Below are positions 1 through 36,657 of a stretch of DNA of 36,657 bases, one piece after another. The position numbers and the translations under genes were made by a program. The notes beneath the pieces were generated by a model. It was not told the origin of the DNA. It did no database searches and saw nothing but the letters and a program-made list of their open reading frames with translations. Where the stretch lies: assembly GCA_024275015.1 (NCBI GenBank), contig JAJRZW010000011.1:1-36657 (forward strand). Direction: 5' to 3'. Source of the stretch: Deltaproteobacteria bacterium (lineage in GTDB: Bacteria > Desulfobacterota > Desulfobulbia > Desulfobulbales > JAJRZW01). The stretch's first letter is position 1, and each line of letters starts with the position of its first letter.

Positions 1-81
1 ATTCTCTCTTTCTACATGGGCAAGAATACTCCGCGTCGCCGGGAGTATATCATGAACAATCTGGTGGTTGAGGTCGAGTAA
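1..81 (+). CDS. parE: DNA topoisomerase IV (or gyrase) subunit B, C-terminal end (partial)
   Basis: The first 78 bases encode 26 residues ending in MGKNTPRRREYIMNNLVVEV-E, followed by TAA at 79-81. The pattern of a Met-Gly followed by a basic stretch and a final acidic tail is typical of the extreme C-terminus of GyrB/ParE subunits (TOPRIM ATPase subunit of type IIA topoisomerases). The stop codon shares one base with the ATG of the next gene, which is a subunit A homologue. That context is the main support for the call. The N-terminal ATPase and TOPRIM domains lie outside the window, so gyrase versus topoisomerase IV cannot be separated here. Confidence 0.75.
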   Translation: MLSFYMGKNTPRRREYIMNNLVVEVE

Positions 82-2072
82 TGGACGGTGTTACTGAATA
101 CGGTGAACTCCATCGTCTCTTTGACGAGAATTTTCTCGATTATACCTCATACGTCATTCGCGAACGGGCTATCCCCGACCTTGCCGACGGCCTGAAACCG
201 GTGCAACGCCGCATTCTCCAGACCCTGTTCAACATGGATGACGGCCGTTTTCACAAGGTCGCCAACGTGGTCGGCGACTACATGAAGCTCCATCCCCACG
301 GTGACGCATCAATCTTCGCCGCCCTGATTAACCTGGCCAATAAAGAATACCTTATTGAACGCCAGGGGAATTACGGCAATATCTTCACCGGCGATCAGGC
401 CTCGGCACCCAGGTATATCGAGTGTCGCCTGACCCCCTTGGCCCTGGCGATGATGTTCAACCCCGATCTCACTGAGTTCGTTGACTCCTACGACGGCCGG
501 ATGCGGGAGCCGGTACGGCTGCCGGCAAAACTGCCCATGCTCCTTCTTCTTGGCGCCGAGGGGATTGCCGTCGGCATGGCCACCAAGATCATGCCCCATA
601 ATTTTCAGGAATTGCTGGCGGCGGAAAAGGCGATTTTACAGGGTGAAGATTTTGTTCTTTTCCCCGATTTTCCCAAGGGCGGCATCCTCGACGTCAGCAA
701 TTATAATAACGGCAACGGCCGCCTCCGCTGTCGGGCCCGGATCGAGGCGGTTGATGACAAGACCCTGGTAATCCGCGAGATCCCTCATCCATGTACCACC
801 GAAAGTCTGATCGACAGCGTGGAAAAGGCGGTGCGGGCCGGGCGGGTGAAGATCCAGTCGATCAACGACTATACCGCCGAGGAGGTGGAGATAGAGATAA
901 AACTCGCCCGCGGGGTCTACGCCGACGATACCATTGACGCCCTTTACGCCTTTACCGACTGCGAGGTGTCGATCAATCCCAATCTCACCGTTATTCACGA
1001 TAATAACCCGGTGGTGATGGGGGTTGACGAGGTCCTTAAGGAAAACGTCCGCAGCCTGGTGGCCAACCTTGAAAAGGAACTCAGGATCGAGCTTGACCGC
1101 CTGCGGACAAAACTGCACGCGAGTCTCCTTGAGCAGATATTTATCGAAGAGCGGATATACAAGGAGATAGAAGAGTGCAAGAGCTTAAAGGCGGTACGAT
1201 CGGCGGTGACCGGCGGCCTTGAACCCTTCAGCGACCGTCTTGAGCAGGAGGTCAGCGCCGATGACGTCGAACGTCTGCTTGAGATCCGGATCAAGCGCAT
1301 TTCCCGTTACGATATCAACCAGAAGAAAAAGGAACTGGCCGAGATCCGCGAGAAGATAACCGCGGTAAAAAATGATCTCAAAGACATGGTCGCCTACAGC
1401 ATCAGGTATATCGACCGGATGCTTGAAAAATACGGCGCCACCTATCCCCGGCGCACTGAACTGGCCGATTTTGACGCGGTGGTGGCCCGCAGGGTAGCAC
1501 TTTCCAACCTCTGTATTGCCTACGACCCCGAAACCGGGTTCCTTGGTTCCCAGGTCAAGGGGGACAGTGCCACCGAATTTGCCGCCTCCGAGTATGACCG
1601 GGTGATGATTATCTATAAAAACGGCACGTATAAGGTAATAAACGTTCCGGAAAAGGTATATATCGGTAAGGACGTCTATTGGTTCGGCAAGGTGGGGAAG
1701 GACCTGGTATTCAACCTTGTCTACCGCAACGGCCGGCAGGGGCTTTCGTATATCAAGCGTTTTCGGATGCCCAAGTTCATCATTGATCGGGATTACCGTC
1801 TCTTTGACGAGCATCCCCGTTCCTTTATTCAGTACCTCTCCCTCGGTGCCGATCGGCTCCGGATTCAGCTTGCACCTTCGGCCCGGGCAAAGAGCAATAT
1901 CGTTGAAATAGACATGAACGATGTCCTGCTTAAGGGGGCTGCGGCCCTGGGTAAGAGGGTGTCGCCGCGGGTGGTGAGAAGAGTGCGACATACCACCGGG
2001 GCCGGGGCGGATGTGGAAAAAAAAGAGACTCCACCAACGCTTTTCGCAAATAAAGAAGACAGGTCAGGGTAA
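81..2072 (+). CDS. parC: DNA topoisomerase IV subunit A (ParC/GyrA family), short form
   Basis: The breakage-reunion subunit of a type IIA topoisomerase. The N-terminal domain contains the DGLKPVQRRIL signature (about residues 36-46), the HPHGDAS block (71-77) and the catalytic Tyr112 in SAPRYIECRLTPLA. A long helical region follows at about 330-460 (ERIYKEIEE, KKKELAEIREKI), as expected for the coiled-coil arms. The protein is 663 residues, shorter than E. coli ParC (752) or GyrA (875). Only about 180 residues follow the coiled coil, so the beta-pinwheel C-terminal domain is reduced. This argues for a decatenase-type ParC rather than a supercoiling gyrase (inference). It is translationally coupled to the upstream subunit B gene (1-base overlap) and overlaps the next gene by one base. 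Confidence 0.88.
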   Translation: MDGVTEYGELHRLFDENFLDYTSYVIRERAIPDLADGLKPVQRRILQTLFNMDDGRFHKVANVVGDYMKLHPHGDASIFAALINLANKEYLIERQGNYGNIFTGDQASAPRYIECRLTPLALAMMFNPDLTEFVDSYDGRMREPVRLPAKLPMLLLLGAEGIAVGMATKIMPHNFQELLAAEKAILQGEDFVLFPDFPKGGILDVSNYNNGNGRLRCRARIEAVDDKTLVIREIPHPCTTESLIDSVEKAVRAGRVKIQSINDYTAEEVEIEIKLARGVYADDTIDALYAFTDCEVSINPNLTVIHDNNPVVMGVDEVLKENVRSLVANLEKELRIELDRLRTKLHASLLEQIFIEERIYKEIEECKSLKAVRSAVTGGLEPFSDRLEQEVSADDVERLLEIRIKRISRYDINQKKKELAEIREKITAVKNDLKDMVAYSIRYIDRMLEKYGATYPRRTELADFDAVVARRVALSNLCIAYDPETGFLGSQVKGDSATEFAASEYDRVMIIYKNGTYKVINVPEKVYIGKDVYWFGKVGKDLVFNLVYRNGRQGLSYIKRFRMPKFIIDRDYRLFDEHPRSFIQYLSLGADRLRIQLAPSARAKSNIVEIDMNDVLLKGAAALGKRVSPRVVRRVRHTTGAGADVEKKETPPTLFANKEDRSG

Positions 2073-3067
2073 TGCCTGTTGGTGAACAACGGATGAAAAA
2101 ATTACGGGTAGGGGTTATCGGTGTCGGCTACCTCGGCAAATTCCACGCCCGGAAATACGCCGCCATGGATGAGGTCGAGCTGGTCGGGGTCGCGGACGTG
2201 AATATTGAAGCGGCCGAGGCGGTGGCGGCGATGAATCATACCCGCGCCTTTGCTGGTTACCACCAGCTTCTGCCCCTGGTTGACGCGGTCAGTATCGTCG
2301 TCCCTACCTGTTTTCATCACCAGGTGGGGATGGAATGCCTCAATGCCGGGATCAACCTGATGATGGAAAAGCCGGTCACCACCACCGTGGCCGAGGCCGA
2401 CGAACTCATAGCCCTGGCGGACGAGAAGGGCCTTACCCTCCAGGTAGGTCACCTTGAACGCTATAATCCGGCGGTGATGGCCATGGCCGAATACATTACC
2501 ACCCCAATTTTTCTTGAATCGCACCGGATTCACGTCTTCAAGCCCCGGGGTCTTGATGTTGACGTGGTCCTTGACCTGATGATCCACGATATCGACATTG
2601 TCATGAGTCTGGTTGACTCCCCTCTGGCTGATTTCCACGCCGTGGGGCTGCCGGTGGTCACCGAGACCACTGATATCGCCAATGTCCGGCTGATGTTTGA
2701 AAACGGTGCCACCGCAAACGTCACCGTCAGCCGTATTTCCCAGGACAATACCCGCCGGTTGCGGGTGTTCCAGCCAAATTCCTTTATCGCGGTTGATTAC
2801 GGCAAGAAGGAGCTTACCTATATCCGCCAGCTCGAAGGCTTTGACGCCGAAGGTCAACCAAGGCGTGAGGTAACACAGAGCTGTTATATGGAGAAGGATG
2901 CCCTGGAAATGGAACTGCGCGATTTTGTCGCCAATGTCGTCCACCACCGGCGGCCGATGGTCAGCGGTAACGAAGGCCGTGAGGCCCTTGACCTTGCCGG
3001 ACGGATCATCGGCCGGATCAAGGAAAACCTTGCCGTAAACCGTGACCTTGTGCGGGGCAGGGGCTAA
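2072..3067 (+). CDS. Gfo/Idh/MocA family NAD(P)-dependent oxidoreductase, probably lipid A or sugar related
   Basis: A 331-residue oxidoreductase with an N-terminal Rossmann motif GVIGVGYLG (residues 14-22) and the family signature EKP (99-101), whose Lys is the usual catalytic residue. The C-terminal half has the alpha/beta fold sequence typical of the family (VLDLMIHDIDIVMSL). The start at 2072 overlaps the parC stop. An internal ATG at 2093 gives a start (MKKLRVGVIG) closer to the usual family N-terminus and is equally possible. lpxB follows after 3 bases. Oxidoreductases of this family next to lpx genes include GnnA, which oxidises UDP-GlcNAc at C3 for amide-linked lipid A. No GnnB-type aminotransferase is adjacent, so the substrate is inferred only. 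Confidence 0.8.
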   Translation: MPVGEQRMKKLRVGVIGVGYLGKFHARKYAAMDEVELVGVADVNIEAAEAVAAMNHTRAFAGYHQLLPLVDAVSIVVPTCFHHQVGMECLNAGINLMMEKPVTTTVAEADELIALADEKGLTLQVGHLERYNPAVMAMAEYITTPIFLESHRIHVFKPRGLDVDVVLDLMIHDIDIVMSLVDSPLADFHAVGLPVVTETTDIANVRLMFENGATANVTVSRISQDNTRRLRVFQPNSFIAVDYGKKELTYIRQLEGFDAEGQPRREVTQSCYMEKDALEMELRDFVANVVHHRRPMVSGNEGREALDLAGRIIGRIKENLAVNRDLVRGRG

Positions 3068-3070
3068 ACC

Positions 3071-4255
3071 TTGGCGACCGGGATCATGGTGGTGGCGGGG
3101 GAGCCGTCCGGCGATATGCATGGTGCCAATCTTGTCCGTTCCCTTAAAAGAATTGTCCCCGATCTTGATATCTGCGGCATGGGCGGATCGGCGATGCGGG
3201 AGGCCGGGGTTGATATACTGGTTGACAACTCCCGGGTGTCGGTGGTGGGGCTGGTTGAAATCCTGACCCATTTCGCCGATATCCGCGCCGCCCATGCCAT
3301 CCTGGTTGAAAGGCTTAAGACCAGACCCCCGATCCTGTTGGTCCTGATCGATTTTCCCGAGTTCAACTTTCTCCTGGCGGCAAAGGCGAAAAAACTTGCC
3401 ATCCCGATATTTTATTATGTCAGCCCCCAGGTATGGGCCTGGCGCCGGGGCCGGGTGAAAAAAATCCGCCGCCTGGTCGACCGGATGGCGGTGATCCTGC
3501 CCTTTGAAAAAGATTTTTATCAAAAACACGGTGTGGATGTCGATTTTGTCGGTCACCCCCTGGTGGATGAGCTTGCCGGGACTGTTTTAATCCCGAGAGA
3601 CGAGTTTATTGCCGCCCATGACCTTGATCCGGCAACGAGAAATATCGGCATTCTCCCCGGCAGTCGTCGTCGTGAGGTAGGGGAGATGCTGCCCCATTTC
3701 GTCGCGGCCTGCCGACAATTACAGGAGAAAACCGCGATCGCGGTAAACATTATTCTGCCCCTTGCCCCGGGGATTGATCGTCAATGGGTCAGAGGCATCA
3801 TCCCGGACGGAATCAGAGTGCTTATCGTTCCCCCGGAAGAACGTTACAGCTCCATGGCCGCCTGTGACGCGGTAATCGCCGCCTCCGGCCCCGTTACCCT
3901 TGAGCTCGCCCTGCTTGGGACCCCGGCGATTGTCGCTTACCGGGTCGCGCCTCTGACTTACCTTGTGGGGATGCTGCTTATAAAGACCGAGTTTTTTTCC
4001 CTGGTTAATCTGATCGCCGGGGAAAAGGTGGTGGAGGAGTTACTGCAGCAGGAGGTCAACGCTGATAATCTTGTCGCCCACCTTGAGCGTATCCTCAGCC
4101 CGGAGGAAAACAAGAAAATGCGTCGCCGGATGGCGGAAGTGGCCCGGATTCTCGGAGGCCCCGGGGCCTCAGACCGGGCCGCGGCCGCGGCGCTTGCAAC
4201 CATCAGAGGCCGCGATCAAGGGGATTCCGCCAGGACAGCCTTGATGAATTTGTAA
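3071..4255 (+). CDS. lpxB: Lipid-A-disaccharide synthase
   Basis: LpxB condenses UDP-2,3-diacylglucosamine with lipid X to give the tetra-acylated disaccharide of lipid A, at the inner face of the cytoplasmic membrane. The 394-residue protein has the family landmarks: VVAGEPSGDMHGANL near the N-terminus (about 7-21), the PQVWAWRRGR motif around 118-127, a GHPLVDE block and the ILPGSRRREV stretch of GT-B-fold glycosyltransferases. Length is normal for the family (about 380-390). The best start is the TTG at 3071, three bases after the preceding stop, implying translational coupling. Presence of lpxB indicates a Gram-negative, LPS-bearing cell. Other lpx genes are not in the window. Confidence 0.92.
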   Translation: MATGIMVVAGEPSGDMHGANLVRSLKRIVPDLDICGMGGSAMREAGVDILVDNSRVSVVGLVEILTHFADIRAAHAILVERLKTRPPILLVLIDFPEFNFLLAAKAKKLAIPIFYYVSPQVWAWRRGRVKKIRRLVDRMAVILPFEKDFYQKHGVDVDFVGHPLVDELAGTVLIPRDEFIAAHDLDPATRNIGILPGSRRREVGEMLPHFVAACRQLQEKTAIAVNIILPLAPGIDRQWVRGIIPDGIRVLIVPPEERYSSMAACDAVIAASGPVTLELALLGTPAIVAYRVAPLTYLVGMLLIKTEFFSLVNLIAGEKVVEELLQQEVNADNLVAHLERILSPEENKKMRRRMAEVARILGGPGASDRAAAAALATIRGRDQGDSARTALMNL

Positions 4256-4272
4256 TTCACGGGATGATAGTC

Positions 4273-4460
4273 TCGTAACAAGTCTCCGCGGAGGCGTCTT
4301 CGGCGATTTTCGGAAAAAGTGCCGGTCGGCGGGATGGGTTAACAGTCTGTTAAGAAATCCCCGCATGTTTGAGGACATAGCCCGAGTTCGGGATTTCAGC
4401 AGCCCGCCGTCCGCTGCCCGGAAAGCGTCGTTTTTTCCCCGGAGCGGGGACTTGTTACGA
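4273..4460. repeat. MITE-like segment bounded by 17-bp inverted repeats
   Basis: TCGTAACAAGTCTCCGC at 4273-4289 is matched by the inverted GCGGGGACTTGTTACGA at 4444-4460, with 16 of 17 positions complementary and the outer 12 perfect. The bounded segment is 188 bp, AT- and GC-mixed, and codes for nothing recognisable. The structure is compatible with a small non-autonomous transposable element or with a long-range operator/hairpin. No flanking target duplication is obvious and there is no second copy in this window, so the mobile interpretation is tentative. Confidence 0.4.
4339..4353. repeat. Solo terminal palindrome of the interspersed element family
   Basis: TTAACAGTCTGTTAA is a 15-bp palindrome with a one-base centre. 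It matches the terminal sequence seen at the ends of the approximately 155-bp elements at 9216, 13391 and 31917 (TTAACAG(A/T)C(T/C)GTT). It may be a relic left after loss of the rest of an element. Confidence 0.45.
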
Positions 4461-4499
4461 CTTCATCAAGGTTCACTTCGTTTAATGGAGGTTGTATCC

Positions 4500-5078
4500 A
4501 TGAAATCAATTGTATCTCCGTTTCTTGTCTGCCGGTTGAAAAAGCCGTCCATGCGCCGCGACCGCCCCGTTTTTCAAGGGATTGTTATGATTGCTTTTTT
4601 TATGGCGACCATTATGCTGTTTGGTTGTGGGCCGGAAAAACCCCGGCGGCTGGAGATCGGCGGCCGGACCGCCACGTTTTCCGCCGCTGCCATTGACGGC
4701 GGCAAGGTCGCGCTGACCCTGACCCCGGGGGTGCCGGTGGTACTGCGTTTCTTTCAGCCCGACTGCCCCTGGTGCCGGGCCGACACAAAGGTTTTTAATG
4801 ATTATTACCGTCGCCACGGCGTCAATGGTGGCCTTAAGGTCATATACATAGCCGAATGGCAGAAGAAGGCGGAAGTGGAAGGGTTTGCCCGTAAGCTGAA
4901 GATCACCTTTCCGGTTATCTTTGATCCCGACGGCAGAATTGCGGCCCTTTTTCAGGTAAAGGTGTTGCCCCAGACTATTGTCATCTCCCCGGACGGGAAA
5001 GTAATCGCCGCCATGGTCGGCGGGGTGGCGGCCGAGCAGCTTGATGAGGTGGTAAAGCCCTTGCTCCTGAACCGGTGA
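4500..5078 (+). CDS. Thioredoxin-like (TlpA/ResA-type) lipoprotein with a repeat-derived N-terminus
   Basis: The start at 4500 is set by GGAGGT seven bases upstream and gives 192 residues. A hydrophobic segment (about 28-41) ends in a lipobox L40-F-G-C43, predicting lipid attachment at Cys43 and export. The remainder is a thioredoxin-fold domain of the AhpC/TSA/redoxin type with a CPWC active site (Cys89, Cys92) and the cis-Pro region VKVLPQT. It probably acts in extracytoplasmic thiol-disulfide exchange; partner unknown. Residues 12-28 (RLKKPSMRRDRPVFQ region) are encoded by a piece of the interspersed palindromic element and supply most of the positive charge of the signal-peptide n-region. 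Alternative starts at 4551 and 4587 are in frame but have weaker ribosome-binding sites. The downstream NosL gene makes a role in metal or cytochrome-type cofactor handling plausible but unproven. Confidence 0.78.
   Translation: MKSIVSPFLVCRLKKPSMRRDRPVFQGIVMIAFFMATIMLFGCGPEKPRRLEIGGRTATFSAAAIDGGKVALTLTPGVPVVLRFFQPDCPWCRADTKVFNDYYRRHGVNGGLKVIYIAEWQKKAEVEGFARKLKITFPVIFDPDGRIAALFQVKVLPQTIVISPDGKVIAAMVGGVAAEQLDEVVKPLLLNR
4535..4577 (-). repeat. Truncated palindromic element inside the lipoprotein coding sequence (copy E)
   Basis: The segment begins with GTTGAAAAAGCC and ends with CCGTTTTTCAA-type sequence. Its right part (4547-4580) is nearly identical to 13507-13540 of copy B: both read GTCCATGC(G/A)CCGCGACC. 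It keeps the reading frame and encodes LKKPSMRRDRPVFQ. The central hairpins II and III of full copies are missing, so this is an internally deleted derivative or a minimal form. Confidence 0.75.
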
Positions 5079-5080
5079 CG

Positions 5081-5122
5081 GTGCGGTAAAGGCCGGGCAA
5101 CAACTGCGACAATTTACCGCAC
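5081..5122. terminator. 10-bp inverted repeat after the lipoprotein gene
   Basis: GTGCGGTAAA at 5081-5090 is exactly complementary to TTTACCGCAC at 5113-5122, separated by 22 bases. It begins two bases after the stop codon at 5076-5078. The long loop and lack of a clear T-tract make it a weak terminator candidate; an operator or mRNA-stabilising hairpin is equally possible. Confidence 0.4.
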
Positions 5123-5349
5123 CTGAAGTGCTTGAATCTGGTGCCTTTATATTGTCCCACAATGTTAAGATAAATCTGACTCTGGCCGGTTACAATTTAT
5201 GGCGTCGAAATTGATACTTGTTGGCCTCGCAATAAATTGTGGGCCAACGGCAATTGCGCTTGTAACTTGTTGAAATTATGTGGATCCGTTTCCGTTTGAT
5301 ATGCTTGCAAGTCTCACGGTCAGTAAAAAAATCTGGAGGTCATGAAGCA
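5123..5349. other. AT-richer intergenic region upstream of the NosL island
   Basis: No gene is supported here. The stretch carries several small symmetries: ATTGT-CCC-ACAAT (5151-5163), ACAATTTAT (5192-5200) against ATAAATTGT (5232-5240), and GTTGGCC (5220-5226) against GGCCAAC (5242-5248). The last stem sequence is the same as hairpin III of the interspersed elements. The cluster probably includes the promoter and regulatory region of the NosL-ABC operon, but no confident -35/-10 pair could be assigned. Confidence 0.4.
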
Positions 5350-5844
5350 ATGTTCGTTCGTCTCGTACTTATCGCCATTATCTCCCTCATCCCTTTAACC
5401 GCGCGCGCCGGGCAACCTTACGATAAGATTCCGTCCCGGGCCCGCTGTTCGGTCTGCGGCATGTTTGTCGCCAAATATCCGATATGGGTGGCGGAGATCA
5501 AGACCGCGGGTAAAACCAGATATTTTGACGGCGCCAAGGACATGCTGGCCTTCCATTTCAATCCCACCGCCTTTAACGGCGGTGAGGCCGATAAAGACGG
5601 CGAGGTATGGGTAAAGGACTATTATTCCCTTAAATGGATCGACGGCCGCAAGGCCTTCTACGTCACCGGCAGCGACATCATGGGTCCCATGGGCCATGAG
5701 TTCATCCCCTTTGACGGCAGAGTCGCGGCCGAGACCTTCCGCGATGACCATAAGGGCAAGATGGTCCTCGCCTTTACCGACATTACCCCGGAAATGGTCG
5801 AGGCCATGCGTCACGGGATGAAGATGAAAATGAAGATGAGATAA
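5350..5844 (+). CDS. nosL: NosL-family secreted metal-binding protein
   Basis: The ATG at 5350 is preceded by GGAGGT at 5335-5340 (9-base spacing), giving 164 residues. Residues 1-20 form a signal peptide (hydrophobic LVLIAIISLIPL, cleavage after ARA). The mature part starts with the NosL hallmark CSVCGM (Cys33, Cys36, Met38), the motif associated with Cu(I) binding, followed by YFDGAKDML and DYYSLKWIDGRKAFYV. The C-terminus is Met- and Lys-rich (MKMKMKMR), which could also bind copper (inference). There is no lipobox, unlike canonical NosL. No nosZ, nosD or nosR is nearby. The following four genes encode an ABC transporter module, so this likely works with that transporter rather than in nitrous oxide reduction. 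Confidence 0.85.
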   Translation: MFVRLVLIAIISLIPLTARAGQPYDKIPSRARCSVCGMFVAKYPIWVAEIKTAGKTRYFDGAKDMLAFHFNPTAFNGGEADKDGEVWVKDYYSLKWIDGRKAFYVTGSDIMGPMGHEFIPFDGRVAAETFRDDHKGKMVLAFTDITPEMVEAMRHGMKMKMKMR

Positions 5845-5845
5845 G

Positions 5846-6157
5846 ATGCATCTCGCCGGGGGAACAAGGCGGCCGTCGCTGCGCTATTTCGCCCTGATAA
5901 CGGCCATATTCTCCGCAGTGGTCGTCCTTTATATCTCCCAGACGCGAATGATGACCGCGGCCCGGGGACGTGAAGCGGGGATGCGGGAACTGGTGAGGAT
6001 TCTGCAACTTACCGATCTCTGTATCAGTACAGAGGCCCGTTATACCCGTAATCCGGCGGTTACCGAACTGACCGTAGCCTTTCAGGACCACCCCGATAGC
6101 CTCGAACACTTCCCCAGCGGTTCTTTCTGGACCCCGCCGATCATGGAGAAGAAGTGA
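5846..6157 (+). CDS. Small single-pass membrane protein of the NosL-ABC island
   Basis: A 103-residue protein beginning one base after the nosL stop, with its last codon overlapping the GTG start of the permease gene. Residues about 14-31 (YFALITAIFSAVVVLYIS) form one membrane anchor preceded by basic residues, placing the rest outside the cytoplasm. The soluble part carries the stretch DLCISTEARYTRNPAV with one Cys. I recognise no named domain. Translational coupling on both sides indicates that it is a genuine part of the transporter module; function unknown. Confidence 0.75.
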   Translation: MHLAGGTRRPSLRYFALITAIFSAVVVLYISQTRMMTAARGREAGMRELVRILQLTDLCISTEARYTRNPAVTELTVAFQDHPDSLEHFPSGSFWTPPIMEKK

Positions 6158-7332
6158 AGTTTACCGGCATTGAAAGACAACTTAACATCCTTGACTACGC
6201 CCTCCATTCCCTGGCCCGCAGACCCGGGCGCCATCTGTCGATCACCTTTATCTTCGCCCTGGTGATTTTTCTCGTCGCCTCGTTCCAGATGGTAACCGCT
6301 TCACTTAAACACAGCGCCGACGTGTTACTTAAAACCGCGCCCGAGATTACGGTGCAGAAAATGGTGGCCGGCCGACAGGTAATGATGCGCGTCGGAGATA
6401 TGGCAAGAGTAGGTAAGGTCTTCGGGATTAAAGAGATCTATCCGCGGGTATGGGGTTATCACTTTGCCGCCCGCAACGGGGCCAATTATACCATAATCGG
6501 CCTTGATCCCGCCCGGCAGCGGCAATTGCCTCCCTACCTTGACGGAGTGAAGATGCCGCTGGCGCCGGGGGAGGCGATAGTGGGGCTACCGCTGGCAAAA
6601 CTCCTTGATTTAGGCGGCCGCAGGGTCTTTTCCCTTGCCCGTGGTGACCTTTCCCTCAAGAGTTTTCGCCTTGCCGGCACCTTTCCGGCCGCAAGCGATA
6701 TCCTCACCGGCGATCTCCTGGTGACCAATATCGCCGATGCCCGTGACCTTCTGGGGATGAAGGCGGACGAGATTACCGATATCTGCGTCTCGGTCGCCAA
6801 TCCGGCCGAGGTCAGAACCATTGCCGGGAAAATCTCCCGGGTTATGCCCGGTACCCGGGTCCTGACCCGGGATCAGATCCGCAAGACTTACCAGGCGGTA
6901 TTTTCCTGGCGCAGCGGTTTCGGATCAATATGTCTTCTTACCGCCCTTGCCGCCTTTTTTATCCTGGCCTGGGACCGGGCCTCAGGCCTTTCCGCCGGAG
7001 AAAGAAGGGAAACCGCGATCCTCAAGGTTCTCGGCTGGCAGACCACCGACATAATCACCCTGCGGTTCTGGGAAGGCGGGGCGGTGGCGACCATGGCCTT
7101 TCTTCTCGGGGTAATGGCGGCCTGGCTCCATGTCACCATCGGCGCGGCCGCGCTTTTCCGTCCGGTTCTCATGGGCTGGTCGGTGCTCAGGCCCAACCTT
7201 GAACTGGTCCCGGTAACCAGGGTCAGCGATTTTATTATCGTTTTTACCTTCACCGTCCTCCCATATCTTGCGGCCACGGTGATTCCTGCCTGGCACAGCG
7301 CCACCGTGCCCCCGGACGCGGCAGTGAGATGA
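6154..7332 (+). CDS. ABC transporter permease, FtsX/MacB type
   Basis: A 392-residue permease starting with GTG inside the stop region of the preceding gene. One membrane helix lies at about 28-48 (LSITFIFALVIFLVASFQMV), followed by a roughly 200-residue extracytoplasmic domain (MacB periplasmic core-like). Three helices sit near the C-terminus (about 255-275, 305-330, 350-375) with the FtsX-type sequence ETAILKVLGWQTTDI between the first two. This is the 1+3 topology of LolC/MacB/FtsX permeases, which usually act on lipoproteins, peptides or envelope targets rather than small solutes. It pairs with the ATPase at 7524. Cargo is unknown; the NosL neighbour suggests a metal-related role (inference). 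Confidence 0.85.
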   Translation: MKFTGIERQLNILDYALHSLARRPGRHLSITFIFALVIFLVASFQMVTASLKHSADVLLKTAPEITVQKMVAGRQVMMRVGDMARVGKVFGIKEIYPRVWGYHFAARNGANYTIIGLDPARQRQLPPYLDGVKMPLAPGEAIVGLPLAKLLDLGGRRVFSLARGDLSLKSFRLAGTFPAASDILTGDLLVTNIADARDLLGMKADEITDICVSVANPAEVRTIAGKISRVMPGTRVLTRDQIRKTYQAVFSWRSGFGSICLLTALAAFFILAWDRASGLSAGERRETAILKVLGWQTTDIITLRFWEGGAVATMAFLLGVMAAWLHVTIGAAALFRPVLMGWSVLRPNLELVPVTRVSDFIIVFTFTVLPYLAATVIPAWHSATVPPDAAVR

Positions 7333-7523
7333 ACAAAATCCATCGCCAAAATGACAGGCAAGAGAAAAAACTCTATGGTTTCAAATAATTGTATAACCGC
7401 GAGTAAAACTTTTGTGTCACCAGCATGGCCATTTCGGTCCAGGTGCGACCGCATCTGCGACGCCGACAACTCATTGATATACTGATTGTTACGAGTGGAT
7501 CATGGATGACGAGGATGCTTTAA
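7333..7523. other. Intergenic gap inside the ABC island
   Basis: 191 bp between permease and ATPase genes with no supported gene. AT-rich stretches such as AATAATTGTATAACC could belong to an internal promoter, but no element is convincing. The gap is unusual because the other genes of the island overlap or almost touch. Confidence 0.4.
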
Positions 7524-8198
7524 ATGATTGAACTGATCGGGGTAAACAAAATTTACAACCAGGGACGGGCCAATGAGGTCCATGCCCTGCATGGTATTGA
7601 TTTTTCAGCGGAAAAGGGAGAGATTATCTGCCTCCAGGGTGCCAGCGGCTCAGGAAAATCCACCCTGCTGTCGATCATCGGCTGTATTTTCGGTCCCACC
7701 AGCGGCCGGGCGATTATCGGCGCCAAGGCCCTTTCAAGGCTGCCGGATCGTTTTCTCACCCTCCACCGCCGGGAAACAATCGGCTTTATTTTTCAGCAGT
7801 TTAATCTGATTTCCGGTCTCCGGGTCCTGGATAACGTTGCCCTGCCGCTTCTGCCCCTGGGAATATCACCGGGAGAACGAAAAAAGAGGGCCATGGTCCT
7901 GCTTGAACGCTTCAATCTCAGCCACCGGGCCGATTTTCGTGCCGACCAGATTTCCGGTGGCGAAATGCAGCGGGTCGCCATTGCCCGGGCACTTGTCAAC
8001 GATCAGCCGATCATCCTCGCCGACGAGCCCACCGCCCACCTTGATACTGCCCTGAGTCACGATTTTATGACCATAATCGCCGGACTGAAAGAGACGGGGA
8101 AGACCATCATCATCGCCTCCCATGACGAATTGGTAAGCACACACAGGGCCATTGATCGAATAATCGCGATCAGGGACGGCAGGCTTCATGTATCTTGA
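7524..8198 (+). CDS. ABC transporter ATP-binding protein, LolD/MacB type
   Basis: A 224-residue nucleotide-binding subunit. Walker A is GASGSGKST (about residues 40-48), the Q-loop lies in FIFQQFNLI, the ABC signature is ISGGEMQRVAIARAL, Walker B is IILADEPTAHLD, and the switch His is in IASHDE. The signature and DEPTAHLD place it in the LolD/MacB/FtsE group, matching the FtsX-type permease upstream. Its 3' end overlaps the next gene by 11 bases, indicating coupled translation. It would power the island's transporter from the cytoplasmic side. Confidence 0.92.
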   Translation: MIELIGVNKIYNQGRANEVHALHGIDFSAEKGEIICLQGASGSGKSTLLSIIGCIFGPTSGRAIIGAKALSRLPDRFLTLHRRETIGFIFQQFNLISGLRVLDNVALPLLPLGISPGERKKRAMVLLERFNLSHRADFRADQISGGEMQRVAIARALVNDQPIILADEPTAHLDTALSHDFMTIIAGLKETGKTIIIASHDELVSTHRAIDRIIAIRDGRLHVS

Positions 8199-9213
8199 TT
8201 CCTGGTCCATCGCCCTGGCCCTGATCAATATCCTCGGCCTTTTCCTCATCCTGACCGCGACCAGTACCGCGGTCAGGGTACTGCGTTTCTGGGATCCGGA
8301 CAGCGACGCGAAACTGCAGATAGACCTTGAAAACGAGACTTGGCTCGCCTCGACCCTGGTTCAGTACGGACTCTGGTTTCAGATCGCGGCCCTGGTGTTG
8401 CTGGTGGCCGCGGCTGACAGCTTCAGCAACGTTCTCGCCGGGGCCATGTGCGCAACCGGCTCGTTGCTTGCCAATAATTACGGTTTTCCCCTCCTGTGGC
8501 TCAAGATCGCCGGGGTTTTTTTCTACGGATTCTGGATATTGCTTCATCGCCTCGATATCCAGGTGGAGACCTATCCCCTGGTAAAGGTGAAATTCGCCTA
8601 CCTCCTCCTCCTTCTGCCTCTGCTTATTGCCGACAGTGTCCTTGAAGTCCTTTATCTGGGGAAGCTCAACCCGGATATCATTACCTCATGCTGCGCGGTG
8701 GTCTTCGCCTCAGGCGATGGAGGCAGGACCCTGCTTGACCGAACCCCGGTGATGATTACCCCGCTCTTTTACGGGCTGGCGGCGTTGATGGCGCTGATGA
8801 GTCTGACGGTAAACCGGGTCTTCAGAAAGAACGGCGGCGGGGGATGGCCCCGGCGGACGATGGTCTGCGTCACCGGCGTCGGCTGGCTGGCATTCGGCGG
8901 GGTTGCCCTTATCGCGATCACCGCGGTGTTTTCATCTTATATATACGCCATGCCATTTCATCACTGCCCGTTCTGTATCCTCAAGCCGGAATATCACTAT
9001 ATCGGCTATCTCATCTTCGCTTCGTTGTTTGTCGCGGTATTCTCCGGCATTGGGACCGTGGTCGCCCAGGGGTTCGCCGGTCGCGACGATCTCCGGGAAG
9101 AGACCACCCGCTTCATCTCCCGATCGGCAATGGTCGCCCTTGTCGCCCTCACTGTTTTCGTCACCACCGTAACCGTGCCGATGCTTGTCTATCTTTTCCG
9201 GGGAGGCGAGTAA
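8188..9213 (+). CDS. Polytopic membrane protein with paired-Cys motifs, partner of the NosL-ABC island
   Basis: A 341-residue integral membrane protein with about eight hydrophobic helices (for example 7-28, 107-126, 133-155, 189-207, 227-253, 268-291, 312-334). Two Cys-containing sites stand out: Cys168-Cys169 in DIITSCCAVVF and the H258-H259-C260-P-F-C263-ILKPEY motif close to a membrane boundary. Paired Cys and His residues next to a NosL protein suggest metal (copper) binding or a redox thiol function, but this is inference and I recognise no named family. The start overlaps the ATPase gene by 11 bases. It ends 2 bases before a palindromic element. Confidence 0.78.
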   Translation: MYLDSWSIALALINILGLFLILTATSTAVRVLRFWDPDSDAKLQIDLENETWLASTLVQYGLWFQIAALVLLVAAADSFSNVLAGAMCATGSLLANNYGFPLLWLKIAGVFFYGFWILLHRLDIQVETYPLVKVKFAYLLLLLPLLIADSVLEVLYLGKLNPDIITSCCAVVFASGDGGRTLLDRTPVMITPLFYGLAALMALMSLTVNRVFRKNGGGGWPRRTMVCVTGVGWLAFGGVALIAITAVFSSYIYAMPFHHCPFCILKPEYHYIGYLIFASLFVAVFSGIGTVVAQGFAGRDDLREETTRFISRSAMVALVALTVFVTTVTVPMLVYLFRGGE

Positions 9214-9215
9214 TG

Positions 9216-9374
9216 GTTAACAGTCCGTTGAAAAACGGACTGTATGCGGCTGATGTCCGCGCCGCCGATTTTGCCGGGTTGAAAACCCCGGCAAAATCGA
9301 GAGGTTGGCCGGAACTTGTTTTGGCCAACCGGAGTTGAAAAAGCCATGGACGGCTTTTTCAACGGTCTGTTAAC
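9216..9374 (+). repeat. Composite palindromic interspersed element, copy A
   Basis: 159 bp bounded by near-perfect 20-bp inverted repeats (GTTAACAGTCCGTTGAAAAA and its complement, one mismatch). Inside are four hairpins: I CCGTT-GAAA-AACGG; II a 13-bp stem at 9266-9278 / 9287-9299; III GGTTGGCC / GGCCAACC around 9303-9330; IV GTTGAAAAAGCC / GGCTTTTTCAAC near the right end. It lies between two convergent genes, where the hairpins could end transcription from both sides. No transposase is encoded. Confidence 0.88.
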
Positions 9375-9403
9375 GGCGTCGTAATTTATATCTACCCGGA
9401 GAT

Positions 9404-9424
9404 TGAAAAAGCCGACCTGGCTGT
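9404..9424 (-). terminator. Weak hairpin-T-tract behind the aas-type gene
   Basis: On the minus strand, immediately after the stop codon, AGCC-AGGTC-GGCT is followed by TTTTC. The 4-bp stem is short; the sequence GATTGAAAAAGCC on the + strand also resembles the arm of hairpin IV of the interspersed element, so this may be an element fragment doing duty as a terminator. Confidence 0.35.
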
Positions 9425-12400
9425 CATAACCCGGCCAGCATCTCCTTGAGCTGTTTGTAATCGGTCTTGCAGGTGCCCAGAACCGGAATGGTGTCGATAC
9501 TTATCAGGCGGCGGACATTGTGCAGGGCGGAAAGCCCTGCCTCGCGGATATATTGATTCACATTCTCCCTTTCCAGGGTGATGGTGCTGAAGAGGACTAT
9601 CTCCGGGTTCTCCTCGGTGGGGGTGGCCTCAACCGCCATGGTGGGGCCGTTATCATCGGCGGCGGGGAGATATTGATGCAGGGCCGCTTCAATGGCCGGC
9701 AGGGATATCATCTCGCCGCCTAACTTGATAAACCTTTTTTTGCGGCCGCAGAAGACCAGGTTGCCGTCCTCGTCTTCCCGGACAAAATCCCCGGTATCAT
9801 ACCATCTTTCGCCCTCAAAATCACTGAACCCCTTGTCCTGGTCACCGTTATAGTAGCCGGAAAATATATTGGGACCCCGCACCAGCAGAATTCCCCGCTC
9901 ACCCTTGTTCACCCGCCGCCTTTCTTCCGGATGGACAATCGCCCCCTTAATGGACGGCATGAGTCTGCCGATGGTTCCCGGTCGGGGATTGTCGACCCGG
10001 TTGATGCTGACCAGGGGTGAACACTCGGTGATTCCGTATCCTTCGCACAGAACCGCCCGCGGACAGATGTCGGCAAAGGCCTGATAGACATGTTCCGGGC
10101 ATTTTTCCGCGCCGCTGAACAGGAGCCGGATACTGAGCAGCTGTTCCCGTTCGGCGGCGTTGGCGATCCCGCCGAGGAAGGTGGGGGTGCCGATGAGCAT
10201 TGAGACTTTATAATGTTCGATCAGACGGGCCAGGGTCACCGATTCGGTGGGATTGGGGTGATATACCGTTTTCAACCCCAGGCATACGGGCATGACTACC
10301 GTGCCCACCAGCCCCAGGGAGTGGAAGGGCGGCAGCATCCCCAGAAGGCGGTCGGCGGCGTTCACCGCCATTATGTCGGTGAAGTCCCGCATGTTGGCAA
10401 TGATATTGGCGTGGCTCAGAGGCACGGCCTTGGGTCTTGATTCCGAGCCGCTGGTGAACAGGATGGCGGCTGTTTCCGCTACCCTGTTCGCGGTCGTTGA
10501 TCCCGGCCGGAAGCGTGCCCGCGCCAGGGCCATGACCTTGCGCCATAACGGAATACCGGCGGCGATTTCGTCAATAAAAAGCCATTTGTCAGGCAGGGCG
10601 CTGAGGTCCGTCCCCTGGGCGGAGAGTTTTTTCTTAAGGGCCGTGGCGGAGATAATATGGCTGACCCCGGCCACCGCGAGACAGTGTTTCATATTGCCGA
10701 TTCCCACGGTCCAGTTCATCATGACCGGAGTCTTACCGGCAAAAAGAACCGCCAGATAGACAATCACCGCGCTCACCGAGGCCGGCAGCATGATTCCGAT
10801 CCGCTCGGCTTCGATTTTTTCGATATACGGTCGCAGAACCATGATCGCGGTGAGCAGCTGGCGATAGCTTTTGGCTCCGGAGATCTGGTCGGCGATGATT
10901 ATCTCTCCGGGATAACGCCGGGCCTGGTGTAAAAAGGCGGCGCTAATGGTTTTTTCCACCGGAAAGACCAGGGACCTGGCCGGGCTGCCGGAAAACCATT
11001 TATTATTGACCGGGGTCAGGATGCGCTGGTTTTTTTCAAACACCTGGCCGCCGGCCGCGAGGATGCAGTCATCGACACCGGCCAGGGCGCTCATATCGTC
11101 AAGGGTCACCCCGAATTCGTTTTCCAGCCAGACGGCAAGGTCCATCAGGGCCAGACTGTCGATGCCCAGGTCATTGGCCAGGCGATCACTCCCCTTAACC
11201 GTGTCCCGGCCCGCCAACTCGGCGACCTTGGCGGTAACCATTTCCCGGATTGATTCCGGGATGTTTTCAACTGAGCCGAGGTAGGTCTTCTTTTCCGGTT
11301 CCGGCAATATCCGGGGGGTATTCCCCTGCCACCAATAATAAGGCACCCAGGTATTTGGCTGGGGGATGGCGTTACCATCCTGTTGAAAAACGGGGTGGTC
11401 GCGGCGCGTGTACGCGCGGCCTGATTTGTCGGTTTGAAAAATCCGGGACGGCTTTTCCAACGGGCTGTTATAGAATTCTTCCAGGTGGCGGTTGATTGCC
11501 CGGCGGTCGGGAAGGGTGCTCAGGTCGTCTTCGAGAAGATCAAGGGTAACCTGTCGCCGGGGGGTAAAAAAGATGCCGTTGACGAGAATGGTGCCAAGGT
11601 ATTTACTGATATTTTTGAACAGCGTCGGTTCCGTGCCGGTGGCAAAGCTGAAGCTGCTGCCCCAGAGGCCGCTGGTGCGAACCATAACCACCTTGACCCC
11701 GGTGGCGTTGTTGAGGATATATTCCACCCCGGAATTGCCGCCCAGGTCTTCCCGGGCGGAACGATATATGCGTCCGGCCGGATAGAGGACGATATTATCA
11801 CCCTGCTTCAGGGCGGTCACCACCTCGGTCATGGCCTGTTTGATTCCGCTCCTGCTGTCACGGCCGTTACGATGCAGGTCAGGGATCATGATCGGATTTA
11901 TCCGCTTCAGCGCCAGACGGGCCACGGGGTTTTTCCCTTGGTCAAGATCAACCAGGGGCCGGGGCCTGAACTTGCCGTAAAGCTCGGTCAGGCAGATTAC
12001 CGGATCAATCAGGGCCGGATGATTGGGGAGAAAGATAATCCCCCCGGCATGCGTGGCCGGAATTTTTTCCATCCCCCTGACTACAATGTGATAACGCAGG
12101 CGCAGGGCCAGGCGCAGGAGACGATGCAGAATCGGCATCCCCACCCTGGCATATACCAGCCCGGCACAGACAAGGGCAAAACCGCCCAGCCCGGCCATGG
12201 CCGATGCCGGGCTCATCAGGCTGATCAGGCTCGAAAAAATTGGTCCGGCCAACAGTATCCCGACAAAGGTACAGAAATTGGCGGTGGCCAGCACCCTGCC
12301 CTTGTCCTTGTCCGCCGGCCGGACCTGAAGGAAACTGGTCACCGGGATCAGGAATACTCCTCCGGCTATGCCGGTAAAAACCAGGTTGGCCGATAACCAT

Positions 12401-13377
12401 GGGAACCTCCAGGAGAGGGGTAGCAGCGGGGTAGCCCCGGCCAGGATCAGTCCCGCCGCCATCCCCGCCATGGCGGGCAGCATTGGACGGAACCACCTGT
12501 CCATCACCGTTATCCGGGCGGCGATGACAGAGCCGACGCATATACCAATCATTAACGATACCGGCAGCAGGCTGGTAACCGTCTTGCTGAATCCCAATTG
12601 TTCAATTCCCAGGGTGTTGATGACCAGAACGGCAATTGAGGCGATAAAGTAAAAATAACTGTCAGCGATAATGGCCCAGAAAAGCTGACGGTCGGACCGG
12701 GTATGGAGAAAATTTTCCACCGAGCGGATCGGCCCCAACCAGGGAAACGGTTTTTCCGGATTGGCGGCCGGACGGCTGTAAACCCCGAAAGCGGCAAAAA
12801 AACCAAGCACGGCGACCACAACCACCACCCCGGCCACAAGGACGGTGCCAAAGGGGATCTCAAGCGGCATCCAGTTCTGATCAAGCGAAATCCCGGCGGT
12901 GGCTATTCCGGCGAGGATGGCCAGGGTGGTCATCAGCTTAAGAATAGCGTTGGCCTTGGGAACATAACTGCCGGGGTACAGTTCGGGGATGGAACCATTA
13001 AGGGCGGGACTGAAAAGCGCCGACTGCATCCCCATCAAAAACAACATCGCCAGAATACAGGCCCAATTGCCGCTGATAATCCCGATCGCGCCAATGAGCA
13101 TGGCCACCAGTTCAAGCCCCTTGGCACCGATAACCACCTTTTTTTTGGGAAAGCGATCGGCAAGCCAGCCGGCACAGGCTGAAAAAAGCAGAAAGGGAAG
13201 GGCGAAAAGCACCGTGGCCGGACCCTGTAATTTGCTCAGGCCCGCCGAAACCGCAAGCAGGAGCACCGCCTGTTTGAAGTAATTATCATTGAACACTCCC
13301 AGGCAATAGGTGGCCGCCATGGCGATAAATTTAGCCCGCCCCGCCCTGATCAGCTTTACCTCGTTATCCTCTGTCAT
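9424..13377 (-). CDS. aas: Four-domain phospholipid recycling fusion: LplT-like MFS / PlsC acyltransferase / ACP / acyl-ACP synthetase
   Basis: The start at 13377 (MTEDNEVK) follows AGAGGA; the open frame upstream to 13512 is only the palindromic element B. The product has 1317 residues. Residues 1-415 are a 12-helix MFS transporter resembling lysophospholipid flippase LplT. About 425-640 is a PlsC-type acyltransferase with NHPALID (452-458) and YPAGRIYRS (about 532-540), in which Glu of the usual EGR/EGT motif is Ala. About 700-785 is an acyl carrier domain with LGIDSL, Ser741 being the likely phosphopantetheine site. About 805-1317 is an AMP-forming acyl-ACP synthetase with LFTSGSESRPKA (973-984) and WYDTGDFVRED. 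Together these would import, activate and reacylate lysophospholipids at the inner membrane. Residues about 637-669 come from an inserted palindromic element between PlsC and ACP. Confidence 0.85.
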   Translation of the reverse strand: MTEDNEVKLIRAGRAKFIAMAATYCLGVFNDNYFKQAVLLLAVSAGLSKLQGPATVLFALPFLLFSACAGWLADRFPKKKVVIGAKGLELVAMLIGAIGIISGNWACILAMLFLMGMQSALFSPALNGSIPELYPGSYVPKANAILKLMTTLAILAGIATAGISLDQNWMPLEIPFGTVLVAGVVVVVAVLGFFAAFGVYSRPAANPEKPFPWLGPIRSVENFLHTRSDRQLFWAIIADSYFYFIASIAVLVINTLGIEQLGFSKTVTSLLPVSLMIGICVGSVIAARITVMDRWFRPMLPAMAGMAAGLILAGATPLLPLSWRFPWLSANLVFTGIAGGVFLIPVTSFLQVRPADKDKGRVLATANFCTFVGILLAGPIFSSLISLMSPASAMAGLGGFALVCAGLVYARVGMPILHRLLRLALRLRYHIVVRGMEKIPATHAGGIIFLPNHPALIDPVICLTELYGKFRPRPLVDLDQGKNPVARLALKRINPIMIPDLHRNGRDSRSGIKQAMTEVVTALKQGDNIVLYPAGRIYRSAREDLGGNSGVEYILNNATGVKVVMVRTSGLWGSSFSFATGTEPTLFKNISKYLGTILVNGIFFTPRRQVTLDLLEDDLSTLPDRRAINRHLEEFYNSPLEKPSRIFQTDKSGRAYTRRDHPVFQQDGNAIPQPNTWVPYYWWQGNTPRILPEPEKKTYLGSVENIPESIREMVTAKVAELAGRDTVKGSDRLANDLGIDSLALMDLAVWLENEFGVTLDDMSALAGVDDCILAAGGQVFEKNQRILTPVNNKWFSGSPARSLVFPVEKTISAAFLHQARRYPGEIIIADQISGAKSYRQLLTAIMVLRPYIEKIEAERIGIMLPASVSAVIVYLAVLFAGKTPVMMNWTVGIGNMKHCLAVAGVSHIISATALKKKLSAQGTDLSALPDKWLFIDEIAAGIPLWRKVMALARARFRPGSTTANRVAETAAILFTSGSESRPKAVPLSHANIIANMRDFTDIMAVNAADRLLGMLPPFHSLGLVGTVVMPVCLGLKTVYHPNPTESVTLARLIEHYKVSMLIGTPTFLGGIANAAEREQLLSIRLLFSGAEKCPEHVYQAFADICPRAVLCEGYGITECSPLVSINRVDNPRPGTIGRLMPSIKGAIVHPEERRRVNKGERGILLVRGPNIFSGYYNGDQDKGFSDFEGERWYDTGDFVREDEDGNLVFCGRKKRFIKLGGEMISLPAIEAALHQYLPAADDNGPTMAVEATPTEENPEIVLFSTITLERENVNQYIREAGLSALHNVRRLISIDTIPVLGTCKTDYKQLKEMLAGL
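11371..11470 (+). repeat. Palindromic element inserted in frame in the aas-type gene (copy D)
   Basis: A 100-bp shortened copy. The left end (GTTACCATCCTGTTGAAAAAC) matches the copy A terminus with a few changes, the GGTCGCGG-type spacer is conserved, and the right end is CCAACGGGCTGTTA. It contains an own hairpin GCGCGT-GT-ACGCGC. On the gene's coding strand it is read without interruption as about 33 residues including LEKPSRIFQ and RRDHPVFQ. The element sits in the linker between the acyltransferase and ACP domains. Confidence 0.78.
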
Positions 13378-13390
13378 TATCGGGTTCCTC

Positions 13391-13548
13391 TTAACAGACT
13401 GTTGAAAAAGCCGTTCTGGCTTTTTTAACAGTCTGTTGGCCAAAACAAGTTCCGGCCAACATCTCGATTTTATTGGATTTTTTAAATCCAATAAAATCGG
13501 CGGTGCGTCCATGCACCGCGACCAGTCCGTTTTTCAACGGACTCTTAA
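13391..13548 (-). repeat. Composite palindromic interspersed element, copy B
   Basis: About 158 bp in the opposite orientation to copy A. Left end TTAACAGACTGTTGAAAAAGCC, right end GTCCGTTTTTCAACGGACTCTTAA. Hairpin II is a perfect 16-bp stem, 13465-13480 with 13484-13499. Hairpin III is the TTGGCC...GGCCAA pair. It lies between the aas-type gene and the phosphohexomutase gene (both minus strand), and creates a spurious 45-codon N-terminal extension of the former. Confidence 0.88.
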
Positions 13549-13571
13549 ACGCTCAGTCATGCCATCATCTG

Positions 13572-15254
13572 CTAAAGCCCGAGTTCCTTTAATGTTTCAC
13601 TGGCAGCGGCCATGAGGGCGTCCCGGTCGGCGGCCGAATTGCCTTCCACATAGAACCTGACCTTGGGTTCGGTACCCGAAGGGCGGATCATCAGCCAGCT
13701 TTCATCGCTGAAGACGATCTTGTAGCCGTCAATGGTGATCAATTCCCTGATTTTCCTTGCCTCACCGGACACAATAATGGTGGCGCCGGGAGTTTTGTCC
13801 TCCAGTTGTGCCAGGGTCTTTTTGAGTTTATCGCCGGCTGCGCCGGTTTCGACACTGCCGCGGCCGGGGAAAGCTGCGCCGTATTGATTTTCAAGATCGG
13901 CGAGACAGGCGGAGAGGTTCTTGCCGAGGCTCATGGTCATGTCAAGGGCCAGAAGCAGACCGATATAGGAATCTTTCTCCGGGGTGTGGCCGATGATGGA
14001 GATGCCGTCGCTTTCTTCGTACACCACCAGGGCGCGATTGAGGTAAGGCTTGAACTCTTTGAAGCCGACTTTCGTTTCAGCCACCTCCTCGCCAAGGGCG
14101 GCGGCGATGCGGTTGACGAAATTACTGGTGCCGACGTTTTTCGCCGCCATCCCCATGAGTCCCTTGTGCTGGTGGAGAAAATGAAAGGCCATGGCCCCGA
14201 AAAAGTTCATGTCTATTTCACGGCCGCCATCGGTGAAGCGAACGCGGTCGGCATCGGGATCGATGATCAGCCCCAGTTTCAGAGGCTCGGGGCGTTGACG
14301 CAGGGTTTCGCTTACCTGACGCATATTGGCGCTGGACGGCTCGGGGGCAACCCCGCCAAAGGTAACGTCGGCATTGTCGCGCAGATGTATGAGGCGGGCG
14401 ACCGCGGGGCCGAACAGCCTTTTCAGATGAATGCGGCTGACACCGTGAACCGAGTCGGCAACCACGATCATGTCCTCCCGGGCGGCAAGACGGGCCATTA
14501 TTTCATCGAGATCAAGACGATGTTTATTCTTGTTCCTTCTGACGAATCGGCGCCAGAGATCAAGGCTGTCAACCTTGTGGATCAGTTCTTCACGGTACGG
14601 CTTTTCACAAACGACGCCCCGGGCGATGATTTCCCGGGACCGTTCTCCGATCATTTCGGTAAGCTCGGGCTGGGCCGGACCGCCGTCGGCGGCGTTGAAC
14701 TTGAAGCCGCCATAGTCAAGGGGATTATGGCTCGGGGTCAGATTGATGGAAAAGGCGGCGTTAAGTTCAATCAGGGCCGCCGACAGAACCCCGGTGCTTG
14801 ATTCCCCGGCGTAGTGAACGGTGAAGCCTTCACTGCTCAGTACTCCGGCCGCGCGCCGGGCCATGGTTTCACCGCCGAAACGGTTGTCGTGGCCGATGAG
14901 GCAGCCGCGTTGCCGGGCCTGCTCCGGGTCTTTTACCATAAGCAGGGGGGACAGGGCGGCGATGTCCTCCGGGCTTGAGTAAATCCCACATATGGCCAGG
15001 GTGACCTGTTCGACGGTGCGGCAATTAATCTCCTTGCCCAAGATCCCGCGCCATCCCGAGGTCCCGAATTTCACCGGGGTTTCCGGCGGTATGGTTTCCT
15101 CGCCTATTTCCCGGGCAATGAGTTTATAGACGGCGTCGATATCCTTTTCAGGGTCAGCTCCTTCGGCAAGAAGAGCATGGACAACGGCGAAATAATTGGA
15201 TTGTCTTGGACTGGTGGTGATATATTTTTCTTTAAGGTTATCGGCGATGGTCAT
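13572..15254 (-). CDS. Alpha-D-phosphohexomutase (phosphoglucomutase/phosphomannomutase)
   Basis: Interconverts hexose 1- and 6-phosphates in the cytoplasm. The start at 15254 (MTIADNLKEKY) follows GGAGAAAAA; the longer open frame to 15365 lacks a ribosome-binding site. The protein has 560 residues and all four family sites: FGTSGWRG (63-70), the phosphoserine loop TPSHNP with Ser175, the metal-binding DPDADR (332-337), the sugar loop EESDG (413-417) and the phosphate-binding RPSGTEPK (524-531). Length and the ordering fit the glucose-specific PGM branch better than short ManB-type enzymes, but substrate is not decided by sequence alone. Possibly supplies glucose-1-phosphate for glycogen or LPS. 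It is divergent from ppsA. Confidence 0.88.
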   Translation of the reverse strand: MTIADNLKEKYITTSPRQSNYFAVVHALLAEGADPEKDIDAVYKLIAREIGEETIPPETPVKFGTSGWRGILGKEINCRTVEQVTLAICGIYSSPEDIAALSPLLMVKDPEQARQRGCLIGHDNRFGGETMARRAAGVLSSEGFTVHYAGESSTGVLSAALIELNAAFSINLTPSHNPLDYGGFKFNAADGGPAQPELTEMIGERSREIIARGVVCEKPYREELIHKVDSLDLWRRFVRRNKNKHRLDLDEIMARLAAREDMIVVADSVHGVSRIHLKRLFGPAVARLIHLRDNADVTFGGVAPEPSSANMRQVSETLRQRPEPLKLGLIIDPDADRVRFTDGGREIDMNFFGAMAFHFLHQHKGLMGMAAKNVGTSNFVNRIAAALGEEVAETKVGFKEFKPYLNRALVVYEESDGISIIGHTPEKDSYIGLLLALDMTMSLGKNLSACLADLENQYGAAFPGRGSVETGAAGDKLKKTLAQLEDKTPGATIIVSGEARKIRELITIDGYKIVFSDESWLMIRPSGTEPKVRFYVEGNSAADRDALMAAASETLKELGL

Positions 15255-15610
15255 TTTTTCTCCGGCGCTAATAGTTTTCAGGCAAAGGATGTTGACCCCT
15301 GAGCGAAGATTAGCTATAAGGTTGATGGTGTCGCAATAATTCCGATCTACTGCGTCGTAGTGCATTTTTGTTCGCTCAATATACCATATGTATGGTCTCG
15401 CTCACAAAAATACCCTGCTCCTTGTGTATCGAAATTATTGTTTAGCCATCCATGATTTGTTACGGATCCATCACGGTTGTGGCAACAATTTTTTGCAGTT
15501 TTTTCCTTCGGGGATATATCATACGGCAAGAGTTTTTTTATCAGTGGCCGTATCGTGTATCATTACATTTAATATGTTAAAAGCCAATTTTTCAAGATCG
15601 GGAGTAAAAA
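15255..15610. promoter_or_regulatory. Divergent intergenic region between phosphohexomutase and ppsA
   Basis: 356 bp without a supported gene, AT-rich compared with the flanks, so it probably carries both promoters. Visible symmetries are ACCATATGTATGGT (15383-15396), nested inside TTTTTGT (15366-15372) and ACAAAAA (15404-15410), and a longer imperfect hairpin close to ppsA that is listed separately. The motif CGCTCA appears twice (15373-15378 and 15399-15404 region) around the central palindrome, which could suit a dimeric regulator. No -35/-10 pair could be assigned with confidence. Confidence 0.5.
15513..15561 (+). promoter_or_regulatory. Imperfect 15-bp inverted repeat in the ppsA leader
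   Basis: GATATATCATACGGC (15513-15527) pairs with GCCGTATCGTGTATC (15547-15561): 12 Watson-Crick pairs, two G-U pairs and one mismatch if read as RNA. The loop is 19 bases and contains a seven-T run. It ends 49 bases before the ppsA start. It could be an operator or a leader hairpin; function is not known. Confidence 0.45.
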
Positions 15611-18055
15611 ATGGGAAAACATGATGAAGAACTGATTCTCTGGTTTGAGGATATAGGCATCGATGATGTCCCCATGGTCGGCGGCAAGAATGCCTCATTA
15701 GGTGAGATGTACCGGCACCTTACCGCGAAAGGGGTGGCGGTGCCGCACGGTTTCGCTATAACCGCTTATGCCTATCGTTACCTGCTTAAATCCGCCGGGC
15801 TTGAAGAGGCGATCAAGGACGCTCTGGCCGGACTCGATACCCACGATATGAAAAACCTCCAGGAGCGCGGCGAGAAGGCGCGTAATATTATCCTGAACGC
15901 TGAGTTTCCCGAAGACCTGAAAGAGGCGATTATCGCCGGCTACAAGAAAATGGAAGAGGAGTATGGCAAGGACGTTGACGTTGCCGTCCGCTCCAGCGCC
16001 ACCGCCGAAGATCTCCCCGATGCCTCCTTTGCCGGGCAGCAGGAGACCTATCTCAATATCCGCGGGGTTGACGCCCTGATTGATAATTGCCGCAAATGTT
16101 TCGCCTCGTTGTTCACCAACCGCGCCATCTCCTATCGTCACGACAAGGGTTTCGGCCAGTTTGACGTATATCTTTCAATCACCATCCAGAAGATGGTCAG
16201 GAGCGATTCCGCCAGTTCCGGGGTCATGTTTTCCATTGATACCGAGAGTGGCTTCAAAGACGCGGTATTCCTTACCGGCGCATGGGGTCTGGGGGAAAAC
16301 GTGGTTCAGGGTGCGGTCAATCCGGACGAGTATTATATCTTCAAGCCCACCCTTAAGGAGGGCAAGCGTCCCATCGTCGGGAAAAGGGTCGGCAGTAAAG
16401 AGATCAAGATGATCTATGATAATGATCCCGACACCCCGGAGCCGGTTAAAAATATCAATACCACCCCGGAAGAACGTGGTTCTTACGTCATCAATGACGA
16501 CGAGATCCTTCAGTTGGCCAGATGGGCCTGTATTATCGAAGATCATTACAACAAGGGTATGGACATCGAATGGGCCAAGGATGGCGACGGCGACAAGGTC
16601 GGTACCGGCAACCTGTTTATCGTTCAGGCCCGGCCCGAGACTGTTCATTCCCAGGCATCCAAAAAGACCATAGAGACTTATATCCTCAAGGGTAGTGGCA
16701 AGGTTATCGCACAGGGCCAGGCCGTGGGTGCCAAAATCGGTCAGGGGGTGGTCAATAATATCGAGAATGTTGCCGATATCGGGACCTTCAAGGCCGGAGA
16801 GGTTCTGGTTACCGACATGACCGACCCGGACTGGGAACCGATCATGAAGATCGCCAGCGCCATTGTCACCAATCGGGGCGGTCGTACCTGCCATGCGGCA
16901 ATTATCTCCCGCGAGCTAGGCATCCCCTGTGTCATCGGAACCGTGGACGGTTCCAAACTGATAAAGAGCGGTCAGAATGTCACGGTTTCCTGCGCCGAGG
17001 GCGAGACCGGCAATATCTACGATGGCCTGATCGATTTTGAAGTTGAGCGTCTTGATCTCGACTCGGTTCCCACCACCCGCACCAAGATAATGATGAACGT
17101 CGGTATTCCCGAAAAGGCATTCACCGAAGGGCAGATTCCCAATGATGGCGTCGGTCTTGCCCGGGAGGAGTTTATCATTAACTCCCATATCGGCATTCAT
17201 CCCCTGGCCCTGTATAACTTCGAAGAATTGAAACAGAAGGCGGTATCCGATCCGGAAGTGGCTGATATCGTCAAGAAGATCGAGATCAACACCTCCGCCT
17301 ATCCCGGCGACAAAAAAGAGTTCTTTATCAATAAATTAGCCGAAGGCGTTGGCCGTATCGGCGCCGGTTTCTATCCCAAGGACGTCATCGTCCGCCTCTC
17401 TGATTTCAAGAGTAATGAATACGCCAATCTCATCGGCGGCACCCTGTATGAGCCGGTGGAGAGCAATCCGATGATCGGCTGGCGCGGTGCCTCCCGTTAT
17501 TATGACGACAAATATAAAAATGCCTTTGAGCTCGAGTGCAAGGCCCTGCTCAAAGTAAGAAACGAGATGGGGTTGACCAACGTCAAGCTCATGGTGCCTT
17601 TCTGTCGGACTCCGGACGAGGGCCGTAAGGTCATCGAAGTGCTGCGTGAATTCGGTCTGGTTCAGGGCGAAAACGGCCTCGAAGTTTACGTGATGTGCGA
17701 AATCCCCTCAAACGTCATCGCCGCTGACGCCTTCTGCGACGTGTTCGATGGTTTTTCCATCGGTTCAAACGATCTGACCCAGCTCACTCTCGGTCTTGAT
17801 CGTGATTCCGATCTGGTGGCCCATATCTATGACGAGCGCAACGAGGCGGTCAAGACCATGGTCAAGATGGTCATCGATACAGCCAAGCGCCGGGGGAAAA
17901 AGATCGGTATCTGCGGTCAGGCCCCGAGTGATTTCCCCGACTTCGCAACCTTTCTGGTCGAGTGCGGTATCGACTCCATGAGCCTGATCTCCGACACGGT
18001 GATAAAAACCAGACTCGCGGTCTCTGAGAAGGAGAAGGAACTGGGTGTCAGCTGA
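15611..18055 (+). CDS. ppsA: Phosphoenolpyruvate synthase
   Basis: Converts pyruvate, ATP and water to PEP, AMP and phosphate; in an autotroph it links acetyl-CoA-derived pyruvate to gluconeogenesis. The 814-residue protein opens with the ATP-grasp signature VGGKNASLGEM (about 21-31), contains RSSATAEDLPDASFAGQQ, the phospho-carrier site GGRTCHAAI with His428, and a C-terminal TIM barrel with GSNDLTQLTLGLDRDS and the catalytic GICGQAP (Cys768). This order and the last motif fit PEP synthase rather than pyruvate phosphate dikinase. It has a GGAG ribosome-binding site and a strong terminator just after the stop. It is a monocistronic unit. Confidence 0.95.
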   Translation: MGKHDEELILWFEDIGIDDVPMVGGKNASLGEMYRHLTAKGVAVPHGFAITAYAYRYLLKSAGLEEAIKDALAGLDTHDMKNLQERGEKARNIILNAEFPEDLKEAIIAGYKKMEEEYGKDVDVAVRSSATAEDLPDASFAGQQETYLNIRGVDALIDNCRKCFASLFTNRAISYRHDKGFGQFDVYLSITIQKMVRSDSASSGVMFSIDTESGFKDAVFLTGAWGLGENVVQGAVNPDEYYIFKPTLKEGKRPIVGKRVGSKEIKMIYDNDPDTPEPVKNINTTPEERGSYVINDDEILQLARWACIIEDHYNKGMDIEWAKDGDGDKVGTGNLFIVQARPETVHSQASKKTIETYILKGSGKVIAQGQAVGAKIGQGVVNNIENVADIGTFKAGEVLVTDMTDPDWEPIMKIASAIVTNRGGRTCHAAIISRELGIPCVIGTVDGSKLIKSGQNVTVSCAEGETGNIYDGLIDFEVERLDLDSVPTTRTKIMMNVGIPEKAFTEGQIPNDGVGLAREEFIINSHIGIHPLALYNFEELKQKAVSDPEVADIVKKIEINTSAYPGDKKEFFINKLAEGVGRIGAGFYPKDVIVRLSDFKSNEYANLIGGTLYEPVESNPMIGWRGASRYYDDKYKNAFELECKALLKVRNEMGLTNVKLMVPFCRTPDEGRKVIEVLREFGLVQGENGLEVYVMCEIPSNVIAADAFCDVFDGFSIGSNDLTQLTLGLDRDSDLVAHIYDERNEAVKTMVKMVIDTAKRRGKKIGICGQAPSDFPDFATFLVECGIDSMSLISDTVIKTRLAVSEKEKELGVS

Positions 18056-18087
18056 TTTTTATCCTCTGAAACAGAGAAAACAGAAAA

Positions 18088-18123
18088 AACGGGTCGGCGG
18101 TCAAACTGCCGACCCGTTTTTTT
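18088..18123 (+). terminator. Rho-independent terminator of ppsA
   Basis: AACGGGTCGGC (18088-18098) pairs perfectly with GCCGACCCGTT (18108-18118), loop of 9 bases, followed by a continuous T-tract to 18123. Upstream A-run extends the stem with A-T pairs. A textbook intrinsic terminator. Confidence 0.95.
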
Positions 18124-18435
18124 GTGCTCAATAACCTTGACGACTTTTAGTAAGTCAAGGATGTATCCATTCGGGATTATTGTCCGACCATCCCCTGAGT
18201 GGTATGGAGATAGTGCCTACGGCAAAACTTGCTTGAAACTTACCTTAAAAGCAGTTAAGGTACGAAATTTCAATCAGCGGATAAAAATCAGACAATTTAT
18301 TGTTTTAGCGTTTAAAATCCCCTGCCGTCTTTTCAGGTGAAAAAACAGGCTCGGGTTGTGGTTTCCATGCCATAGTTGTGTCAAGTTTTAGATACGGATA
18401 AAATTTAGTAAATTCAAATAGTTAAGGAGAAGAAC
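18124..18435 (+). promoter_or_regulatory. Leader/promoter region of the C1 (folD-acs) gene block
   Basis: 312 bp without a convincing gene. A perfect 8-bp hairpin TACCTTAA-AAGCAG-TTAAGGTA lies at 18241-18262. A plausible sigma70-type promoter is TTGTGT (18376-18381), 17-bp spacer, TAAAAT (18399-18404), placed about 30 bp before the folD start. AAGGAG at 18423-18428 is the folD ribosome-binding site. A 72-codon open frame here lacks homology clues and a ribosome-binding site and was not called. Confidence 0.45.
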
Positions 18436-19323
18436 ATGAGCGCGGAAATCATCAGCGGGACTGAGATCTCCAAGGCCATCAAGGACGAGTTGAAGGTCGA
18501 GGTCACCGATCTCAAGGAGAAGCACGGTGTTGTTCCCGGGCTGGTTACCATTCTGGTGGGTGAAAATCCTGCTTCCCAGTCCTATGTCGCGGCCAAGAAC
18601 AAGACCGCCCATGCCCTTGGCATCCATTCCGAACAGGTGACCCTGCCCGAAGACACCACTGAGGCCGATCTCCTTGCCCTGGTCGACAAGTGTAATATGG
18701 ATGACAAAATCAACGGTATCCTGGTGCAGCTGCCCCTGCCAAAGCATATCGACGAGGCCAAGATCCTTTACGCCATTGATCCCGATAAGGATGTTGACGG
18801 TTTTCATCCGGTAAACGTCGGCAAGATGGTGCTCGGGGAGCAGTGTTTCCTCCCCTGTACTCCCCACGGTATTCTCGAACTCCTTGAGCGCAGCGGAGTC
18901 GAGACCAGCGGCAAGGAGGTGGTGATTCTCGGCCGCAGCAATATTGTCGGCAAGCCCATCGCCAACCTCATGCTGCAGAAGCGTCACAGCGGCAACGCTA
19001 CCGTAACCCTGTGCCATACCCGGACCAAAGACACCGATTTTCATACCAGAAGAGCTGATATTATTATCGCCGCGGTCGGCGTCCCTAATCTGGTCAAGGC
19101 CGATCAGGTTAAGGACGGGGTGGTGATAATCGACGTCGGGGTCAACCGCATCGGCAAGAGCAAAAACGGTAAGGCCATATTGGCCGGTGATGTCGATTTT
19201 GACTCAGTCAGGGAAAAGGCTGCCAAAATAACCCCGGTTCCCGGCGGGGTCGGGCCGATGACCATTACCATGTTGATGAAAAATACCGTTCAGGCCGCGA
19301 AACAGGCCGCCGGACTGGAATAG
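18436..19323 (+). CDS. folD: Bifunctional 5,10-methylene-THF dehydrogenase / methenyl-THF cyclohydrolase
   Basis: FolD carries out two steps of the methyl branch of the Wood-Ljungdahl pathway: methenyl-THF formation from 10-formyl-THF and its reduction to methylene-THF. The 295-residue protein shows YVAAKNK with the catalytic Lys56, VQLPLPKHID, the nucleotide-binding GRSNIVGKPIANLM and the C-terminal PVPGGVGPMT. All are hallmark FolD motifs, and the length is normal. It is the first gene of the C1 block, 44 bases before cooS, which makes a catabolic or autotrophic role more likely than housekeeping folate metabolism alone. Formyl-THF synthetase is not in the window. Confidence 0.95.
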   Translation: MSAEIISGTEISKAIKDELKVEVTDLKEKHGVVPGLVTILVGENPASQSYVAAKNKTAHALGIHSEQVTLPEDTTEADLLALVDKCNMDDKINGILVQLPLPKHIDEAKILYAIDPDKDVDGFHPVNVGKMVLGEQCFLPCTPHGILELLERSGVETSGKEVVILGRSNIVGKPIANLMLQKRHSGNATVTLCHTRTKDTDFHTRRADIIIAAVGVPNLVKADQVKDGVVIIDVGVNRIGKSKNGKAILAGDVDFDSVREKAAKITPVPGGVGPMTITMLMKNTVQAAKQAAGLE

Positions 19324-19367
19324 TTTTTACGCAAGTCACCAACCCACGCAATTTTCAGAGGGAAATC

Positions 19368-21356
19368 ATGGCTATCAAGAGAAATGGATGTGAGGGCTGC
19401 GCCGATATCACCTGCGGCTCCACCAAGGAAGTTCTTTTCCAGGACATTGCCAAGGGCGTCAATACCGCCTATGACCGGGTAAAGGCCCGGGGGGTGTCGG
19501 CGGGCCTGTTCGGCTCCACCGGTACCTGTTGCCGTCACTGTAATATGGGACCGTGCCAGATTATCGACGGCGTTGATGATATGATCGGGGTCTGTGGCGC
19601 CACCGCCGATACCGTGGCCGCGCGGAATTTTGCCCGGATTATCGCCGCCGGCAGTGCCGCCCATACCGATCACGCCCGTGAGATGGTCAAGGGGTTCATC
19701 GAAACCGCCAAAGGCAACGGGCCTCATGAAATAAAGGACGTGGACAAGCTTAAGAGCCTGGCCGGAGTGTTCGGAATTGAAACCGAAGACCGCGAGGTGA
19801 ATGATATCGCCCTTGAACTGGGGGAGGCGGCCCTGGCTGAATTCGGCAGACAGGATGATACGCCGGTGTCAATGCTCAAACGGGCCCCGAAAAAACGCCA
19901 GGCAGTGTGGAAAAAACTGGGGATTGAACCCCGTGGGGTTGATCGCGAAGTGGTGGAGATGATGCACCGCACTCATATGGGGGTGGATCAGGAATATAAA
20001 AATATCATGCTCCAGGCCTCCCGTTGCGCCCTCGGCGACGGCTGGGGATCGTCGATGCTTTCCACCGAGCTTACTGATATCATGTTCGGCACCCCGGTAC
20101 CGCGTCGGGCCATTGTCGACCTTGGAGTTTTGAAAGCGGATCAGGTCAACGTCACCGTCCACGGTCACGAGCCCCTCCTGGCTGAATCGCTGTGTATCGC
20201 GGCCCAGGACGAGGATATCCTCGTCCTGGCGAAGAAAGCAGGGGCCAAAGGTATCAATCTCGCCGGGGTGTGCTGTACCGGTAACGAGATTCTCATGCGT
20301 CGCGGTATTCCCGTTGCCGCCGGTTTCATCCAGCAGGAAATGGCCCTGGCCACCGGCGCAATCGAGGCGATGGTGGTTGACGTCCAGTGCATCATGCAGT
20401 CGGTGGCGCAGGTGGCGGGTAACTTCCATACCGACATCATCACCACCAATTACCGGGCCAAAATGGAAGGCGCGATCCATATCCAGTTTGAGGAAGACAG
20501 CCCGCTGGAGAGTGCCAAGGCCATCCTTAAAAAAGCCATCGGCAATTACAAGAAGCGGGGTAAATTTTTTATTCCGGAGAAATCAAAACTCGATGTGGTT
20601 GTTGGTTTTTCCCATGAAACAATCAACTATATGCTAGGTGGTCGTTTCCGTTCAAGTTATCGTCCCCTTAACGACAACATCATCAACGGCCGTATCCGCG
20701 GGGTTGGTGCCATTGTCGGCTGCGACAACTTCAAGCTTACCGATGAGGCCCACGAAATTATCGCCCGGGAGTTGATCAGGAACGATGTTCTGGTACTGGC
20801 CACCGGCTGCGCCGCCACCGCTCTCGGCCGGGCCGGACTGGTTAATCCCGAGGCGATTAAACACGCCGGTCCGGGACTGGCCGAGGTATGCGAGACCGTG
20901 GGAATGCCTCCGGTTCTGCATATGGGTTCCTGCGTTGACAACAGTCGTATCCTTATCGCCGCCACCGAGATGGTGAAAGAGGGCGGACTTGGTGATGATA
21001 TCAGTGATCTTCCCGCCGTGGGTACCGCGCCGCTGTGGATGAGCGAGAAGGCGGTTGCCATTGGTCAGTATTTTGTCGCCTCCGGGGCCCAGGTCGTGTT
21101 CCAGAGCCTGCCGGTGACCGGAGCGAAAAAATTCAATAAATACCTCCTTGAAGATATGATGGGAGAGTACGGCGCTCATTGGAATGTCGCCGAAGATCCT
21201 TATGAAATCGCGAAGATGATGATCGCCGCCATTGACGCCAAGCGCGAGGCGTTGGGGATCAACAAACAGCGGGAGCGGGTTCTCTTTGACATGGAGATGC
21301 GTCGTGACATGGGCAGTAATCCGGTCGGAGCCGGTTGTGCCGGTCCCGGAGCCTGA
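19368..21356 (+). CDS. cooS: Anaerobic Ni-Fe carbon monoxide dehydrogenase, catalytic subunit
   Basis: CooS/AcsA reduces CO2 to CO (or the reverse) at a Ni-Fe-S C-cluster; in the CODH/ACS complex the CO passes to AcsB. The 662-residue protein has the N-terminal Cys-rich region for clusters D and B (Cys8, Cys11, Cys16 then GTCCRHCNMGPC at 52-63). Later motifs are GVCCTGNE, VDVQCIMQ, ATGCAATA and MGSCVDNSRI, which hold the C-cluster ligand residues. Length fits bacterial CODH (about 630-675). The acs genes directly downstream identify it as the ACS-associated form (AcsA). No CooC nickel-insertion ATPase is adjacent. Confidence 0.95.
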   Translation: MAIKRNGCEGCADITCGSTKEVLFQDIAKGVNTAYDRVKARGVSAGLFGSTGTCCRHCNMGPCQIIDGVDDMIGVCGATADTVAARNFARIIAAGSAAHTDHAREMVKGFIETAKGNGPHEIKDVDKLKSLAGVFGIETEDREVNDIALELGEAALAEFGRQDDTPVSMLKRAPKKRQAVWKKLGIEPRGVDREVVEMMHRTHMGVDQEYKNIMLQASRCALGDGWGSSMLSTELTDIMFGTPVPRRAIVDLGVLKADQVNVTVHGHEPLLAESLCIAAQDEDILVLAKKAGAKGINLAGVCCTGNEILMRRGIPVAAGFIQQEMALATGAIEAMVVDVQCIMQSVAQVAGNFHTDIITTNYRAKMEGAIHIQFEEDSPLESAKAILKKAIGNYKKRGKFFIPEKSKLDVVVGFSHETINYMLGGRFRSSYRPLNDNIINGRIRGVGAIVGCDNFKLTDEAHEIIARELIRNDVLVLATGCAATALGRAGLVNPEAIKHAGPGLAEVCETVGMPPVLHMGSCVDNSRILIAATEMVKEGGLGDDISDLPAVGTAPLWMSEKAVAIGQYFVASGAQVVFQSLPVTGAKKFNKYLLEDMMGEYGAHWNVAEDPYEIAKMMIAAIDAKREALGINKQRERVLFDMEMRRDMGSNPVGAGCAGPGA

Positions 21357-21407
21357 AACGATTATACGCCAGGCATAATCGAATAATTCAAAACAGGGAA
21401 AATACCG

Positions 21408-23972
21408 ATGAAATCGGGTAGCAACCTTGAAAAAATACTCACATCGGGCCAGTTCGCGGTAACCGGCGAACTCGGTCCACCCAAGAACGCCGATCCCGAA
21501 GTGGTAAGAAAAAAGGCCCGGCAGATCAAGGGGCATGTGGACGCGGTCAACATCACCGATTGTCAGACCGCTATCGTCCGCATGAGTTCCATTGCCGCCG
21601 GGCTTATCGCCCACAGTGAAGGGGTGGAACCGGTCATCCAGATGACCTGCCGTGACCGCAACCGTATCGGGATGCAGAGCGATATCCTTGGTGCCGGTGC
21701 CCTGGGGTTGAAGAATCTCCTCTGTCTCACCGGTGATCATCAGAAATTCGGCAACCACCCCGGCTCCAAGGGCGTGTTCGACATGGACTCGATCCAGCTC
21801 CTCGGTATGGCCCGGGATATGCGGGACGGAAAGAAATTTCAATGCGGTGAGGAGATCAAAAACAACGAGCCCCGTCTCTTTCTTGGCTGCGCCGCTAATC
21901 CCTTTGCCGGTCCGCCTGATTTCCGCGCCCGCCGTCTGGCGAAAAAGGCAGCCAACGGCGCGGATTTCTGTCAGACCCAGATCGTCTATAACCTTGAGAA
22001 ATTTTCCCGTTTCATGGAACAGGTGCGGGAATTGGGTCTGGATGAAAAAATTTATATCCTCGCCGGGGTGACGCCGCCGAAATCTCTCGGCATGGCCCGG
22101 TACATGAAAAAATTCGTTCCCGGCCTCGATGTTACCGATGATGTTATTTCCCGAATGAAGGACGCCCGCGACCAGGAAGACGAGGGGATAAATATATGTG
22201 TTGACGTCATCAATCAGGTCCGGGAGATCAAAGGGGTCGCCGGGGTCCATGTGATGGCGATTGAGTGGGAAAGCGCGGTTCCGGAGATCGTCAGCCGCGC
22301 CGGTCTTGATGATCGTCCGGTCTGCGAGGTCGAAATTGCGGCAGTGGCCCCGGGTGAAGCGATAACTGTCAGATCTGATGCCGACGCCCTGGCCTCGGCC
22401 CGGGCCGAGGCCGAACGGCTGATCGCCGCCGCCCGTGACAAGGCGGCAGAGATCAGCCGCGGCGAACTTACGTCTACAGATTTAGAAAATATAGAAACCT
22501 GTGATAGTGGAGAAGATGAGATGAACGAGAAGGAACGTCAGCTGGCGCTTGAGTCTGTCCGGCAGGGACTTGACGCCTTGAAAAAGGCCTTCGGCCTCTC
22601 CGATGATCAATTCGACGCCCTGGCCAAATTCGCCGGGGCCGAGGCGGTGTTGCGGCGGGAACCGGTTCTTCCCGGAACCGTGGCTCCGTCCACGCCTGCT
22701 GCCCCGGCGGTAAAAGTTGCCCCGGTGGTTCCTGCGACTCCGGTGGCCGCTCCCGCAGCTAACGCCGGAAAGGCGGCTGAGGCGAAAAAGGCTGAAGTGA
22801 CGAAAAAGGCCGCCGAGTCGAATGCGGATGAGGAGACAAAAAAGGCGGCTGAGGCGAAAAAGGCAGAAGCGGCAAAGAAGGCTACCGAAGTCAGAAAGGC
22901 GAAAGAGGTGCAAGCGGCCAAGACTGCGGAGACAGGGAAAGCCGTCCCGGCCGTCAAGGCCAGACCCGCTGCCGCTGTCAATGCCTATGAATTAAAGGCC
23001 GAAACTACTCCGCTTGCCGAAAGGGCGGCCAAGGTTCCGGAAAACGGCTACAAGCAGATCTATAGCGGCGAGATCCGCGAGGTTACCCTTCCGGCTCCTG
23101 GCGGCAATCTGGCTGCCGGCGGCGCCAAGAGTCTGCCGTTTCATCTCTTTGAAGGCGAACACGCCAATAAACCGATGATTGCCATGGATATCCTTGATCT
23201 CAATCCCGAGGAGTGGCCCGAGACCCTGAGGCGTCACTTTGACGGCGTCCTTGACAATCCGGTGGCCTGGGCGGAAAAATGCGTTAACGATTATAACGCC
23301 GATGCCATCTGTCTGTCGATGGTCAGCACCGATCCCAACGGCATGAACCGCTCCTCCTCCGATGCTGCCAAAATCGCGACCGAGGTCATCAAAGCCGTTG
23401 ATGTCCCGGTGATTCTCTGGGGCTGCGGCAACGGCGACAAGGATACCGAGACCCTGCGGGAGGTAACGGCGATGGTCGGCGAGCGCAAGGTCTGCCTCGC
23501 ACCTCTTTCCGATGCCAATTACAAGGCCATCGGCGCCACCGCCATGGCCTTCGGGCACCCGGTGGTCGCGGCATCGCCCATTGATGTCAACCTTGCCAAG
23601 CAGCTCAATATCCTCCTTGAGAACCTGGGGATGCAGCTTGACTCCGTGCTCATTGATCCCTCCATCGGCGCCCTCGGTTACGGCATTGAGTATTCCTACT
23701 CGGTCATGGAGCGGATTCGTATCGCCGCCCTGACCCAGAAGGATGAGAAGTTGCAGGTGCCGATCATCTGTAATCTAGGCCGTGAGGTCTGGAAGGCCAA
23801 AGAGGTCCGCCTTGACAGCGACGACATGATAGGTGACCAGGAACGACGCGGGGTGTTGATGGAAGCAATCACCGCCAGCTGTATGTTGATGGCCGGCGGT
23901 GAGGTAATGATCATGCGTCACCCGCAGGCGATCAGTCTTACCCGGGCCCTGATCAACGGCCTGATGGACTAA
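21408..23972 (+). CDS. metF-acsD: Fusion of methylene-THF reductase (MetF) and corrinoid protein small subunit (AcsD/CdhD)
   Basis: One open frame of 854 residues. Residues 1-300 are a MetF-type TIM barrel (FAVTGELGPPK, VQIT-like NITDCQTA, LCLTGDH, GADFCQTQIVYN, HVMAIEWES), reducing methylene-THF to methyl-THF. About 300-371 is a helical Ala/Glu-rich tail. Residues 372-854 match AcsD, small subunit of the corrinoid iron-sulfur protein: a short helical region, an Ala/Lys/Pro-rich linker (425-525) and a TIM barrel (MIAMDILDLNPEEWPE, SMVSTDPNGMN, LIDPSIGALGYGIEYSYS). The junction contains an in-frame ATG at 22521 preceded by GGAG, so AcsD may also be made separately. Either a true fusion or an ancestral two-gene arrangement merged by an indel. 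The two domains act consecutively: methyl-THF then methyl-corrinoid, although the methyltransferase AcsE is missing. Confidence 0.85.
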   Translation: MKSGSNLEKILTSGQFAVTGELGPPKNADPEVVRKKARQIKGHVDAVNITDCQTAIVRMSSIAAGLIAHSEGVEPVIQMTCRDRNRIGMQSDILGAGALGLKNLLCLTGDHQKFGNHPGSKGVFDMDSIQLLGMARDMRDGKKFQCGEEIKNNEPRLFLGCAANPFAGPPDFRARRLAKKAANGADFCQTQIVYNLEKFSRFMEQVRELGLDEKIYILAGVTPPKSLGMARYMKKFVPGLDVTDDVISRMKDARDQEDEGINICVDVINQVREIKGVAGVHVMAIEWESAVPEIVSRAGLDDRPVCEVEIAAVAPGEAITVRSDADALASARAEAERLIAAARDKAAEISRGELTSTDLENIETCDSGEDEMNEKERQLALESVRQGLDALKKAFGLSDDQFDALAKFAGAEAVLRREPVLPGTVAPSTPAAPAVKVAPVVPATPVAAPAANAGKAAEAKKAEVTKKAAESNADEETKKAAEAKKAEAAKKATEVRKAKEVQAAKTAETGKAVPAVKARPAAAVNAYELKAETTPLAERAAKVPENGYKQIYSGEIREVTLPAPGGNLAAGGAKSLPFHLFEGEHANKPMIAMDILDLNPEEWPETLRRHFDGVLDNPVAWAEKCVNDYNADAICLSMVSTDPNGMNRSSSDAAKIATEVIKAVDVPVILWGCGNGDKDTETLREVTAMVGERKVCLAPLSDANYKAIGATAMAFGHPVVAASPIDVNLAKQLNILLENLGMQLDSVLIDPSIGALGYGIEYSYSVMERIRIAALTQKDEKLQVPIICNLGREVWKAKEVRLDSDDMIGDQERRGVLMEAITASCMLMAGGEVMIMRHPQAISLTRALINGLMD
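22508..22523 (+). promoter_or_regulatory. Internal ribosome-binding site and start at the MetF-AcsD junction
   Basis: GTGGAGAAGATGAG precedes ATG at 22521, in frame with both halves. The surrounding 40 bases are AT-rich and contain TAG at 22483 and 22492 in the +1 frame and TGA/TAG at 22502-22507 in the +2 frame, as in a normal intergenic spacer. This suggests AcsD initiation here and a recent loss of the metF stop. Confidence 0.5.
22769..22864 (+). repeat. Direct repeat coding for the Ala/Lys-rich linker of AcsD
   Basis: An identical 24-bp unit (KAAEAKKA-coding) occurs at 22769-22792 and 22841-22864, 72 bp apart, within a stretch of Ala-Lys-Glu codons. The linker probably forms a flexible or charged helical tether between the AcsD N-terminal helix region and its barrel; it is a likely hot spot for slippage. 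Confidence 0.7.
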
Positions 23973-24023
23973 CAGAGTTAAAGAATCCATAAGCCCTGAA
24001 CAAGCTTTCAAGGAGTTTTAATC

Positions 24024-26228
24024 ATGTCGAAAATAATCTGTTCCGCCGCCATCCGAGGAGCCCATAAAATCCTTGACATGGCTGAAGAAAAATATGAAGC
24101 AGCCGTCAGGAAATACGGCGACGAGCATGAGGTCGGCTTTCCCAACACCGCCTATTTCCTCCCGGTGATCTACTCGATGCTGGGGGCCAAGGTTGAAAAA
24201 ATCGGTGACATGAAGGATATCTTTGCCGAATGCCGCAAGCTGATGCCGTCCGAGGTCAGTGAGCATAACTGGCTGCCGTATCTCGCCCCGGCGCTTGACG
24301 CCGGCATGGCGACTTTCTTTGCCGAGGAGATGTACGAGGCCATCCGTTACCTCGACACCCCGGACTACTACACCAAGACCGAGGATCCCACTGACAGCAA
24401 TATCTGGCTTGGGGCTGCCGACGATGTCATCTTCCGTAAACGCGGGGTTGAATTTGTCGACGGCACCGCCCCCGGTTTTGCCGCCATTCTAGGGGCGCCT
24501 CCTGACAAGGAAACCGCGAGCAAGATCGCCCTTGAACTACAGGAGAAAAATCTTTACATCTTCATGCACGATGCCTCTGACGGGGTCAGGATGGCCGATC
24601 AACTGGTGGACGCCGATGTCCAGGTGGGCTGGAATACCCGGCTTGTCCCCTTTGGGCCCGACTACACCTCGGTGGTATTCGCCATGGGTTTCGCCTGCCG
24701 GGTGGCGCTGGCCTTCGGCGGAATCAAACCCGGTGATTATAAGGGCAATCTCATTTACAACAAAGACCGGACCTTCGCCTTTGCCATGGCCCTGGGACCG
24801 GTATCCGACGAGTGGTACGCCAATGCCGCCGGCGCCATCAACTGGGGCTTTCCGACCATATCCGACTGGGATATCCCCGAGGTCCTGCCCACTGGTATCT
24901 GTACCTACGAGCATGTGGTCAGCAATATTCCCCACGATGAGATCGTTCATAAGGCCATCGAGGTTCGCGGCCTCAAGGTCTCGATCACCAAAATCGATAT
25001 CCCCATGTCCTTCGGCCCCGCCTTTGAGGGTGAGCGGGTCAGGAAGGACGACCTGTTCATGGAGTGCGGCGGCGGCCGCACCAGCGGGGTGGAAGTCCTG
25101 ATCTCCAAAGACCTCTCCGAGGTTGAGGACGGCCTGATCACTCTTGAGGGTCCGGATATCGCCGATATAGAGCAGGGACAGAATCTGCCCCTCGGAATCC
25201 TGGTCGAGGTCGCCGGCCGTGAGATGCAGTCCGACTTCGAACCCATCCTTGAACGCCAGTTCCATCACCTGATCAACTATATTCAGGGGATCATGCACAT
25301 GGGACAGCGGAATATAATGTGGGTCCGGATCGGCAAGGCCGCGGTGGAAAAGGGATTCTCCTTTAAACACTTCGGCAAAGTTCTCCACGGCAAGCTCCAC
25401 CAGGAGTTCGGTGCCATTGTCGACAAGATTCAGGTCAAGATCTATACCGAATCAGACAAGGTCGAAAAGGTTATGGATCTGGCCCGCGAGGTCTATACCG
25501 AGCGCGATAAGCGTCTTGGTTCCATGACAGATGAAACCGAAGATGTTTTTTATTCATGCACCCTGTGCCAGTCTTTCGCCCCCAGTCATGTCTGTATCAT
25601 CACCCCGGAGCGGATCGGCATGTGCGGTGCCTATAACTGGCTTGACGGCAAGGCCAGTTATCAGATCAACCCCACCGGCCCCAACCAGCCGATCGAGAAG
25701 GGCGAGTGTCTTGATGAAAAACTCGGGGTTTTCAAGGGGATTAATGACTTTGTCGGTCAGGCGTCCCGCGGCGCGGTCACCGATCTTGCATGCTATTCGC
25801 TGATGAACAGTCCCATGACCGCCTGCGGCTGTTTCGAGGCCATCGCCGCGATGCTGCCCCAGTGTAATGGGATCATGGTTGTCAACCGTGACTTTCGCGG
25901 CATGACCCCCTCGGGAATGAAGTTTACCTCGCTGGCCGGGATGGCCGGCGGCGGCGCCCAGACCCCGGGATTCATGGGGGTAAGTAAGCATTTTCTCACC
26001 AGCAGCAAGCTCTTCATGGCCGAGGGTGGCCTCAAGAGGGTGGTATGGTTGCCGAAGATGCTCAAGGAAGAACTGGCCGATAAACTAAAGGAGCGCTGCG
26101 AGGAGATCGGGATGCCGGAATTCTTCGACATGATCGCCACCGAGGAGAACGGCACCACCGAAGAAGAGATCATGGCCTTTCTCAAGGAGAAAGGCCATCC
26201 GGCCCTGAGTATGGAAGCGGCGGTCTGA
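24024..26228 (+). CDS. acsB: Acetyl-CoA synthase, A-cluster subunit
   Basis: AcsB joins a methyl group from the corrinoid protein, CO from CODH and CoA to make acetyl-CoA. The 734-residue protein preserves the A-cluster ligand pattern exactly: Cys512, Cys515, Cys524 and Cys534 for the [4Fe-4S] cubane and Cys601-Gly602-Cys603 for the distal nickel, spacing identical to the Moorella enzyme with an offset of six. The full N-terminal domain (CODH-interacting region) is present, so this is the long bacterial form rather than the short archaeal CdhC. AAGGAG lies 9 bases before the start. It is in the cooS-acsD-acsB-acsC order. Confidence 0.96.
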   Translation: MSKIICSAAIRGAHKILDMAEEKYEAAVRKYGDEHEVGFPNTAYFLPVIYSMLGAKVEKIGDMKDIFAECRKLMPSEVSEHNWLPYLAPALDAGMATFFAEEMYEAIRYLDTPDYYTKTEDPTDSNIWLGAADDVIFRKRGVEFVDGTAPGFAAILGAPPDKETASKIALELQEKNLYIFMHDASDGVRMADQLVDADVQVGWNTRLVPFGPDYTSVVFAMGFACRVALAFGGIKPGDYKGNLIYNKDRTFAFAMALGPVSDEWYANAAGAINWGFPTISDWDIPEVLPTGICTYEHVVSNIPHDEIVHKAIEVRGLKVSITKIDIPMSFGPAFEGERVRKDDLFMECGGGRTSGVEVLISKDLSEVEDGLITLEGPDIADIEQGQNLPLGILVEVAGREMQSDFEPILERQFHHLINYIQGIMHMGQRNIMWVRIGKAAVEKGFSFKHFGKVLHGKLHQEFGAIVDKIQVKIYTESDKVEKVMDLAREVYTERDKRLGSMTDETEDVFYSCTLCQSFAPSHVCIITPERIGMCGAYNWLDGKASYQINPTGPNQPIEKGECLDEKLGVFKGINDFVGQASRGAVTDLACYSLMNSPMTACGCFEAIAAMLPQCNGIMVVNRDFRGMTPSGMKFTSLAGMAGGGAQTPGFMGVSKHFLTSSKLFMAEGGLKRVVWLPKMLKEELADKLKERCEEIGMPEFFDMIATEENGTTEEEIMAFLKEKGHPALSMEAAV

Positions 26229-26285
26229 TTTTTTACTGCAATGATAAAATTTGAAGTTTTTTGATATTTCGGAGGATAGATAGAG

Positions 26286-27644
26286 ATGGCTCTTACTGGT
26301 ATTCAGATCCTGAAGATGCTCCCCAAGAAGAACTGCGGCGAGTGCTCCATTCCCACCTGTCTTGCCTTTGCTATGAAGGTCGCGGCCGGGCAGGCAGAGA
26401 TAGGCGAGTGTCCCTACGTCAGCGACGAGATCAAGGAGCAGATAGGTGAGGCCAGCGCCCCGCCGATCCGGACCATCAAATTAGGCAGCAGCGACGAGGC
26501 GGCAATGACCATTGGCGGTGAGACCTGTCTTTATCGTCATGAAAAACGCTTCGAAAATCCCACCGGTATCGGGGTTTTGGTTGCGACCGACATGAGTGAC
26601 GCTGACATCGACGGTCGGATCGAGCGTTTCAACAAGCTTCGTTACGAGCGGGTCGGGGTGTTGATGAAGGCCGACTGCATCGCGATAAAAGACGGTAAAA
26701 ACGATTCGGCATCATTTACGGCCCTGACCGAAAAGGTGCTCAAGGGTGCGGCCGACGCCAAAATCATCCTCATGAGTGATACCGCCGCCAACCTCGCCGA
26801 CGCCGCCAGGGCCTGCGGCGATCGCAAACCGTTGCTCTATGCTGCCACCAACGCCAATGCCGATGAGATGAGCAAGGTCGCCAGGGATCTCGATTGTCCT
26901 CTCACCGTAAGGGGGGTAAACCTTGACGACACCGTGGCCTTAAGTGATAAACTCATCGCCGCCGGTCACAAGGATCTGGCCCTCGACACCGGGGCCCGGA
27001 CCATCAGGGCCGCCTTTGAGGACAACGTTGTCGCCCGTAAGGCCGCGGTAACCAGGAAGTTCAAGCCGCTGGGTTTTTCGACCATCAATTTCCCCTGCGA
27101 GATGACCGATGATCCTCTTCTTGAGGCGATGATCGCCTCGGTGATGATCGCTAAATACGCCGGTATCGTCATCCTCTCCGATCTCCAGGGCGACATCCTA
27201 TTCCCCCTGCTGCTGGAAAGGCTGAATATCTTCACCGATCCGCAGCGTCCGATGGTGGTTCAGGAAGATGTTTACAATATAAATGGTCCGGGTGAGGATT
27301 CCCCGGTCCTGATTACCTGCAACTTTTCCCTGACCTACTTCATCGTCTCCGGTGAGATCGAGGGGAGCAAGGTCCCGAGCTGGCTGCTGATCAAAGACAC
27401 CGAGGGGCTGTCGGTCCTTACTGCCTGGGCCGCCGGCAAATTCGGTGCCGACCTTATTGCCCAGTTCATGAAGAAGAGCGGCATCGAGGACAAGGTAAAG
27501 CACCGGGAACTCATTATCCCCGGCTACCTTGCCTCGATGAAGGGAGAGCTTGAAGAGGAGCTTCCAGGGTGGAATATTATCATCGGTCCCCGTGAGGCCG
27601 GACATCTTCCCGCCTTCCTCAAGGAATGGAAGCCCGCGGCCTGA
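26286..27644 (+). CDS. acsC: Corrinoid iron-sulfur protein large subunit
   Basis: AcsC/CdhE carries the [4Fe-4S] cluster and helps bind cobamide; with AcsD it transfers the methyl group to AcsB. The 452-residue protein begins with GIQILKMLPKKNCGECSIPTCLAF, giving Cys17, Cys20, Cys25 and Cys42, the CX2CX4CX16C cluster pattern of this family that keeps the low-potential cluster for reductive activation. The C-terminal TIM barrel region (VITCNFSLTYFIVSGEIE, HLPAFLKEW) is the cobamide-contact end. The start at 26286 follows GGAGGAT. Normal length. Confidence 0.95.
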   Translation: MALTGIQILKMLPKKNCGECSIPTCLAFAMKVAAGQAEIGECPYVSDEIKEQIGEASAPPIRTIKLGSSDEAAMTIGGETCLYRHEKRFENPTGIGVLVATDMSDADIDGRIERFNKLRYERVGVLMKADCIAIKDGKNDSASFTALTEKVLKGAADAKIILMSDTAANLADAARACGDRKPLLYAATNANADEMSKVARDLDCPLTVRGVNLDDTVALSDKLIAAGHKDLALDTGARTIRAAFEDNVVARKAAVTRKFKPLGFSTINFPCEMTDDPLLEAMIASVMIAKYAGIVILSDLQGDILFPLLLERLNIFTDPQRPMVVQEDVYNINGPGEDSPVLITCNFSLTYFIVSGEIEGSKVPSWLLIKDTEGLSVLTAWAAGKFGADLIAQFMKKSGIEDKVKHRELIIPGYLASMKGELEEELPGWNIIIGPREAGHLPAFLKEWKPAA

Positions 27645-27737
27645 GGCGATCCCCGAGGTTCATTAAATAACGCGCCGACGGCGGATTTTACTTGTGTATA
27701 CGTTTGCCGGTTTAACCGTTACAGTATAAAGAAAATT

Positions 27738-30700
27738 ATGACTATCATTATCGACGGCAGGAAGATCCGGGCTCGTGCCGGTGACACCATTCTCGAAGCC
27801 GCCAGAAAGACGGGAATAGAAATCCCGTCCATGTGCAGCCTTAACGTCAGAAATTCCCAGGTGCCCTGTGGCCTCTGCGTGGTTGAGGTCAAAGGGCGGG
27901 ACGGTCTGTTGCGGGCCTGCGACACGGTGACGGAAGAGGGGATGACCGTCATTACCCGCAGCGAGGCCATTGCCGCTTATCGTAAAAAGCAGCTCAGTAA
28001 CATGGCCCGGGACCATTTCGGCGACTGCAAGGCCCCCTGTAATCTCACCTGTCCGGGACAGATAAATGTCCAGGGATATATTGCCCACGTGGCCAAGGGA
28101 GAATACGAGGAAGCGTTGCGTCTGGTGATGGAGCGCAACCCCTTTCCCTTTTCAGTGGGTCGGGTCTGTCCCCGTTTCTGCGAGACCAGGTGCCGCCGGA
28201 TTCTCGTTGACGAACCGGTATCGATAAATCATTTGAAGCGGTTCGTCGCTGACTGGTGCATGAGCCGCAAGATCAACCTCCGGATCAGCAAGGCCCCTGC
28301 CAGCGGTAAAAAGGTGGCAGTTGTCGGCGGTGGTCCTTCCGGACTGACCGCTGCCTGGTTTCTTGCCCGTAAGGGACACGAGGTCACGGTATTCGAGGCC
28401 GAGGACAAGCTTGGAGGCATGCTCCGTTACGGTCTCCCGGAGTACAAGATCCCCCGTGATGTTCTTGACTATGAAATAAAGACCATCATCAGGATGGGAA
28501 TTTCGGTACGTCTGAACCAGAGATGGGGCCGGGACTTTGATCTCGTAGACCTTCAGAACCAGGGACACGACGCGATCCTGCTTACCATTGGTTCACCCGC
28601 TGCCGACAACATTGATGTTCCCGGCAGCGCCAATCCCGGGGTGATCAGCGCCATTGACTGCCTCCGGGAAATAAATACCGGCAAGGCCCGTAATTACGGG
28701 AGCAGTGTCGCCATATTCGGCGGTAACAATATGGCGATGGAGACGGCCCGTTCTCTCCTTCGGCAAGGAGTAGACGAGGTGACAGTGATCTACCCCCGTT
28801 CGGTGACCGAGATGCCGGCCAATCAACGTAATATCCACGAGGCGGAAAAAGAGGGGGTACAGTTCCTCACCGCCGCCTCGCCGGTGCAGATATCCCAGGT
28901 CGAAGACGGTCTTGAGGTTGAGTTGATCCGGATGCGCCTGGGCGAACCTGATGCCCGGGGTACCCGTCATCCCGAGGCGGTTCCCGGTTCAAGCAATATC
29001 ATTCATGTTGACACCGTGATCCATTCCCTGGGGCAGTCGGCCTTTGCCGACCGGCCGGAAGGGAACCTGGAGGGGGAACTTGAGATCACCCCGAAAAACA
29101 ATATCAAGGCCAACCCCCGGACTTCGCTGACCAATATCCCCGGGATTTACGCGGCCGGCGATTCCACCAGCGGCCCGCGTTCGGTAATCCAGGCGGTAGT
29201 CTCGGCGCGGCGTGCGGCGGAAAATATTCATCTCCAGCTTGACGATACCGCGGTCAAGGTTCCGGAGAACCGGTTTAACTTTACCCGCGGTCGTTCCTTT
29301 GACGACGTTGCCCTTACCAATTTTGAGGGAATCAAGGTTAAATTACGGGAAAAGATGCCGGAGCGGGCGCCTGAAATCGCGGCCCAGGATTTTGACGAGG
29401 TCAGGTTGGGGTTCACCGAAAAGATGGCCCGTCGCGAGGCGGAAAGATGTCTTTCCTGTGGCTGCAACGCTTACGGTCGTTGTGATTTTAAACGCGAATG
29501 TATCGACAACGGCGTTGATCCCAACAAGACCGGGCAGCCAAAGGCGCCGCTCTACAGTCGCGACTACTCCCATCCGGCCATTGTCGTTGACCTCAATAAA
29601 TGCGTGTTCTGCCAGCGTTGTTTTAATGCCTGTGAGTATGACGGGCTTGAAATCAAGGCGGGAAGTCGTGCCGATAACGGCCGTCCCCGGGATATCTCAT
29701 TCCGCTTCACTGATAAATGCGTCAGTTGCGGCAAATGCGTTGACCACTGTTCCACCGGGGCCCTGTCGAAAAAAGAGGCCATTGTCCCGGTGGTGAACGA
29801 AGAGATCCGCGACGTCCGTTCCACCTGCCCCTATTGCGGCGCCGGTTGCCAGATTATCCTCAAGGTCAAGAATAACACGATCATGGAGATCACCGCCGAT
29901 CCGGACCAGGCCCCGAACTTTGGCGCTCTATGCGTCAAGGGCCGTTTCGGATTCAATTTCGTCCAGCAGCCGGACCGGCTTACCACCCCACTTATCCGTC
30001 GCGGCGGTCAATTGGTAGAGGCAAGTTGGGACGAGGCCCTGGACGAGGTGGCCAGACGTTTTTTTGACTTAAAGGCCATGTACGGTCCCGACTCTATTGC
30101 CGGGTTCAGTTGCGCCCGCTGTACCAACGAAGAAAATTTCCTGATGCAGAAGTTCATGCGCACCGCGATCGGTACTAATAATATCGATCACTGCGCCCGA
30201 CTCTGACACGCTCCCACGGTGGCCAGTCTGGCCATCTCGTTCGGCAGCGGGGCGATGACCAATTCCATCGCCGACATCAAGGACTGCGAAGTGATCTTCA
30301 TGATCGGCAGCAATGCCGACACCGGTCATCCAACCATCGGTCTCAGGCTGCATCAGGCCTGTGACCGCGGGGCGAAGCTGATCGTGGTGGATCCCCGTCA
30401 GACCGCGTTCGCGCGCAGGGCCGACCACTGGCTGTCGATAAACCCCGGCACCGACGTGGCCCTGCTCAACGCCATGTGCCAGGTGATTATCGAAGAGGGG
30501 ATTTATGACAAAAAATTCGTCGCCGAGCGTACCGAAGACTTTGACGACCTGAAAAAGACGGTCAAAAAATACAGCCCGGAGTACGCCGGACAGATAACCG
30601 GTATCGCTGCCGACGAGATCCGGGCGGTTGCCCGCCTCTACGCGAGTCCGGGTAAAAACAGCGCGATCTTCTACGGCATGGGCCTGGCCCATCACGCCAC

Positions 30701-31865
30701 CGGCACCGACAACGTCAAATGCGTTGCCAATCTCGCCATGCTCTGCGGCAAGATGGGCAAGGCCGGTTGCGGCGTCAATCCCTTGAGGGGCCAGAACAAC
30801 GTCCAGGGCGCCTGCGACATGGGGGCCCTGTTTAATACCCTGCCGGGCTACGCCGGCCTGGTATCGGAAGAGACTTTTGCCCGATACGAAAAGATGTGGG
30901 GGGTTAAACTGCCCCGGCGTCCGGGCAAGGCCGCCACCGAGGTCTGGGACGCGATCCATGACGGTGCTATCAGAGGGATTTATATAATGGGTGAGGATCC
31001 GGTGCTGGCCGATCCCAATGCCGGACACGCGGTTGAGGCCATTGACAAGCTTGATTTCCTCCTGGTTCAGGATATTTTCCTGACCGATACCGCCAAAATG
31101 GCCGACGTGGTTCTGCCGGCGGCCTGTTACGCTGAAAAGGACGGTACCTTTACCGCCTCCGAGAGGCGGGTGCAGCGGGTCAGGAAGGCGGTTGAACCGC
31201 CGGGGGAGGCAAAACCCGACTGGGAAATTTTTTGTAACCTCGCCGATAAAATGGGATATCACATGCATTATGATTCCGCTGAGGATATCTTTAACGAGGT
31301 GGCAAGCCTTTTGCCGCAGTACAATGGTATCAGCTACGAGCGGATAGAGACCGAGGGGTTGCAATGGCCGGTGCCGGACGCGAATCATCCCGGAACCCCG
31401 GTACTCCATGTGGGTAAATTTGTTCGCGGCCGGGGGTTATTCATTACCGAAGACTATACCCAGCCGGTTGAGCTGCCCGATGAGGAGTATCCTTTTATCC
31501 TGACCACCGGACGGGAGGTAGCGCATTACAACTTCGGCTCCATGACCCGCAAGACCGCCGCCCTTGAGGAGATATGCCCCGAGGCCCGGGCCGAGATCAA
31601 TCCGGTTGACGCCGAAAGGATGGCTGTCAACGACGGCGACTGGCTCGAGCTTACTTCAAGGCGGGGACAGGTGCGGGTCAGGGCAAGATTGACTGATAAC
31701 TCCCAGGAGGGGACGGTGTTTGTGCCGTATCATTTTGCCGAGGTCCCGGTGAACATGCTCACTCTCAACGCCCTTGACCGTTTGAGCCGCAGTCCGCAGT
31801 ATAAAATCTGCGCCGTAAAGCTAAACAACCTCGGCGTTCTGACAGTTAATGACAAGGAAACCTGA
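27738..31865 (+). CDS. fdhA: Selenocysteine formate dehydrogenase, large multi-module subunit
   Basis: 1375 residues read through UGA at 30204-30206 as Sec823. Modules in order: NuoG-like [2Fe-2S] domain (Cys33, 44, 47, 61); a GltD/NADPH-glutamate-synthase-like flavin domain with GGGPSGLTAAW at about 197-207 and a second Rossmann site AIFGGNNMAME; an SCGC site; two ferredoxin clusters (CVFCQRCFNAC about 621, CVSCGKCVDHC about 661); then the molybdo/tungsto-bis-PGD catalytic domain with CPYCGAGCQ (about 697) and the Sec-His active site. This merges a flavin-based electron input with formate oxidation or CO2 reduction. It probably exchanges electrons with HdrA-MvhD encoded next. The frame resumes immediately after UGA with HAPTVASLA, as expected for FdhA, so this is not a pseudogene. 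Weak Shine-Dalgarno (AAAGAAA). Confidence 0.93.
30204..30236 (+). promoter_or_regulatory. bSECIS element of fdhA
   Basis: UGA is followed after 11 bases by GGTGGCC (30218-30224), loop AGTCT, and GGCCATC (30230-30236): a 7-bp stem with one G-U pair. The spacing (11 nt) and the UGACACG start equal those of the E. coli fdhF element, and the loop keeps the GU(C)U core recognised by SelB. Confidence 0.88.
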
Positions 31866-31916
31866 GAGTATTTTTTACTGGTATTTCATCTGTGTCTGAT
31901 ATGCCTTGCGGCATTT

Positions 31917-32072
31917 ATCAGTCCGTTGAAAAAACGGGCTGGTCGCGGTGCATGGACGCGCCGCCGATTTTATCGGGTTTAAGAAATCCAATAAAATCGA
32001 GAGGTTGGCCGAAACTTGTTTTAGCCAACCGGGAGTTAAAAAAGCCAGGACGGCTTTTTTAACAGTCTGTTA
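31917..32072 (+). repeat. Composite palindromic interspersed element, copy C, between fdhA and hdrA
   Basis: About 155 bp in the same orientation as copy A and very similar to the inverse of copy B, including the shared spacer GGTCGCGGTGCATGGACGC. Hairpin II is 31965-31980 with 31984-31999 and tolerates two G-U changes. Ends are CAGTCCGTTGAAAAAAC and TTTTTTAACAGTCTGTTA. It fills most of the 261-bp fdhA-hdrA gap, the widest spacing of the C1 block; nothing else was seen in that gap. Confidence 0.88.
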
Positions 32073-32126
32073 TGAATCCAGGAACGCTAAAAAAAAACCG
32101 AGAAACAAGCGCGGAGAACTAAAGTA

Positions 32127-35100
32127 ATGGCAAAAAAGAGTGTGAAACGAGAGGGGGCGGTCATGATCCTCGGCGGCGGGGTCGCGGGACTCCAGGCCGC
32201 CCTTGATCTGACCGAACTGGGCTTCTATGTCTACCTGGTCGAAAAAAGCGCCGCCATCGGCGGGGCCATGGCCCAATTAGACAAGACCTTCCCCACCAAC
32301 GATTGTTCGCTCTGAATACTCGCGCCCAAGCTGGTGGAGGCCGGTCGGTCTCCCAATATCGAGATTCTGAGTAACACCGATCTTCTTTCCCTTGAAGGGA
32401 AAAAGGGTGACTTTACCGCCAAGGTTCGCATCCGGCCGCGCTATATCGACGCCGACAAGTGTACCGCCTGCGGTCTGTGTACCAAGTATTGCCCCAAACA
32501 CCTGAGCGATTCCTATAACGAGGGGCTCAATCTTACCCGTCCGATTCATATCGACTACCCCCAGGCGGTGCCGGCGACATATTTTATCGATCCCTCGACC
32601 TGTATGCATCTGCAACATGGCACCTGCAAGATCTGCGTCCCGGTCTGCCGCAGCCGGGCCATTGATTTTTCCCAGAAGGCGAAAAAACGCAGTATCGGGG
32701 TCGGGGCGGTGATTGTTGCTCCGGGTTTCGGCCGGGTGCCGGATGAGGCCCTGGAAAAGTACGGTTACGGAAGCCATCCGGACGTGGTCACCAGTATCGA
32801 GTTCGAGCGACTTTTGAATCCCTCGGGACCGTTTCAGGGCGAGGTAAGGTGCCTTTCCGACAAGCGTCATCCAAAAAAAATCGCCTTTATCCAGTGCGTC
32901 GGTTCCCGTGACCTCGGCTGCGATAATGGCTACTGCTCCTCGGTCTGCTGCATGTACGCGATCAAGGAGGCGATGGTGGCCAAGGAACATGATCCCGACT
33001 GCGAGATCACCGTCTATTACATGGACCTGCGGACCCAGGGCAAGGATTTCGACGCCGCCCGCACCCGGGCCGAGGAACAGTTCGGGATCAAGTTCGTTCG
33101 TTCGGAGGTCGCGGATGTCATGAACTGGGGCGACAAGGGCCTCAAACTCACCTATTCGACCCTGGACGGAGCGCATCACTTTGAACAGCACGACATGGTG
33201 GTTCTTTCGGTTGGTCTCGACGCCCCGGCGGACGCGAAAAAGATTGCCGATATCACCGGAATCGCGCTTAATCGTTATGACTTTGCCGAAACTTCCACCT
33301 TCGCCCCCCTTGAGACCGGGGTAAAGGGGATAACCGTGGCCGGCGCCTTTCAGGGGCCCAAGGATATCCCCGAGAGCGTCACCCAGTCAAGCGCCGCCGC
33401 CGGTATGGCCGCGGGGCTGATCAAGAGCCAGCGCAACAAGGGGGTCGTGGTCAAGAATTATCCGGCCGAGGTGGCGATTGAGGACGAAGAACCGCGCATC
33501 GGCGTCTTTGTCTGCCATTGCGGGATCAATATCGGCGGCATCGTCGATGTTCCCGGAGTCGATAACTCGGTGGAAGGAATGGAAGGGGTAGTCTATCATA
33601 CCCAAAACCTCTATTCCTGTTCCCAGGACGCTCAGGAGGTCCTAAAGGACAAAATACGCGAGTATAAACTGAACCGGGTGGTCATTGCCGCCTGTTCGCC
33701 GCGAACCCATGAGCCCCTGTTTCAGGAGACCATGCGCGACGCCGGACTTAATCGTTGTCTAATCGAGATGGTCAATATCCGCGACCAATGTTCCTGGGTC
33801 CACGCCAACGAGCCCGATGCCGCCACCGACAAGTCAAAAGACCTGGTGCGGATGGGAGTGGCCAAGGCGAGGCTGATAAAACCGTTGCCGGAACAAACGG
33901 TGCCGGTAACCCGCAGCGGCTTGGTGATCGGCGGCGGCATCGCCGGGATGACCGCGGCCCTGACCCTGGCGGAACAGGGATATTCCTGCGTGATTGTTGA
34001 AAAAAACGCCAGGCTCGGCGGTCATCTGTTGGACAGCCGTTATACCCTCCACGGGGAAAATACCGCTGATCTGGTCAAAAGGGTGACAGATCAGGTGAAA
34101 AAGAACAGGAACATCACCGTAATGACCGCAAGCGAACTGGTCACCACCAACGGTTTTGTCGGTAATTTCTCTTCAATCATCAAAAGCGGTAGCGGCAAGA
34201 AGGCCGGGGAGCATACCGTTGACCACGGGGTGATCATCGTTGCCACCGGCGGCAGCTCCCATAAACCGGCAAAAATTCTGGGGAAAAAACCGCCGAAGGG
34301 TACCAGGATCATGACCCAGCTTGAGCTTGAGCAGCGTCTTGGCGGCAAGGGCAAGAACCGCGCCCCCGGCTCGGTGGTCATGATCCAGTGTGCCGGTTCC
34401 CGTGGCGACGACCTTAATTATTGCAGCAAGACCTGCTGTATCGAGGCGGTAAAGAACGCGCTCAAGATCAAGGAGATCAATCCCGCCTCCCAGGTCATCG
34501 TCCTTTACCGTGACCTGCGTACCTACGGCTTTACCGAGGATTATTACCGCGAGGCCCGGGAAAAGGGGGTTATGTTTATCCCTTATTCCCTCGATAAACC
34601 GCCGCTGATCAAGGTCGCGACCCGTAAGGTCGAGGTGAGCTATGACGACCCGATCCTTAATGAAAAGGTCACCGTCAGCCCTGATCTTGTTGCCCTGTCC
34701 GTGGGGATTGTTCCTGACAGCACCGAAGAACTGAGCCAGATGCTCAAGATCCCGGTCAACGCCAATAGTTTCTTCCTTGAGGCCCATGTCAAGCTGCGGC
34801 CGGTGGAGATGCCGGTATCAGGGGTATTTATATGCGGCCTGGCTCATTCGCCCAAGCCCCTTGACGAGATAATCGTCCAGGCCCAGGCCGCGGCGGCCAA
34901 GGCGACCATGCCGCTGGTAAAGGGAGAGGTCTCGGTTGAGCCCATTGTCTCCCATGTAACCGAAGACACCTGTATCGGCTGCGGTATCTGTGCCAGTCTG
35001 TGTCCTTACCAGGCAATTGAGATGATCAAGGTCGACAAGAAGAGAAAGGCGCGGACCATTGTCGCCTCCTGTAAGGCCTGCGGTATCTGTGCCTCCCATT

Positions 35101-35198
35101 GTCCGACCTTTGCCATCACCATGGGCGGCTTTACCAATGTTCAGATCCAGGCCCAGATTGAGGCCTTTGGCGCGACCGGAGAAACTACCGGGGACTGA
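32127..35198 (+). CDS. hdrA: Selenocysteine-containing HdrA-like electron-bifurcating flavoprotein
   Basis: 1023 residues with UGA at 32313-32315 read as Sec63. The context [19 protein letters not shown] matches the HdrA motif [19 protein letters not shown], so Sec replaces a conserved Cys. The N-terminal FAD fold shows [13 protein letters not shown]; ferredoxin-type motifs follow at about 112 ([12 protein letters not shown]). A second FAD-type Rossmann region [17 protein letters not shown] begins at about 597, and the C-terminus has [12 protein letters not shown] (about 950) and [12 protein letters not shown] (about 982). It is thus a long, two-lobed HdrA. HdrA is the flavin subunit for electron bifurcation. 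MvhD follows after 56 bases and FdhA precedes, so it likely joins formate to ferredoxin and a second acceptor. HdrB and HdrC are absent. Start at 32127 has GGAG 11 bases upstream. Confidence 0.93.
32313..32353 (+). promoter_or_regulatory. bSECIS element of hdrA
   Basis: 20 bases after UGA, GGAGGCC (32336-32342), loop GGTC (32343-32346), GGTCTCC (32347-32353) form a 7-bp stem with one G-U pair. The GGUC tetraloop carries the GU core expected for SelB. The UGA-to-stem distance is longer than in fdhA but within the range reported for bacterial elements. Confidence 0.82.
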
Positions 35199-35254
35199 GA
35201 ACGTTATTTCCGGCCGGATCCATCGGGATCCCGGCCGAAAAAAAGGAGAATCAT

Positions 35255-35866
35255 ATGAGTCAGGAAGAGTTCAACCCGAAAATTCTGGGGTTTCTGTGCA
35301 ATTGGTGTTGCTATGCCGCGGCTGATGCCGCCGGGGTATCACGATTCCAGTATCCCCCCAGTCTGCGGACGGTGAGGGTAATGTGTACCGGCCGTATTGA
35401 TCCCCTCTTTGTCCTCAAGGGCTTTGCCGCCGGTGCCGCCGGGATCTTTGCCGGTGGCTGACAACTTGGTGAATGTCATTACCAGGTTGGTAATTACGAT
35501 GCCATGGGAGTTAACGCCCTGATCGCCAAAATCCTGACCGAGGTCGGGATAAATCCCGAAAGATATAACCTCAAATGGGCCTCGGCGGCCGAGGCCCCGA
35601 GATTTGTCAAGCTGATCACCGAGTTTACCGCCAAGGTCAAAGATTTAGGGCCATTGGGGGAGGATGAGGGGATAAGCGGAGAAGAGGCAAGGGCCCGGAT
35701 CGACAAGGCCATTGAACTGGTCAGCGACCGCAAGCTCAGGATCGGTTTCGGCAACCTCACCAAGAATCTGCGTAAGGAGTTGGCTGAAAACGGCCTTGAT
35801 GACAACAAGATCGCCGCCGCGGTTGAGGAAAAACTGACCAGGACCATCAGCGCCGGACTTGGCTGA
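35255..35866 (+). CDS. mvhD: Selenocysteine-containing MvhD/VhuD-like delta subunit
   Basis: 203 residues with UGA at 35459-35461 read as Sec69. The sequence has the [2Fe-2S] MvhD hallmarks: CNWCCYAAAD (Cys15, Cys18, Cys19), RVMCTGRIDP (Cys44) and GG-U-QLGECHYQVGN (Sec69, Cys74), where the family normally has GGCHxGDCHY. The C-terminal half is helical. MvhD mediates electron transfer between HdrA and hydrogenase or formate dehydrogenase; no hydrogenase gene is present here, so FdhA is the likely donor. It has the clear ribosome-binding site AAAGGAG six bases before ATG. Treated as intact because both halves align to one family member. Confidence 0.93.
35459..35494 (+). promoter_or_regulatory. 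bSECIS element of mvhD
   Basis: 16 bases after UGA, ATTACC (35478-35483), loop AGGTT (35484-35488) and GGTAAT (35489-35494) form a perfect 6-bp stem. The AGGUU loop closely resembles the AGGUCU loop of the E. coli fdhF element. Confidence 0.85.
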
Positions 35867-35891
35867 ACCGCGGGACGCTATCTTTTTTAAA

Positions 35892-35925
35892 AAGGGGAGG
35901 GGGCTTTTGCCTCTCCCCCGTTTTC
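35892..35925 (+). terminator. Intrinsic terminator after mvhD
   Basis: An A-run is followed by GGGGAGGGGGC, loop TTTT, GCCTCTCCCCC, then GTTTT. The strongest folding pairs GGGGAG with CTCCCC and GGC with GCC. It probably marks the end of the C1 transcript, before the response regulator gene. Confidence 0.65.
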
Positions 35926-35943
35926 AACCGGGTCTCAGGCATA

Positions 35944-36303
35944 ATGGCGAGGATAATTCTGGTCGAAGATGACGAATTGATCCGGGAGACCACCAAGGAA
36001 CTGCTTGAGGTGATCGGGCATGAAGTGGTGCTTTCGGCCCCCAGGGGGGATAACGCCCTGGAAGCGGCTCCTGGTCTTGCCGCGGTTGATCTGGCAATCA
36101 TCGATCTTTCCCTGCCCGACACTGACGGCGACCGTCTGGCCGCCCGTCTTCGGGTAATATTCCCCGATCTTGCGGTAATCATCAGTTCCGGCCGCCGTCT
36201 AATCCCGGCCGACCTTGACCTTGCCCCGGAAAAGCTATTTATCCTCCAGAAACCATACGATATCGACGCCCTGTCTCTGGTGATTACCCAGGCCATGGCC
36301 TGA
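35944..36303 (+). CDS. Single-domain response regulator (CheY-like receiver)
   Basis: A 119-residue receiver domain alone. The acidic pocket is Asp9-Asp10 (or Glu8), the phosphoacceptor is Asp54 in IIDLSLPD, the switch Ser is in ISSG (Ser81/82) and the conserved Lys is Lys103 in LQKPY. There is no output domain, so it acts by protein contact or in a phosphorelay. No histidine kinase is in the window. The start at 35944 has a poor Shine-Dalgarno. It follows the putative mvhD terminator, so it is probably a separate unit, and ends before a convergent gene. Confidence 0.88.
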   Translation: MARIILVEDDELIRETTKELLEVIGHEVVLSAPRGDNALEAAPGLAAVDLAIIDLSLPDTDGDRLAARLRVIFPDLAVIISSGRRLIPADLDLAPEKLFILQKPYDIDALSLVITQAMA

Positions 36304-36330
36304 TCTGTCTCCGGGCATGATTCAGGGGGG

Positions 36331-36362
36331 CTTAACAGACCGTTTTTCAACGGGCTGTTAAG
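36331..36362. repeat. Minimal palindrome of the interspersed element family (copy F), possible bidirectional terminator
   Basis: CTTAACAGACCGTT-TTTC-AACGGGCTGTTAAG is a 14-bp stem with one mismatch. It equals the two terminal repeats of the long elements joined together without interior. It lies between convergent genes, as copy A does. Confidence 0.7.
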
Positions 36363-36508
36363 CCGTGACGGTTTTGATCTCTCTAACGGCATTGCCGTAA
36401 TTCCCTATCGACGGCGTCGCGGTTCCATGACGACTGCTTGTATCTCCGAACTGTCAACGGGCAGCCGTCCCGCGCCCACGCTTGCCCCTTTCCGGGCTCA
36501 TCCGAATA

Positions 36509-36657
36509 TCAGGGATATTCATTGCCGGGGCGTTCCTGCCCTGCCAGTTGTCCGCAGGCGGCGGAGATGTCATCGCCGCGGCTGTCGCGGATGAATACCG
36601 CGTAACCGGCCTGTCGCAGCACCTCCTGGAAGGCGATGATTTTTTCTCTCTCCGGGC
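36509..36657 (-). CDS. rlmN: 23S rRNA/tRNA adenine-C2 methyltransferase, C-terminal end (partial)
   Basis: The minus strand encodes 48 residues entering at the window edge and ending at TGA (complement of 36509-36511). The sequence AGYAVFIRDSRGDDISAACGQLAG matches the RlmN C-terminus, including the conserved Cys of the AACGQL motif that forms the methylated enzyme intermediate with A2503. The radical-SAM core lies outside the window. The 146 bases between this gene and copy F contain nothing recognised except a short hairpin ACGGCA-TTGCCGT. Confidence 0.85.
   Translation of the reverse strand, partial: PEREKIIAFQEVLRQAGYAVFIRDSRGDDISAACGQLAGQERPGNEYP

What the first reader, a model, noticed from the sequence alone, without database searches (positions are those of the whole stretch)
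21408..23972. Uninterrupted MetF-AcsD fusion at the join of the methyl and carbonyl branches
An 854-residue frame links methylene-THF reductase to the corrinoid protein small subunit. The junction looks like an operon spacer: AT-rich, stops in both other frames, and GGAG plus ATG at 22521 in frame. A fusion would tether the methyl-THF producer to the methyl-corrinoid carrier, a new form of channeling. The retained internal start would allow both a fused and a free AcsD. A one-base sequencing error that hides a stop is the main alternative.
Basis: partly seen in the sequence, partly recalled or inferred. Interest (0 to 1): 0.75.

Follow-up and report, generated by a model that had tools for sequence, protein, structure and literature searches.

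The report
Nested fusion joining two carbon-fixation branches
In this bacterium and more than a hundred of its relatives one unbroken gene encodes two carbon-fixation proteins (MetF and AcsD) in a row and keeps, in its middle, conserved start signals for the second one, so the cell would likely make both a tethered and a free copy, a possible way to steer a one-carbon unit from one half of the pathway to the other.

Summary
Window 21408-23972 is one open frame of 854 codons: methylene-THF reductase (MetF, residues 1-304), spacer, a two-helix segment, an Ala/Lys/Glu/Pro-rich linker, and the corrinoid protein small subunit (AcsD, 546-854). It is not a sequencing error: in a search of 257 genomes of the same order (the one with Desulfurivibrio), 114 listed rows show the fusion in one frame. 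It also occurs in other families of the phylum, including Thermosulfurimonas, and both domain trees put the fused forms in one clade. Its Gly codon is GGA in 37 of 37 aligned genes (14% elsewhere) and is the only invariant site of 146 fourfold columns. The ATG matches the start of a separate acsD in the one relative with a truly split gene. Best reading: one gene, two proteins, a 91.5-kDa MetF-AcsD tether and a 51.4-kDa free AcsD. Use of the internal start and any channelling are inferred; no expression data were available. My searches found no description of the fusion or of the nested start.

The parts
21408..23972 (+). MetF-AcsD fusion gene, 854 aa, predicted 91.5 kDa
   Evidence: Open frame; Pfam domains; same frame in 114 listed rows of the order
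21408..22319 (+). MetF domain, residues 1-304
   Evidence: PF02219 at 7-299; barrel in the model; Foldseek matches to MTHFR structures
22320..22508 (+). Linker 1, residues 305-367, variable, with a predicted helix at 325-351
   Evidence: Mean agreement 0.45 in the order; low model confidence at 311-323 and 352-372
22509..22512 (+). GGAG, Shine-Dalgarno-like site 8 nt before the internal ATG
   Evidence: GGA at the Gly368 codon in 37 of 37; GGAG kept in 114 of 114 listed fusions
22521..22523 (+). Internal ATG (residue 372), predicted start of free AcsD
   Evidence: ATG in 37 of 37; corresponds to the start of a separate acsD in L083
22521..23972 (+). Nested frame for free AcsD, 483 aa, predicted 51.4 kDa
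   Evidence: its use is inferred
22521..22655 (+). Two-helix segment, residues 372-416
   Evidence: Helices 374-394 and 399-416 in the model; mean agreement 0.80 over 372-418; not seen in 18 unfused AcsD frames
22662..23042 (+). Linker 2, residues 419-545, rich in Ala, Lys, Glu and Pro
   Evidence: Composition and length range; pLDDT under 50 at 417-477 and 504-523
23043..23972 (+). AcsD core, residues 546-854, and stop codon
   Evidence: PF03599; 4djd_D and 2h9a_B
18436..19323 (+). folD
   Evidence: PF00763 and PF02882
19368..21356 (+). CO dehydrogenase subunit (AcsA/CooS)
   Evidence: TIGR01702 over its cut-off; upstream of the fusion in 36 of 37 order loci
24024..26228 (+). acsB
   Evidence: NF040764 over its cut-off; directly downstream of the fusion in 64 of 64 loci
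26286..27644 (+). acsC, corrinoid protein large subunit
   Evidence: NF003195 over its cut-off

Best explanation
The frame 21408-23972 is one uninterrupted gene for a MetF-AcsD fusion protein that also carries, in frame, a conserved GGAG and ATG (22509-22523) predicted to start a second, free AcsD protein, and the long form would likely hold the enzyme that makes methyl-THF next to the corrinoid protein that takes up the methyl group. Shown by sequence: the fusion, its wide conservation, one clade of fused forms in both domain trees, and constraint on the internal start at a synonymous site. Inferred: the internal start is used, giving a 51-kDa AcsD with the two-helix segment beside the 92-kDa fusion, in a ratio set by translation. 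Inferred: AcsD, long or short, pairs with AcsC, so that some corrinoid proteins hang on a flexible linker from MetF while others are free, and an AcsE-like methyltransferase encoded elsewhere (L096) moves the methyl group between them. The fusion probably arose once, by loss of the metF stop in a metF-acsD operon, and kept the ribosome site of acsD.
For: The fusion lies in one open frame of at least 839 aa in 114 rows listed for 257 order genomes and in 27 aligned fusions outside the order. GGAG-8 nt-ATG is present in 37 of 37 aligned genes and in 114 of 114 listed fusions: 110 by coordinates and four by reading loci (G028, G037, G033, G491). The Gly368 codon is GGA in 37 of 37, largest codon excess of 372 columns and only invariant one of 146 fourfold columns. 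Pairing with the anti-Shine-Dalgarno is -7.4 against -2.3 kcal/mol at 1066 other in-frame ATGs and -5.8 at the main start. The mRNA around it is open: -3.2 against a gene mean of -10.0 kcal/mol, and 32 of 37 genes lie above their own 80th percentile. The split relative L083 starts acsD at the matching place, MQNEKELLKIL. Trees. Two confident barrels joined by low-confidence linkers.
Against: There are no proteome, ribosome-profiling or biochemical data. In 24 of 37 genes at least one other in-frame ATG has as strong a Shine-Dalgarno pairing, so strength alone does not single the site out. Of 120 listed proteins five lack the Gly-Glu-x-x before the Met-Asn-Glu (P0006, P0012, P0077, P0109, P0117); in at least some of them the ribosome site may be weaker (their DNA was not seen). 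16 of 27 fusions outside the order have no such start. Pattern matches with two mismatches also occur away from the fusion: eight such rows are listed. In the model the domains have no fixed arrangement (pTM 0.51), which shows neither contact nor channelling.
Confidence: 0.72

Rival explanations
1. Only the fusion protein is made; the conserved GGAG-ATG is a ribosome pause for the folding of MetF, or a peptide motif, and not a start.
For: Lineages without the internal start keep the fusion, so the fused form must suffice there. Gly-Glu and Met-Asn-Glu are also conserved as residues.
Against: A peptide motif does not explain GGA in 37 of 37. A pause does not explain the fixed 8-nt distance to an ATG, the open mRNA, and the match to the start of the separate acsD in L083.
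Confidence: 0.13
2. The short AcsD is the working product and the upstream fusion mainly serves to carry ribosomes to the internal start, an extreme form of translational coupling.
For: The internal site is on average stronger than the main start, -7.4 against -5.8 kcal/mol.
Against: Lineages without the internal start keep the fusion with an intact AcsD, so the fused AcsD works there. Coupling alone needs no long conserved frame around the start.
Confidence: 0.07
3. Both forms are made, but the fusion serves equal amounts, joint folding or assembly of a complex, and not transfer of the methyl group.
For: Nothing in the sequence shows channelling. The linkers change in length and composition between clades, and domain orientation is not fixed in the model.
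Against: A free AcsD from the same gene would break equal amounts. The joined pair is the producer of methyl-THF and the end acceptor of its methyl group (pathway knowledge).
Confidence: 0.3
4. A one-base sequencing or assembly error hides the stop of metF.
For: AT-rich junction with stops in both other frames.
Against: The same frame in 114 listed rows of the order and in 27 aligned fusions elsewhere.
Confidence: 0.01

Closest known systems
Corrinoid iron-sulfur protein small subunit AcsD (4djd_D, 2h9a_B, 9fzy_E)
   Same: Same barrel over about 290-305 residues; AcsC and AcsB are in the same cluster
   Different: Here joined behind MetF through about 240 residues that include a two-helix segment; the matched solved chains are 309-323 aa long
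Methylene-THF reductase MetF (E. coli, Thermus; MetF of MetFV)
   Same: PF02219 over the whole model; Glu21, Asp110 and Gln189 are invariant in 23 aligned fusions and, as I recall, stand for E. coli Glu28, Asp120 and Gln183
   Different: Carries AcsD at its C-terminus; a MetV-like partner (PF12225) lies on another contig
MetFV-HdrABC-MvhD reductase (Moorella), named in PMC10553843 (passages)
   Same: HdrA and an MvhD-like frame stand in the window; HdrC-, MvhD- and MetV-like frames stand together on own contig C17
   Different: MetF is tied to AcsD; no complex has been shown
CcmM58/CcmM35 of cyanobacteria (PMC7059596, introduction passage)
   Same: One gene, long form and a short form from an in-frame internal start; both are needed there
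   Different: Unrelated proteins; a shell scaffold, not enzymes; here the short form is only predicted
Swinging-arm multienzymes (E2 of pyruvate dehydrogenase; recalled, no call)
   Same: A carrier domain on a long Ala/Pro-rich linker
   Different: Corrinoid carrier in place of lipoyl; oligomeric state here unknown

Membership tests
Methylene-THF reductase (MetF) | PF02219 domain over its gathering score | tested here: met
   120 bits against 24, residues 7-299
Methylene-THF reductase (MetF) | NCBIfam fadh2 equivalog TIGR00676 over its cut-off | tested here: not met
   54.9 bits against 293.7: a MetF of another subtype, closer to NF006396 (217 bits, also under its cut-off)
Methylene-THF reductase (MetF) | Reduction of methylene-THF | not testable with these tools
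   Needs an assay
Corrinoid protein small subunit (AcsD/CdhD) | PF03599 over its gathering score | tested here: met
   137.3 bits against 24.8; NF003376 363.1 against 280
Corrinoid protein small subunit (AcsD/CdhD) | NF040759 WLP_AcsD over its cut-off | tested here: not met
   298.7 against 430, a narrow exception-level model
Corrinoid protein small subunit (AcsD/CdhD) | Pairing with AcsC and corrinoid binding | not testable with these tools
   acsC is present at 26286-27644
Nested in-frame gene with internal start (CcmM kind) | Conserved ribosome site and start codon inside the frame | tested here: met
   114 of 114 listed fusions of the order; synonymous constraint
Nested in-frame gene with internal start (CcmM kind) | Short product seen in cells | not testable with these tools
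   No proteome or ribosome data here
MetFV-HdrABC-MvhD reductase | MetV, HdrA, HdrC and MvhD encoded with MetF | tested here: inconclusive
   HdrA and MvhD-like frames in the window, MetV-, HdrC- and MvhD-like frames on contig C17; HdrB was not sought and no link to the fusion is shown

The most novel reading that the evidence does not exclude
A single nested gene, inherited from an ancestor of the fused clade, makes a swinging-arm MetF-corrinoid carrier and a free corrinoid carrier in a ratio set by translation: a physical link between the methyl and carbonyl branches of the Wood-Ljungdahl pathway and a tunable hand-over of the methyl group in sulfur bacteria.
Probability: 0.45. Interest if true: 0.85.

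Novelty: new variant of a known kind. Interest (0 to 1): 0.72.

Why it matters
The two branches of the Wood-Ljungdahl pathway are usually drawn as separate enzymes that meet by diffusion of methyl-THF (general knowledge). A conserved covalent link between the last methyl-branch enzyme and the corrinoid carrier makes substrate hand-over in this pathway directly testable, and the nested start predicts a defined second product. It also matters for annotation: where one search prints a source's name, the gene is called either the acetyl-CoA synthase delta subunit or a methylenetetrahydrofolate reductase (or methionine synthase/reductase), never both activities, so surveys that expect one gene per step may miss one of the two.

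Tried and rejected
A sequencing error was rejected on relatives. Apparent breaks in L089 and L116 are runs of N. In-frame stops are listed within the matches of G528, G018 and G493; I looked only at G018 (L094), where the break lies in the AcsD part. Loci L093, L119, L128, L133 and L134 break inside MetF or AcsD, not at the start site. G048 of the same order has a separate AcsD of 525 aa without the two-helix segment and separate MetF frames: I take it for another lineage of the gene. A plasmid search gave 17 records, all under 60% identity and none covering 80% of the query; the best rows match only the MetF part.

Fusions with a match but without the motif: seven of 146 genomes (G001, G010, G033, G489, G491, G591, G627). 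G033 and G491 do hold GGAG-8-ATG. In G001, G010 and G489 the matches listed do not span the junction. G591 and G627 were not looked at. My script left out two rows that met its rule (G512, G490); one search adds them.

The set (23 of 23) was picked with an expression that includes the Met-Asn/Ala-Glu itself, so it could not show losses. One search lists the ten of 40 frames with MetF identity of 76% or more that it missed: L122, L123, L125, L127, L130 (long-linker fusions or a fragment of one), L119, L133 and L134 first pieces and L151 (fragments without the junction), and L144, which has the site.

Literature: ten searches; nine sought the fusion or an internal start, another the CcmM analogy. 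I saw the listings of all. Found passages only were read of PMC10553843, PMC12827605, PMC8780430, PMC7117923, PMC7059596, PMC10213532, PMC3584212 and PMC4975002. None described this fusion. In five of them (the first four and PMC10213532) the terms for fusion had no occurrence; in PMC3584212 'fusion' means His-tags; in PMC4975002 'gene fusion' stood in the reference list. The other listed papers were not opened. Most subscription papers are not in the library.

Full report
Observation. The frame at 21408-23972 is open for 854 codons. Pfam finds MTHFR at 7-299 and CdhD at 567-836. The neighbours are FolD, a CO dehydrogenase subunit, AcsB, AcsC, a formate dehydrogenase and HdrA.

Is it real? A protein search over 58 genomes gave a match in 56; 38 of the 58 have it in an open frame of 839 aa or more. 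In a search of 257 genomes of the order, 146 had a match at E 1e-130 or better. From that listing, which was cut short, I took the rows whose open frame was at least 839 aa without a stop in the match: 112 in the script and two it had left out, 114 in all; shorter or broken rows were dropped. One of the 114, G033, runs off its contig in the AcsD part. Outside the order 27 fusions were aligned. Named records with the fusion include Desulfurivibrio sp. AMeS2, Desulfocapsa MAGs and Thermosulfurimonas dismutans S95 (taxonomy). Contig lengths tie handles to names, for example G027 contig 30 (223,166 bases) to Desulfurivibrio sp. AMeS2, so the window's order holds Desulfurivibrio; its own species is not known to me. 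A one-base error cannot explain this.

Origin. Trees of the MetF domain (91 sequences) and of the AcsD domain (90) hold the fused forms in one clade (SH-like support 0.867 and 0.995; FastTree, midpoint root, no topology test; of the 80 named loci only nine were chosen for it). Split rows inside the clade are L089-L092, which are cut by contig ends or runs of N, and one true split, L083, from a genus (g61) that also holds fused genes. In L083 MetF stops just after its domain and acsD begins with MQNEKELLKIL, which corresponds to MNEKER at the internal ATG of the window. The 18 unfused AcsD frames printed show no such two-helix segment before the barrel. I infer one fusion, by loss of the metF stop, and one later fission.

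The internal start. In 37 of 37 aligned genes of the order the sequence is GGAG, eight bases, ATG. The Gly codon in it is GGA in all 37, while Gly codons over these genes are 14% GGA. Of 372 columns with a conserved residue it has the largest excess of one codon, and it is the only one of 146 fourfold columns without a third-base change. Pairing with the anti-Shine-Dalgarno is -7.4 kcal/mol on average, against -2.3 for 1066 other in-frame ATGs and -5.8 at the main start; yet in 24 of 37 genes at least one other ATG is as strong, so strength alone would not single it out. The mRNA there is open: -3.2 against a gene mean of -10.0 kcal/mol. Where residue 375 is Arg its codon is AGA in 14 of 14, against 9% AGA overall, as in A-rich start regions. 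A degenerate motif search with up to two mismatches found it in 141 of 257 genomes, with the backward control at 0 in the rows printed; eight listed rows lie away from the fusion, each with two mismatches. The motif lies inside 110 of the 114 fusions by coordinates, and each printed match begins with GGAG. The other four also keep GGAG-8-ATG (G028, G037, G033 and G491, read as L026, L022, L025 and L210), which makes 114 of 114. In named records 24 frames gave the same (23, L144), with the selection caveat told under Tried and rejected. Of 120 listed proteins (of 863 found) all have Met-Asn-Glu there and 115 have Gly-Glu-x-x before it. Outside the order 11 of 27 fusions have some in-frame start with a Shine-Dalgarno-like site near the place (the clearest are L032-L035, L057, L069, L070 and L072) and 16 have none.

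Anatomy. The model (mean pLDDT 76.3, pTM 0.51) has two barrels, a helix at 325-351, a helix pair at 374-416, and low confidence at 311-323, 352-372, 417-477 and 504-523. Foldseek finds CFeSP small subunits and MTHFRs. Mean agreement with the modal residue in the order is 0.87 for MetF, 0.45 for linker 1, 0.80 for the two-helix segment, 0.53 for linker 2 and 0.82 for AcsD; linker 2 is 37.5% Ala, 14% Lys, 13% Glu and 9% Pro and spans 105-165 residues. The frame is thus kept through stretches whose letters turn over, as expected of a spacer.

Mechanism. Shown: fusion, conservation, constraint on the start site. Predicted: two products of 91.5 and 51.4 kDa. Inferred: the long form holds MetF near the corrinoid carrier formed with AcsC, and the short form adds carriers that can leave. 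An AcsE-like protein (best NCBIfam matches are the CODH/ACS methyltransferase models, 184 and 183 bits, both under their cut-offs) lies near a RACo-type frame on another contig. MetV-, HdrC- and MvhD-like frames lie on a third, so MetF may also sit in an Hdr-linked reductase; this is not tested. AcsB follows the fusion directly in 64 of 64 loci, and the CO dehydrogenase gene precedes it in 36 of 37 order loci.

Known or new. The searches and passages listed under Tried and rejected did not mention this fusion. A 2026 study of the pathway's evolution in this phylum (PMC12827605, passages only) treats AcsD as a subunit of its own, and the text held has no word that begins with 'fus' or 'metF'. 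The nearest working analogue is CcmM, whose short form comes from an internal start (PMC7059596, introduction passage). I file this as a new variant: known enzymes, a new covalent arrangement, and a nested start.

Noticed in passing
30204-30206: In-frame TGA inside formate dehydrogenase (CARL-U-HAPTVASL), a selenocysteine candidate that splits the gene into two listed frames.
   Followed up: partly
32313-32315: In-frame TGA near the start of HdrA (NDCSL-U-ILAPKL, frame from 32127), another selenocysteine candidate; it hides the first part of the gene.
   Followed up: partly
35459-35461: In-frame TGA in an MvhD-like frame (FAGG-U-QLGEC), a third selenocysteine candidate in the same stretch.
   Followed up: partly
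L191 (own contig C17): A 516-aa frame matches both MTHFR and the MetV-type domain PF12225, next to HdrC-, MvhD- and MetV-like frames.
   Followed up: partly
L100 (own contig C46): A 358-aa frame matches the corrinoid end of the AcsC model (77.6 bits, positions 322-445); it may be an HgcA-type mercury methylation protein (name recalled).
   Followed up: no
L059-L073: In most of these long-linker fusions (about 1000-1110 aa frames) the two linkers are much longer and the internal start is missing.
   Followed up: partly
L193, L194: Two genomes of genus g61 carry shorter fusions (frames of 761 and 722 aa) on a long branch in the MetF tree (0.47), in the same genus as the split L083.
   Followed up: no
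9424-13512: One 1362-aa frame on the minus strand joins an MFS transporter, an acyltransferase, a carrier domain and an AMP-binding enzyme.
   Followed up: no
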